This document shows, piece by piece, positions 1-64,000 of a DNA stretch of 64,000 bases. The DNA comes from Rhodococcus qingshengii. Its GTDB lineage: Bacteria; Actinomycetota; Actinomycetes; Mycobacteriales; Mycobacteriaceae. Every line of letters begins with the position of its first letter. Position 1 is the first letter of the stretch. Both the position numbers and the translations under genes were made by a program. The stretch covers positions 361,626 through 425,625 of the forward strand of contig NZ_JAJNCL010000002.1 in the NCBI RefSeq assembly GCF_021025955.1. The letters are read 5' to 3'. The notes beneath the pieces are model-generated. The model did not search any database, was not told the DNA's origin, and worked only from the letters and a program-made list of their open reading frames with translations.

Positions 1-803
1 CGGCGGAAGCAGCAGCGGATCGGCGCGCACGTGACGAACTGGTCGCCGACCTGTTGAGCACTGCGCCCGAACGACGGCGCGATCTCGAACGTCGGACCCG
101 CAACCTCGGCATCTCCCTCAGCGAACTCGACACCGTCCTCGTGGTGTCGGTCTCTCCGGAACTCCGCACCGCAGCGCTCCGCGCAATCGGGCAGAGTCTG
201 CCGGTCGGAGCTTTGGCGTCGCAGCACGCCGGATTGATCGCGGTGGTCTCGCGCTCGGGGAACCCGGCGGCCGCGGCCACCGTCGTTCACCGCCAGATCA
301 CCGGTTCGATAGGACCTCACGCTGTAGTCATCGCGCCGGCGACAGCGGAGCGCCCCGAAGAACTCCCGGCGCGCTTCACCTCTGCGCTGCGCACGGCCCG
401 CCTACTATCGGCGTTGGGCAAGACCGACGGCGCGGTCACGACTGCGTCGTACCTCCCATACACGGTTCTGTTCGGTGAGAATCCGGAATCACTCCATCAG
501 TTCGTCGACGAGGTAATCGGCCCGGTACTCGCCTACGACCGTGACAAGGACACCGATCTCACGGCGACCCTTCGGGCTCTGGTCCGCAACGACGGGAGCC
601 CGACCAAGGCTGCCCGCGCACTCAACTATCACCCGAACACCGTCGTTCAGCGTCTCGACCGCATCCGTACGCTCCTCGGTCACTCGTGGCGCGAAGACGA
701 GAACTTCTTTCGAGTGTCCATGGCGACGAGGCTCGACGAACTTCGAGAAGTGGGAACCGAAGAGGGTGGAAGCGACATCAACGACAGCGGCGATGGTGCA
801 TGA
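1..803 (+). CDS. PucR/CdaR-family transcriptional regulator, C-terminal part (5' truncated)
   Basis: The reading frame is open from base 3 of the window, so the gene begins upstream; the TTG at 54 is an internal leucine. The 266 visible residues hold a CdaR-like GGDEF-related region, then a C-terminal helix-turn-helix of the PucR type around the segment containing AARALNYHPNTVVQRLDRI. Proteins of this class usually activate catabolic operons in response to a metabolite sensed by the N-terminal part, which is not visible here. It lies just upstream of, and on the same strand as, the HMG-CoA reductase operon, so it is the likely regulator of that operon (inference). Its stop at 801-803 is followed by a 106-bp gap holding a palindrome and a good ribosome site. 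Confidence 0.8.
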   Translation, partial: AEAAADRRARDELVADLLSTAPERRRDLERRTRNLGISLSELDTVLVVSVSPELRTAALRAIGQSLPVGALASQHAGLIAVVSRSGNPAAAATVVHRQITGSIGPHAVVIAPATAERPEELPARFTSALRTARLLSALGKTDGAVTTASYLPYTVLFGENPESLHQFVDEVIGPVLAYDRDKDTDLTATLRALVRNDGSPTKAARALNYHPNTVVQRLDRIRTLLGHSWREDENFFRVSMATRLDELREVGTEEGGSDINDSGDGA

Positions 804-826
804 CACTACAATTTCGACCGATCGAT

Positions 827-839
827 GTGTTGTAAACAC
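827..839. promoter_or_regulatory. Palindrome in the promoter of the mevalonate/HMG-CoA operon
   Basis: GTGTT-GTA-AACAC is a perfect 5-bp inverted repeat with a 3-bp spacer, in the only gap between the regulator and the HMG-CoA reductase gene, about 70 bp before its start codon. A binding site for the upstream regulator is a plausible reading. There is no direct evidence for that protein-site pair. Confidence 0.4.
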
Positions 840-909
840 GTGGTCTGGCAGGCATCAATCTCCCTACTGTGAAGCGGAGCACAGAACCACTCCAGGAGGA
901 CGACCCCCA

Positions 910-2184
910 GTGTCTATCAACAGCCGCATCGCCGATTTCCGGTCCTACGACGTCACCGCACGGCGCGCCGAGATCGTCCGCCAGACCGACCTGACCGAAG
1001 CAGACATCGCGGTCTACGACGCTGCCGACGGCCTCACCATCGATCAGGCCGATCGCATGGTCGAGAACGTCCTCGGCGTCATCGGCATCCCGGTCGGCGT
1101 AGCCACCAACTTCACGATCAACGGCAAGGACTACCTGATCCCCCTTGCCACCGAGGAGCCGTCGGTGGTCGCAGCTGCGAGTAACGCTGCTCGCATCGCA
1201 CGCGGACTCGGGGGCTTTCACGTCTCGAGCACCCAGCCGATCATGCAAGCCCAGATTCAACTCGTCGACGTCGTGGATCCGTCAGCTGCCCGCATCCGGC
1301 TCCTCGAGGCACGGGAAGAAATCATTGCACTCGCCAACGAGCAGGACCCGAAGTTGGTCAGCGTCGGCGGTGGCGTGAAGGACATTTCGGTTCGCATCGT
1401 ATCCTCGGACAAGGCCGTCTACGTCGTCCTCCACCTTCACGTCGACGTACGAGATGCGATGGGCGCCAACGCAGTCAACACGATGGCAGAGGCAATCGCG
1501 GATCGAGTGGCCAAGATCGGCGGCGGGCACGTCGTTCTTCGCATTCTCACCAACAAGGCAGATCTGCGGCTGACGCGCGTTCGCGCCGTGTTCGACGCCG
1601 AATTGGTCGGCGGTGCAGAGGTAGTGGACAACCTGATCCATGCCGCGCGCTTGGCAGAGCTGGATCCCTACCGCGCTGCGACACACAACAAGGGCATCAT
1701 GAACGGCATCAGCGCCGTGGTGTTGGCGACCGGAAACGACACGCGCGCAGTCGAAGCCGGGTGCCATTCCCACGCAGTCAACGCCGACGGAATCTACTCC
1801 TCACTCTCGCATTTCGAGAAGAATGCCGACGGCAACATCGTCGGCACCCTGGAGCTACCCATGCCGGTCGGCCTCGTCGGCGGCGCCACCAAGGTGCACC
1901 CGGTAGCGCAGGCCGCGATCAAGATGCTCGGCGTCGAGAGCGCCGAGGAACTCGCCGGCATCATCCTGGCAGTCGGTCTCGCACAGAACCTGGCTGCTGT
2001 CCGCGTTCTCGCCGGTGAGGGTGTCCAGCGCGGACACATGGGACTACACGCCCGTAACATCGCTGCCACCGCCGGAGCCCAGAAGAGCGAGATCGACGCC
2101 GTGGTTGCACGCCTGATCGCGGACAAGAGCATTCGCGTCGAACATGCCGAGAAGGTTCTCGCCGAGATCCGCGGCGGAAACTGA
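910..2184 (+). CDS. mvaA: Class II hydroxymethylglutaryl-CoA reductase
   Basis: This protein of 424 residues has the size and motifs of the class II, degradative-type enzyme of Pseudomonas mevalonii. It interconverts mevalonate plus CoA and HMG-CoA using NAD(P). Visible catalytic positions are Glu82/83 in ATEEPSVVAAAS, Lys261 in HNKGIMNG, Asp277 in TGNDTRAVEAG and His380 in GLHARNIAA. The Lys-Asp spacing of 16 is the same as in P. mevalonii. The start is GTG at 910, preceded by AGGAGG at 893-898; the longer open frame upstream overlaps the regulator and lacks family similarity. HMG-CoA lyase follows after 5 bp, and no mevalonate kinase or other isoprenoid gene is nearby. The direction is therefore probably catabolic, mevalonate to HMG-CoA. 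Confidence 0.93.
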   Translation: MSINSRIADFRSYDVTARRAEIVRQTDLTEADIAVYDAADGLTIDQADRMVENVLGVIGIPVGVATNFTINGKDYLIPLATEEPSVVAAASNAARIARGLGGFHVSSTQPIMQAQIQLVDVVDPSAARIRLLEAREEIIALANEQDPKLVSVGGGVKDISVRIVSSDKAVYVVLHLHVDVRDAMGANAVNTMAEAIADRVAKIGGGHVVLRILTNKADLRLTRVRAVFDAELVGGAEVVDNLIHAARLAELDPYRAATHNKGIMNGISAVVLATGNDTRAVEAGCHSHAVNADGIYSSLSHFEKNADGNIVGTLELPMPVGLVGGATKVHPVAQAAIKMLGVESAEELAGIILAVGLAQNLAAVRVLAGEGVQRGHMGLHARNIAATAGAQKSEIDAVVARLIADKSIRVEHAEKVLAEIRGGN

Positions 2185-2189
2185 CCACG

Positions 2190-3158
2190 ATGACCGAAAC
2201 AGCTGCAGGATCACCAGTGTGGAAGCCGGCGCCTCATCGAGTGTCGGCGACGGGCCTACCGACCGCGGTCCGGGTCTACGAAGTCGGGCCACGCGACGGA
2301 CTTCAAGCCGAAACGGTAGTGATCCCGACCGAGACGAAGGCCCAGTTCATCGAACGCCTGGTCGCGGCCGGTTCCCGCACCGTCGAATTGACGAGCTTCG
2401 TCTCGCCTCGATGGATCCCGCAACTTGCCGACGCGGAAGAATTGATGGGTCGGCTGCACCTGCCGGACTCGGTACGCACGGTCGTCCTTGTCCCGAACCG
2501 CAAAGGTCTCGAGCGGGCCGTTGCCGCCGGGGCGAGCGAAGTTGCAATATTCGTCAGCGCCACAGAGGAATTCGCGAGACGCAACCTCAACTCTACGGTG
2601 GACGGTACGATCGCCGCGGCTGCCGAGGTCACTGCCGCCGCGCGAGCCCTGGGACTTCCCGTCCGCGGTTACATCTCGATGTGCTTCGGCGACCCCTGGG
2701 AAGGCGCCGTGTCCGTCGAGCGTGTCGCTGACATCGCGAAAGCCTTGATCGACTGCGGTGCCACGTCGCTCTCTCTCGGCGACACCATCGGCGTCGGCAC
2801 GCCAGGCCATGTGCTCGCCCTACTCGGCGCGATCCGCGAACGTGGCATCCCCACATCGCAGATCGCGATGCACTTTCACGATACCTACGGCCAGGCACTG
2901 TCGAACGTCTACGCGTCGTTGACTGCGGGTGTCTCCGAATTCGACAGTTCCGCAGGCGGTCTCGGACGGTGCCCGTATGCCAAGGGCGCGACCGGAAATC
3001 TCGCCACCGAGGACTTGGTGTGGATGCTCCACGGCCTCGGGATCGACACCGGCATCGACCTGGATTCCCTTACCGACACAAGCAGTTGGATGGCCGAACA
3101 GATCGGACACCCGAGTCCGTCCCGAGTTGTCAACGCCCTCCGCGCAGCAAGCACCTGA
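2190..3158 (+). CDS. mvaB: Hydroxymethylglutaryl-CoA lyase
   Basis: The 322-residue TIM-barrel protein of the DRE/HMGL family cleaves HMG-CoA to acetoacetate and acetyl-CoA. The N-terminal strand VRVYEVGPRDGLQAE carries the metal-binding Asp and catalytic Arg. MHFHDTYGQALSN gives the metal-binding His residues, and GLGRCPYAKGATGN is the cysteine signature loop (the more common form has GG before Cys). It begins 5 bp after the reductase stop, so the two are surely co-transcribed and probably translationally coupled. With the reductase it completes mevalonate to acetoacetate plus acetyl-CoA, the mvaAB pair known from P. mevalonii. A leucine-degradation role is possible, but no other leucine-catabolism gene is present. 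Confidence 0.92.
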   Translation: MTETAAGSPVWKPAPHRVSATGLPTAVRVYEVGPRDGLQAETVVIPTETKAQFIERLVAAGSRTVELTSFVSPRWIPQLADAEELMGRLHLPDSVRTVVLVPNRKGLERAVAAGASEVAIFVSATEEFARRNLNSTVDGTIAAAAEVTAAARALGLPVRGYISMCFGDPWEGAVSVERVADIAKALIDCGATSLSLGDTIGVGTPGHVLALLGAIRERGIPTSQIAMHFHDTYGQALSNVYASLTAGVSEFDSSAGGLGRCPYAKGATGNLATEDLVWMLHGLGIDTGIDLDSLTDTSSWMAEQIGHPSPSRVVNALRAAST

Positions 3159-3167
3159 CACTCGTCA

Positions 3168-3215
3168 CGCAAGCCTCTCATCTCGCAAGTCCCCCACCTC
3201 GCAAGCCCCTCGCCA
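3168..3215 (+). repeat. Three degenerate 16-bp tandem repeats in the mvaB-permease gap
   Basis: Units at 3168-3183, 3184-3199 and 3200-3215 each begin CGCAAG(C/T)C and continue with a C/T-rich half. They fill most of the 79-bp gap between the lyase and the small permease subunit. No function can be assigned. Confidence 0.5.
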
Positions 3216-3237
3216 TGCATGACACTGGAGAAAACTG

Positions 3238-3729
3238 ATGTCACCACCGCAGTCGGCAACGACGCCGACCACCACAACCGAGCCGACCGAGCAGCAGACG
3301 TACCTCGAAGTCTGGGGCGACACCGTCAACGGTCGACACCTCGCGATCTCCGTCCTGGTCGGCAGTGTCGTCGGCGCTTCGGCCCTTCTCGCGGCCCAGG
3401 AACTGTTCGAACGGATCGTCAATGAACCGTCGTTGGCCCAGGCGTACAGCCTGCTGGTCGGGATCGCGGCCTGCCTGCTCGCCGGCGTCGTCTGCGGAAT
3501 CTTCATCAAGCCCAAGAGGATAGTCGCCTTGGCGGCCGCCGACGCGGAGTCGATCGACGGCGTCATCACGATGATGAGTGAACAACGCCAGGGTCTGGGC
3601 ACTCTCGCCGACATTCCGGAGCAGAGCCAACAGGAACTTCGCGAACTCGGTCTGTACGACCATTTCGCCGCCGCCGAGGCCGAGCACGCACCGGCCTCGA
3701 ACGCACCGAAGGACGGTGGGCGCGCATGA
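3238..3729 (+). CDS. Small membrane subunit of a TctA-type transporter (TctB position)
   Basis: The protein has 163 residues. A Thr/Pro-rich N-terminus (about 1-20) is followed by two clear hydrophobic segments (about 38-60 and 68-90) and a hydrophilic, Glu-rich C-terminal tail. Its stop overlaps the start of the TctA-type permease by 4 bp, the position normally held by TctB in tripartite tricarboxylate transporters. TctB proteins usually show four membrane segments and this one shows only two, so the assignment rests on position and size rather than on a motif. It presumably helps the permease import the carboxylate degraded by this operon. Confidence 0.65.
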   Translation: MSPPQSATTPTTTTEPTEQQTYLEVWGDTVNGRHLAISVLVGSVVGASALLAAQELFERIVNEPSLAQAYSLLVGIAACLLAGVVCGIFIKPKRIVALAAADAESIDGVITMMSEQRQGLGTLADIPEQSQQELRELGLYDHFAAAEAEHAPASNAPKDGGRA

Positions 3730-5108
3730 GTTCGGTCCTGACCAACGAAATTCTGATTGCCGTTCTGTTCGGCATCATCGGCGCGGTCGCATTCACGTTC
3801 ATCGGATTGATTTCCGGCACGGACGAGACCGCCACCATCGCGCCACTGACGCTGCTCGTGATCCTGCTCGGCGCTCCCCCGGCCGCAGTGTTCACGTTCT
3901 TCCTCTCCGGCGCGATCGCCAAACACATGACGCACGCGGTGCCGACGATGCTGCTGGGCATTCCCGGTGACACGATGGCGATTCCGCTTTTGCCGGAGGC
4001 GCAGATGATGCGCTCACTCGGCATCCCGCACATCGCACTGCGCAAGGCTATTTCGGGAGCGGTGATCTCGGCGTTCGTCGCTGTGCCGGTTGCCGTCCTG
4101 TTCGCGACCATCCTCGCGCCGTTCGCCGACACCGTTCAATCGATAGCACCCTGGCTGTTCCTGGTCGCCGCCATCGGTATCGCCTACGCCTCGCCGGGCC
4201 GCTGGGCCGGGGTCGTCGCTCTCGTTCCCTTCGTCATCTTGATCCTCGGCGCCCGCGCGTTGACGTCGAATTACGATGTGTCGCTCAACATCAGCTACTT
4301 CCTTGCCATCGCAGTCGGGCCGCTGATCGCGGACCTCGCACTGACCTTGGGTCCGTCGACCCGTAAGGACATGGAGCGCAGTGAACCCAAAACTGTTGCA
4401 CTGGCGCCGGACATCAAGGGATGGAAGGGATACTTCCCCAATCCCCTGAAGGTCCTCGATCGCAAGCAGATCGGTTACACCGCAGCCGCTTCCACGGTAT
4501 CGAGCGCAACGTTCGTCTTCAGCCCCGTCGCCATGACCGTTCTGATGGGTGAGCTGGTAGGTGCGCGGATCAAAAACGGCTATCACCGACTGACCACGAT
4601 GGTCTCGGCGAAAAACGGTACGACGGAATCCACCTACATCGCAGAAACCCTCATCCCGCTCGTGGCGTTCGGCCTTCCGCTCAGCCCGCTCGCGGCAGGT
4701 CCCGCGGCACCTCTCTTCAACGCTCCGCCGGTTTTCGAGACCAATCAGGAAACCGGAGTGATCAACAATCTCTCCACGTACCTGACGCAGTGGGAGTTCC
4801 TGCTCTACGGCCTGCTGGCAGTGGTCACGGCAACGGTCATCGCATATCCGTTTGCCATGAACTACGCGTACCGCGCTGCGTCAGCGGTGGTCAAGCACAT
4901 CAGTCACGAAGCTGTGATCGCGGTGTTCACGGGACTCGTCGTCGTCATCAGCATCTGGGAGGGCGGCATCCTGGGCCTCCTGATCACCCTGACCGTCGGC
5001 CTGGTCGGTGGCCTTCTCGGGCGTCTGTTCAAGATTCACGGCGGGGTTCTGTTCATGGGTTACTACGTCGCCCTGTTCAGCGTTCCGGCACTGATCAACC
5101 TCTTCTGA
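3726..5108 (+). CDS. TctA-family tripartite carboxylate transporter permease
   Basis: A 460-residue polytopic protein with about 11-12 hydrophobic segments and the TctA-type N-terminal region (FTFIGLISGTDETATIAPL, then GAPPAAVFTFFLSGAIAKH and LLGIPGDTMAIPL). The family imports carboxylates using the ion gradient, normally with a periplasmic TctC binding protein. No tctC lies between here and the diguanylate cyclase; one could lie upstream of the window. It overlaps the preceding small subunit by 4 bp and ends the operon. By context the substrate may be mevalonate or a related hydroxy-acid (inference). Confidence 0.85.
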   Translation: MSSVLTNEILIAVLFGIIGAVAFTFIGLISGTDETATIAPLTLLVILLGAPPAAVFTFFLSGAIAKHMTHAVPTMLLGIPGDTMAIPLLPEAQMMRSLGIPHIALRKAISGAVISAFVAVPVAVLFATILAPFADTVQSIAPWLFLVAAIGIAYASPGRWAGVVALVPFVILILGARALTSNYDVSLNISYFLAIAVGPLIADLALTLGPSTRKDMERSEPKTVALAPDIKGWKGYFPNPLKVLDRKQIGYTAAASTVSSATFVFSPVAMTVLMGELVGARIKNGYHRLTTMVSAKNGTTESTYIAETLIPLVAFGLPLSPLAAGPAAPLFNAPPVFETNQETGVINNLSTYLTQWEFLLYGLLAVVTATVIAYPFAMNYAYRAASAVVKHISHEAVIAVFTGLVVVISIWEGGILGLLITLTVGLVGGLLGRLFKIHGGVLFMGYYVALFSVPALINLF

Positions 5109-5124
5109 ATCTCTCGACACCACC

Positions 5125-5165
5125 AACCCGTGCGGGCCTGCAAACACTGCGGGTCCGCACGGGTT
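5125..5165. terminator. Bidirectional hairpin between the TctA gene and the diguanylate cyclase
   Basis: Perfect 11-bp arms, AACCCGTGCGG at 5125-5135 and CCGCACGGGTT at 5155-5165, enclose a 19-nt loop between two convergent genes. The right arm overlaps the cyclase stop codon. There is no long T tract, as is common for actinobacterial terminators. Confidence 0.65.
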
Positions 5166-6582
5166 ACGTGACTTCTCCGAGCGTCAGCGAGACCGTTCGA
5201 TTCCGGTCGTGTTTCTTCGCTTCGTACAAGGCTTCGTCGGCGCAGTCGACCAGTTGCGTCAGATCTGCGTCGCCGTGGGGCGAACACGCGACACCGATGC
5301 TGACGGTCGGCCCGAGGTCGCCCAACACTGCTGACGAATTCTCCGCCTGCGCGCGTCGAATCATCTCGGCCGTTGCGGTTGCACCTTCCAGATCGACACC
5401 TGTCATCAAAACGACGAACTCCTCGCCGCCCAAGCGGGCGAACAGATGCTTGTCATCGAGGTTCCGCCGGACCTGATCGGCAAAACTCACCAACGCGGTG
5501 TCGCCGGCGCGGTGACCGAGGTTGTCGTTCACCAGCTTGAAGTGATCCAGATCCATCATCAAGACGCTGACCGGACGTCCGGAGCGTCGACGCGGATCGA
5601 TCGCACCCATCACGCCGCCGCCTCGCCGCAAGAACTCGTCCCGACGCAACGCACCGGTGAGATCGTCGTGGGTCACGGCTTGTGTCAGCGCCTCGAGCGC
5701 GCGGCGGCGCTCGAGGATCACACATGCCACCGCGATCGGCGCTACCGCCAGCAGCGACAATCCGATCTGGACCGACGCACTGACGGGCGAGAGGCCTTCG
5801 CTGGACAATCCGAGATGACCGTCGGCCGTCAGCACCAACGTCCAGGCAGTTGATACGGCTGTGAGCATCGACGTGACAAAAACATTGGTGAGCAAGGCTG
5901 CAGTCACGAGCGCGGGCATGGCGAACGCGATCGCTCCGGCGCCGCCGATCACCCACTCCAAAATGATGCAGATCGCCAGGAGCGCTGTCGGAACGAGCGA
6001 TCGACGCAAAAGTGCGGCAACAGCTTTCGGGTCTCGATCAACTCGCCGAAGCGAGGGGAACGTCAGCACCATTGGGACGATGGTCATGTAGTTGACGAAC
6101 TCACTCGAGAACCAGAGCAACCAGCCGTCCCACCACTGTCCGCCGAACAGCACGCGGTTTGCGATTCCGCCGACGAGCGCTGCCATCGACGCGCCGACCA
6201 CCGTCATCGACACGAGATATCCGACAGACTGAATACTGGTCAGACGACGATTCTCACCGTCAACCCAGCGAAAGGCGTAGAAGCCGCTCGCGACCCCGAC
6301 GATGTTGGCCGCGTTGAGCCACACCGTGGACTCCCACGCCCCGCCGGTGATCAGGTCGGCTCCGACATAACCTGCCACTACGCAGATCCAGGTGAGCGGT
6401 GTCGCGGAACGCGGCGACCGAAAGAGAATCCCGAGCAGCAGCGCGTTGGCCGGCCAGAAGACAGCAAGCGTGCCGGGTAGGCGGCTCAGAATCCCGACCA
6501 GGCACGAGACGAAGACAACAACACCGATGAGCACTGCGCGGCGAACGGCCGATGACGACAATCTTCCGACCGTACTCACCAC
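5164..6582 (-). CDS. MASE1-GGDEF diguanylate cyclase
   Basis: 472 residues. The N-terminal ~290 residues form an eight-helix MASE1 membrane sensor, recognisable from the LAVFWPANALLLGILF segment. The C-terminal ~170 residues form a GGDEF domain (TGALRRDEFLRRGG start, MMDLDHFKLVNDNLGHRAGD, then the active GGEEF loop in LFARLGGEEFVVL). It should make cyclic di-GMP from GTP at the membrane in response to an unknown signal. The residues 9 and 6 positions before the GGEEF loop are Asp and His, not the Arg and Asp of the usual RxxD inhibitory site. Product feedback is therefore probably absent. It is monocistronic and convergent with the TctA gene. Confidence 0.9.
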   Translation of the reverse strand: MVSTVGRLSSSAVRRAVLIGVVVFVSCLVGILSRLPGTLAVFWPANALLLGILFRSPRSATPLTWICVVAGYVGADLITGGAWESTVWLNAANIVGVASGFYAFRWVDGENRRLTSIQSVGYLVSMTVVGASMAALVGGIANRVLFGGQWWDGWLLWFSSEFVNYMTIVPMVLTFPSLRRVDRDPKAVAALLRRSLVPTALLAICIILEWVIGGAGAIAFAMPALVTAALLTNVFVTSMLTAVSTAWTLVLTADGHLGLSSEGLSPVSASVQIGLSLLAVAPIAVACVILERRRALEALTQAVTHDDLTGALRRDEFLRRGGGVMGAIDPRRRSGRPVSVLMMDLDHFKLVNDNLGHRAGDTALVSFADQVRRNLDDKHLFARLGGEEFVVLMTGVDLEGATATAEMIRRAQAENSSAVLGDLGPTVSIGVACSPHGDADLTQLVDCADEALYEAKKHDRNRTVSLTLGEVT

Positions 6583-6696
6583 CTACGTTCGACTGACCAA
6601 CTCACAATTCGACAACCACGATCGGTGACTCGGGCACCCAGGACTCTGGGTCGCCCAAGACGCCGGCCGAAATATACCGACCGGATTCGTACGCGA

Positions 6697-6720
6697 GGGG
6701 CGCCGAAATCAAGGCGCCCC
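6697..6720 (-). terminator. Hairpin downstream of bioD
   Basis: GGGGCGCC at 6697-6704 and GGCGCCCC at 6713-6720 form a perfect 8-bp stem with an 8-nt loop, about 45 bp after the bioD stop on the minus strand. The rest of the 6583-6764 gap (182 bp) shows no gene I can support; it also holds the promoter region of the cyclase. Confidence 0.55.
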
Positions 6721-6764
6721 GCTGTGCCTTGGCTATCGATGCAGACAAATCGGATGTTACGGCT

Positions 6765-7448
6765 CTAGTTGGCCAAATGAGACTTGCCGAGCGCAGACCA
6801 AGCTGTCTGAGCAAACTCTCGGGCACTCGCGCTGCCGCTACCGGCCGGCATTGCTCCGACAAGGGGGACGCCGCTGACCGAGACCAGATCCTCGCGATTA
6901 CACCTCTCGGCCAGGTCCGGTTCCTGTGGCCACGAACCGATCACCAACCCGGCGCAGTCCACGCCGGATGCCCCGAGCGCTTCCACTGTCAGAGCAGTGT
7001 GATTGAGCGTGCCCAGGCCGGAGGCAACCACCAGCAAGACCGGGGCTGACAAAGCCGCGGCAAGATCACGCGCGGTGAACCCGTCTGTCCCCAACCGGAC
7101 CAGCAAGCCGCCGGCGCCTTCGATCAGAGTCAGGTCGTGAGTTGCGTCCAGGTCGGAAGCGACCCGGACCACGTCGTCGAGCGCCAACAACGGGAGACCA
7201 CTTCTGCGCGCAGCAGTATCGGGTGCCAAAGGTTCGGCATACCGCGCCAACTCGACCAGTGTCACACCGCCACCGGTCAGACGCTCGATCTCGGCCAGAT
7301 CACCCGCACCGTCCACGTCGACGCCGGTCTGCGCCGGTTTGAGCACAGCGACCGACTTACCCGACTGCAGGGCTACCGAGGCCAGTGCTGCCGTCACCAC
7401 TGTTTTCCCCACGTCGGTCGACGTTCCGGTCACTACGAGAATGCTCAT
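6765..7448 (-). CDS. bioD: Dethiobiotin synthase
   Basis: The 227-residue P-loop enzyme makes dethiobiotin from 7,8-diaminopelargonate, CO2 and ATP in the cytoplasm. The N-terminal [15 protein letters not shown] is the family nucleotide-binding loop; AVLKPAQTG and [13 protein letters not shown] are the other conserved segments. The start is ATG at 7448, which overlaps the bioF stop by 4 bp (ATGA), so the longer upstream frame is not used. It is the second gene of a bioF-bioD operon. The C-terminus ([16 protein letters not shown]) is normal in length. Confidence 0.95.
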
Positions 7449-8590
7449 GCGCGGGCACCTGCCAATACTTCGCGCAGTACGAGTGAGATCTGCTCCATTT
7501 CGGCAGCGGACAGCGTTGCTCGTGCAGTCAGGCGCAAGCGCGACGTTCCTTCCGGTACCGACGGTGGCCGGAAACATCCGACGTGCAGCCCCTGGTCTCG
7601 GCACGCCGACGCGGCATCGAACGCCCGTTGCGGATCACCGAGAACGACCGAGACGACGGCAGATTCAGGCGATGGGGCCCCGGTGACGTCGGCGAGTTCG
7701 GACGCCCGGGCCAGGACGTCGAGCGCTCGCGTCGGCTCACGCTGGAGGACGGCGAGTGCAGCCCTGGCCGCGCCGACGGCAGCCGGTGCGAGACCGGTGT
7801 CGAAGATGAACGTTCTTGCCGCGCCGATGAGATGCGCGCGGATCTTGTTGTCGCCGAGTACAACTCCGCCCTGGCTGGCGAGCGACTTCGACAACGTCGC
7901 CGTCACGACGACGTCGGGTTCACCGGCCAAGCCCGACTCGTGAACGAGTCCGCGTCCACCGGCACCGCGCACACCGATGCCATGCGCTTCGTCGACCAGC
8001 AGAATCGCGCCGTGTTCGCGGCACACCTGATGCATCTCCCGCAGTGGCGCAAGATCTCCGTCGGCACTGAAGACCGAATCGGTGACGACCAGCGCTCGCT
8101 CTTCGGATCTGGCGCGCAGTGTGTCGGCGAGAAAGTTCACGTCCGAATGCGGGGCAACGGCTATCCGCGCGCGTGACAGTCGGCAGGCATCCACGAGCGA
8201 GGCGTGTGATCCTGCGTCGGAGACGATCAACGACCCGGGCCCCGAGAGAGCCGTCACCGCGCCGAGATTGGCGGTGTAGCCGGAGGAGAACACGAGACCG
8301 GAGTCCGCCCCGACGAATTCGGCCAGTTCGACTTCGAGCAGTTCGTGTTCGGTGGTGGTGCCGGTGACCAGACGCGAACCTGTGGCGCCTGCGCCCCAAC
8401 GGCGCAGAGCCTCCGTAGCGCCCTCGATCACGTCAGGGTGCCGCACCAGTCCGAGGTAGTCGTTCGACGCCAGGTCGATCAGCGGGGAGTCGACCGTGCG
8501 CGGACGGAGTTCGCGGCGCAGTCCAGCGGCCCTACGATCCGCTTCGACGGCAGTGAGCCAATTCAGCGAGGTGTTCACTTTTCCGACCAT
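7445..8590 (-). CDS. bioF: 8-amino-7-oxononanoate synthase
   Basis: The 381-residue PLP enzyme of the alpha-oxoamine synthase family condenses pimeloyl-ACP/CoA with alanine. Diagnostic segments are [11 protein letters not shown] near residue 44, [14 protein letters not shown], the [11 protein letters not shown] cofactor-site Asp/His, and [13 protein letters not shown] holding the PLP lysine. The start at 8590 is directly beside the BioQ-like palindrome and has no clear Shine-Dalgarno sequence, so translation may be leaderless. It is transcribed divergently from bioA, as in other mycolic-acid bacteria where bioA, bioF and bioD are neighbours. Confidence 0.95.
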
Positions 8591-8592
8591 AC

Positions 8593-8607
8593 TTGAACAC
8601 CGTTCAA
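8593..8607. promoter_or_regulatory. BioQ-like operator between bioF and bioA
   Basis: TTGAAC-ACC-GTTCAA is a perfect 6-bp inverted repeat with a 3-bp spacer in the 38-bp gap between the two bio transcription units. It matches the TGAAC-N3-GTTxx form described for BioQ, the TetR-family biotin repressor of corynebacteria and mycobacteria. One site here could control both directions. A TAGGGT hexamer at 8616-8621 stands about 8 bp before the bioA GTG, suggesting a leaderless bioA transcript. Confidence 0.8.
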
Positions 8608-8628
8608 CTCAATGGTTAGGGTGCATCC

Positions 8629-9921
8629 GTGCTCACAACCGGACTTGATCCTCATGACGTCTCCGCCATCGATGCCGATGTCCTCTGGCACCCGTACGGA
8701 TCGTTTCCCGCGTCGACTCGTCCGCTGATCGTCGACTCTGCCCAGGGGGCCACCCTCACGCTCTCCGACGGCCGGCGACTGGTCGACGGGATGAGCTCGT
8801 GGTGGGCCGCCATTCACGGCTACCGCAATCCCGTGCTCGACGCCGCGGCCGCGCGACAGCTGGGCAAGATGAGCCATGTCATGTTCGGTGGACTGACGCA
8901 CGAACCCGCCGCTCGCCTCGGACGACTACTGGTCGACATCACACCACCACGCCTCGACAAGGTGTTTCTCTCCGATTCCGGTTCGGTGGCCGTCGAGGTC
9001 GCCGTGAAGATGTGCCTGCAGTACTGGCGAAGTCTCGGCAAACCGTCGAAGAACCGATTGATGACCTGGCGGGGCGGATACCACGGTGACACCTTCACCC
9101 CCATGAGCGTCTGCGACCCCGACGGCGGCATGCACTCTCTCTGGACCGATGTCCTGCGCGCGCAGGTCTTCGCGCAGACTCCCCCCGCGGACTATCGACC
9201 CGAGTACGCACAGGAGCTGGAAGCACTGCTGGCCGAGCATCACGACGAGCTGGCCGCGGTGATCGTCGAACCGGTAGTCCAGGGCGCCGGCGGAATGCGC
9301 TTCCACGACCCCGCATACCTGATCGACCTACGTAACCTCTGCGACAAATACCAAGTCCTCTTGGTCTTCGACGAGATAGCCACCGGATTCGGACGCACCG
9401 GAGAACTGTTCGCCGCCGATCACGCCGGCGTCACTCCCGACGTCATGTGCGTCGGCAAAGCACTGACCGGCGGGTACATGAGCCTGGCGGCAACGCTGTG
9501 CACCACGGAGATAGCGGAGACCATCACCGCCGGTGACGGCGGCGGGCTGATGCACGGCCCCACCTTCATGGGCAATCCACTCGCGTGCGCCGTCGCGGTC
9601 GCGTCGACCGAACTCCTGCTCGCGATGGACTGGCGGCGTGACGTCGCTGCCCTCGAACATGGTCTCGCTCGCGGCCTCGCCGAAGGCGTCACCATTCCCG
9701 GGGTCGTCGATGTCCGCGTCAAAGGCGGAATCGGAGTGATCGAACTCGAACAGCCGGTCGACATGCAGAGCGCGACCGATGCAGCCGTCGACGCCGGCGT
9801 CTGGCTACGACCGTTCCGAAACCTCGTCTACGCGATGCCGCCTTACCTCTGCTCGGAGGCAGAGGTGGAACAGATCACAGCCGGAATGCTTGCAACCGCC
9901 CGCAGCCAGGCAAAACGGTGA
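8629..9921 (+). CDS. bioA: Adenosylmethionine-8-amino-7-oxononanoate aminotransferase
   Basis: The 430-residue class III aminotransferase makes 7,8-diaminopelargonate with SAM as amino donor. It starts [20 protein letters not shown], the bioA-type opening, and has [13 protein letters not shown], the PLP-site Asp in [15 protein letters not shown] and the PLP lysine in [14 protein letters not shown] at 8629 is the chosen start: no ribosome site precedes it and a -10-like TAGGGT lies 8 bp upstream, consistent with leaderless translation. bioB is not in this window. The next gene (glgX) begins 57 bp downstream. Confidence 0.95.
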
Positions 9922-9978
9922 TCAGCGGCGTAGACAGTCGACAAGATTCGATCGGCTGCACCCGATAGGGTCTGATTC

Positions 9979-12318
<2,340 letters not shown>

Positions 12319-12331
12319 GGGAGACGTGCAC

Positions 12332-14698
12332 ATGGCCCCGATAACCAGCACCTACCGACTGCAGTTGCGCCCGGACGCGTTCACCCTTCGTGATGCGGCC
12401 GCACTGGTGGACTACTTCGAGGCGTTGGGGGTCTCGCATCTCTATCTCTCTCCCATCCTCACTGCGACGTCCGGATCGACGCACGGCTACGATGTCACCG
12501 ATCCGACAACCGTGTCCGAAGGACTTGGTGGCCGCGAGGCCTTGGTGGAGCTCTCGCGCGCGGTTCGATCACGTGGGATGGGCCTGATCGTCGATCTGGT
12601 CCCCAACCATGTCGGTGTCGCCAAACCTCGCGAAAATGCTTGGTGGTGGGACGTTCTCACACATGGACGAGGGTCGGAGTACGCAGATTTCTTCGACATC
12701 GACTGGGCCGACGACAACGGAGCCAACGGCGCCGACGGAAAACTCTCGCTCCCGGTGCTGGGCAGCCAAGACGATCTCGAAGCCCTGACTGTCGAGAAAG
12801 ACGGCGAGGAAACACTTCTCGCGTTCTACGAGCACCGCTTCCCCGTCGCTGCCGGTACTGAATTCGGATCTCCACAGGAGGTGCACTCCAGGCAGTCGTA
12901 CCGACTCGTACCGTGGAACGCCGGGATCATCAACTACCGACGGTTCTTTGCCGTCAACGAACTCGCTGCGCTGCGCCAGGAGGACCCCCAAGTCTTCGAA
13001 CTCTGCCATCGGCAAGTGAAGTCGTGGGTCGACGAAGGACTGATCGACGGCGTTCGCATCGATCACCCGGACGGACTCGCAAATCCGGCGGAATATCTCG
13101 GGCGCCTTCGAGAACTGATCGGACCAGATCAGTGGCTCGTGATCGAAAAGATCCTCGGCCATACGGAACCACTCGATCCGATGCTCCCGATCGACGGCAC
13201 CACCGGATACGACGCCCTCAATCAGCTGGGCGGCATCTTCGTCGATCCCGCCGCCGAACTCGAATTGACCGAACTCTCTGCAGATTTGACCGGCGACGAC
13301 GGGGACAGTACGTGGTTGCATCACACCGAACGTCAGTTCAAACGCGACACCGGGCGCGGTGACCTGGCACCCGAGGTTCGCAGGCTCGTGCGTGCAATCC
13401 GACGCGAAACCGGAAGTCGTTGCAGTGAGACCGAACTGAACGACGCAGTTGTCGTCGCGATCGCCCGGATGCCGGTATATCGATCCGACTACAGTCCCCT
13501 TGCCGGTTTAGCCGCTCGTACCGTCGGCGACATGCACGAGTTGGCCCCTGGGCATGAATCATCGTTCAACGTGTTGGCGCAATCCCTGGTGGATGGTGGT
13601 GAAGCCGCAGTTCGCTTCCAGCAGGTGTGCGGCGCTGTCATGGCCAAGTCCGTCGAAGATCGACTCTTCTATCGAACGGCGCGCCTGGTCTCGCGTCAGG
13701 AAGTCGGCGGCAACCCGGCATCGCTTGCTGTCTCCGTCGCCGAATTCCATCTCCACAACGCAGACCGAGCGAAGCAGTGGCCGCGCGCGATGACGAGTCT
13801 GTCCACTCACGACACCAAACGCGGTGAGGACGTGCGGGCGCGGATCGGTGTTCTGTCCCAAGTGTCGACCCTGTGGTCCCGGCTGATTCGCGACTGGGAA
13901 GGCGTCTGCCCCAGCCCTGATCCACTGACCGGATTGTTTCTGTGGCAGAACATCATCGGCGTGTGGCCGGCCGACGGGCGTTCGGCAGCCTCGGTTCCCG
14001 AGCTGCGCGAGCGTATACACGCCTATGCAGAGAAGGCTGTCCGCGAATCCGGCGCAAAGACTTCCTGGAACGATCCGGACGTCGACTTCGAATCGGACGT
14101 GCACAGGTGGATCGACGAGGTGATCGACGGTCCGGTCGGTGATTCGGTCAGCGAGTTCGTCGGCCGGATCGCTCGTCACGGCTGGTCGGACTCCCTGGGC
14201 CAAAAGCTGCTCCAACTCCTCGGGCCTGGCGTTCCCGACATCTATCAGGGCACTGAGCTGTGGGAGGACTCGTTGGTCGATCCGGACAACCGGCGCCTTG
14301 TCGACTACGGAGCGAGGCGATCACTCCTCGAAGCCGACGCCGCGACGATCGACGCGACGGGAGCCGCAAAGTTGCGCCTCGTTCGCACGGCGCTGACGTT
14401 GCGGCGCGAGAATCCCTCGTGGTTCGAGCGCGGTGAGTACCGGCCGATCTTCGCTTCAGGTTCCGCGTCCGGCCATCTGGTCGGGTTCTCGCGCGGCCCC
14501 GTCGGCGAATCGGCCAGAGTCGTTGCTCTGGCGACGCGGCATTCGCTCGGACTCTCGGCGCATGGTTGGCGAGATACTCGGATCGACCTTCCCGATGGCG
14601 ACTGGGTCGATGCACTGAGCGGACGGCCCGTCACGTCCGCGGATGCGCGGGACATTTTCGACGCCGGGCCTTGTGCGCTGTTGACCAGAGCGCTCTGA
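12332..14698 (+). CDS. treY: Maltooligosyl trehalose synthase
   Basis: This GH13-family enzyme of about 788 residues isomerises the reducing-end alpha-1,4 bond of maltodextrin to the alpha,alpha-1,1 bond of trehalose. Family marks are the opening STYRLQLRPDAFTLRDAA, LYLSPILTATSGSTHGYDVTD, VDLVPNHVGVA, IDGVRIDHPDGLANPAEYL and TSLSTHDTKRGEDVRARI. An in-frame GTG at 12326 is possible. However, GAGGGAG at 12317-12323 leaves 8 nt to ATG 12332 and only 2 nt to the GTG, so ATG is preferred. It follows glgX closely. The expected partner treZ is 14.8 kb away, an unusual separation. Confidence 0.95.
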   Translation: MAPITSTYRLQLRPDAFTLRDAAALVDYFEALGVSHLYLSPILTATSGSTHGYDVTDPTTVSEGLGGREALVELSRAVRSRGMGLIVDLVPNHVGVAKPRENAWWWDVLTHGRGSEYADFFDIDWADDNGANGADGKLSLPVLGSQDDLEALTVEKDGEETLLAFYEHRFPVAAGTEFGSPQEVHSRQSYRLVPWNAGIINYRRFFAVNELAALRQEDPQVFELCHRQVKSWVDEGLIDGVRIDHPDGLANPAEYLGRLRELIGPDQWLVIEKILGHTEPLDPMLPIDGTTGYDALNQLGGIFVDPAAELELTELSADLTGDDGDSTWLHHTERQFKRDTGRGDLAPEVRRLVRAIRRETGSRCSETELNDAVVVAIARMPVYRSDYSPLAGLAARTVGDMHELAPGHESSFNVLAQSLVDGGEAAVRFQQVCGAVMAKSVEDRLFYRTARLVSRQEVGGNPASLAVSVAEFHLHNADRAKQWPRAMTSLSTHDTKRGEDVRARIGVLSQVSTLWSRLIRDWEGVCPSPDPLTGLFLWQNIIGVWPADGRSAASVPELRERIHAYAEKAVRESGAKTSWNDPDVDFESDVHRWIDEVIDGPVGDSVSEFVGRIARHGWSDSLGQKLLQLLGPGVPDIYQGTELWEDSLVDPDNRRLVDYGARRSLLEADAATIDATGAAKLRLVRTALTLRRENPSWFERGEYRPIFASGSASGHLVGFSRGPVGESARVVALATRHSLGLSAHGWRDTRIDLPDGDWVDALSGRPVTSADARDIFDAGPCALLTRAL

Positions 14699-14792
14699 GC
14701 GATTTCCGCTGACTGGACATTCCCGCCCGAAAAGAACTTCGTCGCGCTAACTTCCGAAGAGCAGATTGTCACCACTATTCGGAGGTTTGAGC

Positions 14793-15605
14793 ATGACTGC
14801 CAGTCGATTCACCGGGAAAGTCGCCTTCATCACCGGGGCAGCCCGCGGTCAGGGGCGCGCTGAAACGGTCCGCCTGGCAAAAGAGGGCGCAGACATCATC
14901 GCCGTCGACGCATGTGTTCAGTTCGAATCCACCTCGTATGCCGGCGCCACCGAAGACGACCTTGCCGAAACCGTAGAACTGGTCAAGGCACTGGACCGTC
15001 GAATTGTCGCCACCAAGACAGATGTCCGCGACTTCGCTGCTCTGTCCGCGGCGCTCGCGGCCGGCATCAACGAATTAGGGCGCCTCGACGTCGTCGTCGC
15101 GAACGCCGGAATCTGCTCTGCCAACATGTCGTGGGAAATCACGCCCGAGCAGTGGCAGGAAACGCTCGACGTCAACCTGACCGGCGTCTTCCACACCGCA
15201 AAGGCAGCAATCCCGCACCTGATTGAACAGGGCACCGGCGGCTCGATCATCTTCACCAGTTCCGTGGCAGGCCTGCGCGGGCTCCCCTTCCTCGGCCACT
15301 ACGTCGCGAGCAAACACGGCATCACCGGCCTGGCGAAGACGATGGCCTCGGAATTGGGGCAGTACAACATTCGGGTCAACACCATTCACCCGCACGGCGT
15401 GGAAACCGGCATGCAGATGACCGACATGAGGCCACTCATCGACGCAAACGCTCACACGCTCGGCCCGATCTTCATGCAAACCTTGCCCGATCCCGTCAGC
15501 CAGCCCGAGGACATTGCAGCCGCCGTCGCGTTCCTCGGTTCCGACGAAGCCCACCACATCACGGGGATCGCCATGCCACTGGATTTGGGAACGCTGATCC
15601 GCTGA
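14793..15605 (+). CDS. Mycofactocin-coupled SDR family oxidoreductase
   Basis: 270 residues of a classical short-chain dehydrogenase fold. The N-terminal TGAARGQGRAETVRLAKEGA and the extended loop after IIAVDACVQFE are the features of the subfamily that keeps NAD bound and passes electrons to mycofactocin. The catalytic set is Ser in IIFTSSVAG, Tyr-x-x-x-Lys in HYVASKHG and Asn in NAGICSA. The substrate is probably an alcohol or carveol-like compound but cannot be read from sequence. The start ATG at 14793 has GGAGG at 14781-14785. It is a single-gene unit ending in a strong hairpin, and the first gene of the accessory block. Confidence 0.88.
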   Translation: MTASRFTGKVAFITGAARGQGRAETVRLAKEGADIIAVDACVQFESTSYAGATEDDLAETVELVKALDRRIVATKTDVRDFAALSAALAAGINELGRLDVVVANAGICSANMSWEITPEQWQETLDVNLTGVFHTAKAAIPHLIEQGTGGSIIFTSSVAGLRGLPFLGHYVASKHGITGLAKTMASELGQYNIRVNTIHPHGVETGMQMTDMRPLIDANAHTLGPIFMQTLPDPVSQPEDIAAAVAFLGSDEAHHITGIAMPLDLGTLIR

Positions 15606-15626
15606 TCGAATCTTCTCGAGTTTGTC

Positions 15627-15660
15627 CCGTCCTCGGGGAATATCGCTTCCCCGAGGACGG
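15627..15660 (+). terminator. Strong hairpin after the SDR gene
   Basis: CCGTCCTCGGGGAA at 15627-15640 pairs perfectly over 14 bp with TTCCCCGAGGACGG at 15647-15660 around a 6-nt loop. It begins 22 bp after the stop codon and ends 11 bp before the next start, so it probably separates the two transcripts. Confidence 0.8.
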
Positions 15661-15671
15661 TTGCGCGACAC

Positions 15672-16601
15672 ATGACCAAAACTGTTGTAGCGCAGACATA
15701 CGGAACGCCCGAGGTCCTGAAGCTGGTTGACGTGGATCTACCCTCGCCTGAGTCAGGAGAAGTCCTGGTCGATGTCAAAGCGATCGGCGTGAACCCCTTC
15801 GACTTCAAGCTCTACAGCGGCGCATTCGGCACCGACCCCGAGAAACTTCCGATCCGCCTCGGCGGCGAGGCAGCGGGTGTCGTCTCGGCCGTCGGTGACG
15901 GTGTCACCGACGTAGCCGTCGGCGACGAGGTGATCGTCAGCCCTGGCAACGGTCTGTACGCCGAACAGGTAGTTGTGCCGGTCTCCTCGGTCACCGCGAA
16001 GCCCGCCGGCATCAGCTGGGAACAGGCGGCCGGCCTCCTTCTTGTAGGCGGAACTGCAGTCGACGCCCTCGACACCATTCGAGTCGGCTCCGGGGACACC
16101 GTCCTCATCCACGGCGCGTCCGGCGGTGTCGGCGCGATTGCCGTCCAGCTGGCAGTTGCTCGTGGAGCCACCGTGATCGGCACCGCGGGAGCCTCCAATC
16201 AGGACTACGTGCGTTCACTCGGCGCGACGCCAGTCCTCTACGGCGAAGGACTCGAAGCGCGTGTTCGTAAACTCGCACCGAACGGCGTCGATGCGGCATT
16301 CGACACCGCCGGAACGGACGAAGCCGTAGATGCATCTCTGGCTTTGGTCACCGACAAGAGTCGCATCGTCACCATCGTCGCGTTCGGGCGAGCTCAGACC
16401 GACGGCTTCGCTTCCGTAGGCGGCGGTAATCCGGCGAGCGCCGAAGCCCGGTTGAAGGCGCGATCCGAACTGGTCGAACAAGCCGGATCCGGACACCTCA
16501 TCGTGAAGATCGCCAAGACCTTCCCGCTCGCGGACGTCGCACTCGCTCACGCCGAGTTGCAAAGTTCGCACCCCGCCGGGAAGTTCATCCTGATTCCGTA
16601 A
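15672..16601 (+). CDS. Zinc-independent MDR-family NADP-dependent oxidoreductase (quinone oxidoreductase-like)
   Basis: 309 residues of the medium-chain dehydrogenase/reductase superfamily. An N-terminal GroES-like domain (ETYGTPEVLKLVDVDLP-like opening, GVNPFDFKLYSG) is followed by a Rossmann domain with IHGASGGVGAIAVQLAVARGA around residues 140-160. The catalytic- and structural-zinc cysteines of alcohol dehydrogenases are absent. The family reduces quinones or enones with NADPH. Only 11 bp separate it from the upstream hairpin, so the promoter may lie within or before that hairpin, or the gene may be read through from the SDR. It is convergent with the thioesterase gene. Confidence 0.87.
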   Translation: MTKTVVAQTYGTPEVLKLVDVDLPSPESGEVLVDVKAIGVNPFDFKLYSGAFGTDPEKLPIRLGGEAAGVVSAVGDGVTDVAVGDEVIVSPGNGLYAEQVVVPVSSVTAKPAGISWEQAAGLLLVGGTAVDALDTIRVGSGDTVLIHGASGGVGAIAVQLAVARGATVIGTAGASNQDYVRSLGATPVLYGEGLEARVRKLAPNGVDAAFDTAGTDEAVDASLALVTDKSRIVTIVAFGRAQTDGFASVGGGNPASAEARLKARSELVEQAGSGHLIVKIAKTFPLADVALAHAELQSSHPAGKFILIP

Positions 16602-16619
16602 CCTTCAGGACTGCCTTGA

Positions 16620-17039
16620 CTAGGCCTTAGAGGCGAGTGGAACCAACAGGGTGGTGCCGAACGCGACGAGCACCGATTCGCCTTCGCGTTCGGCATGTAC
16701 CTCGGCAGTGACGAACACCTGCTTGCGCCCAGACTTGACCGAGCGCGCCGTGGCGACAAATGCGGTTCCGACGCCCGGACTCACGAAATTGACCGCGCAG
16801 TTGGACGCCGCCACGACACCCACCTGTGTGAAGGCAGCGAACCCGCACGCGGTGTCGACTAGCCCCGCCACGAGCGCGGCGTGCAAGTGTCCCGCGTACT
16901 GGCCCAAATCCTCACGCCACTCGAGCCTCAGACGCACATGACCCGGTTCTGCCTCCGTGACTTCGAACCCAGCCCAACGGTTGAAGGCCGCCGACGCGTT
17001 GACCGCGCGCAACTGTTCGAGCATTTCAGAATTAGCCAT
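16620..17039 (-). CDS. PaaI/YigI-type hotdog-fold thioesterase
   Basis: A single-domain hotdog protein of 139 residues, resembling PaaI-like acyl-CoA thioesterases. GHLHAALVAGLVDTACGFAAFTQ contains the helix and the acidic catalytic position (Asp in VDTACG), and ASNCAVNFVSPGVG forms the following strand. The substrate is unknown. ATG at 17039 is the start, and this ATG is itself inside the palindrome bound by the divergent TetR protein. The gene is therefore probably the direct target of that regulator. Confidence 0.85.
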   Translation of the reverse strand: MANSEMLEQLRAVNASAAFNRWAGFEVTEAEPGHVRLRLEWREDLGQYAGHLHAALVAGLVDTACGFAAFTQVGVVAASNCAVNFVSPGVGTAFVATARSVKSGRKQVFVTAEVHAEREGESVLVAFGTTLLVPLASKA

Positions 17040-17054
17040 GTAGACCAGTCTACA
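17039..17054. promoter_or_regulatory. LmrA/YxaF-like TetR operator between the thioesterase and regulator genes
   Basis: TGTAGAC-CA-GTCTACA is a perfect 7-bp inverted repeat with a 2-bp spacer. It covers the first base(s) of the thioesterase start codon and lies just before the TetR gene. The TAGACC/GTCTA core resembles the operators of the LmrA/YxaF branch of TetR regulators, to which the adjacent protein belongs. Confidence 0.8.
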
Positions 17055-17094
17055 TAGATTGTGGTGGATCACTGGGGTGTTTAAGCTCCAACTC

Positions 17095-17688
17095 GTGGCA
17101 ACTCCCCCGAAACACCGCGACGCACTTGTTCGAGCAGCGGCCGATCTTTTTCGTCGCCAGGGGTATGCGGCCACTGGACTCAACGAGATCCTCAAGTCGA
17201 GTGGGGCCCCGAAAGGTTCGCTGTACCACTACTTTCCCGGTGGTAAAGAGCAGATCGGCGCGGAGGTCGTTCGCGTCGGCGGGAAGTTGGTCGCAGACAC
17301 TCTGACAGAACTCGCCCACAACCAACCGGACGCCGGGTCGCTTCTACGCGAGTACGCGCGGTTGCTGGTCGGATGGGTGAGCGAATCCGGATTCCACGAA
17401 GGCTCTCCGATCACGACGGTACTGTTGGAGCTCGCCCCCGATTCGGAGAGTGTCACCACCGCCGGACAGGCGGTCTATCGACAGTGGTCATCGCTATTGC
17501 GCGACTCACTGATCGGGTCCGGTGTCGCAAGCACCCGAGCGGAACGCCTTGCCGTCCTGGCGGTGTCGGCGCTCGAGGGTTCGCTGGTTCGGGCTCGCGT
17601 CGAACAATCAGGTCAGCCGATTCTCGACTCCCTCGGCGAAGTCGCCGACTTGTTCGATGGCGCGATCGCGGCGGCGAACTCTCACTGA
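17095..17688 (+). CDS. TetR-family regulator, LmrA/YxaF type
   Basis: About 197 residues from GTG 17095; GTG 17077 and TTG 17059 are possible longer starts and none has a convincing ribosome site. The N-terminal helix-turn-helix contains AADLFRRQGYAATGLNEILKSSGAPKGSLYHYFPGGKEQI. The APKGSLYHYFPGGKE form is typical of the LmrA/YxaF-like branch, which in Bacillus responds to flavonoids or drugs. It is divergent from the thioesterase, with a perfect palindrome between, so autoregulation and control of the thioesterase are likely. It is convergent with the DMT exporter, with a 34-bp gap. Confidence 0.87.
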   Translation: MATPPKHRDALVRAAADLFRRQGYAATGLNEILKSSGAPKGSLYHYFPGGKEQIGAEVVRVGGKLVADTLTELAHNQPDAGSLLREYARLLVGWVSESGFHEGSPITTVLLELAPDSESVTTAGQAVYRQWSSLLRDSLIGSGVASTRAERLAVLAVSALEGSLVRARVEQSGQPILDSLGEVADLFDGAIAAANSH

Positions 17689-17722
17689 GCGAACGCGACC
17701 TGAGCGAACGGCACTCTCGGTC

Positions 17723-18619
17723 TCATGAAGGCGCCGAAAGGTACGTTCGCTCGGAATCGGAGGGTGGGTCAGCCGACTTCTCGGCCCCACCTCGAGCACC
17801 ACCTCGGGCCGCGCCGACACCGGCGACGACGACGCAAGCGATACCGGCCACAGCCAGAATGCTCGGTACCTGATGCAGCACAACCAAACCGATGAGCTGA
17901 GCGAACGCAGGCTCGAGACTCATCAGCGTGCCGAACGCCGCCGTGGAGAGCCTGCGCAGCGAGACCATCTCCAGGACGAAGGGGACGACGGGCAGCAAAA
18001 TCGCGAGCCCGAGTCCCACGAGAATCAGGTGCGGGGTCAGTCGCCCAACGGCCGAGTGCCCCACCGCAATTGTCGCTGCCAGTCCGGCAACCGCCATCGA
18101 CACCGCCAGCCCGTTGATACCGGCAACCTCGTCGCCGACACGCTGGGTGAGCAGAATGTACATTGCCCAGCAGAGTGCGGCACCGAGTGCATAAGCCACG
18201 CCGACCAGGTCGACCGTGCCCGCCCACGGCTCGGTCAGAAGCACTACTCCGGCGCCGGCCAGAACCGGCCACAGAACGCGGCCACGCCCCCGCAGCAATG
18301 CAACTGTCAGCGGACCCAAGAACTCCAACGCGCTTGCCGTTCCCAGCGGAAGGCGCTCCACAGCCGCCATGAACAGGAGCGTCATCCCGGCGGTGACCAC
18401 ACCGAGGACCACGCAGGCCAGAAACGCCTTGCGGGTGAACGCAGACGGCCGGGGTCTGACAATGATCAGAAGAATGATGCCTGCCCAGGCGAGTCGGACC
18501 CACGCTGCTCCGTCTGCGCCGAGCTGATCGATCAGACCCACCGACACGGCGAGCCCGAGCTGCACGCACAACATCGCCAGAACAGCCAGGCCGACGCCGG
18601 CCCGCGCTTTCGTATCCAT
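17723..18619 (-). CDS. DMT-superfamily (EamA/RhtA-like) exporter
   Basis: 298 residues with about ten hydrophobic helices in two EamA repeats ([31 protein letters not shown] opening; [18 protein letters not shown]; second repeat [23 protein letters not shown]). Similar proteins export amino acids or metabolites. ATG at 18619 is preferred over an upstream ATG at 18673, which would add 18 residues and run into the promoter of the divergent LysR gene. The divergent pairing suggests LysR control. The C-terminal tail is short and hydrophilic. Confidence 0.85.
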
Positions 18620-18687
18620 AGCTGCATTGAACGGGAGGCCAACCGTTCGTGTCCACGCGATTTTGAGCCACATAATGTTGACGATTA

Positions 18688-19593
18688 GTGAATGATCAAG
18701 GGATGGAAACCCGTCGACTCCATCTCCTCCTCGAACTCTCGCGTCTTGGTTCGATGCGAGCCGTCGCCGAAGCTCACAACCTCACGACGTCGACGGTGTC
18801 CCAACAGCTCGCGGCCCTGACTACGGAAACCGGCACCGTGTTGATCGAGCCGGAAGGCCGACGCGTTCGCCTCACGCCTGCCGGACAACGACTTGCCGAT
18901 CATGCCGTCACGATCCTGGCGGCTCTCGACGCCGCTCGGCTGGACCTCGATCCGGACGCAGAACCGGTGGGGACTCTGCGAGTCGGCGGATTCGCGACTG
19001 CCATCAGAACCGCGATGCTCCCCGTCGCACAACGCCTGCAGCGAAGTCATCCGCAGGTGGACGTGGTGATCTGCGAATACGAACCCGTCGAGGCTTTTGC
19101 ACTCCTCGAGCGCGACGACCTCGACCTCGCACTGACCTACGACTACAATCTCGCCCCCGCGTCGCCAAGCCCTCTACTCGAGGCAATTCCGCTCTGGTCG
19201 ACGCCGTGGGGACTGTGTGTTCCCGACGACGCCAAAGCTCCCGACAAGTCCACAGAATCCGAAATCGATCTCCGCGCCTTCACAGACACGTCATGGATAG
19301 TGAACTCACGCAACACGGCAGACGAGCGCGCTGTGCGAACCCTCGCGTCGCTGGCCGGGTTCACCCCTCGGATCACTCACCAGATCGACAGTCTCGACTT
19401 GGTCGAACTCTTGATCCTCAGTGGTTACGGCGTGGGGCTGATGCCGCTCGAACGCAAGACCCGCGACGGCGTACGCGTCGTGCCGCTGACAGATCCGCCT
19501 GTCATCCTCACCGCGTATGCGGTGACGCGTCGCGGCCGATCGTCGTGGCCGCCGCTTCAGCTCGTACTGGACCGACTCACGGCCTACCGATAA
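18688..19593 (+). CDS. LysR-family transcriptional regulator
   Basis: 301 residues from GTG 18688, or 296 from ATG 18703, which lacks proper spacing to its purine tract. The N-terminal winged helix ([37 protein letters not shown]) and the substrate-binding part starting [17 protein letters not shown] are typical. A CATAAT hexamer at 18671-18676 stands 11 bp before the GTG, consistent with leaderless translation. It is divergent from the exporter and likely controls it through the 18620-18687 gap. Its stop lies one base from the stop of the convergent PLDc_N gene. Confidence 0.88.
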
Positions 19594-19594
19594 C

Positions 19595-19951
19595 TCACAT
19601 CCGATCAGCGTCGCCGTCGCGGCGCTGCTGCATGGCAATTCGACGCTGCTCTTCCGCACGCTCACGGCACTGACGCAAGAAGGCTTCGTCCGCCGCCGGA
19701 TCCTGCGCAACGGCGCGTCCCGGACGCTCGTATTCGCCGTAACCGGTTGGGCCGACGTACCCACGCGGTGCGTTCTGCCCGCGACCGACCACCAGCCACA
19801 GCACCGACCCCAACGTGGGAAGGAAGATGATGATCAGAATCCAGACAACCTTGGGTAAGTACTGGATATAGGCGTCGTCTCTCGTGATGGCGTCGACGAT
19901 GCAAAAGATCCAGAGCAGCATCGTAATGAGGCCGAACAAGGCATAGGGCAC
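19595..19951 (-). CDS. PLDc_N-domain small membrane protein
   Basis: 118 residues. Two N-terminal membrane segments (about 4-22 and 36-56) carry the PLDc_N pattern, ending LPTLGSVLWLVVGRGQNAPRG. A hydrophilic, Arg/Gln-rich C-terminal half follows. The domain resembles the N-terminal membrane part of cardiolipin synthases, but no catalytic HKD motif follows, so enzyme activity is not expected. Such proteins are frequent in actinobacteria and their role is unknown. It is convergent with LysR, leaving one base between the stops. Confidence 0.8.
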   Translation of the reverse strand: MPYALFGLITMLLWIFCIVDAITRDDAYIQYLPKVVWILIIIFLPTLGSVLWLVVGRGQNAPRGYVGPTGYGEYERPGRAVAQDPAADEAFLRQCRERAEEQRRIAMQQRRDGDADRM

Positions 19952-20008
19952 GCTGGCGATTCCTCCCGAGTATAAAAAACCCTCGCCATGCTAGCTAAAA
20001 CAGACCGA

Positions 20009-20632
20009 TTAGTACATTAGATTCTGACGAATGTTGAACTCGAGCCACGTTCGATACGCGTCGACGTCCCAACCGCTGACACGACGCAATTGCTGGTGAA
20101 GCTGAGGCGAGACGAAGGCGGCAAGGATTCCGGCGGCCTTGTCGAGCGAAATCTCCGGCCTCAGCAAACCGTGTTCCGACAGGCCCTCCGCTATCGACAT
20201 CGCGTTGACTGCCGATTGCCCGGCTGATTCCTCGGACAGACGACGCATATCGGAATCGGCACCGGAGGATTCCACTGTGACCATCATGAGCGCGCCGGCG
20301 CGTTCGAGCAGCCCGATGCCCTGCGCCACGATCTGGGAGACGATCCGCCGAACGTCGTCAGGGTCCGAGGCCGAACTCGGCGCGCCGAGAGGAACCCACT
20401 CAGCATCGAGGGCCTCGGAGAGTGCCGCTTCGAAGATCTCGAGCTTTCCACCGGGGAACGCTGTGAACACGGTCCGATTGGCCACGCCGGCGGCGTCGGC
20501 AATCTGTTTGACAGTGGCGCTGACGTACCCGTCTCGCACGAACAGAGCTTGTGCCGCATCACGAATGAGTTCTCGGGTTCGCTGCGCAGAGGCCTCGCGC
20601 ACGCGGGAGTGATACTGGCGTTTGCCCTCCAT
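20009..20632 (-). CDS. TetR-family transcriptional regulator
   Basis: 207 residues. HTH region RTRELIRDAAQALFVRDGYVSATVKQIADAAGVANRTVFTAFPGGKLEIF, where the VANRTVFTAFPGG recognition helix is clear. ATG at 20632 is preferred to an upstream ATG at 20668 because the extra 12 residues lack family similarity. The DUF1918 gene is 57 bp upstream on the same strand. The target is unknown; the MFS gene across the divergent gap beyond the DUF1918 gene is one candidate. Confidence 0.85.
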   Translation of the reverse strand: MEGKRQYHSRVREASAQRTRELIRDAAQALFVRDGYVSATVKQIADAAGVANRTVFTAFPGGKLEIFEAALSEALDAEWVPLGAPSSASDPDDVRRIVSQIVAQGIGLLERAGALMMVTVESSGADSDMRRLSEESAGQSAVNAMSIAEGLSEHGLLRPEISLDKAAGILAAFVSPQLHQQLRRVSGWDVDAYRTWLEFNIRQNLMY

Positions 20633-20689
20633 TGCGCACACTCTAGCCGCATTCGATGCAACAGCCATGCATGGAAAGAACTGCGCAGA

Positions 20690-20884
20690 TCAAGAGCCTT
20701 TTCCGGGGTGGTCGATCCAACCGTCACTACCGGGAAACACGAGCGCCTCGTGCCCGTTGTCATACCTCACCAGATACGGCGGTCCCCCGTCATCGCCGTG
20801 AACTTCGAGAACCTCGGCGGTCACCTCGGACTGACCGACCACTCGCCCCTGAACATGAAGGCGGTCACCTACTTCGGCACGCAT
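20690..20884 (-). CDS. DUF1918 small protein
   Basis: 64 residues. MRAEVGDRLHVQG, then VLEVHGDDGGPPYLVRYDNGHEALVFPG, is the full DUF1918 pattern: an SH3-like small beta fold common in actinobacteria, with no known function. The start at 20884 has a GGAGGAG ribosome site directly upstream. The frame can be extended to 21010 but the extension is not family-like. It is divergent from the MFS gene. Confidence 0.82.
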   Translation of the reverse strand: MRAEVGDRLHVQGRVVGQSEVTAEVLEVHGDDGGPPYLVRYDNGHEALVFPGSDGWIDHPGKGS

Positions 20885-21016
20885 CACTCCTCCTTGCCGC
20901 CCGCCCAGCGCAGGCACAGAACAACACTGTCGTTGTTCCCGCGAAACCGGCAAGGAAACCAACAGCGTCACCGAGATCGTGAGTGAAGACACAATCACCC
21001 GACGTGACAATTGGAG

Positions 21017-21055
21017 GTGAACAGTGATTCACTCTGGGGTGAATTACCGTTCACC
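21017..21055. promoter_or_regulatory. Two tandem palindromes upstream of the MFS fusion gene
   Basis: GTGAA-N6-TTCAC at 21017-21032 and GGTGAA-N6-TTCACC at 21038-21055 share the same half-site and spacing, with centres 22 bp apart. They lie in the gap between the DUF1918 gene and the preferred MFS start. Two equal-architecture sites two helical turns apart are typical of TetR-family operators. The TetR genes at 20009 and 23119 are the candidates. Confidence 0.65.
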
Positions 21056-21079
21056 CCGCGCCTCGCGAAGGATCGTCTC

Positions 21080-23077
21080 TTGGCATTGCACTCGTCTCCA
21101 ACCCCTCGCCGTTCGAGTCGGCTCATCACCGCAGTCCTCTGTCTGTCCGGCACCGTGGTCGCACTGCAACAAACGATGGTCATTCCGTTGTTGCCCGAGT
21201 TTCCGAAGATCCTCGGCGTCAGCGCTGACGACGCGTCCTGGCTCGTCACCGTCACCCTGCTGACCAGTGCCGTCGCCACCCCGATCGTCTCCCGTCTGGC
21301 AGACATGTTCGGAAAACGACGCATGATGCTGATCTCGATGACGATGATCGTGGTCGGTTCCCTGGTCGCAGCGATGGGCGGTAACTTCATTTCCCTACTT
21401 GTCGGACGCGGTCTTCAAGGCTTTGCCATTTCGATGATCCCGGTCGGAATCAGCATCATGCGCGACGAACTCCCCAAGGAGAAGGTGGCGTCGGCGACCG
21501 CGTTGATGAGCGCGACTCTCGGAGTCGGCGCCGCACTCGGACTCCCGCTGTCGGGGTTGATCTTCGAACATCTCGGCTGGCCGGCCATCTTCTGGCTCTC
21601 GGCAATCGTGGGCGTTCTGCTGATCATCGCGGTAGCGGTCGTAGTCCCGGAATCAAGTGTTCGTACCCGTGGCAAGTTCGACTTCCTCGGCGCAGTCATG
21701 CTCTCGGTTTCGCTTGCGGCACTTCTTCTGGCAATTTCCAAGGGCGCCCGCTGGGGATGGACCAGTGAACCGACGTTGCTGATGTTCGTCATCGGGATCG
21801 TCACGCTTGCGCTGTGGTTCCCTTACGAGCTCCGCGTCACCCAACCGATGGTCGACTTGCGAACGTCGGCCAAGCGGCCGGTTCTACTGACCAACGTCGC
21901 CTCGATCCTCGTGGGCTTCTCGATGTACGCGAACAACCTCTCGACCACTCAACAGCTGCAGATGCCGAAGATCTCCGGGTACGGCTTCGAGCTGGGAGTG
22001 ATGGCAGCCGGACTGTGCATGATTCCGGCAGGACTGGCGATGGTCTTCTTCGCTCCCGTGTCAGCGAACATCACCAAACGATACGGCGCCAAAACCACCT
22101 TGATCGTCGGCGGCACGGTGCTCGCGCTCGCCTACATCGCGCGCGTGTTCCTGACCGGCTCGATCGCGCTGATCATCATCAGTGCGGCGGTGGTCAGCAT
22201 CGGAACTGCGATCGCCTACTCCGCGATGCCGATGCTGATCATGCGCTCGGTCCCGATCACCGAAACCGCATCGGCGAACGGCCTCAACTCGCTCCTTCGC
22301 TCGGTCGGTACCTCGATCTCCAGCGCCGTGGTCGCCGCCATGCTCACCTCGATGGTCATCCCGTCCGGACCCGGCGAGGGCCTTCCGTCGATCGATGCTT
22401 TCAAGAACATCTTCTGGCTCGCCGCCCTCGCCGCCGTGGCTGCTGCCGCGGCCGCCGCATTCATTCCTCGCCGCGGTGCGAAACCGGAAACGGCACTTCG
22501 CCCGGTGACGCCGGAGGGATTCGAGCTTCCATACGCGGCAGTGAGCGATACCGAGATCGTGGTTGCCGGTCGTGTCGTCCGAGCGGACAGTCGACCGATC
22601 CGGCAGGCAGTTGTCACCGTGATGGACATGGAGGGCCGACCGATCGACTGGAGTCGCGCCGACAACGAGGGCAACTTCTCCCTCGCTCTACCTCAGCCAG
22701 GACGGTACCTGATGGTAACGAGTGCCGATGGCTGGTCCCCGAGGTCGCAGGTGATCGCTTTCGACAGCGCACAATCGACGCACACCGTCGAACTCGGTGA
22801 GCGCCTCACTATCTCCGGCAAGGTCGGCGTGGACGGGCAAACAACTTCGGGAACTGTCGTCACACTCACGAAACCGACTGGCGAGTTCGTCGCATCCACC
22901 GTCACCGACGGAGCCGGCCACTATGGAATCGCGCTCCCGACATCCGGTCGATACATCCTGACCGCATTGACCGCGAGCGGACACGGCACACTGGCGCGGC
23001 AGATCGCGGTGATCGCGCAGTCCACCGTCATCGACTTCGACGTTCCCCTGGACGCAGAGCCCTTGACACCAGTGTGA
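21080..23077 (+). CDS. DHA2-like MFS transporter fused to two carboxypeptidase-regulatory-like domains
   Basis: About 665 residues. The first ~465 form a 14-segment drug:H+ antiporter (ALQQTMVIPLLPEFPKILGVS opening, RLADMFGKRRMMLI loop, GLPLSGLIFEHLGWPAIFW). The last ~190 are hydrophilic and consist of two copies of a beta-sandwich like CarboxypepD_reg (about bases 22552-22797 and 22801-23060), each with a GR/SGKV opening and a GNFSLALPQPGRYLM / GHYGIALPTSGRYIL core. TTG 21080 is the preferred start: AAGGA at 21068-21072 is 7 nt upstream, and upstream starts at 21011 and 21017 would place two operator palindromes inside the coding region. A TetR gene follows 41 bp downstream. Confidence 0.85.
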   Translation: MALHSSPTPRRSSRLITAVLCLSGTVVALQQTMVIPLLPEFPKILGVSADDASWLVTVTLLTSAVATPIVSRLADMFGKRRMMLISMTMIVVGSLVAAMGGNFISLLVGRGLQGFAISMIPVGISIMRDELPKEKVASATALMSATLGVGAALGLPLSGLIFEHLGWPAIFWLSAIVGVLLIIAVAVVVPESSVRTRGKFDFLGAVMLSVSLAALLLAISKGARWGWTSEPTLLMFVIGIVTLALWFPYELRVTQPMVDLRTSAKRPVLLTNVASILVGFSMYANNLSTTQQLQMPKISGYGFELGVMAAGLCMIPAGLAMVFFAPVSANITKRYGAKTTLIVGGTVLALAYIARVFLTGSIALIIISAAVVSIGTAIAYSAMPMLIMRSVPITETASANGLNSLLRSVGTSISSAVVAAMLTSMVIPSGPGEGLPSIDAFKNIFWLAALAAVAAAAAAAFIPRRGAKPETALRPVTPEGFELPYAAVSDTEIVVAGRVVRADSRPIRQAVVTVMDMEGRPIDWSRADNEGNFSLALPQPGRYLMVTSADGWSPRSQVIAFDSAQSTHTVELGERLTISGKVGVDGQTTSGTVVTLTKPTGEFVASTVTDGAGHYGIALPTSGRYILTALTASGHGTLARQIAVIAQSTVIDFDVPLDAEPLTPV

Positions 23078-23118
23078 GCACCCACCGTGCGAGCATCAGG
23101 CAGTGAGAAAGGCTTGAC

Positions 23119-23709
23119 ATGAGTACTGCCGAGGACCGCATCCTCACAGCAGCGAAAACCCTTTTCGCAGAACGCGGATACGCATCGACGAAGATCAAGG
23201 ATGTCGCTGCAGTGGCCGGCTACTCCCCTGCCCTGGTCATGAAGATATGTGGGAGCAAAGCTCGGTTGTATTCGGCAGCAATCCCATCGACACCTCCGGT
23301 GGACGAGGCGCCGCATGACAATTCCTCCGGTGACATCGGCTACCGACTGGTCGAGAAACTCGTCGTCCGCAGGGAAGCCGACGAAACTGATCCGTGGGCG
23401 ATGCTCGCCATACTCGTGCACGAAGCCCCGGACCCGGACGCCGCCCGGGCCGAGATCAAGGAACGCTACGTACACGGGATCGCCCGGCGCATCGGCGACA
23501 ACTCGCCCGATCTGGTGCGCAGCCAACTGGTTGTCTCACTACTGCTCGGGCTTGCCACCGGGATGCGAACCCTCGACCTCCTCGGTGAGGACTCGTTGTC
23601 GTCGAAGGATCTGGTACGGCACTACGGGAGTCTCGTGCAAACGATCGTCGACGAAACAGTCCCTGTCTCCGAGCAAGAATCGGACATCAGTGGCACGGTG
23701 GAGGGATGA
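23119..23709 (+). CDS. TetR-family transcriptional regulator
   Basis: 196 residues. HTH region EDRILTAAKTLFAERGYASTKIKDVAAVAGYSPALVMKICGSKARLY. The recognition helix ends MKICGSK where YYHFGSK is usual, a variant form. It follows the MFS fusion gene on the same strand and overlaps the next 43-residue ORF by 4 bp, so the three are probably one transcript. It is a good candidate for the regulator that binds the paired palindromes in front of the MFS gene. Confidence 0.85.
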   Translation: MSTAEDRILTAAKTLFAERGYASTKIKDVAAVAGYSPALVMKICGSKARLYSAAIPSTPPVDEAPHDNSSGDIGYRLVEKLVVRREADETDPWAMLAILVHEAPDPDAARAEIKERYVHGIARRIGDNSPDLVRSQLVVSLLLGLATGMRTLDLLGEDSLSSKDLVRHYGSLVQTIVDETVPVSEQESDISGTVEG

Positions 23710-23837
23710 CTACCTACCGATACCTCGACGCTGATCGAAATCTTCTCGAAGAGAAGGATTTCGAAACCGAGCAGGACGCACAGGAATACCGACTCTCGGT
23801 CCTCGGTGCCGAACACATCGAGCCCGCAGACGAATGA
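23706..23837 (+). CDS. 43-residue coupled small protein
   Basis: ATG at 23706 overlaps the TetR stop as ATGA, the usual arrangement for translational coupling. The frame runs 43 codons to TGA at 23835-23837. The product starts MTTYRYLDADRNLLEEKDF, is strongly acidic, contains no membrane segment, and ends HIEPADE. It matches no family I recognise. The overlap, its lack of stop codons to a clean end, and its position in an operon support it being real, but the size leaves doubt. Confidence 0.5.
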   Translation: MTTYRYLDADRNLLEEKDFETEQDAQEYRLSVLGAEHIEPADE

Positions 23838-23858
23838 TCCCGTCGATTCCCCGATCGG

Positions 23859-24272
23859 TCAGGGAGACTTCGCGGCAGTAGTGAGTTCAGCGATCAAGGC
23901 TTGGACTCGTCGCTCGATTTCGTCGCGGATCGGGCGGACCGCATCGATGCCCTGGCCAGCGGGATCGTCGAGAACCCAGTCTCGGTAGCTCTTGCCGGGA
24001 AAAATCGGGCACGTGTCACCGCATCCCATCGTGATCACGACATCGGAATCCTGGACAGCGTCGACGGTGAGAATCTTCGGAGACTGAGCGGAGATGTCGA
24101 TTCCGAGCTCTGCCATCGCTGAGACCGCGGCGGAATTGACGATCTCGGCGGGTGCGGACCCAGCGGAACGGACCTCGATGGTGTCGCCCGCGAGATGACT
24201 CAGGAAACCGGCAGCCATTTGCGATCGGCCGGCATTGTGGACGCAGACGAACAACACCGATGGTTTGCTCAT
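23859..24272 (-). CDS. arsC: Arsenate reductase, low-MW phosphatase fold
   Basis: 137 residues with the LMW protein-tyrosine-phosphatase fold. The N-terminal CVHNAGRSQ is the C-x5-R active-site loop, ITMGCGDTCPIFPG has the further cysteines, and DDPAGQ holds the acid Asp. It reduces As(V) to As(III). In actinobacteria enzymes of this type use mycothiol/mycoredoxin or thioredoxin, and sequence alone does not settle which. Its start overlaps the acr3 stop by 4 bp, and it closes the arsR-acr3-arsC operon. Confidence 0.93.
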   Translation of the reverse strand: MSKPSVLFVCVHNAGRSQMAAGFLSHLAGDTIEVRSAGSAPAEIVNSAAVSAMAELGIDISAQSPKILTVDAVQDSDVVITMGCGDTCPIFPGKSYRDWVLDDPAGQGIDAVRPIRDEIERRVQALIAELTTAAKSP

Positions 24273-25372
24273 GACCTCGCTCTTTCTCGACTGGGTGAAA
24301 CCTCTTTGACGGCAAAGCGTTTACGCAGAGCAAGGGAGACGTACACCAGACCGATCAGCACCGGCACCTCGATCAACGGGCCGACAACACCAGCCAAGGC
24401 TTGCCCCGAGGTGGCGCCGTAAGTAGCGATGGCTACGGCGATCGCGAGTTCGAAGTTGTTACCCGCAGCGGTGAACGCCAGGGTCGTGGTGCGTTCGTAG
24501 CCCAATCCGATTGCGGCACCGAGGATGTAGCCACCGCCCCACATGAGTGCGAAGTACACCAGCAGCGGCAACGCGATCCGGACGACATCCCATGGCCGGG
24601 AGGTGATCTGTTCGCCCTGCATCGAGAAGAGCACGACGATGGTGAACAACAGACCGTAGAGCGCCCAGGGGCTGATCGTGGGGATGAACGTGTTGTCGTA
24701 CCAGTCGCGGCCTTTGGCGCGTTCGCCGAAGAAACGGGACAAAAAACCTGCCAGCAGCGGGATACCGAGGAAGATCAGGACCGATTTCGCGATCTGCCAA
24801 GGCGAGGTGTCGATGGTGGTCTGTTCGAGGCCGAGCCACCCGGGCAGGACCGAGAGGTAGAACCAACCGAGCACCGCGAACATGATCACCTGGAACACCG
24901 AGTTGATGGCGACCAGCACCGCGGCGGCTTCGCGATCTCCGCAGGCCAGGTCGTTCCAGATGATCACCATCGCGATGCAGCGAGCGAGACCGACGATGAT
25001 CAAACCGGTTCGGTATTCCGGCAGGTCAGACAGAAACAACCAGGCGAGGGCGAACATCAACGCCGGGCCGAGAACCCAGTTCAGGAACAGCGAGCCCGCG
25101 AGGAGTTTCTTGTCCCCGGTGACCGTGTCGAGGCGGTCGTAGCGGACCTTCGCCAAGACCGGGTACATCATGATCAGCAGGCCGAGGGCGATCGGCAGTG
25201 AGATGCCGTCGATCTGCACCTTCTCCAGGGCAGTGTTCACACCGGGGATCCAGCGCCCGACCAGCAGGCCGACGACCATGGCCACGCCGATCCAGACCGC
25301 CAGATAGCGGTCGAGGGTGGAGAGTTTTCCGACGACTGCGCGGTGTTCGGTAGTCGCAGCGGTGTTGCTCAT
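24269..25372 (-). CDS. acr3: ACR3-family arsenite efflux permease
   Basis: 367 residues with ten hydrophobic segments, giving the bile-acid/arsenite transporter fold (LDRYLAVWIGVAMVVGLLVGRWIPG opening, LARCIAMVIIWNDLACGDREAAAVLVAINS with the conserved membrane cysteine). It expels arsenite from the cytoplasm using the proton motive force. ATG at 25372 overlaps the arsR stop by 4 bp; the longer frame to 25390 lies inside arsR. It is transcribed between arsR and arsC. Confidence 0.95.
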   Translation of the reverse strand: MSNTAATTEHRAVVGKLSTLDRYLAVWIGVAMVVGLLVGRWIPGVNTALEKVQIDGISLPIALGLLIMMYPVLAKVRYDRLDTVTGDKKLLAGSLFLNWVLGPALMFALAWLFLSDLPEYRTGLIIVGLARCIAMVIIWNDLACGDREAAAVLVAINSVFQVIMFAVLGWFYLSVLPGWLGLEQTTIDTSPWQIAKSVLIFLGIPLLAGFLSRFFGERAKGRDWYDNTFIPTISPWALYGLLFTIVVLFSMQGEQITSRPWDVVRIALPLLVYFALMWGGGYILGAAIGLGYERTTTLAFTAAGNNFELAIAVAIATYGATSGQALAGVVGPLIEVPVLIGLVYVSLALRKRFAVKEVSPSRERARS

Positions 25373-25755
25373 GCGGTGACCTCTGCGCACGCGTCCACTG
25401 CGGTCACGATCGAGCCTTCAACCAGGAGCACAGCCGAGAGCTGCTGCAGTGCAGCAGGAATCACCCAGTAGTACACCCAGGTGCCGCGACGTTCACAGTC
25501 GAGCAAACCGGCCTGTCGCAGCACCTTGAGATGATGCGAAATCGTCGGCTGGGACAGGTCGAACGTATCCGAGATGTCGCAGACGCAGGCCTCCCCACCC
25601 TCATGGCTGGCCACCAAGCTCAGCAGGCGGAGGCGAACCGGATCGCCGAGGGCCTTGAACATCCGAGACAGGTCACCGGCCCAATCCTCGGTCAACGGTT
25701 CACGTACGAGCGGGGAGCAGCAAGCGCCGGTCTCCACCACAACTTGATTCGACAT
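25369..25755 (-). CDS. arsR: ArsR-family arsenite-responsive repressor
   Basis: 128 residues. The winged helix contains CDISDTFDLSQPTISHHLKVLRQAGLL. Cysteines at 12, 13 (GACCSP) and 57/59 (EACVCD) match the pattern of the Corynebacterium glutamicum-type As(III) site, which joins an N-terminal Cys pair to a Cys near the DNA-binding helix. It is the first gene of the arsR-acr3-arsC operon, with a TCAATATTGA palindrome immediately upstream of its start codon. Confidence 0.93.
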   Translation of the reverse strand: MSNQVVVETGACCSPLVREPLTEDWAGDLSRMFKALGDPVRLRLLSLVASHEGGEACVCDISDTFDLSQPTISHHLKVLRQAGLLDCERRGTWVYYWVIPAALQQLSAVLLVEGSIVTAVDACAEVTA

Positions 25756-25758
25756 ACT

Positions 25759-25768
25759 TCAATATTGA
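25759..25768. promoter_or_regulatory. ArsR-type operator upstream of arsR
   Basis: TCAATATTGA is a perfect 10-bp palindrome 3 bp upstream of the arsR ATG and matches the A/T-rich TCAA-TTGA pattern of ArsR/SmtB sites. The 68-bp gap to the ArsR-GNAT gene shows no other clear structure. Confidence 0.6.
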
Positions 25769-25823
25769 CAGAACTCGAATCAACGCGCAATCGAGCGGCA
25801 CGCAGCCACCCGATCCAGGTCTC

Positions 25824-26708
25824 TCAATCGGAGACGGTCACCGCACGTCGTTCGAGCAGAACGGTGTCACGCCAGACACCGTCGAGCTGGGCAATCTTTT
25901 CGCGGAGACCGACAGTTCTGAACCCGGCCGAATGATGAAGTGAGATGGAGGCGCGATTCTCGGGAAATATCGACGTCTGCAGTGTCCAGAGATCGTCGAC
26001 ATCGGCGGCCATGACTTGCTTGCGCAACAACGCTTTTCCGACGCCCCGACCACGCATTCCGTCCGCGACGTACACGGAGTTTTCCGCCACCCCGCGGTAG
26101 CAGTCACGCTCGGAAACCGGACTCAACGCAGCCCAACCGACAACAACACCCTCGATAGTCGCCACCCACCGGTGCTGCGACAGCCACCGCTCCTGGAGAT
26201 GCTCACGCGCGGGAACCTCGGTGGCAAAGGTGGCGTTTCGAGTGTCGATGCCCTCGCCGTAAATCCGTAGAACCGCATCCCAGTCGTCGTCGGCCATCGC
26301 TCGGACAGTGACATCGTCCGGCAGATCACTCGGGCAGCACGGGCGCGGCGCAAGCACCCCCATCACCACGTCCGCCGCCTGCGGTAGAGCGACGCAGCAC
26401 GTCGGATTCATCGCGACGACTGTGCTTGTCCCTTCCTTACGCATGGTCACAAAACCCATATCGGCGAGCTTGCGCAGGTGATGTGACACCGTCGGCTGCC
26501 CGATCCCCAACGACCCCGCGAGCGCACCGACGGTAATTCCGCTGGACGCGCTCGCCACCCGGTGAAGCAGTCGAACACGCATCGGTTCGGCAAGGCACGC
26601 GAACCACTGCGCGTAGGTATCCGCATCGCCCTGCGCGAGCACGGAAGAAACAACCCGGTCCTGGCCCGAATCACCGACGCGCACCGTCGGAGTCTGCAGC
26701 GATGCCAT
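25824..26708 (-). CDS. ArsR-GNAT fusion (ArsR regulator with ArsN1-like acetyltransferase)
   Basis: 294 residues with two modules. Residues ~30-105 are an ArsR winged helix (LAGSLGIGQPTVSHHLRKLADMGFV). Residues ~132-290 are a GNAT acetyltransferase of the phosphinothricin/ArsN1 type (VRAMADDDWDAVLRIYGEGI, NATFATEVPA, acetyl-CoA loop ADGMRGRGVGKALL, NRASISLHHSAGF). The linker has two Cys pairs, C104-C105 and C124-C125, a possible metalloid site. ArsN1 enzymes acetylate the organoarsenical antibiotic arsinothricin and its analogue phosphinothricin, so the protein may both sense and detoxify. It lies upstream of arsR and diverges from the ArsO-like gene across a repeat-rich 98-bp gap. Confidence 0.88.
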   Translation of the reverse strand: MASLQTPTVRVGDSGQDRVVSSVLAQGDADTYAQWFACLAEPMRVRLLHRVASASSGITVGALAGSLGIGQPTVSHHLRKLADMGFVTMRKEGTSTVVAMNPTCCVALPQAADVVMGVLAPRPCCPSDLPDDVTVRAMADDDWDAVLRIYGEGIDTRNATFATEVPAREHLQERWLSQHRWVATIEGVVVGWAALSPVSERDCYRGVAENSVYVADGMRGRGVGKALLRKQVMAADVDDLWTLQTSIFPENRASISLHHSAGFRTVGLREKIAQLDGVWRDTVLLERRAVTVSD

Positions 26709-26719
26709 CCGTCCACTAT

Positions 26720-26792
26720 ATCGACAGCTGTCAATGGTTGCTTACATTGATGGTTGTCGATACTGTTTGACAGTAGATCGATAAGTGTCGAT
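26720..26792. promoter_or_regulatory. Cluster of ArsR-like palindromes between the ArsR-GNAT and ArsO-like genes
   Basis: Within the 98-bp divergent gap, ATCGACAGCTGTCAAT (26720-26735) is an 8+8 inverted repeat with one mismatch. TACTG-TTTGA-CAGTA (26761-26775) is a perfect 5-bp inverted repeat. ATCGAT..TGTCGAT half-sites recur at 26777-26792. The repeated TCGACA/TGTCGA/TTGACA half-sites fit binding by one or both nearby ArsR-type proteins to control both directions. Confidence 0.65.
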
Positions 26793-26806
26793 GAAAGGAA
26801 CGGACA

Positions 26807-28168
26807 ATGGACCCCCTACCCGTCGTCGTGATCGGGGCCGGCCCGATCGGCCTGGCGGCCGCAGCAGAACTGCGCGAACGTGGACTCACCCCGCTCGTAC
26901 TCGAGCGCGGAGCCGCCGCCGGTACTGCGATTTCCGAGTGGAATCACGTCCGACTGTTCTCCCGGTGGTCCGAACTCGTCTCCCCCGCCGCGCAGCGACT
27001 CCTCGAACAGAATGGATGGAGCTCTCCCGACGCCGAGACGTACCCGACCGGCCGGCAATGGCGCGACCTCTACCTCGGACCACTCGCCTCAGCACTCGGC
27101 GACGCCGTCCAGTTCGACACCGAAGTGATCGGCGTAGCCCGGCGCGGGCGTGACCGTGTCGTCGACGCCGGTCGCGATACCGAACCCCTCTCGATTCATC
27201 TGCGCCGCCGTGACGGAACCGAGGACCGCGTCTTCGCCCAGGCGGTTGTCGACGCATCCGGCACCTGGGGTACTCCCAACCCGCTCGGCGGTGAAGGACT
27301 ACCCGCCCTCGGCGAAAGCGCTGCTGAATCTGCGATCAGGTACCGGGTTCCGGATCTCGACGATCCGGCGGTGCGCGCACAGTTCGCCGGAAAACACACG
27401 GTCATCGCAGGGAGCGGCCACTCTGCGCTGACGGCGATCGTTGCCCTGTCGGGGTTGGCGGAGCAGGCTCCGAGCACACGCATCACCTGGGCGGTCCGCC
27501 GAGGAAACGTCGGCTCAGCGTTCGGCGGCGGCGAAGCTGACGAACTGCCCGCTCGCGGCGCCCTGGGACTACGCGCGAAGAAGGCCGTCGATGACGGATT
27601 GCTGAGAGTGGTCACCGGTTTCCGCACAGCTGAGGTGTCGACAACCCCCTCGGGACAACTTCTACTTGCCTCCGATGCCGGTAAGCGCATCGAGAACGTG
27701 GACAACGTCGTCACGCTGACCGGGTTCCGCCCGGATCTGTCCTGGCTTTCGGAAATCCGACTCGGCCTCGACCCGGTGTTGCAGGCACCGGTGGAGCTGG
27801 CTCCGCTGATCGACCCGAACATCCACTCGTGCGGCACGGTGTATCCACATGGCGCAAAAGAGCTTCGCCATCCGGAGCCGGGCGTGTACCTGGCAGGAAT
27901 GAAAAGCTACGGCCGCGCGCCCACCTTCCTGGCGATGACCGGCTACGAGCAGGTTCGCAGCATCGCCGCCGAACTCGCCGGTGACCACGACGCCGCAGCC
28001 CGGGTCGAGTTGATCCTTCCGGAGACCGGAGTCTGCGGCGGTGCAGGTATTTTCGACGAAGCTGACACGGACGAAGGTGACACCGGGGAAGCCGAAGGCG
28101 GATGCTGCGGCGCACCCGCTCCGGAACTGATCACGCTGTCCGCGCCGTCTGGCAGCACCTGCGGATAG
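26807..28168 (+). CDS. ArsO-like FAD-dependent monooxygenase/oxidoreductase
   Basis: 453 residues. The N-terminal FAD motif IGAGPIGLAAAAELRERG is followed by a second dinucleotide motif IAGSGHSALTAI near residue 205, giving a flavin-containing monooxygenase-like layout. The closest known context is ArsO, a flavin monooxygenase of actinobacterial arsenic operons. The last ~45 residues are acidic and Cys-rich (CGG, CC, final C), an unusual tail that could bind arsenic or transfer electrons. It is divergent from the ArsR-GNAT fusion and 9 bp before an MFS gene. The reaction is unknown; oxidation of an organic arsenical is one possibility. Confidence 0.75.
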   Translation: MDPLPVVVIGAGPIGLAAAAELRERGLTPLVLERGAAAGTAISEWNHVRLFSRWSELVSPAAQRLLEQNGWSSPDAETYPTGRQWRDLYLGPLASALGDAVQFDTEVIGVARRGRDRVVDAGRDTEPLSIHLRRRDGTEDRVFAQAVVDASGTWGTPNPLGGEGLPALGESAAESAIRYRVPDLDDPAVRAQFAGKHTVIAGSGHSALTAIVALSGLAEQAPSTRITWAVRRGNVGSAFGGGEADELPARGALGLRAKKAVDDGLLRVVTGFRTAEVSTTPSGQLLLASDAGKRIENVDNVVTLTGFRPDLSWLSEIRLGLDPVLQAPVELAPLIDPNIHSCGTVYPHGAKELRHPEPGVYLAGMKSYGRAPTFLAMTGYEQVRSIAAELAGDHDAAARVELILPETGVCGGAGIFDEADTDEGDTGEAEGGCCGAPAPELITLSAPSGSTCG

Positions 28169-28177
28169 AAGCAGTCC

Positions 28178-29389
28178 ATGACAACCATCGAGGATCCGCC
28201 GCAGCCGTCCGACGGCCTCAATTCTTCGGGGCTGCGGCGGGTTCTGGTGGCGTTGTGCCTGACCGAGATCACGAGCTGGGGAATCCTGTACTACGCGTTT
28301 CCTGTTGTGTCGGTGTCGATCTCCCGCGACACCGGATGGTCGAACTCGGTGGTAGTGGCGGCTTTCTCGGTCAGCCAACTCGTTGCCGCCGTTATCGGAA
28401 TCCCGGTCGGCCGTGTGCTCGATCGGTGCGGACCGAGGTGGGTCATGACGGCAGGGTCGACGCTCGCCGTCGCAGCTCTGATCATCATCGCAACCGCCCG
28501 CACTCTCCCGCTTTTCTTCGCCGGTTGGATGATCGCCGGAGTTGCAATGGGCGCAGTGCTGTATCCACCGGCTTTTGCCGCGTTAACCCGTTGGTACGGG
28601 GACGATTACGTGAAGGCTTTGACGATCCTCACACTGGCCGCCGGTTTGGCCAGCACGGTATTTGCCCCCATAGCCGCCGCGCTGGTCGAACAATTCGATT
28701 GGCGCACCACGTACCTGACCCTGGCCATTGCTTTGGCAGTGATCACAGTTCCGGCACACGCGTGGAGACTGAGGGGCGGATGGCCCAACCCTGCCCACCC
28801 CGTCCACACCAAGGCCGGTGACCACCGGCGAACACGCCGTAGCCCCGAATTTCTCACGCTCACCGTCGCTCTCGCTGCAGGTGCCTTTGCAGCGTCTGCC
28901 GGGGCATTCAACCTGGTACCCCTCCTGATCGAACAAGGTTTCAGTCCTGGCCTGGCGGCGCTCACCCTGGGTTTGGGCGGCGCCGGCCAGGTGGTCGGCC
29001 GACTTTTCTATCTTCCCCTCGCTGCACAGACCAGTGTGAGAGTTCGCACCGCGTCCGTCATCGCCGTCACCGGGCTGAGCACCGCATGGCTGGGGCTCGC
29101 AAGTTCGGTTGCGGTGTTGATCGGTATCGCGATCGGTGCTGGACTGGTCCGAGGCATCTTCACCCTCATTCAGGCCACCGCGGTCACCGACCGGTGGGGC
29201 GCCGAACACTACGGGCACCTCAACGGAATCATGTTTGCGCGGATCGTCATCGTCATGGCGCTTGCTCCGTGGGCCGGGACCGTTCTCTCCACCTGGGCAG
29301 GAAGTTACGCCCAGGCTTACCTCGTTCTCGGGGCCACAGCAGTGTTCGGCGCCGTTCTCAGTGCCGCGAGGACGACCTCCGGCACATGA
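28178..29389 (+). CDS. MFS transporter of the arsenic region
   Basis: 403 residues and about 12 membrane segments (ALCLTEITSWGILYYAFPVVSVSIS opening; GIPVGRVLDRCGPRWVM is the loop between helices 2 and 3). It begins 9 bp after the ArsO-like gene, so the two are co-transcribed. The role is probably export of the oxidised or acetylated arsenical, or of a related compound (inference). The neighbouring glyceraldehyde-3-phosphate dehydrogenase that marks ArsJ systems is absent, so this is not an ArsJ pair. Its stop lies in the loop of a small hairpin. Confidence 0.8.
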   Translation: MTTIEDPPQPSDGLNSSGLRRVLVALCLTEITSWGILYYAFPVVSVSISRDTGWSNSVVVAAFSVSQLVAAVIGIPVGRVLDRCGPRWVMTAGSTLAVAALIIIATARTLPLFFAGWMIAGVAMGAVLYPPAFAALTRWYGDDYVKALTILTLAAGLASTVFAPIAAALVEQFDWRTTYLTLAIALAVITVPAHAWRLRGGWPNPAHPVHTKAGDHRRTRRSPEFLTLTVALAAGAFAASAGAFNLVPLLIEQGFSPGLAALTLGLGGAGQVVGRLFYLPLAAQTSVRVRTASVIAVTGLSTAWLGLASSVAVLIGIAIGAGLVRGIFTLIQATAVTDRWGAEHYGHLNGIMFARIVIVMALAPWAGTVLSTWAGSYAQAYLVLGATAVFGAVLSAARTTSGT

Positions 29390-29395
29390 TGCCGG
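29379..29395 (+). terminator. Small hairpin at the end of the MFS gene
   Basis: CCGGCA at 29379-29384 and TGCCGG at 29390-29395 form a perfect 6-bp stem whose loop contains the stop codon. It is the only terminator-like structure before treZ and is weak. Confidence 0.35.
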
Positions 29396-29460
29396 ATGCT
29401 TGTCGATGGATTCGACTCTGCTGGGCTGCCACATCCGACCGAACAAGGCATGCTGATCGT

Positions 29461-31182
29461 GTGCATACTTTCGAGGTCTGGGCGCCCACACCTGAATCGG
29501 TCCGGGTCGAAGTCAACGGCATCACTCACGACATGGACCGCACGGACGACGGATGGTGGCGAGCCGAAGTCGACTGCGACAACCAGGCTCGCTACGGATT
29601 TGTCGTCGACGGCGACATCCTTCCGGATCCGCGGTCGCCACGCCAGCCCGAAGGCGTGCACCTTCTCTCCCAACTGCACCAACTGCACGAGGCGTCCTGG
29701 ACCGACTCTCAGTGGACCGGACGGCAACTCCCAGGATCGTCCGTCTACGAATTGCACATCGGAACATTCACCACCGAAGGAACTTTCGACGCCGCGATCG
29801 AACGTCTCGATCACCTGGTGGACCTCGGCGTCGGGTTCGTGGAGATCATGCCGGTCAACGGCTTCAACGGAACTCACAACTGGGGCTACGACGGTGTGCT
29901 CTGGTACACGGTCCACGAGATCTACGGTGGTCCGGACGGATTGCAGCGGTTGGTGAATGCGGCCCACGAACGCGGACTCGGTGTGATCTTGGACGTGGTC
30001 TACAACCATCTGGGCCCGTCGGGCAACTATCTCGAACGGTTCGGTCCCTACATCGCGGACGGCGCGAACACGTGGGGCCGAACGATCAACATCGGTGGTC
30101 CTCAGTCGGGCGAAGTTCGCGAGTACATCATCGGCAATGCCTTGCGATGGATGCGCGACTTCCACATCGACGGCCTACGTCTCGATGCCGTCCATGCATT
30201 GGTCGACCACACCGGAACGCACATCCTCGAGGAACTCGCGGTCCGAACGGAAACACTGTCGGCGCATCTGGGTCGACCGCTCACGTTGATTGCCGAAAGC
30301 GACCTCAACGACGCCACTCTCATCGCGCCGCGCGCGGCGGGCGGGTTCGGCTTGGACGCGCAGTGGGACGACGACATCCACCACACCATTCACACGGCCG
30401 TGTCGGGCGAACGCCAGGGTTACTACGCCGACTTCGGATCCTTGGAATCCCTGGCAAATACATTGCGCCGCGGTTTCTTCCACGCCGGAACGTATTCTTC
30501 TTTTCGAGGGCGGGTCCACGGACGTCCGATCGACATCACGCATCAGCCGGCCAGCTCCCTGCTCGTATACACGTGCACCCACGATCAGATCGGCAACCGC
30601 GCGATCGGTGACCGCCCGAGCGCCTATCTGACGCCAGGACAATTGGTGATCAAGGCGGCGCTGGTCCTGCTTTCGCCGTACACGCCGATGCTGTTCATGG
30701 GCGAAGAATGGGGAGCGACAACCCCGTTCCAGTTCTTCACCTCACATCCGGAACCGGAACTCGGGGAGGCCACCGCCAAAGGCCGCAAGGCGGAGTTCGC
30801 AGCCCACGGTTGGAACAGCGACGACATTCCGGATCCACAAGACCCCCAGACATTTCTGGGTTCGAAACTGGACTGGAGCGAGCGAACCGACGAGACGCAC
30901 GCGCGCGTCCTCGCGTGCTATCGCGATCTACTGGCCCTGCGCAAGAAGCGAATCGAGATCACCGACCCTTGGCTTGGGCACCTGCACGTCGACTACGACG
31001 AGGACAAACAGTGGATCACCCTACGCCGCGGCGCTTTACAGATCGTGTGCAATCTGGGAACGGACGCGGCCTCGGTCCCGGCCGGTGGAACCCCCATCCT
31101 CTGGTGGGATCCGCCGACACAGGACGAGACCGCGTCCGCAACCGTCGTGCCTGGGCACTCGTTCGTCGTACTCGAAAGCTGA
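29461..31182 (+). CDS. treZ: Maltooligosyltrehalose trehalohydrolase
   Basis: The 573-residue GH13 enzyme cuts trehalose from maltooligosyl-trehalose made by TreY. A short N-terminal CBM48-like domain opens VHTFEVWAPTPESVRVEVNG. The barrel holds LDVVYNHLGPSGNYL, the nucleophile in IDGLRLDAVHAL, the acid in LIAESDLND and the third acid in CTHDQIGNRAIGDR. GTG at 29461 gives the family length; the open frame continues upstream to 29086 but that part overlaps the MFS gene. It is isolated from glgX-treY by 14.8 kb. In mycobacteria the three are adjacent. Confidence 0.93.
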   Translation: MHTFEVWAPTPESVRVEVNGITHDMDRTDDGWWRAEVDCDNQARYGFVVDGDILPDPRSPRQPEGVHLLSQLHQLHEASWTDSQWTGRQLPGSSVYELHIGTFTTEGTFDAAIERLDHLVDLGVGFVEIMPVNGFNGTHNWGYDGVLWYTVHEIYGGPDGLQRLVNAAHERGLGVILDVVYNHLGPSGNYLERFGPYIADGANTWGRTINIGGPQSGEVREYIIGNALRWMRDFHIDGLRLDAVHALVDHTGTHILEELAVRTETLSAHLGRPLTLIAESDLNDATLIAPRAAGGFGLDAQWDDDIHHTIHTAVSGERQGYYADFGSLESLANTLRRGFFHAGTYSSFRGRVHGRPIDITHQPASSLLVYTCTHDQIGNRAIGDRPSAYLTPGQLVIKAALVLLSPYTPMLFMGEEWGATTPFQFFTSHPEPELGEATAKGRKAEFAAHGWNSDDIPDPQDPQTFLGSKLDWSERTDETHARVLACYRDLLALRKKRIEITDPWLGHLHVDYDEDKQWITLRRGALQIVCNLGTDAASVPAGGTPILWWDPPTQDETASATVVPGHSFVVLES

Positions 31183-31202
31183 CTACCTGGATTCTGGAGG
31201 GG

Positions 31203-31249
31203 TCAACGCTTCGCGTTCTACTGTTACACGCATCAACGCTTCGCGTTCT
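31203..31249. repeat. 17-bp direct repeat at the treZ-MFS junction
   Basis: TCAACGCTTCGCGTTCT occurs at 31203-31219 and 31233-31249. Each copy contains the small palindrome AACGC-TTC-GCGTT. The second copy contains the stop and last codons (ENAKR) of the minus-strand MFS gene. The first lies 30 bp downstream of it, as if the end of the gene had been duplicated. The two hairpins may also serve as a terminator between the convergent genes. Confidence 0.6.
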
Positions 31250-32777
31250 CTGGTGTACTCCGCAGCATCCGCAAAACCAATGCAGCACTGACGAACAGAA
31301 CCAGAGCAGTCGAACCGGCAGCAACGTGCATACCGTCGACGAATGCCGACTTCGCGGAATCGGCAAGTACCGAACCGAGTTCACCGGGTAGGTACGTAGC
31401 TTCCTGCAGCGCACCGCCGAGGGTGCCCTGCGCAGCGTGCGCCTGATCTGCTTCGAGCATGGACGTGTCGATTCCCTTACGGAAGATCGCCATCACCACA
31501 CTGCCCAGGATTGCCACACCGAGCGCGATGCCGAGTTCGTACGCAGTCTCCGACACCGCAGACGCAGCACCGGCACGCTCGGGTTCCACCGAACTGACCA
31601 CAAGATCCGAGGTCAACGTCAATGCAACACCGACACCAGCACCGGCCAGACCGAAGCCGATCACGAACATCAACGGCCCGCTGTCCACCCCGAGGGCGAG
31701 CAGCATCGCAGCGCCGATACCGGCAACCGCGAGGCCTGCGCTGAGCACGTGAGACACCGACCACCGGCGAATCAACCAGGCCGCCGCAACCGCGGTGAAT
31801 GCGCTGAGCAACATACCCGGGAGCATCAGCAAGCCGGCGTCGAGCGCCGAGTTACCCAGCACCAACTGCAGGTACTGCGAACCGAAGAACAGGACACCTG
31901 CCAGCGCGAAGATCGAGAGCAGGTTGGTGATGACGGCGGTGGAGAACGACGCGTTGGCAAACAGTTTCAGATCCAACATCGGATCCTTCAACATCCGCTG
32001 ACGACGCACGAACACGTAGCCGGCCGCGAGACCGACAAGGCCGATCACCAGCAGCGTGATGCTGACGCCGTGCACCACGGATTCCTTGACCGCGTACACC
32101 AGTGGCAACATGGTCGCCATCGACAGGCCAGCGCTGATGAGGTCGAATCGACCCGGATTGGGGTCCTTCGACTCCGGGATCAGGATCGGGCCGAGCACGA
32201 CCAGCGCGATCATGACCGGGATGTTGATCAAGAAGACCGAGCCCCACCAGAAGTGCTCGAGCAACCAACCACCGACCAACGGGCCGGCCGCGGTACCGCC
32301 ACCTGCCATCGCGCCCCAGACGCCGATCGCCTCGGTGCGCTGACGCGGGTTGACGAAGATCGTGCGGATCAGACCGAGGGTGGCCGGCATCAGCGTTGCA
32401 CCGGAAATACCCTGCAGCACGCGGGCGGCAATGAGCATCTCGGGACTGACAGCTAGAGCGGCGATGATCGAGGCGAGACCGAAGCCGACTGCGCCGATCA
32501 GAAGCAGTTTTCGCCTACCGATCCGGTCACCGAGCGTACCCATGGTGATGAGCAGACCGGCGAGCACGAACGAATAGACGTCGATGATCCACAGCAACTG
32601 CGTGCTGCTCGGCTCGAGGTCGGCGCTGATGAACGGAAGCGCAAGATCGAGCACCGTGCCGTCGACTGCGATGAGCAACACAGCAAAGGCAAGGACTATC
32701 AAGCCCGCCCAGTCACGCTTTGTCGCCCGAACCTCGTCGGGATTGATTGCAGACGTGTGATCTGCCGACACTGACAT
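31233..32777 (-). CDS. DHA2-family 14-segment MFS efflux transporter
   Basis: 514 residues resembling EmrB/QacA drug exporters. IAVDGTVLDLALPFISADLEPSSTQLLWIIDVYSF carries the DHA2 motif in helix 1, and TMGTLGDRIGRRKLLL the loop between helices 2 and 3. ATG at 32777 has GGGGAG upstream; the extra 15 residues to 32822 would overlap an operator. It is divergent from a TetR gene with two matching operator copies between, so it should be derepressed by the regulator's ligand. Its substrates are unknown. Confidence 0.88.
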   Translation of the reverse strand: MSVSADHTSAINPDEVRATKRDWAGLIVLAFAVLLIAVDGTVLDLALPFISADLEPSSTQLLWIIDVYSFVLAGLLITMGTLGDRIGRRKLLLIGAVGFGLASIIAALAVSPEMLIAARVLQGISGATLMPATLGLIRTIFVNPRQRTEAIGVWGAMAGGGTAAGPLVGGWLLEHFWWGSVFLINIPVMIALVVLGPILIPESKDPNPGRFDLISAGLSMATMLPLVYAVKESVVHGVSITLLVIGLVGLAAGYVFVRRQRMLKDPMLDLKLFANASFSTAVITNLLSIFALAGVLFFGSQYLQLVLGNSALDAGLLMLPGMLLSAFTAVAAAWLIRRWSVSHVLSAGLAVAGIGAAMLLALGVDSGPLMFVIGFGLAGAGVGVALTLTSDLVVSSVEPERAGAASAVSETAYELGIALGVAILGSVVMAIFRKGIDTSMLEADQAHAAQGTLGGALQEATYLPGELGSVLADSAKSAFVDGMHVAAGSTALVLFVSAALVLRMLRSTPENAKR

Positions 32778-32825
32778 TGCTCCCCTGCGACTTTCTCTGA
32801 GTTCTCTCCGAAAAGAATTCACTGC

Positions 32826-32877
32826 ACCGTCCAGCCGGTACAGTAGGTCTACGGTAACAGTGAACCGTCCAAGCGGT
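32826..32877. promoter_or_regulatory. Two TetR-type operators between the MFS and TetR genes
   Basis: ACCG-TCCAGC-CGGT at 32826-32839 and ACCG-TCCAAG-CGGT at 32864-32877 are inverted repeats of identical layout. They lie in the same orientation, 38 bp apart, within longer near-identical 18-bp direct repeats (16 of 18 bases match). Their place between divergent genes suggests autoregulation and control of the exporter. Confidence 0.75.
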
Positions 32878-32906
32878 AAAGTTATTTCCGGGTAGGGTCA
32901 CATCAC

Positions 32907-33428
32907 ATGGCTGCCGACACTCGCGATCGAATTCTCGACGCACTGGAGAAGCTGCTGCTGGTCAGCGGCGTCGCCCAAGTCACGCTCGAAGGCGTTGCCG
33001 CCGAAGCCGGGGTTTCCAAGGGCGGACTTCTCTATCACTTCCCCAGCAAGGAAGCCCTCCTCGCGGCGATGGTCCGCAGACTCGGGGAACGCTCGGATCA
33101 GCAACTCGAAGACGCCGTAGCCGGCGGTACCACGGTCACCGAGTTCTACCTGCAGATCCCCGATGCGAACGAAAGCGAAGAACTCTCACTCTTTCGCTCG
33201 ATCATTGCCGCGCTCCGAACAGTCGACGGACAACACGACGAAATCCAGAAGGCCGTCACACATGTGATGCGGAGCTGGGACAAGGGCCTTCAGACCGAGA
33301 TCGCCGATCCTGTGCAGGCCGAGATCATCCGACTCGTCGGCGACGGCCTGTATCTGGCAGCCATGCTCGGACTACCCCAGCCAGATCCCGAACTGCATCG
33401 ACAGGTGGTCGAGCGACTCAGGCCCTGA
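32907..33428 (+). CDS. TetR-family repressor of the adjacent MFS exporter
   Basis: 173 residues, short for the family. HTH region TRDRILDALEKLLLVSGVAQVTLEGVAAEAGVSKGGLLYHFPSKEALLAAM with a textbook recognition helix. The C-terminal ligand domain is compact and has the layout of the TetR_C-type regulators paired with DHA2 exporters. It starts 29 bp after the second operator and is convergent with ilvA (13-bp gap). Confidence 0.9.
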   Translation: MAADTRDRILDALEKLLLVSGVAQVTLEGVAAEAGVSKGGLLYHFPSKEALLAAMVRRLGERSDQQLEDAVAGGTTVTEFYLQIPDANESEELSLFRSIIAALRTVDGQHDEIQKAVTHVMRSWDKGLQTEIADPVQAEIIRLVGDGLYLAAMLGLPQPDPELHRQVVERLRP

Positions 33429-33441
33429 CCGGGGGCACCCG

Positions 33442-34797
33442 TTACGTCAGATAGCGGTACGCCGGGCTTCCCGGCTCGAGCCTCTCGGACTGCATCGGCG
33501 CGTGCTCCATCCGCTCGAGCAACGACGCCAAACCGTCGGCGGAACCGAGTTCGATACCCACCAACGCGGCACCCGTCTCGCGATTGTTTCGCTTGACGTA
33601 CTCGAAGAGCGAGATGTCGTCGTCCGGCCCCAGCACGTCCGAGAGGAACCGGCGCAACGCTCCCGGTTCCTGCGGAAAGTCGACCAGGAAGTAGTGCTTG
33701 AGCCCGAGGTGAACGAGCGAACGCTCGAGGATTTCGCCGTAACGGGAGACGTCGTTGTTGCCACCGGAGATCAGGCACACGACGGTCGAGCCCGGCTCGA
33801 ACGTCAGATTCTGCAGTGCCGCAACGGAAAGCGCGCCCGCGGGTTCGGCGATGATGCCCTCGCTCTGGTACAGCTCGAGCATCGCCGTGCAGATAGCACC
33901 CTCGTCGATCTGATTGACGACAAACGATCCCGAACCGGACCGCGTCTGTAGTTGACGAGCCACGAGCGGCAACGACGCGTGTGACACGACGGCAGCACCG
34001 AGACGCGAGACCACCTCGTAGGGAACGTCACCGATGCGCTTGACAGCGGCACCATCGACGAACGGATCGACATCGGGAAGAGTCACCGGGCCGCCGGCAA
34101 CGAGAGCAGCCGTCATGGACGCCGCGCCGGACGGCTCGATCCCGACGATCGACGTCTTGGGTGACCGCTCGTGCAGGTAGGTGGCTATGCCCGCGATGCA
34201 ACCGCCGCCGCCGACCGGCACGACGATCGTGTCGAGAGGTGCGTCCAGTTGCGTGAGAATCTCCGCTGCGATGGTTCCTTGCCCCGCAGCGGTGCGCACG
34301 TCGTCGAACGGGGGAACCATGGTTGCGCCGGTTTCGGCTACGTCCTCCGCGGCCGCAGCGGCGGCGGCGTCGTAGGTCTCACCGATCATGAACAGTTCGA
34401 CAAATGCTCCGCCGTGAGCACGGATGCGATCACGCTTCTGCTTGGGCGTGTTGGCCGGCACGTAGATCCGACCCTTGATCTGCATGGTTCGGCAAGCGAA
34501 GGCAACGCCCTGCGCATGGTTTCCGGCACTGGCGGTCACGACGCCTGCCGCGCGCTCGGCCTCGTTGAGCTGAGCGATCAGGTTGTACGCGCCGCGAATC
34601 TTGTACGAACGAACGCCTTGGAGGTCCTCACGCTTGAGGTACACGTGTGCGCCGGTCAGCGCCGACAGACGGTCGCTGTACTGCAAGGGTGTCGCCGCAA
34701 TGACGTGCTGAATTCGCTCGATGGCCGCGTCGATCTCCTGCGCGTCGAGCGCGGGGACGGTGGACTTCGTTACTACGACATCGGGCGAGTTAGACAC
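33442..34797 (-). CDS. ilvA: Threonine ammonia-lyase (biosynthetic threonine dehydratase)
   Basis: The 451-residue PLP enzyme turns threonine into 2-oxobutanoate, the first step of isoleucine synthesis. KREDLQGVRSYKIRGAYNL holds the PLP lysine, ASAGNHAQGVAFA the phosphate-side loop and CLISGGNNDVSRY the glycine-rich/serine motif. A single ACT-like regulatory domain (HYFLVDFPQEPGALRRFLSDVLG) occupies the C-terminal ~85 residues, shorter than the double domain of E. coli IlvA. Isoleucine feedback is likely but may differ. It sits between treZ and dnaE1, as in M. tuberculosis. Confidence 0.94.
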   Translation of the reverse strand: MSNSPDVVVTKSTVPALDAQEIDAAIERIQHVIAATPLQYSDRLSALTGAHVYLKREDLQGVRSYKIRGAYNLIAQLNEAERAAGVVTASAGNHAQGVAFACRTMQIKGRIYVPANTPKQKRDRIRAHGGAFVELFMIGETYDAAAAAAAEDVAETGATMVPPFDDVRTAAGQGTIAAEILTQLDAPLDTIVVPVGGGGCIAGIATYLHERSPKTSIVGIEPSGAASMTAALVAGGPVTLPDVDPFVDGAAVKRIGDVPYEVVSRLGAAVVSHASLPLVARQLQTRSGSGSFVVNQIDEGAICTAMLELYQSEGIIAEPAGALSVAALQNLTFEPGSTVVCLISGGNNDVSRYGEILERSLVHLGLKHYFLVDFPQEPGALRRFLSDVLGPDDDISLFEYVKRNNRETGAALVGIELGSADGLASLLERMEHAPMQSERLEPGSPAYRYLT

Positions 34798-34851
34798 TCC
34801 GCCATTTTCGCACGTCGGGGATCAACCTTCCCACCACCCCGCCGCAACCTT

Positions 34852-34892
34852 CCCCCGCCCCGCCCCGCATCGTCGGCGAGGCAGGGCGGGGG
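34852..34892 (-). terminator. GC hairpin after the poxB-like gene
   Basis: CCCCCGCCC at 34852-34860 pairs with GGGCGGGGG at 34884-34892 over 9 bp. It begins 5 bp after the stop codon of the minus-strand poxB-like gene and lies before ilvA. Confidence 0.6.
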
Positions 34893-34896
34893 CATG

Positions 34897-36672
34897 TCAG
34901 CCGCGCGGATCCAACTGCGAGGGACGTGGCACGTTCCGCAGATTCGACTTGGCCATCTGTACCGCCTCGCCGACGCCGCCGTTCATCACCATCTTCGACA
35001 TCGCCAAGGCGAAGCCCTTCATCTGACCGCCGGTGATGGTGGGCGGCAACGACAATGCCAGCGGATCGGTCACCAGATCCACGAGGGCCGGGCCGTCGTG
35101 ATCCAGCGCCGCGCGCAGACCGGATTCGATGTCCGCGGGATTCTCGATACGCCGCGAGAAGATTCCGAGCGCAGCGGCGACCGCCGCGAAGTCGACCGCG
35201 GGCACGTCGACCCCGAAATCCGGAAGGCCGTCGACCAGCATCTCGAGCTTGACCATTCCGAGCGTCGAGTTGTTGAACACCACGATCTTGACCGGCAACT
35301 TGTACATCGCGACGGTGACCAACTCACCGAGCAGCATCGACAATCCACCGTCGCCGGACACCGAGATGACCTGTCGCCCCGGACTGGACCATGCCGCACC
35401 CATCGCGTGCGGGAGTGCATTGGACATGGATCCGTGCAGTGCCGACGAGATGAAACGTCTCGATCCGTTCGGATTGAGATAGCGTGCCGTCCACACATTG
35501 CACATACCGGTGTCGGCGGTGAAGATTGCGTCGTCTGCAGCCAGATCGTCGAGGATCGAGGCCGCATACTCGGGGTGAATCGGCGTACGCTGCTTGACCG
35601 GATCCGTGTATGCACCAACCACTTTGGTCATCAGAGTGTTGTGCTTGGCGAGCGTGTCCTCGAGGAATCCGCGGTCGGCCTTTCGATCGAGCTGCGGAAT
35701 GAGTGCACTCAAGGTACTCGCGACGTCACCGTGCACGGCCAGGTCCAGGCTGGTGCGACGCCCCAACCGCTCCGCCGCGATGTCGATCTGAGCAGTGCGA
35801 ACGTCGTCGGGCAAGAACTGATCGTAGGGAAAGTCCGTACCGATCAGGAGCAGGAGATCGGCGCCGTGGATACCGTCGTGCGCCGCACCGTAACCGAGCA
35901 ATCCGGTCATCCCGACGTCGTACGGGTTGTCGTACTGGATCCATTCCTTGCCACGCAGTGAATGCCCGATGGGAGCGCCGACGGCTTCGGCCAGCGCCAA
36001 TACTTCCGCGCGTGCGTCTCGCACACCGGCGCCGGCGAAGATCGCAACTTTGCGCGAGCCGTTGATCACATCTGCCAACGCCTTCACATCACCGGCATCC
36101 GGAACGACTGTCGGCCTTCGCGTTTCGACGAGCGTCGGCGGAGTGCCTTCGGCCGGGCAGTCGGCAATGTCGCCGGGAAGCACGATCACCGAGACGCCGT
36201 TTCGAGCGACCGAATGCTGAATCGCGGACTGCACCACGCGGGGTGATTGCACTGGTGTGCTGACAAGTTCGGTGTAACTCGAACATTCGATGAAGATCCG
36301 CTCGGGATGCGTCTCCTGGAAGTAACCCATACCGATCTGCGCACTGGGGATGTGTGAGGCGATCGCGAGGACCGGGGCGCCCGAACGATGAGCGTCGTAC
36401 AGCCCGTTGATCAGGTGAAGGTTTCCGGGACCGCAGGATCCTGCACACACTGCGAGCTTTCCGGTGATCTGGGCATCTGCTGCGGCGGCAAATGCGGCTG
36501 CTTCCTCATGCCGGACGTGTATCCAGTCGATTCCACCCTTCTCAGAACCACCGGTGCGACGAACCGCATCGACGATGGGATTGAGACTGTCACCGACAAT
36601 TCCGTAGATCCGACTGACACCCGCGTCAACGAGCTGCTGAACCAATTGATCTGCAACGGTTTTCGGACTCAT
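34897..36672 (-). CDS. poxB: ThDP-dependent pyruvate oxidase/dehydrogenase (PoxB-like)
   Basis: About 591 residues with the three-domain ThDP oxidase fold. The N-terminal part has the catalytic Glu region (IHVRHEEAAAFAAAADAQ), and the C-terminal ThDP motif GDGGLSMLLGELVTVAMYKLPVK ends in the NN pair of VVFNNSTLG. By similarity it decarboxylates pyruvate to acetate plus CO2 and passes electrons to quinone at the membrane. Acetolactate synthase is a related alternative but the overall pattern is PoxB. ATG at 36672 has GGAGGT 4 nt upstream. The last segment is hydrophobic/amphipathic, as expected for membrane contact. Confidence 0.85.
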   Translation of the reverse strand: MSPKTVADQLVQQLVDAGVSRIYGIVGDSLNPIVDAVRRTGGSEKGGIDWIHVRHEEAAAFAAAADAQITGKLAVCAGSCGPGNLHLINGLYDAHRSGAPVLAIASHIPSAQIGMGYFQETHPERIFIECSSYTELVSTPVQSPRVVQSAIQHSVARNGVSVIVLPGDIADCPAEGTPPTLVETRRPTVVPDAGDVKALADVINGSRKVAIFAGAGVRDARAEVLALAEAVGAPIGHSLRGKEWIQYDNPYDVGMTGLLGYGAAHDGIHGADLLLLIGTDFPYDQFLPDDVRTAQIDIAAERLGRRTSLDLAVHGDVASTLSALIPQLDRKADRGFLEDTLAKHNTLMTKVVGAYTDPVKQRTPIHPEYAASILDDLAADDAIFTADTGMCNVWTARYLNPNGSRRFISSALHGSMSNALPHAMGAAWSSPGRQVISVSGDGGLSMLLGELVTVAMYKLPVKIVVFNNSTLGMVKLEMLVDGLPDFGVDVPAVDFAAVAAALGIFSRRIENPADIESGLRAALDHDGPALVDLVTDPLALSLPPTITGGQMKGFALAMSKMVMNGGVGEAVQMAKSNLRNVPRPSQLDPRG

Positions 36673-36687
36673 CAGACCTCCATGACA

Positions 36688-36724
36688 CACTCACGGGAGT
36701 CGGGATCGCCGACCCCCGAGAGTG
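36688..36724 (-). terminator. Imperfect hairpin between the Ddn-like and poxB-like genes
   Basis: CACTC-a-CGGG-a-GTCGG at 36688-36703 pairs with CCGAC-c-CCCG-a-GAGTG at 36709-36724, 14 bp with two single mismatches and a 5-nt loop. It may end the Ddn-like transcript or form part of the poxB leader. Confidence 0.5.
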
Positions 36725-36788
36725 ACGATTTACTTGTGATTTATGCAGTGCTTCTTGTGGACTGCCGTTTCGTGAGGACTGCAGTGCG

Positions 36789-37223
36789 TTACTTGGGTTC
36801 GAGCACGAACACCGGGATCTCACGATCGGTCTTCGTCTGATAGTCCGCGTAATCGGGGTACGCAGCGACAGCGCGCTCCCACCAGATCGCCTTCTCGTCT
36901 CCGGTGACTTCACGAGCAACCAGGTCGAAGACCTGCGTCGCGTCACGCAGCGTGACATGCGGATCGGCTATGACGTTGTAGTACCAGACCGGATTCTTCG
37001 GAGCGCCACCAAGCGAAGCCACTACGGCATAGGAACCGTCGTGCTCGACGCGCATCAGCGGCGTCTTCCTGACCTTGCCGGACTTTGCCCCGATGGTCGT
37101 GAGAACGACGACGGGCATGCCGTTCATGTCGTTCCCCTCGGTGCCACCGGAGTTCTCGATGCGTGCGACCTGATCGGCGGCCCACGACGCTGGACTGGGT
37201 TCGTACTCACCTGTGATTGGCAT
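36789..37223 (-). CDS. Ddn-family F420-dependent nitroreductase-like protein
   Basis: 144 residues of the deazaflavin-dependent nitroreductase family: [31 protein letters not shown] is the F420-binding strand-loop, and [15 protein letters not shown] follows. Relatives use reduced coenzyme F420 to reduce quinones or nitro compounds. ATG at 37223 is preferred; the frame can reach 37268 but the extra residues are not family-like. It diverges from a small membrane protein across a 221-bp gap. Confidence 0.88.
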
Positions 37224-37302
37224 GTGTACCAGTGAACACCCACTCGACTGCCTTGGCCACCGAACCACGCCGACCAGGTCTGTCGCCGCCGCACTCCCCT
37301 GA

Positions 37303-37330
37303 TTGATCGATTAAGTGAGGTGCCGATCAA
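37303..37330. promoter_or_regulatory. Inverted repeat in the 37224-37444 divergent gap
   Basis: TTGATCG at 37303-37309 and CGATCAA at 37324-37330 form a 7-bp inverted repeat with a 14-bp spacer in an A/T-rich stretch between the Ddn-like gene and the small membrane protein. The rest of this 221-bp gap shows no gene. Confidence 0.4.
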
Positions 37331-37444
37331 TAAAGTTAGCTTGCCCGAACTCTCATCTCTGGCTACTCTGAAACTACAGCTTCGAACAGCCGTACCAGCT
37401 AGCCAGGCCACATCGTGAAAAGACTGCACCGGGAAAGGGACGAG

Positions 37445-37678
37445 ATGACTACCGCAGATATCTCCGCTCGCGAATCACGCCCCTCACCCGACCATTGCGT
37501 CGACCTGGCCGGGACTCGGTGGCCGCTGTACAAGATCGAAGCTCTCGTGGTTGGTTTTTTGCTGTTCGTCGTCGCAGGTGCCGTCACGCAGTCGATGCAG
37601 GTGGCCGTACTGACTGCCGCAACAGCAACGGTGATCACGTGGTGGACGCGACGTGTGCACTACTCAAGCACCACCTGA
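37445..37678 (+). CDS. Small two-segment membrane protein
   Basis: 77 residues with a hydrophilic N-terminus and two hydrophobic segments (about 30-48 and 50-66, IEALVVGFLLFVVAGAVTQ then VAVLTAATATVITWW), ending in basic residues. ATG at 37445 has AAGGGA upstream; an in-frame start at 37415 exists but is less well placed. I do not recognise the family. It is convergent with dnaE1 and ends before a perfect hairpin. Confidence 0.65.
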   Translation: MTTADISARESRPSPDHCVDLAGTRWPLYKIEALVVGFLLFVVAGAVTQSMQVAVLTAATATVITWWTRRVHYSSTT

Positions 37679-37708
37679 TTACCGCACTCCCCGATCTCTG
37701 GCGGACCA

Positions 37709-37746
37709 CGAAGGGACCTTGCTGCATCAGCAGCAAGGTCCCTTCG
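37709..37746. terminator. Perfect 17-bp bidirectional hairpin before dnaE1
   Basis: Arms 37709-37725 and 37730-37746 are perfectly complementary over 17 bp with a 4-nt ATCA loop. The hairpin lies in the 95-bp gap between the convergent small membrane protein gene and dnaE1. It can end transcription from either side. Confidence 0.88.
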
Positions 37747-37773
37747 TTCGATTCAGGTCCGCTCGGTCGGCGG

Positions 37774-41310
<3,537 letters not shown>

Positions 41311-41409
41311 GTGCGCCTCTCTGAAGGTCTGGGAGCGAGATCGAGTGTATGCCGCGCTGCCGACACGGTCGGCGACCGCCATCGTGGAGTCGCAGCGTGC
41401 CGCCTCGGA

Positions 41410-42348
41410 TCACGTGACCGGAACCTCAGGTTCGACGCTCGACCTCATCGAACGCCGAGAACGCCGGCTTGCGACGAAGGTGTCTGTCGTGAAGATCACC
41501 AGCGCGGCCCAGATCAGAACGAAGCCGATCCAGCGTGACGCCGGCATGTCCTCGTGCATGACGGCTACGCCCCACGCCATCTGCAGCGCTGGGGTGAGGT
41601 ACTGCAACATCCCCATCGTCGCCAACGGAACTCGCTGAGCGGCGACGCCGAAAAGGAGCAGTGGCAGCGCGGTGACCGGGCCGGCCGCGAGCAGCAACAA
41701 GCTGTGTCCGGCGCCGCTGCTGATGAAGGCGCCGGCTCCGGTCAGGCCGAGAAACACGAGGTACCCGACCGCGAAGGGTGCGGCTACAACTCCCTCGGCG
41801 GTCAAACTGGTTCGAGGATCGAGCGGAACGACCTTCTTGACCAACCCGTAGGTGGCAAACGAACCGGCGAGCACCAATGCGACGATCGGCGGTTTGCCGA
41901 AGTCGACCGTGATCACGACAACTGCCGTCGCAGCGAGGACCAGGGCGGCGATCTGAGAGCGGCGCAATCTTTCGCGGAAGATCACCACGCCGAGCAGAAC
42001 GGTGACCAGCGGGTTGATGAAGTACCCGAGGGCCGCCTCCACGACGCGGCCGGACACCACGGCATAGATGTACGTTCCCCAATTCACCGCGATTGCCGCT
42101 GAGGCCGCAGTCACCAGGAGCCAGGTGCGTGCGCTGATTCCGCGAAGTGATCCGAGACGGCCGGCGCAGGCCAACACGATCAGCATCAGCAGAAGGGTCC
42201 ACACCACTCGGTGCGCCAGGATCTCGACCGGATCTGCGAAGTCGAGAAGCCCGAAGAAAGCCGGGAACGTTCCCCACAACAGGAAAGCGGCTACTCCGTA
42301 GAAGATCCCCGAGGACGAACTGGATCTACCGCGTTTGTCCTCGCTCAC
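41410..42348 (-). CDS. rarD: RarD-type EamA transporter
   Basis: 312 residues with about ten hydrophobic helices. GIFYGVAAFLLWGTFPAFFGLL and PVEILAHRVVWTLLLM at the start, and NWGTYIYAVVSGRVVEAALGYFINPL, are the RarD family marks. The function is export or uptake of an unknown small molecule (the E. coli homologue is linked to chloramphenicol sensitivity by name only). GTG at 42348 overlaps the preceding stop by 4 bp, so it is the last gene of the lspA-rluD-hypothetical-rarD chain. It ends about 100 bp before dnaE1 on the same strand. Confidence 0.88.
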   Translation of the reverse strand: MSEDKRGRSSSSSGIFYGVAAFLLWGTFPAFFGLLDFADPVEILAHRVVWTLLLMLIVLACAGRLGSLRGISARTWLLVTAASAAIAVNWGTYIYAVVSGRVVEAALGYFINPLVTVLLGVVIFRERLRRSQIAALVLAATAVVVITVDFGKPPIVALVLAGSFATYGLVKKVVPLDPRTSLTAEGVVAAPFAVGYLVFLGLTGAGAFISSGAGHSLLLLAAGPVTALPLLLFGVAAQRVPLATMGMLQYLTPALQMAWGVAVMHEDMPASRWIGFVLIWAALVIFTTDTFVASRRSRRSMRSSVEPEVPVT

Positions 42349-43016
42349 GGGACCGGGCCGTCGTCGGGGCCTGGAGCAACAACGTTCACGTACTCCGGCA
42401 GCAAGGGGCGAACAGCCGCGAACCACGGCGAAGCGTCGGACGGCAATGCCTCCACTGCACGGACATTCGACTCACGTCCGATCGCTTCGAGTCCTTCGGG
42501 AGTAGCCCGCACCAGCACACCCACCGCGCAGGCGCATCCGGCGGACAATTGCTTCGCCGATGCGAGCGCCACCTGCTGCTGGCGATCGGTGTCGCCGCCG
42601 AGCGCGACCAACCGCGTGGCTGCAACATCGGGCGATCTGCGCACTGCCTCGTCGTTGTCGGGAACGGGCACGGACATGAGCGGTGTCTGGACGCGCTCGA
42701 TCGGTACTCGGTACATGACCCTTGCCACCCGAACATCGGACAAGCGAACACTCGAAACCTGAGAACTGCTGGTGGTCGTGATGACCTCGTCGACGGTGAG
42801 TGCCTTCGTGAACGAGACCAAGGCCCACACCGGTCCGTCGACCGACGCAACAGAATCTCGCGCTCGATCGAGGTAGTCCGGCACAGCTTCCCCGCTGTCC
42901 GGACCGAGAGTGTCCGTCCTGATCGGCGGGGTCGGCACGGGATTCGCGAGCCCCACACCGACCACCGCCACCGCTGCGACGACGGCCAACGCGGGAACAA
43001 GCCCGCGCGGTGTCAT
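42345..43016 (-). CDS. Hypothetical membrane-anchored protein
   Basis: 223 residues with one N-terminal hydrophobic segment (about 5-25, [18 protein letters not shown]), then a soluble domain, probably outside the membrane. There is no lipobox and no motif I recognise. It overlaps the rluD stop (4 bp) and the rarD start (4 bp) within a chain of overlapping genes. A CGCSCACAV-like Cys pair occurs near residue 160 (AGCACAVG). Function unknown. Confidence 0.75.
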
Positions 43017-43939
43017 GAGGACCGGAGAACTTCGAGTGCGTGTTCGAGATCCTTCGGGTACTTGCTCTTGATCTCGACCCAGCGACCGTCCGCCGGATGT
43101 GCGAAACCGAGAGACACGGCGTGCAGCCACTGGCGCTCGAGGCCCAGCCTTTCGGCAAGTCGAGGGTCCGCGCCGTACGTCAGGTCGCCGCAGCACGGAT
43201 GGCGCAATGCCGAAAAGTGCACGCGGATCTGGTGTGTACGACCGGTCTCGAGGTGCACGTCCAGCAGACTCGCTGCCTGGAACGCCTCGATGGTGTCGTA
43301 GTGGGTGACGCTGGGCTTGCCGTCGGCCGTGACCGTGAACCGCCAGTCGTTACCGTGGTGGCGTCCGATCGGGGCATCGATGGTTCCGCTGCTCGGGTCG
43401 GGGTGTCCCTGCACGAGAGCGTGGTAGCGCTTGTCGATGGTCCGCTGCTTGAATGCCCGCTTGAGCAGCGTGTACGCGCGCTCGGACGTGGCAACCACCA
43501 TGACCCCCGACGTACCGACGTCCAGACGGTGGACGATTCCCTGACGCTCGTGGGCGCCGGACGTCGAGATGCGGAAACCGGCCGCGGCGAGTCCACCGAT
43601 GACGGTCGGTCCTGTCCAACCGACGCTGGCGTGCGCGGCAACTCCGACGGGCTTGTCGACTGCCACGACGTCGTCGTCGGCGTAGAGGATCTCCATCCCC
43701 TCGACCGGCGTCGCCTCGATTGTCAACGGCCGCGGTGGTTCGGGCAAGACGACCTCGAGCCACGACCCTGCGGTCAGACGATCGGACTTGCCGACAGCCA
43801 CGCCGTCGACGAGTACCGAGCCTTCCTCCGCGAGTGTCGCGACCACGGTGCGCGAGAGTCCGAGGAGGCGCGCCAGGCCCGCGTCGACGCGCATGGCGTC
43901 GAGGCCGTCGGGCACTGGCATCGAACGGGATTCCCTCAC
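43013..43939 (-). CDS. rluD: RluD-type 23S rRNA pseudouridine synthase
   Basis: 308 residues. An S4 RNA-binding domain (about 10-75, [31 protein letters not shown]) precedes the RluA-family catalytic domain with the [14 protein letters not shown] signature holding the catalytic Asp, then [14 protein letters not shown]. The enzyme makes pseudouridines in 23S rRNA helix 69 (RluD) or related sites. The start at 43939 overlaps the lspA stop as ATGA. The lspA-rluD order is conserved widely in bacteria. Confidence 0.93.
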
Positions 43940-44637
43940 TTGGTTTCCCCCTCGGCTGCTGCCTTCGAATCGGTGAGCTTCTTGTCGTCCGCCTTGTGAT
44001 CGCGCAGGCGTTCACCGTTGGGTTCGAAGCCGAACAGTGTCAGGACGACGAGCAGGATCGCGCCACAGACGATCGCGGAATCCGCGATGTTGAACACCGG
44101 CCACCAGCCGACGGAGACGAAGTCCACCACATGTCCGCGCATGATTCCGGGAGAGCGGAAGAATCGGTCGACGAGGTTACCCAGCGCGCCGCCGAGAACC
44201 AGGCCGAGACCGAGTGCCCACCACGGTGATCGGAGCGTGCGACCGATCTTGATCACACCGATGACCACACCGATTGCGACGAGGGTGAGGATCCACGTCA
44301 TCGACGTCGCCATCGAGAACGCTGCCCCCGGATTGCGCACCATCGTGAATGTGACCACGTCACCGATGATTTCGATCGGCTGCCCCGGCTTGACTGCGGC
44401 GACAGCCCACACCTTCGTGAGAACGTCCGAGAGCAGGATGACCGCCGCGATGGCAATGAGCATGGTCAGCTTCCGGGGCTTCGCAACCGACGACTCGGCC
44501 GGGTCGCCGCCCTCAGGTTCCGCAACTTCCGGTTTCGTGTCTTTCTGCTGCACGGTTTCAGGCTCGTCGGCCGTCGAGATTTCGGTAATCGGCTGATCCT
44601 CCGCGTTGACATCTCGGTCTGGGTGGTCTGTACTCAC
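43936..44637 (-). CDS. lspA: Lipoprotein signal peptidase (signal peptidase II)
   Basis: About 233 residues from GTG 44637 (ATG 44655 or 44661 also possible). A hydrophilic, acidic N-terminal extension of ~55 residues precedes four membrane helices. The aspartyl active site uses the Asp in [12 protein letters not shown] and the Asp in [11 protein letters not shown]; the [11 protein letters not shown] box is conserved. It removes signal peptides from lipoproteins, such as the two encoded just upstream on the other strand. It is the first gene of the chain lspA-rluD-hypothetical-rarD. Confidence 0.94.
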
Positions 44638-44705
44638 GCAACCATCATCCCTCATGTTCACCGCACCGGGTCACGCACTCTGCAACTGCGGCTAGCCTGG
44701 AGCGC

Positions 44706-45632
44706 GTGCCACTGCTGTCCACGACCGGCCGACGCGTTCCGTTCGCCCTCGCTGCCCTCGCTCTCACCACCGTTCTCACCGCTTGCGGCGACTCGGATCA
44801 ACCTCCGAACACTCCGACCTCCTCGCCGAGTGAAGTCACTGTTCCGGTGACCGCCGCGACGGTCGAAGTACTCGATGCGGGAAGCGAGCCGCGCGAGGTT
44901 TTGCGTACGAACTTGCCTGTCGGCACCACGCAGACGGCGACGCTCATCACCCAGGCCGTCGTGAGTCAGCAGATCGATCAACAACCGGCGCAGGATTTCT
45001 CTTCGCCGGAGATCACGATTCCTCTCTCGGCAAACGTGACGGCCGACGATCCCACCGCGGTCGTAGACCTGACGCTGTCGTCGATGACCTCGCCGGATGC
45101 AACGCTGCAGGCTGCGCTGAGCGGGGCCGACGGATCTGCGGCCGGACTGTCGGTCACGGATTCGGGCGCCATCACCGCACTACGGCTGAAGCCGTCCGCC
45201 AACTCGGCCAACGCCGCCCGCGCCGCGATCGAACAGGCGCTGGGCCAAGCGGTGTACCGGACCGTTGCACTCCCCGACGCTCCTGTCGGTGTCGGCGCAC
45301 GTTGGGTGGTTCGCCAGCAAGTCAGCAGCGAAATCCTGCTCGACCAGACAACCACCGTCACCCTCACCGCACGTGAGGGCAATCGGCTCTCGCTCGCCGT
45401 AGGCGTATCGCAAACCCCGCAGAGCCCGGTCTGGAACCTGGCCGGTGACGCCGGAACGTTGAACATCGATCAGTACGTCATGGCCGGCACCGGAAACCTC
45501 ACCGTCGACCTCTCACTCCCCTTGCCGATCGACGGTCAGATGACCGTCGGCGGAGACCAGGCATACGGCGATCCGGACAGTTCCTCGGTGATCCGGCAGA
45601 CCATCTCGAACAGCATTCGGTGGGAATCGTGA
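44706..45632 (+). CDS. Secreted lipoprotein
   Basis: 308 residues. The N-terminus has a basic region, a hydrophobic segment and the lipobox LTAC (TVLTAC, Cys near residue 27), so it is probably exported, cleaved by LspA and lipid-anchored. The mature part is rich in Thr/Ser/Val with few aromatic residues, compatible with a beta-rich fold. No enzymatic motif is seen and no function is known. Its stop overlaps the start of the next lipoprotein gene, so the pair is translated together. Confidence 0.82.
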   Translation: MPLLSTTGRRVPFALAALALTTVLTACGDSDQPPNTPTSSPSEVTVPVTAATVEVLDAGSEPREVLRTNLPVGTTQTATLITQAVVSQQIDQQPAQDFSSPEITIPLSANVTADDPTAVVDLTLSSMTSPDATLQAALSGADGSAAGLSVTDSGAITALRLKPSANSANAARAAIEQALGQAVYRTVALPDAPVGVGARWVVRQQVSSEILLDQTTTVTLTAREGNRLSLAVGVSQTPQSPVWNLAGDAGTLNIDQYVMAGTGNLTVDLSLPLPIDGQMTVGGDQAYGDPDSSSVIRQTISNSIRWES

Positions 45633-46396
45633 ACAGTCGATCGCTTCTCTCACTGGGTCTGACGGCGACGGCGGCACTTTTCGTCGTGACCGGCTGCGGC
45701 TCGGACGAATCCCCGAGCAGCGACACGACTACGCAGGTTTCCGCCCCCCAGGTCGGTCTGGCGCCGTTCACGGCTGCTCCGGCCGCACCGCTGAGCGGGG
45801 CTCCGCTCGACCGTGACGCGCTGCAACGAGCCGCGCTCACCCTCTCCGAACTACCCGCGGACTTCGACATAGTTCCCGATCCGGTCGACGACCTCGGCCT
45901 CGCACCTGCGCCGGAGAGTTCGGAGGCGGACAAGTCGAGCACCGACCCCGCCGTCTGCGCCCAGGTTCTGGCACCGATAGCCACCCAGGCTGCCGGATCG
46001 GTCGCCGACCTCTCCGACATGTTCACCGGTCCCGATTTCACGAGCATCGACCAGGACTCTGCTTCGTACGCCGACGGCGCTGCGGCAGCAGCAGCTTTCG
46101 AGAAACTTCAGACCACGCTGGCCGGGTGCGGGGAATACTCGGGAACCGACGCCGACGGAACGACAATCACCTATCGCGTCGGTGGATCGTCGGCACCGAA
46201 TGTCGGTGACGCGTCTTTCGCTTTCCGAATCATCACGGAGAGTGGCGGATTCACCTTGGTGGCCGATGCGATAGTCGCAGCCGTGGGGACGACGTTGACT
46301 CAGGTGTCCGCGACGGCGCCGAGCCCGATCGCACCCGACGTTCTGCAGTCGATGGCCTCGGCTGCTGCGGATCGACTGCGCGCACAAACGCCCTGA
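45629..46396 (+). CDS. Second lipoprotein, translationally coupled
   Basis: 255 residues from GTG 45629, which overlaps the upstream stop (GTGA). The lipobox is VVTGC, about 20 residues in. The mature protein has a Ser/Thr linker, then a globular part with cysteines at about 115 and 170 that may form a disulfide. It resembles no family I can name. The pairing with the preceding lipoprotein suggests a shared envelope function. The following 142-bp gap to gad shows no gene and probably holds the gad promoter. Confidence 0.8.
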   Translation: MNSRSLLSLGLTATAALFVVTGCGSDESPSSDTTTQVSAPQVGLAPFTAAPAAPLSGAPLDRDALQRAALTLSELPADFDIVPDPVDDLGLAPAPESSEADKSSTDPAVCAQVLAPIATQAAGSVADLSDMFTGPDFTSIDQDSASYADGAAAAAAFEKLQTTLAGCGEYSGTDADGTTITYRVGGSSAPNVGDASFAFRIITESGGFTLVADAIVAAVGTTLTQVSATAPSPIAPDVLQSMASAAADRLRAQTP

Positions 46397-46538
46397 CAAC
46401 GAGCGGATTCGTCCCGTCTCGGCCTTACGCGAATGATTCGGGACCACAGACCCTTTGACAACTGCCCGTCCACACTGAACGGTGAGAGTAGGTACGAAAC
46501 AGACCAACGCGACACACTGATGTGAGGAGCAGAAGTTC

Positions 46539-47930
46539 ATGCCTGAACCCAGAAGGTCAGATCACACCGATTACGTAGCCGTCAATCCGATCTTCTCGAG
46601 GCCTGGCGAGGATTCGGTTGCATCGAAGTACACACTCGAACCCGACGGCATGCTTCCCGAGACCGCCTATCAGATCGTCCACGACGAAACGATGCTCGAC
46701 GGCAATGCGCGGCTCAATCTCGCGACGTTTGTCAGCACGTGGATGGACGATCACGCCACCAAACTGTATGCCGAGTCGTTCGACAAGAACATGATCGACA
46801 AGGACGAGTATCCGCAGACCGCCGCGATCGAAACCTACTGCTGGCGCATCCTTGCCGATCTCTGGCACTCACCGTCCCCCAAGGACGCAATCGGTACCTC
46901 GACGATCGGATCTTCCGAAGCCTGCATGCTCGGTGGCCTGGCGATGAAACGACGCTGGCAGCACGCACGAAAAGCCGCGGGCAAGTCCACCGAAAAGCCA
47001 AATCTCATAATGAGTTCCGCCGTTCAGGTGTGCTGGGAGAAGTTCTGCAACTACTGGGACGTCGAAGCCCGCTACGTGCCGATCAGCGAAGAACACCGGA
47101 CCCTCGACGGTCATGATCTGGACAAGTACGTCGACGAGAACACCATCGGCGTCGTCGCGATCATGGGTGTCACGTACACCGGGATGTACGAGCCGGTCCT
47201 GGAAATCTCGAAGGCTCTCGACGCCATTCAGGAGAAGACGGGCCTCGATGTCCCCATCCACGTCGACGGCGCTTCCGGTGCAATGATCGCCCCGTTCCTG
47301 CAGCCCGAACTCGAATGGGATTTCCGGCTCCCGCGCGTGCACTCCATCAACACCTCGGCGCACAAGTACGGGCTCGTCTACCCGGGCCTCGGATGGGTGG
47401 TGTGGCGGTCTCAGGATCTGCTCCCCGACGATCTCGTGTTCAGGGTGAGCTACCTCGGCGGCAGCATGCCGACCTTCGCGCTGAACTTCTCGCGCCCCGG
47501 CGCTCAGGTGATCCTGCAGTTCTACTTGTTCCTGCGACTCGGCCACGACGGCTATCGCGCGATCCAGCAGTCCTCACAGGACGTGGCGAAATTCCTCGCC
47601 GAAGGGATCGGAAAGCTCGACGCGTTCGAACTGTGGAACGACGGTTCCGACATTCCCGTCTTCGCGTGGCGCCTCGCCGAGGGCCACACGTCCAACTGGA
47701 CGCTGTACGACCTGTCGGACCGACTACGCGGCAAGGGCTGGCTGGTGCCGGCCTATCCCATGCCGGTCGATCTCGCGGATCTGACAGTGCAGCGCATCGT
47801 CGTTCGTAACGGACTGAGCATGGACCTGGCAGCCAATCTGCTGCGCATCATCGAGGAGGAAACCGCGTTCCTCGACGAGTTGGACAGCCCGATGCCGCGG
47901 CCACGGGTCACCGAGGGATTCCATCACTGA
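46539..47930 (+). CDS. gad: Glutamate decarboxylase
   Basis: 463 residues of PLP-dependent group II decarboxylase, GadB type. GTSTIGSSEACMLGGLAMKRRW, HVDGASGAMIAPFLQPELEWDFRL and SINTSAHKYGLVYPGLGWVVWR (PLP lysine in AHKYG) are near-identical to the family. It produces GABA from glutamate while consuming a proton, aiding acid tolerance. ATG 46539 has GAGGAG upstream. No glutamate/GABA antiporter is adjacent. It is followed by a perfect hairpin. Confidence 0.95.
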   Translation: MPEPRRSDHTDYVAVNPIFSRPGEDSVASKYTLEPDGMLPETAYQIVHDETMLDGNARLNLATFVSTWMDDHATKLYAESFDKNMIDKDEYPQTAAIETYCWRILADLWHSPSPKDAIGTSTIGSSEACMLGGLAMKRRWQHARKAAGKSTEKPNLIMSSAVQVCWEKFCNYWDVEARYVPISEEHRTLDGHDLDKYVDENTIGVVAIMGVTYTGMYEPVLEISKALDAIQEKTGLDVPIHVDGASGAMIAPFLQPELEWDFRLPRVHSINTSAHKYGLVYPGLGWVVWRSQDLLPDDLVFRVSYLGGSMPTFALNFSRPGAQVILQFYLFLRLGHDGYRAIQQSSQDVAKFLAEGIGKLDAFELWNDGSDIPVFAWRLAEGHTSNWTLYDLSDRLRGKGWLVPAYPMPVDLADLTVQRIVVRNGLSMDLAANLLRIIEEETAFLDELDSPMPRPRVTEGFHH

Positions 47931-47947
47931 CGACGCTTACCGCAGAA

Positions 47948-47989
47948 AGAGCGGCCGTCGACTCCCATTCGGGAGTCGACGGCCGCTCT
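47948..47989. terminator. Perfect 19-bp bidirectional hairpin after gad
   Basis: Arms 47948-47966 and 47971-47989 are perfectly complementary over 19 bp with an ATTC loop. The hairpin lies between the convergent gad and MTB12-like genes. Confidence 0.9.
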
Positions 47990-48013
47990 GGTGTTTCAGG
48001 TGCTACCGAGAGA

Positions 48014-48535
48014 TCAAGCAGCGCAAGCGGGAGTGGTCAAGTTTGCAAACTGAACGATCGTGCACGCGGTGGTCTTCGAGAGCTTCCACACGCCGTCCTC
48101 GTAGACGAACGAAGCCTGCATGCCGCCCTGCAACGGCTGTCCGTTGACAACGATGTTGAGCGCGGCTGCTGCCGTCTCGCTGCCCGTGTCGGTGACCGGG
48201 TCGAGAACCTCGACCTGCGCGCCGGCAGCCTTGGCAGCAGCGGCGACCTGGTTGATCAACTCGGGGTCAGCTTCCGCGCCCTGGACGAGGTTGACCTTGT
48301 CTGCGGCCGGAGTGGACTCGTCGAGTGCCTGGGCGACCTTGCCGTTGAGCTCAGCGGCTGTCGGCAGTTCAACGGTGGTCGTAGGTGCCGAAGAGGTGGT
48401 GGTCGTAGGCTTCGCCGAAGTGGATTCCTTGGTGTCCCCTCCGTCCGAGCCACAAGCGGTCATCGTCAGGGCTGCTGCGATCGCCACGGCTGCAACGGTC
48501 ATCTTCTGAAGCTTCAACTTCTCAGTCCTATCCAT
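48014..48535 (-). CDS. MTB12-like low-molecular-weight lipoprotein
   Basis: About 173 residues from ATG 48535 (an ATG at 48547 is also possible). The signal has the lipobox MTAC (LTMTACGSD). A Thr/Ser-rich linker is followed by a globular domain like that of the MTB12/CFP-2 antigens of mycobacteria (ELNGKVAQALDESTPAADK, VVNGQPLQGGMQASFVYEDGVWKLSKTTACTIV). Two further cysteines near the end (TACTIV, TPACAA) may form a disulfide. Role in the envelope unknown. Confidence 0.82.
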   Translation of the reverse strand: MDRTEKLKLQKMTVAAVAIAAALTMTACGSDGGDTKESTSAKPTTTTSSAPTTTVELPTAAELNGKVAQALDESTPAADKVNLVQGAEADPELINQVAAAAKAAGAQVEVLDPVTDTGSETAAAALNIVVNGQPLQGGMQASFVYEDGVWKLSKTTACTIVQFANLTTPACAA

Positions 48536-48633
48536 TCGGGTGTTCACATTCGAGCGTCAGTCGAACAACGTGCTTGCTCGAGGATCGTCGACAACATTAC
48601 CCAACGGTAAGCGGAAAAAGTCTAAGGACATCC

Positions 48634-49998
48634 TCAGAGAAGGCTGTCGACCGCATCTGCTACCTCGAGCACCTCATCGGATTCGGCGAAGGTCTTGGCG
48701 ATTCCCGTTCCGCTGGAACGGGTTTCGAACCGAACCGTCACCACACCGTGCCCCGCGCCCTGCACCCAACCGTGTCCGTATTCTGGATGCTTGACGTCCA
48801 AACCGGGGTGCCAGTAGCGCTGAGGGACACGTGCGGCCACCGGAGCGTCGAGTTCAGCCTCATCGAGGGCGCCGGTGAGAGTCTCGACCGGATAGCCGGG
48901 AACATCCTGATCCAACTCGGGAAAAAGTGATCCTTGGCGAACCGTGGACAAACCGGCGAATCCCACACCGACCAGGCGAATCGGCCCCAACTCCTGCGGG
49001 TCGATGACCTGTTTCTGCGCGGTGGCGACAAGGATTTGGCGGTCGATGGTGGCAAACGGCAACGTCACGGATCTAGTCAGGATGCTCATGTCGGACTTCT
49101 TGAGCTTCAGTACGACGGTACGGGCGGCTCTTCCGTCCTTCTCCAGCCTGGAAAATGCTGCACGACCACTACTTTCGACGGCCGCGCGCAGTTGCGCCAT
49201 CGTGACGATGTCGGCGGCGAACGTGGATTCCGCGCTGATCTGCTTGGATTCGGCACGCTCGGCGACCGGCCGATCGTCGATCCCCTGCGCAAGGCGATGC
49301 AACCCCGGTCCGACGGTGGTCCCCAGTATCGACGCCACCTCCGCTATAGGTGTGCGGGCAAACCCGCCGATGGTTTCAATGCCGAGACGCTTGAGTTTTT
49401 CCTCGGCGACGGGGCCGATCCCCCACAGCTTCCGCACCGGAAGCGAATCGAGCAACTCGTGCTGCATCCCGGGAGGAATCACCGCGACGCCGTCGGGCTT
49501 TGCCAGCCCCGACGCAATCTTGGCCACCTGCTTGCCTGCGCCAGCGCCGATCGAGGCGACCAACCCGGTCTCGGCTTTGATCAACGCCCGCAAATCCTCG
49601 CAAAACGCGCGAACCTCGTCGGCCCCGACACCGGCCAACTCCACCGGTTCACCGAAGGCCTCGTCCACCGACAATTGCTCAAGGATCGGCATGCGAAGGC
49701 GCAACGCGTCGAACGTCCGTTTGCTCAGAACCGAATACAGTGACATCCGTGGCGGCAATACCACCGCTCCGCCACCGACCATGCGGCGCGCTTGGTGCAT
49801 CGGCATTGCCGATCGCGCACCGAAAACCCTGGCTTCGTAACTTGCCCCCGCCACCACCCCGCGCCCGCCCAAGCCGCCGACCAGCACCGGGCGACCTCGC
49901 AGCGTGGGACGGGTCAACTGCTCGGCGGAAGCGAAAAACGCGTCCATGTCGAGATGCAGCACCCACCTGCGGCTTCGTGTGGGGTCATCTTGATTCAT
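48634..49998 (-). CDS. dinB: DNA polymerase IV (DinB, Y family)
   Basis: 454 residues, with a longer C-terminal part than E. coli Din[24 protein letters not shown] holds the first catalytic Asp and steric loop, and [16 protein letters not shown] the Asp-Glu pair. [28 protein letters not shown] is the helix-hairpin-helix, followed by the little-finger domain. It performs error-prone translesion synthesis. The place between lspA and ileS corresponds to dinX of M. tuberculosis. The extended C-terminus shows no recognisable beta-clamp motif, which I could not judge reliably. Confidence 0.92.
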
Positions 49999-50034
49999 CG
50001 GGAGTTATGGTTCTCTCAAAAGTGGGCGCCGAAT

Positions 50035-50373
50035 TTAAGTCCGTGCCCTTTTCTTGGGCGACTTCTTCTTCGGCAGGGGTAATACGTCGGCTGTCCGCTG
50101 GATGAAGGCGTGCAGATGATCGACGTCCTGCAGCTTTTCCTCCGGAACCCGGTAGTAATCCTTCGCCCCCGGATACGGCGGAGCCAGATCACTCTCTGAT
50201 CCGAACTCAGGGCTGACCTCGGTGGGTTTGACGAACAGTACGTCCGCGCAGATCAAGCCCACGATCTTCTCGTCGCAATACAATCCGTACTCGCCGAACA
50301 TCGCCCTTGCCCGCACGTCGAGCGGTTCCAACTGCTCGAGAATGCGCACCACGGTTTCCTTGCTCGTACTCAT
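50035..50373 (-). CDS. TfoX N-terminal-domain protein
   Basis: 112 residues matching the stand-alone TfoX_N fold: VVRILEQLEPLDVRARAMFGEYGLYCDEKIVGLICADVLFVKPTE is the usual core. The tail is basic (KKKSPKKRART). TfoX itself activates competence in gammaproteobacteria; the role of the stand-alone domain is unknown. It lies between ileS and dinB on the same strand, after a hairpin that ends ileS. Confidence 0.83.
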   Translation of the reverse strand: MSTSKETVVRILEQLEPLDVRARAMFGEYGLYCDEKIVGLICADVLFVKPTEVSPEFGSESDLAPPYPGAKDYYRVPEEKLQDVDHLHAFIQRTADVLPLPKKKSPKKRART

Positions 50374-50380
50374 GAGAGCA

Positions 50381-50432
50381 AACTACTCCGGCACCCCGAC
50401 ATACAGACGTTCATCGGGGAGCCGGAGTAGTT
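50381..50432 (-). terminator. 19-bp hairpin after ileS
   Basis: Arms 50381-50399 and 50414-50432 pair over 19 bp with one A-A mismatch and a 14-nt loop. The hairpin lies 9 bp after the ileS stop codon. Confidence 0.82.
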
Positions 50433-50441
50433 GCGTCGGTA

Positions 50442-53400
50442 CTAGACCTTCGTGATCGCGGCGCGGATACCGTCGCCGAGATCGACGGCGTCGTCTCCCG
50501 CTTCGCCCACCGAGAACGAGGTGGCCAGAACCTCACCGGCGATCAATTCGCGATGACGCTCGGCCCACTCCTTGCAGTCCTGCGGAACCTCGAGCACGAC
50601 CTTGATCCGGTCCGAGACGTCCAACCCGGCGGCACGGCGTGCGTCCTGCAGTTGACGGATACGGTCCTTCGCCCAACCCTCGGCTTCGAGTTCCTCCGTC
50701 ACGACGGAATCGAGTACGACGAGTCCCGCACCGTCCGGCAGTGCAGCTGTCGAATCCGGCTCGGCCGCAACCAGTTTCTGCGTGTACTCCTCGGGCAGCA
50801 GTTCGATGCCGGCCGCAACCACGACGCCGTCCGCGTTCTCCGTCCAGTCGCCCGCCTTGACCGCCTTGATGACGGTCTGAACGGACTTGCCCAGACGCGG
50901 GCCGGCAGCACGCGCGTTCACCGCGATCTCGAAGCGCCCGTGCACGTCGACGTCATCGGTCAGATCGACCTTCTTGACGTTGACCTCGTCGGCGATCAGT
51001 CCGAGGAACGGACGCAGACGCTCGGCGTCGGGCGCCGCAACCGTGACCTCGGGCAGCGGAAGACGAACACGCAGATTCTGTGCCTTTCGCAGGCTCAGCA
51101 CCGTCGAGCACACGGTCCGTACGTCGTCCATCGCCGCTACCAACTCGGGGTTCGCGGGGAGCTCCGACTCCTGCGGCCAGTCAGCCAGGTGAACCGAGCG
51201 TTCCCCGGTCAGTCCGCGCCAGATCACCTCGGACACCAGCGGCAACAGCGGCGCAGCGAGACGCGTCACGACCTCGAGCACGGTGTGCAGGGTGTCGATC
51301 GCGTCGCGATCCTCGTCCCAGAACCGCGAACGAGACCGTCGCACATACCAGTTGGTCAGCGCGTCACAGAACAACCGGAGCTCGTCGCACGCGCCGGCGA
51401 TGTCGTTGACCTCGAGGGCCTCGGTGATCACGTCGCGGGTGGTGGCGAGCTTGGCCAGGATGTACTGATCGAGGATGTTCTCCGAATCGGTACGCCACAC
51501 ACCGGATTCCGGCGCGTACAACTGGAGGAAGCTCCAGGCGTTCCACAGCGGGAGCAACGCCTGACGTACGCCTTCGCGGATGCCCTGCTCGGTCACGATG
51601 AGGTTTCCACCGCGCAGGATCGGCGAGGACATCAGGAACCATCGCATCGCATCGCTACCGTCGCGGTTGAACACCTCCTTCACGTCCGGGTAGTTGCCCT
51701 TGGACTTGCTCATCTTGAGTCCGTCGTCGCCGAGCACGATTCCGTGTGCGGCAACGGTTTTGAATGCCGGACGATCGAAGAGTGCGGTGGCCAGTACGTG
51801 CAGCGTGTAGAACCAGCCGCGAGTCTGGCCGTTGTACTCGACGATGAAATCGCCCGGGAAATGACCCTCGAACCACTCACGGTTCTCGAATGGGTAGTGC
51901 ACCTGCGCATACGGCATCGAACCGGATTCGAACCAGCAGTCGAGCACCTCGGGAACGCGGCGCATCATCGACTTCCCGGTCGGGTCGTCCGGGTTCGGGC
52001 GGACCAGGTCGTCGATCATCGGGCGATGCAGATCGGTCGGACGCACACCGAAGTCTGCCTCCAACTGGTCGAGCGAGCCGTACACGTCCGTGCGCGGGTA
52101 CTGCGGATCGTCCGACACCCACACCGGGATCGGGCTGCCCCAGTAACGGTTTCGGCTGATGTTCCAGTCGCGCGCACCTTCGAGCCACTTGCCGAACTGG
52201 CCGTCACGGATGTGCTCGGGCACCCACGTGATGTCCTTGTTCAACTCGACCATGCGATCGCGGAACTTGGTGACCGCGACGAACCACGAGGGAACCGCCA
52301 TGTAGATGAGCGGCTGCCCACTGCGCCAACTGTGCGGGTAGGAGTGCTCGATCGTCTCGTGCCGCAGAAGCTTGCCGGCAGCCTTGAGGTCCTTGATGAT
52401 GACCGGGTTGGCGTCGAACACCATCAGGCCCTCGTACGGCGGAACCATCGAGGTGAACTTTCCACCCGGGTCGAGCGGCTGCACGACCTCGATACCGTTG
52501 GCTGTGGCCACGTCCATATCCTCTTCACCGAAAGCCGGTGCGAGGTGGACGATTCCGGTTCCGGAGTCGGTTGTCACGTAGTCGGCCGAGAGCACGACGT
52601 GCGCGTTCGGGTGTCCGAGGAAGAAGTCGAAGGGCGGTGTGTACGACAGGCCGACCAGCTCGGCGCCCTTGTGACGGGAAACGACCTCGGGGTCCTCCCC
52701 CAGCTCGCGTGCGTAGTGAGCTACCCGCGCTTCGGCGAGCACGTACCGCTTTCCGTCCTCGCCGAGCACCTGGACGTAGTCGACCTCGGGGTGCACCGCA
52801 GTGGCCAAGTTGGACGGCAGTGTCCACGGGGTCGTGGTCCAGATGATCGCGTTTGCGCCGTCGAGTGGCGAACCCGGAGCGACCAGGGGCATGTCGACCG
52901 TGACAGCGGGATCCTGACGCATCTTGTACGCGTCGTCGAGGCGAGTCTCCTGATTGGACAGCGGAGTCTGCTCGTACCAGCTGTAGGGCAGCACGCGGAA
53001 GCCCTGATAGATCAGGCCCTTGTCGTGCAGCTCCTTGAAGGCCCACATGACGGACTCCATGAAGTCGACGTCCAGGGTCTTGTAGTCGTTGTCGAAGTCG
53101 ACCCAACGGGCCTGGCGGGTGACGTAGTCGCGCCACTCGTCGGTGTACTTGAGCACCGAGGCCTTGCAGTACTCGTTGAACTTGGCCAGACCCATGACTT
53201 CGATCTCGGCTTTGTCCTTGATACCGAGCTGCTTCTCCGCTTCGAGTTCTGCGGGAAGGCCGTGGCAATCCCAGCCGAAGCGTCGTTCGACCTTGCGTCC
53301 ACGCATGGTCTGGAAGCGCGGCACCAGATCCTTGACGTACCCCGTCAGCAGGTGGCCGTAATGCGGCAAACCGTTGGCGAACGGCGGCCCGTCGTAGAAG

Positions 53401-53555
53401 ACGAACTCTTCGTTACCGTCCCGATTGGAAACCGATGCCCGGAAGGTGTCGTCGTCGTCCCACTGTTTCAGGACCTTCTGTTCCAGGTCGGGGAACTTGA
53501 CTCCGGTGTCGGCGGGGACTCCGTAGTCGACTTTGGGATACCCGTTACTCGCCAT
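50442..53555 (-). CDS. ileS: Isoleucyl-tRNA synthetase, type 2 (eukaryote-like)
   Basis: 1037 residues. [16 protein letters not shown] is the HIGH motif in the HYGH form and KMSKSKGN the second signature, with a long editing domain between ([35 protein letters not shown]). The GLPHYGH form and length place it in the group that includes mycobacterial and eukaryotic enzymes, which tend to resist mupirocin. It charges tRNA-Ile. ATG 53555 has GAGGAG 6 nt upstream inside a T-box leader, so expression should rise when uncharged tRNA-Ile accumulates. An in-frame extension to 53639 would run into the T-box. Confidence 0.96.
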
Positions 53556-53561
53556 GGCGAT

Positions 53562-53795
53562 CTCCTCGTGCCAGTCGGACTCGGCACGGGGACGACGTGG
53601 CGCTTGTGCGCCGACACCGCGGTACCACCCCGTTTGCACCCCGCAGATCCGCGCTTGGATCTCGAGGTGCCACTCGATCGAGCTGTGACGGGCTCACCCG
53701 TTCGGTTCTACTGGGTTCTCGGTACGTGTGAAAGCGTCGAGAACCGTTCTTCCGAAAGCTCCCCGGTGATTGCCGGATCAAAGCCAGGTATTCGT
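53562..53795 (-). promoter_or_regulatory. ileS T-box leader (translational riboswitch)
   Basis: On the minus strand the leader contains the T-box core TGGTACCGCGG (53627-53617), the site that pairs with the free 3' end of tRNA. A small hairpin CGTGCC/GGCACG (53588-53583 with 53572-53567) overlaps the start of the GAGGAG ribosome site (53567-53562), matching the sequestrator of actinobacterial ileS T-boxes. The specifier is probably ATC at 53770-53768, within a short Stem I ending CCGGGGAGC. No T-run terminator is present, so control should be at translation. Confidence 0.9.
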
Positions 53796-53802
53796 GATCG
53801 AC

Positions 53803-53831
53803 AGTCTAATACTTGCCCTGGGACGTGTCGG
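53803..53831 (-). promoter_or_regulatory. Probable ileS promoter
   Basis: Reading the minus strand, CCGACA (53831-53826) and TAGACT (53808-53803) are spaced by 17 bp and would start RNA near 53795, just before the T-box. The -35-like hexamer falls in the first unit of the adjacent 20-bp tandem repeat. The call is inferred from spacing and sequence only. Confidence 0.5.
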
Positions 53832-53910
53832 TACTGCCTAGGACTTGTCGGTACTACCTAGGACTTGTCGGTACTACCTAGGACTTGTCGGTACTACCTA
53901 GGACTTGCCG
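53821..53910. repeat. 20-bp tandem repeat array upstream of ileS
   Basis: Unit GGACTTGTCGGTACTACCTA at 53841-53860, 53861-53880 and 53881-53900 is identical. A variant unit at 53821-53840 differs at two positions, and a partial unit starts at 53901. On the minus strand the array runs from the last codons of the upstream small membrane protein to the ileS promoter. There are no spacers of unique sequence, so it is not a CRISPR. Confidence 0.92.
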
Positions 53911-54206
53911 CCCGACGATTCGCCATGATTGCCCGGATTGTCATCGTTGGCAGCGGCTGCATCACCGGTAGAGGAATTCGAGGAACTCTCGGCTCGGCCG
54001 TAAGGCGACGACATCCCGCTACCCGATACCGGGTCATCCAACGAAGGAACCGCCTTCCTGCTGGTCAGCGCACTGACCAGCAGGAGGACGGCACCTGCTA
54101 CACAAATCGCGATACATGCCCACGCCCAGATCAGCGACCCTGTGGTCAGGGCAACAATCAGGAGTGCGAAGCCAACTCCCGCGAGAACCAACGTCACGAC
54201 CAGCAC
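53898..54206 (-). CDS. Small two-segment membrane protein between wag31 and ileS
   Basis: 102 residues. Two hydrophobic segments (about 2-22, 27-47) are followed by a long hydrophilic tail rich in Ser/Gly/Asn/Asp. The final codons (K-S-stop) are supplied by the edge of the 20-bp repeat array. No known family is recognised; similar small proteins occur near divIVA in other actinobacteria by position. It follows wag31 by 49 bp on the same strand. Confidence 0.7.
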   Translation of the reverse strand: MLVVTLVLAGVGFALLIVALTTGSLIWAWACIAICVAGAVLLLVSALTSRKAVPSLDDPVSGSGMSSPYGRAESSSNSSTGDAAAANDDNPGNHGESSGGKS

Positions 54207-54255
54207 GTATCAACCTTTGTCCGGTCCGATAGCTGAGCCGACGGGGCGCTCTCGG

Positions 54256-55083
54256 TCAGCTGTTTCCCTTGGCGAAGGACGGGCTGTAGGAATCCTGTCC
54301 ACCGTCGACCGGAACGGCCGAGCCACGCTGTTCGAGCTCTTCGAGCTGCGATTCCAGGTAGGACTTCAGGCGCACCCGGTACTCGCGTTCGAACGTCTTG
54401 AGCTGCTCGATACGGCCCTCGAGGACGGAACGCTGCTGGTTGATGGTCGCCATGATTTCGGTGTGCTTCTTCTCGGCGTCCGCCTTGAGAGCGTCTGCCT
54501 TCTCCTGAGCCTGGCGAAGCTGGGTCTCGGAGCGAGTCTGAGCGTCGGTGAGCATTGCCTCCGACTTGTTGCGCGCATCCGCGATCATGCCGTCGGCCTT
54601 GCTGCGAGCCTCGCTCATGAGCTGCTCGGAGTTGGTGCGAGCACTGCCGAGCAGCTGCTCGGATTCGGTCTTGGCATCGTTGGTGAGGCGATCCGCCATC
54701 TCCTGAGCCAGTCCGAGGACCTTTGCGGCCTGCATGTGGGTGTCGCCACTCTGCGGCGCTGCAACGGCAGCGGCGGCGGGAACCGGAGCTGCAACGGGTG
54801 CAGGCTTGGGCGGTTCGACGACCCGAGCGGGCTCCGGCTTGGGTTGCGCTGCGACGGGTGCCGCCTGCTGAGCAGGTGCCGGCGACTTCTTGGCAGCCGC
54901 GAGCTCCTGATCCAGCTCACCTACGCGCTGGCGCAGGTCCGCATTCTCTTCGATGAGCTGCGACAGCGCCTGCTCGACGAGGTCGAGGAATGCGTCGACC
55001 TCGTCCTCGTTGTAGCCACGCTTGCCGATAGGCGGCTTGCTGAACGCAACGTTGTGCACGTCAGCTGGAGTCAGTTGCGGCAT
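54256..55083 (-). CDS. wag31: Polar growth/division protein Wag31 (DivIVA)
   Basis: 275 residues. The DivIVA N-terminal domain [36 protein letters not shown] gives membrane-curvature binding, with a short coiled coil (to about 65). A Pro/Ala-rich linker (66-115) and a long coiled coil from about 120 to 255 follow. It marks cell poles and directs apical wall synthesis in mycolic-acid bacteria. It ends the dcw-cluster stretch. The 126-bp gap upstream probably has its own promoter. Confidence 0.96.
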
Positions 55084-55209
55084 GGAAGGATCCCTTCACG
55101 CGTCATTTGGCGGTCTAGCAAGCATTCAGTTGCAACACAGTCTACGTAGTGGCGAACCACCGTATGAGTTATGGGTTCCATTCTGGCACACCACACACTC
55201 GGACTGCGC

Positions 55210-55488
55210 TCAGCGAACAACCGACATCAGGATGATGACGATGAAAAGCAAGACCATGATGGATAGATCCAAGCGAACTCCACCGAGGTTGATCGGGGGG
55301 ATCAACCTGCGGAGCAGTTTCACCGGAGGATCGGTGATCGTAAAAATGGTTTCGAGAATGACTGCGACCAATCCGGTCGGTCGCCAATCTCTGGCAAACG
55401 AACGAACGAACTCGACGATCACTCTGCCGATCAGCAACAGCCAGAAGACAACCAGCACCAGATAGATCACAGAGAGAAGCGCGTCCAC
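55210..55488 (-). CDS. yggT: YggT-family membrane protein
   Basis: 92 residues with two YggT-type membrane segments and the FTITDPPVKLLRRLIPPINLGGVRLDLSIMVLLF signature. Its place between sepF and wag31 is conserved in actinobacteria. It probably supports division or osmotic tolerance, with mechanism unknown. GTG at 55488 gives the family start; the frame extends to 55542 without similarity. Confidence 0.9.
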   Translation of the reverse strand: MDALLSVIYLVLVVFWLLLIGRVIVEFVRSFARDWRPTGLVAVILETIFTITDPPVKLLRRLIPPINLGGVRLDLSIMVLLFIVIILMSVVR

Positions 55489-55677
55489 ACCCTCACTCTG
55501 CCTGACTTCTGCGTTGTGTCCAAAACAGACACACCGCAGCAATTCCGGAACCGGTCCGCATCGAGTCCGTCTTGTAACGGCCGGCGATGGGTCCGAATGC
55601 GGCGCCCGCCGAGACCGGCCGCCGTTCGAATGTGCTCACGTCACCCCTGCTCAGGGGCCGGACTGCGGTCGAGACCA

Positions 55678-56328
55678 TCATTTCTGACTGTAGAAACCCG
55701 TCTCGGCGATCCGACGACGTTCCTCAGCGGAAACGTCGATGTCAGCCGGTGAGAGAAGAAACACTTTGGTGGCTACCTTGTCGAAAGAACCACGCAATGC
55801 GAACGCCAGGCCGGCCGCGAAATCGACCAGACGCTTCGCGTCGGCGTTGCTCATGTCGACCAGATCCATGATGACGGGCGTGCCGTCGCGGAAACGCTCA
55901 CCGATGGTGCGGGCCTCTGCGTAGCTCTGGGGACGCAGTGTCGTGATCTTGGCGAGCGGGCCGCCGTCGTCGACAACCGGCGCACGTCGCGCTTCGGGCC
56001 GCTCGGCGCGCGCGTCGACCGCAAGGTTGCCGCGACTGGCCGGACGCGGCGCCATCGCCGGGCGGCTACTGCGACTGGGAACGGTGTCGACGCGGGGCCG
56101 GGAATCGTAGCGATCGAACTCCGCGTCCTCTTCGTCACGACGACTGGGCGCGTAGCTCGCCTTCGAGAAGGCAGGTTCGACGAACTCGCGGTCGTCGCGC
56201 TCGGCATAGCCGTCGTGACTACGACGGGGTGCGCGGCGAGCCTGATCGGGCTCCTCCACGTATTCGTCCTCGTAGTCATCGAGGGGAACCATGCCGAAGT
56301 AAGCCTTGAACTTATGCAGGTTGCTCAT
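55678..56328 (-). CDS. sepF: Cell division protein SepF
   Basis: 216 residues. The N-terminal amphipathic helix [15 protein letters not shown] anchors it to the membrane. An acidic/Arg-rich linker and a C-terminal SepF domain ([54 protein letters not shown]) bind FtsZ. It is the main FtsZ membrane anchor in actinobacteria lacking FtsA/ZipA. The 189-bp gap to the yggT start codon shows no gene. Confidence 0.95.
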
Positions 56329-56413
56329 TGATCGACCTTCCTTGGCGCGGCGGAATCAATCCGACTGCGACCGGTCGCAGCGGTGTGGACGGGTTGGGCG
56401 ATCACCTGAGCGA

Positions 56414-57163
56414 TCACCTCGAGATTACTGGTCGTGAGCCGAGCAGTGCGGTTCCGACACGCACGCACGTGGAACCGTGGCGCACTGCAGCCTCCAAATC
56501 GCCGGTCATACCGGCGGAGAGTTCGGTTGCCCGTGGATGCGATTCGAGAATCAAAAGATGTGCCCTGCGGAGGATTTCGAACTGCTCGTCCGGATCTGAT
56601 CCAAGTGGCGGGACGGCCATCAGTCCCGCGAATTCGAGACCTTCGGCTGATTCGATCCGCTCGGCAAGAGGGGTTAACTCCCCCGTCGGAACTCCGCCAC
56701 GCGCAGGGTCGCCGTCGAGACTTACCTGGATGAGCACCCGCAGCGGCGCCCTGCGTTCGCCGTCGGACAAAGCGCCGAGCGCCGCCCGATCGAGTGCATC
56801 GGCCAACCGCGCACTGTCCACCGAATGAATTGCGTAGGCCCACTTCGCTACCGACCGAGCTTTGTTGCGCTGCAACTGTCCGATCATGTGCCAGCGAACC
56901 GGATCGTCGATCGCGCCGCTACGAGCAGCGCCGTCGAAATCCGCGACCTTCTCCACTGCTTCCTGCTCACGAGACTCACCGAATTCACGGCAACCCAGTT
57001 CGTACAGGATTCGAGCGTCGGACGCCGGAAAGAATTTGGTAACTGGCAGCAGTGCGACGTCGGAGACTTCGCGACCGGCAGCAAGACACGCGGCGGCCAG
57101 TCGCGCCCTCACCGAGTCGAGTGCCGTCGATATTTCTGTCAGCCGCATTTCCGTCTGTCGCAT
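56414..57163 (-). CDS. yggS: YggS-family PLP homeostasis protein
   Basis: 249 residues of single-domain alanine-racemase-like fold without racemase activity. LLPVTKFFPASDARILYELGCREFGESREQE holds the PLP lysine (VTKF), and WHMIGQLQRNKAR and LMAVPPLG follow. It binds PLP and helps vitamin B6 balance. It lies 6 bp after pgeF and 85 bp before sepF. Confidence 0.93.
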   Translation of the reverse strand: MRQTEMRLTEISTALDSVRARLAAACLAAGREVSDVALLPVTKFFPASDARILYELGCREFGESREQEAVEKVADFDGAARSGAIDDPVRWHMIGQLQRNKARSVAKWAYAIHSVDSARLADALDRAALGALSDGERRAPLRVLIQVSLDGDPARGGVPTGELTPLAERIESAEGLEFAGLMAVPPLGSDPDEQFEILRRAHLLILESHPRATELSAGMTGDLEAAVRHGSTCVRVGTALLGSRPVISR

Positions 57164-57169
57164 TTGTGC

Positions 57170-57937
57170 CTAGACGGTTTCCTGCGCTGCGGGCGCTTCC
57201 ATCCAGATCACTGCAGCTTGACGTCCGGTCAGCGATTCTCGGCGATGACTGAACAGCGCGCGGTCCTCGATCGTGCATCGCGGGTCCTCGGCGACACCGG
57301 ACACACCCGCGGCGAGCAACTGCTTACGCAGTCCCGCACGCAGATCGAGTCCCGGTGTGCCCTTCTCGGTGCGAGTTGCGCTGCCCGGCAAGTGCTTTTC
57401 CACGTCAGCACGCATCGCGGCTGGAACCTCGTACTGGCGTCCACTCGCCGCCGGACCGAGGAAGGCGCCGATACGCGAGACGTCCGCGCCCTGTCGCACC
57501 ATCTCCGCGAGGACACGCGGGACGATACCGATGCGGGCACCGATCCGTCCGGCATGAACGGCCGCGATGACACCGGCCTCCTCGTCGGAGAGAAGAACAG
57601 GAACACAGTCCGCGCTGAGAGTGGCGAGCGCCAGGCCGGGAACGGTGGTGACCAGAGCATCCGTCACCGGAATGACCTCGTCGGTCGGTTCTGTCACGAC
57701 AGTGACGTTGCGCGAGTGGATTTGTTCCATCCAAACGAGATGGTCAGGCTCGACGCCTATTTCGCGTGCCAGACGACGGCGATTCGCATCGACGGCTGCC
57801 GGATCGTCTCCGACGTGATCGCCGAGATTGAACGACTCGTACGGCGATGCGGAAACACCACCGGCTCGGCTGGTCACGACGCGGCGAATGCGGGTGCGGG
57901 TGGTCGACTTCTCGGTACTCAAGATAGGTGTGCTCAC
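57170..57937 (-). CDS. pgeF: Peptidoglycan editing factor PgeF (laccase-domain family)
   Basis: 255 residues of the YfiH/DUF152 fold. FNLGDHVGDDPAAVDANR, QIHSRNVTVV, LSADCVPVLLSD and AAVHAGRIG supply the conserved metal/active-site His-Cys-His set. The E. coli homologue removes wrongly incorporated serine from peptidoglycan stem precursors, and others act on purine nucleosides. It lies between ftsZ and yggS, with the ftsZ hairpin upstream. Confidence 0.92.
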   Translation of the reverse strand: MSTPILSTEKSTTRTRIRRVVTSRAGGVSASPYESFNLGDHVGDDPAAVDANRRRLAREIGVEPDHLVWMEQIHSRNVTVVTEPTDEVIPVTDALVTTVPGLALATLSADCVPVLLSDEEAGVIAAVHAGRIGARIGIVPRVLAEMVRQGADVSRIGAFLGPAASGRQYEVPAAMRADVEKHLPGSATRTEKGTPGLDLRAGLRKQLLAAGVSGVAEDPRCTIEDRALFSHRRESLTGRQAAVIWMEAPAAQETV

Positions 57938-57987
57938 AAACGTCGAAAGTTGTCGTCCGGCTCAGGCGTGACCGGACATCCAGTCAA

Positions 57988-58022
57988 GAACAGGGTACCC
58001 AGAAATTCCGGGCACCCTGTTC
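57988..58022 (-). terminator. Hairpin after ftsZ
   Basis: GAACAGGGTACCC at 57988-58000 and GGGCACCCTGTTC at 58010-58022 pair over 13 bp with one mismatch and a 9-nt loop, 24 bp after the ftsZ stop. It may reduce read-through into pgeF. Confidence 0.7.
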
Positions 58023-58045
58023 TCGAAACTGTTTGTAGCCCTACG

Positions 58046-59233
58046 TCAGCGACGCATGAAGACGGGCACGTCGACGTCGTCGTCGCCCTCGTCTTCCTGG
58101 ACCGGCGCATGGCGTGGGCCACCGATCGGAGGCAAGCTGCCCGAACCGATGGTCTCGCGCGCTGCGGAAATCGGCTGCTCGCCAGCAGGTTCGGCAGCTA
58201 CCGGTGACCGGCCGACCTCACCTGCGCGCCCGGCGCCGATAGCTCCACGTCCCTGCGCGGTCGACTCCACGGGACGACGAGCCGGAGCTCCACCGTCGAA
58301 TCCCGCAGCGATGACCGTCACACGAACCTCGTCACCGAGCGAATCGTCGATGACCGTTCCGAAGATGATGTTGGCGTCGATGTGGGCAGCTTCCTGCACC
58401 AGCGACGCCGCCTCGTTGATCTCGAAGAGGCCGAGATCGCTGCCACCGGCGATCGACAGCAGAACGCCGCGGGCGCCTTCCATCGATGCTTCGAGGAGAG
58501 GCGAATTGATCGCGGATTCCGCCGCCTTGATCGCGCGCCCCTCACCACGTGAGGAACCGATGCCCATCAACGCACTGCCGGCGCCGGACATGACACCCTT
58601 GACGTCCGCGAAGTCGACGTTGATCAGACCCGGGGTGGTGATGAGGTCCGTGATGCCCTGGACGCCGTTGAGGAGAACCTCGTCGGCGCTGCGGAACGCG
58701 TCCATCAGGCTGACTGCGGCATCACCCAACTGGAGCAGGCGATCGTTGGGAATGACGATCAGCGTGTCGCAGGACTCGCGGAGCGCCTGAATTCCGGTAT
58801 CCGCCTGTCCCCCACGACGCTTGCCCTCGAAGGAGAAGGGTCGTGTCACGACACCGACGGTGAGTGCACCCAGCTTCCGGGCGATGCTTGCCACGACAGG
58901 GGCACCACCGGTTCCGGTGCCACCACCCTCGCCTGCGGTCACGAACACCATGTCGGCGCCCTTGATGACCTCTTCGATCTCGTCCTTGTGATCTTCGGCT
59001 GCCTTGCGACCCACTTCAGGATCAGCACCGGCGCCGAGGCCACGGGTCAATTCACGACCGACGTCGAGCTTGACGTCGGCGTCACTCATCAGAAGGGCTT
59101 GCGCGTCCGTGTTGACCGCGATGAACTCGACTCCCTTGAGTCCCTGTTCGATCATGCGGTTGACTGCGTTCACGCCGCCGCCGCCGATGCCGACGACCTT
59201 GATTACGGCGAGGTAGTTGTGCGGGGGCGTCAT
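58046..59233 (-). CDS. ftsZ: Cell division protein FtsZ
   Basis: 395 residues. Tubulin signature [15 protein letters not shown] near residue 105, GTPase T7 loop [12 protein letters not shown], variable Arg/Pro-rich linker, and the C-terminal peptide [12 protein letters not shown] that binds SepF/FtsW partners in the group. It forms the division ring. The 291-bp gap to ftsQ (59234-59524) holds a 17-bp tandem repeat and probably its promoters. Confidence 0.97.
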
Positions 59234-59298
59234 CGGCTCTCGCCTTCCGTGTCGTGTTTCACGCTGCTTGTCAGTGCTGCTGTCTTTTTACTGCTGCT

Positions 59299-59366
59299 GG
59301 CTGTGTAACTTGTGGGGCTGTGTAACTGCTGGGGCTGTGTAACTGCTGGGGCTTTGTTACTGCTGT
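59299..59366. repeat. 17-bp tandem repeat in the ftsQ-ftsZ gap
   Basis: Four 17-bp units at 59299-59315, 59316-59332, 59333-59349 and 59350-59366. The middle two are identical (GGCTGTGTAACTGCTGG) and the outer two diverge. They lie about 65-135 bp upstream of the ftsZ start. The other bases of the gap contain no gene I can support. Confidence 0.85.
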
Positions 59367-59524
59367 TGTTCGAGATAAACCCTAAACCTCAACCACAGGG
59401 TTAGAGTTATGTCAAGTATTCGATCTGAAACGAAACGCTATGCACCGTCGTCGCGTTCCGCCATTAGGCGCGCCGAGACACACCGAAGTATTTGCCACGC
59501 ACTGACGCACGAGCGCACCGTGCG

Positions 59525-60331
59525 CTATCGAACCGTCGGAAGATCGGGACTGGACACGTCGTACGTCTGCCCCGGCTGGGTCAACAGCGGAAGCGTCACG
59601 GCAGCCTTACGATCCGAGTGCTCGACACCGCCCCAGTTTACGACGCGACCGTCGAGCAAGGTCAGCGTGACACTCGAAATCGACCGAGCGGCAACCTCTC
59701 CCACCTGAAACCTCAGATCCGGCGGCAACACCGACAACACCTCGAGAGCGGCGAGCGTGGGCTCGTCGTTCCACCCGGGCGTCGGTGTCACCAGGCGCGG
59801 AACCCCAGGCGGTGGGACGCCCATCTCGAAGTCGACGCCCTTCTCGTCCAGCAGGTGCGCGCCCTCGGGCGAGTCGACGAAGACAACCGGTACCCGTTCG
59901 GTGACCGTGACGCGGATGGTCGACGGGTACATCCGCTGCACCCGGGCCGAGGCCACCTTCGGAATCGTCGCGACACGTGCGGCGGCTGCGCCGGTATCGA
60001 CCCGCATCAACGGCTGACCGGTCGGTACGGCCAGGAGTGAAAGGATCTGTTCCTCACTGACGGTCGTCGCACCGAGAACTTCGGTGCCCCGGACCGAGAG
60101 CACCGGAGACAACCAGGCCGTCAGCGCAATTCCCACCACCAGCACGATTGCCAGCGGTGCCACGATCAGCGGTCGCTTGAACCACTTACGAGTCGGTGTG
60201 GGTTCGGGAGCCTGCTCCGTCGACCGCGTCGAGTATCGCGATTCGGTGCGAGTGCTGCGCCGACGCGTACTGGTGGCTCGTCTGGCTTGAGGATCTCGAC
60301 GCCCGCGCCGACTTCGTGCGTCGGGTGTCAT
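59525..60331 (-). CDS. ftsQ: Cell division protein FtsQ
   Basis: 268 residues. A basic cytoplasmic N-terminus ([20 protein letters not shown]) precedes one membrane helix (about 55-73) and a POTRA domain beginning [23 protein letters not shown], then the FtsQ beta domain. It links FtsL/FtsB and FtsW/FtsI in the divisome. Its start overlaps the murC stop by 4 bp. Confidence 0.94.
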
Positions 60332-61836
60332 CGCGGCGCGGGATGCGGCGCCGAACGCAAAGCATCGAGGATCTGTTTGCCGAGCATGGTCACATCACCG
60401 GCACCCATCGTGATGACGATGTCGCCGGGGTGAGCCAACGCCGCAACCTGCTTCGGCGCCTGCGACAGATCAGGTTGATAGTGAACAGGTTTGGTGACCG
60501 ATTGAGCGACCAGCGCACCGCTGACGCCCGGCATCGGCTCTTCGCGAGCGCCGTAGACGTCGAGAACCACTACCTCGTCGGCCAAGTCCAGTGCCTGCGC
60601 GAACTCCTCGGCAAACGCGGCTGTGCGCGAATAGAGGTGAGGTTGGAATACCACGATCACGCGTCCGGCTGCCGAATTGGTCGACGACGAATCATCTTCC
60701 GGTCGAACCAGATCCGCAGCCGCGCCGAGGACCGCGCGAACTTCGGTCGGATGGTGGGCGTAGTCGTCGAACACCCGGACACCACGCTCGCGCCCGGTGA
60801 ACTGGAACCGGCGGTGGACGCCACCGAATCCGGCGAGCCCCTCGACGATTTCCTCCGTCTCGGCTCCGGCGTCACGGGCGGCCAGCAGGGCGGCCAGCGC
60901 ATTGAGAGCCATGTGTCGACCCGGCACTGCCATCCGTACGGTTCGCGCAGCGCTCTCCCCCTCCAGGTGGAACTGCAGGACTCCCCCGACGTCGTGTGCG
61001 TGGAAGCCCAGTAGTCGGACTCCGACCTCGACACCGTCGACAGGCTCGAAGGCAGTGCCCGCCTCCACTTCCTGCGCATCCGCGGATCCATAACCGAGCA
61101 CCCGGATGTCCGAACGACCCGAGGCCACGATTCGCTTCGCGAGATCCGCCGATCCCGGATCGTCGAGGCAGACAATCAGGAGCCCGCCCGGACGTAGCTT
61201 GTCGACAAAATCGTCGAACACCTTCACATACGCTTCGACGCTGCCGAAGTAGTCGAGGTGATCGGCCTCGATGTTGGTCACGACGATGACGTTGGGGTCG
61301 TACTGCAGGAGCGACCCGTCACTCTCGTCCGCCTCGGCGACAAAGACGTCACCGCTGCCGTGATGGGCATTCGTTCCGGCTTCGTTGAGTTCGCCGCCAA
61401 CGGCAAACGAGGGGTCGAAACCACAGTGCTGCAGGGCGACCACGAGCATAGAGGTCGTCGACGTCTTGCCGTGTGTACCAGAAACCAGGAACGTGCGATT
61501 GCCCTGCATCAGTGATGCAAGGACGGCCGGCCGGAGAATCACCGGGATTCCGCGGCGAGCGGCCTCGACGAGTTCCGGGTTGTCCTTCGGGATGGCCGCG
61601 TGAGTCGTGACGACGACGGTCGGCCCGCCTGGCAGCAGGTCGAGAGCATCGGCGTCATGACCGATCCGGACCTGCGCCCCGCGTGCACGAAGCGCCAGGA
61701 CTCCTCGGCTCTCCTTCGCGTCCGAACCCGAGACGAGGCCCCCGCGGGAAAGCAGAATTCGCGCGATGCCGGACATGCCGGCACCGCCGATTCCGACCAT
61801 GTGTACTCGCTCGAGGTGGGCGGGCAGCGCGGTCAT
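60328..61836 (-). CDS. murC: UDP-N-acetylmuramate-L-alanine ligase
   Basis: The 502-residue Mur ligase adds L-Ala to UDP-MurNAc in the cytoplasm. It has the Rossmann start [19 protein letters not shown], the ATP loop [14 protein letters not shown], the [10 protein letters not shown] metal site and a C-terminal ligase domain ([16 protein letters not shown]). Overlaps of 4 bp link it to murG and ftsQ. Confidence 0.96.
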
Positions 61837-63002
61837 CGGTTTCCCCTTGCGTTTTCCTGGACGGCGTTTTCCTTTGCCGCGATGTCGAGCACGATCCGTG
61901 CGATCTCGGTTGCCGCCGTACGGTGTCCGACATTGGCAGCGCCACTGCTCATCTTGTCGAGGCGCGCGCTGTCACTCAGCATCGGGACGACGGTACCGGC
62001 GACAAACGTCGGTGTGAGGTCGTTGTCGGAGACGATGATCGCGCCGCCTGCTGCGACAACGGGTTTCGCGTTGAGTTCCTGCTCACCGTTGCCGTGCGGC
62101 AGCGGAACGTAAACGGCCGGAAGCCCGACCGCCGAGACCTCGGCGACCGTCATCGCGCCAGAGCGACAGATGGTCGCATCGGCTGCCGCATACGCGAGAT
62201 CCATCCTCGAGAGATAAGGAACAGCCACATAGGGTGCTGTCTCCGAGTACTGGGTAACCTCGAGGGAGTTCTTGGGTCCGTGTGCGTGCAGCACCGAGAT
62301 CCCCGCTTTCGCGAGTTCCTGGGCAGCGCCGGAGACCGCGTCGTTGAGCGACTTCGCGCCCTGCGATCCGCCGAAGACGAGCAGAACGGGACCGTCCTGC
62401 GGCAGTCCGAAGTACTCGCGCGCTTGCGAGCGAAGTCCCGCTCGATCGAAATTGGCGATCGACGCCCGGACCGGAATGCCGACGATTTCGGCGTCTTGAT
62501 CGCCGCGGTTCTTCACACCCGACCCCGGAACGGCGGCAAGTACGCGCGTCGCCAGGCGAGCACCGATCTTGTTCGCGATTCCGGCACTGGCGTTTGCTTC
62601 GTGGACGACAATCGGAATCTTGCGTCGGCGCCGAAGAACACCACCACGGGCGGCAAGGTACGCCGGAAGCGCGACGTAGCCGCCGAAGCCGACGATCACG
62701 TCGGCGTCGACGGAATCGAGTACCTCGCGGGTCTTGCGCACCGACGCGAGGATGCGTATCGGCAGTTTGAGGAGATCCATCGTGGGCTTCCGAGGAAGCG
62801 GAACCGGCGGAATGAGCTCGAGCGTGTAGCCGCGGGCAGGCACCAAGGTGGTTTCGAGACCACGCGCAGTCCCGAGTGCAGTGATCCGGGTGTCGGGCTG
62901 AGCGGCCTTGACCGCGTCCGCGACCGCAAGAGCGGGTTCGATGTGACCAGCTGTGCCTCCCCCTGCCACCACTACCGACAGAGCCGATTTGTTGCCGCTC
63001 AC
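61833..63002 (-). CDS. murG: UDP-GlcNAc transferase MurG
   Basis: 389 residues of GT28 fold. [21 protein letters not shown] is the lipid I-site glycine-rich loop, and [16 protein letters not shown] and [26 protein letters not shown] the UDP-GlcNAc site. It makes lipid II at the inner membrane face. It overlaps ftsW and murC by 4 bp each. Confidence 0.96.
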
Positions 63003-64000
63003 CTACGAATTCCTCGCTCTCGAACTTCTCGTGGATCTTGTGCCCTACGTGTCGGCGCCTGCCGACGCTGACCATTCTGCCCTCCCGCGGTGCGCTTCCG
63101 TGACCCAGCAGCCGCACCTCGCGTGGAATCCGCGGAAGTACGAGCGCCTTGATCTGCCCGCTTGCGTCGATCACCCGTCTCGATCGCACGCCGGCCGTCG
63201 CGTCCGCGAGCCGGTTCAATCTGCCGCGTGGGCTTCGGTCGACGGATCGGCCGACCCCCTGACGGAGGGTGGTACAGCACCGGCTTGGGGAGTCTGAGCA
63301 ACTTCGAGATCTTGCCGTCCTGCCCGGAGTTCAGAGCGGCGACCGCTTCGGGCTCGTGGCGAGCAGCATTGGCGATAACGCCGAACATGAACAGTGTGAT
63401 CGCCAAGGACGAACCACCGGCGGAGACCAAGGGCAACTGGAGTCCGGTGACCGGTAGCAGCCCGATGACGTAGCCGATGTTGATCATTGCCTGGCCGACG
63501 ATCCAGGTAGTTGCGGTGGCGGACAGGAGCCGCCAGAACGGATCGATGCTCCGGGCTGCGATGCGCAATCCCGTGTACACGAAAACGGCGAACAGCCCGA
63601 TCACTACCGCGCAGCCGACAAATCCCAGCTCTTCACCGATGATCGCGAAGATGAAGTCGTTGTGAGCGTTGGGTAGGTAGTTCCATTTGGCGACGCTCTG
63701 CCCGAGTCCGCGTCCGAAAAAGCCGCCGTCGGCGAGCGAATACAGAGCCTGCTTGGCCTGGTAGTTGTTACCCTGCAGGTCATCGCTCTTGTTGAAGAAG
63801 GCCTGAACTCGATCGGAACGATAGCCGGCCGTCATGGCCAGCACGCCTGCCACGACCACGCCCGTCACCGCGATCGAGCCGAAGAGCTTCAGTGGCAGCC
63901 CACCGAACCACAGCAAGGCCCCGACGATGATTCCCAATGCGATGGTCGTACTGAGGTTCGGCTGCGCGACGACCAGGGCGAAGACCAGCATCGCAGCGGG
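62999..64000 (-). CDS. ftsW: FtsW lipid II polymerase (N-terminal part outside the window)
   Basis: The frame runs open to the window edge, so the gene is 5' truncated; 334 residues are visible. They show SEDS-family helices with the conserved [50 protein letters not shown] loop and [19 protein letters not shown]-terminal cytoplasmic tail of ~110 residues is very rich in Arg/Gly/Pro, long for the family. It polymerises septal glycan with FtsI. It overlaps murG by 4 bp. Confidence 0.95.

Follow-up and report, generated by a model that had tools for sequence, protein, structure and literature searches.

A protein that joins an ArsR/SmtB-type repressor to a GNAT acetyltransferase is encoded divergently from a flavoprotein gene and an MFS gene in the window, the 64,000-nucleotide stretch of Rhodococcus qingshengii DNA analysed here. 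We put at about even the chances that these genes form a self-regulated module of organoarsenical resistance: the fusion would sense and acetylate, the flavoprotein would oxidise and the MFS carrier would export. The kinds of parts are already known, but no description of an ArsR-ArsN1-type fusion was found in the literature searched. The available portions of PMC12607644 and PMC2701414 describe no such fusion, and the 'ArsR-ArsN' in the available text of PMC10190100 is a gene order, not a fusion.

The locus and the fusion protein

The six genes claimed in the initial annotation were all found where it had placed them, with support from NCBIfam and Pfam. On the minus strand lie arsC (23859-24272), acr3 (24269-25390), the arsR of this neighbouring inorganic arsenic operon (25369-25755) and the fusion gene (25824-26708). 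The arsC product is an arsenate reductase of the LMW-phosphatase fold (Pfam LMWPc) with cysteines 10, 84 and 88, for which the NCBIfam arsC models in the profile search all fell under their own cut-offs; acr3 encodes an arsenite efflux carrier (TIGR00832, 454 bits against a cut-off of 283), and the ArsR/SmtB protein of the operon has cysteines 12, 13, 57, 59, 87 and 123. The plus strand carries the gene for the 453-residue FAD/NAD(P)-type flavoprotein (26807-28168) and, after a 9-base gap that leads us to predict a single operon, that for an ArsK-like MFS exporter (28178-29389; Pfam MFS_1). Rfam and tRNA scans of the 64-kb window gave no matches. Since a promoter scan returned a single weak match where 0.4 are expected, no promoter is claimed.

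NCBIfam and Pfam models place the repressor domain of the fusion at about residues 30-100 (ArsR/SmtB model NF033788, 61.1 bits, above the cut-off of 55) and a C-terminal, ArsN1a-like GNAT domain at about residues 134-288. The gene is one open frame without a stop and fused relatives occur in many other genomes, which rules out a sequencing or frameshift artefact and upholds the earlier reading of repressor and acetyltransferase as one protein. Between the domains, the linker holds two vicinal cysteine pairs, C104-C105 and C124-C125, which could be ligands for a trivalent metalloid. This CC-x18-CC arrangement, with the two Cys-Cys pairs 20 residues apart, is present in 118 of the 120 best relatives listed; P0008, a fusion 78% identical to that of the window, has the first pair only. 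Purifying selection appears to act on both domains and on the linker, with NG86 dN/dS values of 0 to 0.22 across eight comparisons, in several of which dS was saturated (above 1). The predicted structure has a mean pLDDT of 73 and is unreliable in the interdomain region and near both termini, with values under 50 at residues 1-21, 113-123, 201-203, 268-271 and 288-294.

The gap between the fusion and flavoprotein genes contains three inverted repeats of the pattern ATYGA-N6-TCRAT, namely ATCGACAGCTGTCAAT (26720..26735), ATTGATGGTTGTCGAT (26746..26761) and ATCGATAAGTGTCGAT (26777..26792), the last of these just 5' of the flavoprotein start. These are the only copies in the window, where 0.15 would be expected, and none of 100 shuffles contained three. 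The repeats are operator-like and make a candidate operator in the fusion's own promoter region. Three copies with one mismatch are clustered between the fusion gene and arsR (25748..25828, with starts at 25748, 25764 and 25813), and may represent a shared or related operator.

Gene neighbourhoods in other genomes

Wherever a full-length fusion in the sample has both cysteine pairs (a CC fusion), the flavoprotein gene stands divergent from it within 400 bp, at 28 of 28 genome loci and, with six plasmid loci added, at 34 of 34. Exactly three repeat copies were counted in 27 of 34 divergent gaps. For full-length fusions lacking the pairs, no flavoprotein was found within the fetched stretch at any of nine loci. 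The same association is seen in the genus sample, where the flavoprotein adjoins the CC fusion in all 20 genomes that have one; the other eight genomes, together with G049 of the family, gave no flavoprotein match at E <= 1e-40 (0/9, one genome being 75% complete). Chromosomal and plasmid copies of the module occur across Rhodococcus, Nocardia and Pseudonocardia.

Co-occurrence with the remaining genes is looser. The MFS gene was found at 16 of the 28 genome loci and is missing in four close relatives, while acr3 lies within the fetched stretch at 14 of the 28 and is absent from it at the other 14. At two plasmid loci, the ars operon was not found nearby. With the module's own operator-like repeats, the latter two observations support the earlier proposal that it is separate from the inorganic arsR-acr3-arsC operon.

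We see that the CC-less paralogues form a clade within the CC clade of the GNAT-domain tree (fork 97/90), and that in L098, which lacks the flavoprotein, the second Cys has been lost from each pair, so that loss of the cysteines looks secondary. The GNAT domain is better kept in these paralogues than the ArsR domain (66.0% against 37.2% identity), and the acetyltransferase substrate may therefore be unrelated to arsenic. Neither the arsR matches nor the tree supports an origin of the fusion by simple joining of the split arsR-GNAT pair that Streptomyces, Arthrobacter and Agreia carry. At four of the five split loci fetched (L034-L037), the adjacent arsR is closer to the window arsR than to the ArsR half of the fusion, as judged from the best match per place only; at the fifth (L038), the fusion query matches both genes. 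The split GNATs form a group that includes one other GNAT (fork 97/92).

A genome-contig search with a single protein gave 19 loci, four of them fusion orthologues. Among 15 loci outside Rhodococcus from this search, an ars gene or flavoprotein was seen nearby in only three (L014, L022 and L023) with the queries used. The flavoprotein family is itself widespread and often ars-linked. Elsewhere in the phylum its members usually have an ArsR nearby, but a GNAT gene no more than about 1.5 kb away at only 10 of 29 loci; at 4 of 29 other actinobacterial loci, arsI (C-As lyase type) adjoins the flavoprotein. The regulator gene preceding it in Roseomonas encodes a PadR rather than an ArsR, and in Paenibacillus the flavoprotein gene adjoins a GNAT gene named ArsN1 family A.

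The flavoprotein, the carrier and the acetyltransferase half

The description of the flavoprotein as ArsO-like was not borne out, as it scores 41.3 bits with the ArsO model NF040505 against a cut-off of 425. Both are FAD/NAD(P)-binding flavoproteins within an ars locus, but the one ArsO aligned lacks counterparts of the conserved cysteines 342, 410, 433 and 434, and C342, C410 and C434 are invariant in all 27 aligned members of the family. A plasmid of Streptomyces sp. FR-008 carries both an annotated ArsO and a member of this family. A fold search returned the FAD/NAD(P) fold shared with YpdA, FMO, thioredoxin reductase and N-hydroxylases, a fold that does not settle function. Over 452 columns, the flavoprotein is 48% identical to P0325 of Paracoccus sp. 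SY, which, judging from strain and family, may be the published ArsV protein, whose oxidation of methylarsenite uses NADPH. In the available part of one review, arsV, listed under Paracoccus sp. SY, oxidises methylarsenite, and arsW extrudes methylarsenate (PMC10080717). As in ArsV-ArsW, the flavoprotein gene is followed by an MFS gene, and in relatives it lies behind an arsR; in the window, by contrast, the repressor gene points the other way and its product carries an acetyltransferase domain. We predict an ArsV-like oxidase of trivalent organoarsenicals. An organoarsenical role for the module, as proposed earlier, is plausible in view of the identity to the Paracoccus protein and of the adjoining arsI genes.

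The best curated model for the MFS carrier is that of the arsenite efflux protein ArsK (NF033733), although the score of 158.5 bits is below the cut-off of 400. An Ensifer locus comprises arsR, the flavoprotein gene and, in the same place behind it, an MFS gene whose product passes the ArsK cut-off (513 against 400).

ArsN1 of P. putida is an arsinothricin N-acetyltransferase, according to the available text of PMC6465285. The best curated model for the GNAT half of the fusion is likewise ArsN1 family A (NF040503), but with 143.9 bits, or 145.5 bits in the genome search, it stays below the cut-off of 170. The tree was built after dropping five of 93 rows: L131 and L123, which duplicate either differently named rows or the paralogue in the window genome; L105, a CC fusion whose GNAT match was poor; L157, identical in sequence to the CC fusion L102; and L132. 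In it, the five ArsN1a members that pass the cut-off form one clade (98/86), apart from the 68-row clade (100/99) of the window GNAT, which is sister to accepted ArsN1a. When mapped indirectly, via PDB 9igk and not the ArsN1 chain, the counterparts of Phe33 (Phe161), Arg77 (Arg201), Tyr80 and Tyr89 are kept in the fusion, but the position of the substrate-gating Arg75 is occupied by Ser199. L143 and L144 pass the ArsN1a cut-off yet also have Ser there. The fusion to a repressor is a further difference from ArsN1. The residue alignment that the initial annotation named as a refuting check thus points cleanly neither way, and the label 'ArsN1-type' is weakened; since the domain falls in a sister clade and below the cut-off, arsinothricin is only a predicted substrate.

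Proposed mechanism and alternative explanations

In the mechanism that we propose, a dimer of the fusion would occupy the three repeats when arsenic is absent, silencing its own gene and the flavoprotein-MFS operon. A trivalent arsenical would bind C104-C105, C124-C125 or both, releasing the fusion from DNA. Drawing on NAD(P)H, FAD and three conserved cysteines, the flavoprotein would turn a trivalent organoarsenical into a less toxic pentavalent form, as is reported for ArsV with methylarsenite, and the MFS carrier would export either the oxidation product or the trivalent form. The fusion, by then abundant, would acetylate arsinothricin-like amino-acid arsenicals at their alpha-amino group, while inorganic arsenic would be handled by arsR-acr3-arsC. 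The acetyltransferase substrate is the least certain part of this proposal. A repressor and an arsenical-modifying enzyme are also united in ArsR^M of Brevundimonas sp. M20, although in the available account that enzyme is an arsenite methyltransferase and the protein belongs to a methionine operon (PMC10190100). More tentatively, the single polypeptide may be both sensor and inactivator of an arsenical antibiotic: a natural organoarsenical would release the repressor, which would then acetylate that same compound, and DNA binding would be tuned in part by acetyl-CoA or substrate occupying the GNAT domain. The target would be an amino-acid arsenical, so far undescribed, that soil actinomycetes encounter.

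A competing possibility, to which we give appreciably less than even chances, is that inorganic As(III) or methylarsenite is the signal for the repressor, which governs an ArsV-like oxidase plus exporter, while the fused GNAT is merely co-regulated and acts on phosphinothricin, another amino-acid antibiotic or some other non-arsenical toxin. Phosphinothricin acetyltransferases are among the PDB matches of the GNAT domain, in sequence as well as in fold, and the domain misses the ArsN1a cut-off and is retained in the CC-less paralogues; moreover, 12 of the 15 loci outside Rhodococcus have no ars neighbour with the queries used, and the flavoprotein is often found with no GNAT gene nearby. Against this, the PPT acetyltransferase model gives just 52.5 bits (cut-off 300), far less than ArsN1a, and ars clusters contain or adjoin related GNAT genes in Arthrobacter, Paenarthrobacter, Agreia and Streptomyces, and likewise in Lysinibacillus (L022) and two Bacteroidota (L014 and L023). 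The Paenibacillus neighbour of the flavoprotein, named as ArsN1 family A, argues in the same direction.

We think it improbable that the module serves only as a second layer of arsR-acr3-arsC against inorganic arsenic or antimony. In that case the flavoprotein would act as an oxidase on As(III) or Sb(III), arsenite would leave through the ArsK-like carrier, and organic arsenicals would not be the target. The presence of acr3 at half of the genome loci would fit such a role, as would the available reports that Achromobacter arsV is among Sb(III)-induced genes (PMC11719878) and that an arsN gives arsenate resistance, for which arsC or arsD is needed (review PMC12607644); but the other half of the loci have no acr3 in the stretch, arsI can lie beside the flavoprotein, and it is hard to see what an acetyltransferase would do with inorganic arsenic. 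Least credible of all is a regulatory or toxin-like GNAT acting on protein or RNA and not on a small molecule. GNAT genes and HTH regulators do pair in toxin-antitoxin-like modules, but the available text that describes this itself prefers antibiotic resistance for such pairs (PMC2701414). Small-molecule acetyltransferases of the ArsN1/PAT type also score far better, and the split forms are located in ars clusters.

The discovery of ArsN1 supplied a reason for the presence of acetyltransferases in ars operons. To our knowledge, and from the literature searched, two questions about such genes stand: what triggers their expression, and which organoarsenicals in nature exert the selection for them in actinomycetes. 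Fusing the repressor to the enzyme would link signal with substrate, so that the inducing compound can point to the compound destroyed. Fusions that lack the cysteine pairs, and with them the flavoprotein, are natural variants with which to test which half senses what, and the combination of CC-x18-CC with ATYGA-N6-TCRAT is a signature for finding further modules whose fusion is annotated simply as a regulator of the ArsR family or as a GNAT protein.

Layout of the locus and of the fusion protein

The source genome comprises 6.48 Mb in 48 contigs. All six genes named in the initial annotation were present where it placed them, and their families were backed by NCBIfam and Pfam. On the minus strand, arsC (23859-24272), acr3 (24269-25390) and arsR (25369-25755) form a tight operon; 68 bases upstream of arsR, in the same orientation, is the fusion gene (25824-26708). 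The plus-strand genes for the flavoprotein (26807-28168) and the MFS carrier (28178-29389) are divergent from the fusion gene across a 98-base gap (26709-26806).

The fusion carries an ArsR/SmtB domain (residues ~30-100; 61.1 bits against a cut-off of 55), a linker with two cysteine pairs (C104-C105 and C124-C125) and a GNAT domain (residues 135-287). Of the 120 best relatives listed, 118 contain the resulting CC-x18-CC motif; P0008 has the first pair alone, and in P0104 neither pair is intact. The named proteins among these 120 are actinobacterial, mostly from Rhodococcus and Nocardia. In a separate scan of genome contigs, the closest named matches to the fusion came from Rhodococcus sp. IEGM 1409 (98%) and R. 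erythropolis NBRC 15567 (93%), which places the source genome in Rhodococcus. Database names for the relatives are ArsR-family regulator, GNAT or helix-turn-helix GNAT protein, and N-acyltransferase. In a printed alignment with SmtB, C104 stands opposite the His at SmtB chain position 106, which belongs to the SmtB alpha-5 metal site, and the fusion's cysteines are predicted to bind a metalloid. Eight comparisons with Rhodococcus relatives gave dN/dS (NG86) values of 0 to 0.22 in both domains and the linker, with dS saturated in several. Bifunctional ArsR proteins have a precedent in ArsR^M (excerpts of PMC10190100); both proteins have ArsR fused to an enzyme, a methyltransferase in ArsR^M but a GNAT in the window fusion. 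Searches of mostly open-access literature, aimed at ArsR-acetyltransferase fusions and at ArsN1, ArsO, ArsV and arsinothricin, turned up no description of such a fusion, although one may exist in print.

Linker cysteines, flavoprotein gene and operator-like repeats

One script scored the neighbouring genes in annotated plasmid loci and in 39 stretches, each of ~12-17 kb, that surround matches found in other genomes. A divergent flavoprotein gene lies within 400 bp of every full-length fusion having both cysteine pairs (CC fusion; 28/28 genome loci including the window, 25 genomes), and is absent from the fetched stretch at all full-length fusions without the pairs (CC-less; 0/9 genome loci, four of them in genomes that also have a CC fusion and its flavoprotein elsewhere). 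The split plasmid loci L034-L038 are outside these counts, as are L099, L113 and L114, where only the GNAT half is matched. With six plasmid fusion loci included, the pairing rises to 34/34, or 33 distinct cases, since L029 and L089 represent a single R. opacus locus. Of 28 genomes sampled from the genus, 25 gave a match of some kind and 20 have a CC fusion, with the flavoprotein beside it in 20/20. At E <= 1e-40, no flavoprotein match was obtained in the other eight genomes or in one of the same family (0/9; G414 is only 75% complete), and the same query did retrieve the flavoprotein in other genomes. The 20/20 versus 0/8 split has a probability of 1 in 3,108,105 assuming independent genomes, which these are not.

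The window's own genome encodes a second ArsR-GNAT fusion on contig C22 (L008:9851-10678), ~50% identical and without any cysteine pair, which adjoins a large peptide-synthetase-like reading frame and an FAD-oxidoreductase-like one. In its clade the ArsR half is far more diverged than the GNAT half. This CC-less paralogue clade nests within the CC clade in the GNAT tree (fork 97/90; nearby forks weaker; midpoint root), so its cysteines were probably lost secondarily. In the orthologous fusion of L098 (genome G399) the second Cys of both pairs is lost (C to Y, C to S), in L104 the first Cys of both is lost, and neither genome gave a flavoprotein match at E <= 1e-40. These parallel losses of cysteines and flavoprotein are the strongest sign that the pairs sense whatever the flavoprotein handles. 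At L110 (G416) and L111 (G410), in two genomes that gave no flavoprotein match, a CC-less paralogue divergently adjoins arsR-acr3-arsC and may therefore still be tied to arsenic there. At L099 (G413), the matched GNAT half lies beside arsR-acr3-arsC and arsI; no flavoprotein was found in that genome.

In the whole 64-kb window there are three copies of the pattern ATYGA-N6-TCRAT, all within the divergent gap (26720, 26746, 26777), against an expectation of 0.15 and with three copies in 0/100 shuffles. Across the divergent gaps of 34 CC loci we see three copies in 27, four in 1, two in 2, one in 3 and zero in 1 (L103), most commonly spaced by 26 bases (28 intervals). L098 and L104 have one copy each, and stretches of the CC-less paralogue clade (L106-L112, L008) have none. 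Around the short gap that separates arsR from the fusion gene, three one-mismatch copies cluster within 81 bases (25748-25828), so the arsR-acr3-arsC operon may use a related or shared operator, and cross-talk with the fusion module is possible; with up to one mismatch, the whole window holds 17 copies versus 7.2 expected.

On an Agreia sp. COWG plasmid from acid mine drainage (L036), arsR and the GNAT gene are separate, and the pair is divergent from the flavoprotein gene; the gap between contains the pattern three times, so that this split form has operator and layout in common with the fusion loci.

Identity of the flavoprotein and the MFS carrier

The flavoprotein (453 aa) had been described as ArsO-like, an identity we reject: it scores 41.3 bits against the ArsO cut-off of 425, and an annotated ArsO co-occurs with the flavoprotein and an MFS gene in one locus of the Streptomyces FR-008 plasmid. 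In 27 aligned members from Actinomycetota, Bacillota, Bacteroidota and Pseudomonadota, C342, C410 and C434 are each present in 27/27 and C433 in 23/27, whereas the one ArsO aligned has no counterpart of the conserved cysteines. The flavoprotein shares 48% identity across 452 aligned columns with an FAD-dependent oxidoreductase of Paracoccus sp. SY. Under this strain, a review (PMC10080717, in excerpt) gives arsV as a methylarsenite oxidiser and arsW as a methylarsenate extruder, and we infer that the matched oxidoreductase is ArsV. The order arsR, flavoprotein, MFS is seen in 5/6 alphaproteobacterial loci; the sixth, in Roseomonas, has a PadR regulator in first place. At E <= 1e-90 the flavoprotein was found in 28 of 396 actinobacterial genomes. 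For 29 of these actinobacterial loci (window excluded), stretches of mostly ~1.5 kb each side were examined: 25 contain an ArsR gene or the fusion, 4 contain arsI, and 10 contain a GNAT gene, which is fused in 5 and separate in 5.

The best model for the MFS carrier is ArsK, at 158.5 bits against a cut-off of 400; an Ensifer MFS beside the flavoprotein passes this model with 513 bits. The carrier was matched by tblastn in 16 of the 28 genome loci of CC fusions. In four close relatives (L076-L079), treZ directly follows the flavoprotein and the MFS gene is cleanly absent (window 28186-29403), with flanks ~88-97% identical to the window. The MFS gene is therefore an accessory part, and in the window strain it was either retained or reacquired. 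A further ArsO-related flavoprotein of ~355 aa follows the MFS gene in L031, L032, L080, L083 (in part), L095 and L097; that of L032 scores 251.6 bits against the ArsO cut-off of 425.

Substrate of the acetyltransferase and the proposed mechanism

The proposal of an ArsN1-type acetyltransferase is weakened: ArsN1 family A is the best curated model for the GNAT domain, but the score of 143.9 bits falls below the cut-off of 170, and the five members passing that cut-off form a separate clade (98/86) without the window domain. The latter instead belongs to a strongly supported 68-row clade (100/99) with other fused GNAT domains, the split forms from Streptomyces, Arthrobacter and Agreia, and GNAT proteins from Bacteroidota, Bacillota and one Cronobacter ars plasmid. 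Arsinothricin contacts given for P. putida ArsN1 (PMC6465285, in part) include Ile31, Phe33, Arg75, Ala76, Arg77, Ala124 and Val158. Mapped indirectly via PDB 9igk, with Ala124 and Val158 not safely placed, this check, set beforehand, gave a divided answer: Phe161 and Arg201 are counterparts of Phe33 and Arg77, but Ser199 stands at Arg75 and Ala159 at Ile31. The Arg75 position is Arg in three and Ser in two of the cut-off-passing members. A substrate of the arsinothricin type is therefore plausible rather than established, and the enzyme may instead act on a non-arsenical amine. A scan for relatives of the fusion gave 15 loci outside Rhodococcus; flavoprotein or ars genes occur in three (L014, L022, L023), and were not matched by the queries used in the other 12.

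The picture that fits best is of a repressor-enzyme beside a divergent oxidase-exporter operon. The fusion would silence its own gene and that operon until a trivalent arsenical bound its cysteines. Judged by family, the flavoprotein would then perform an oxidation modelled on ArsV, the carrier an export step modelled on ArsK or ArsW, and the fusion itself an acetylation modelled on ArsN1.
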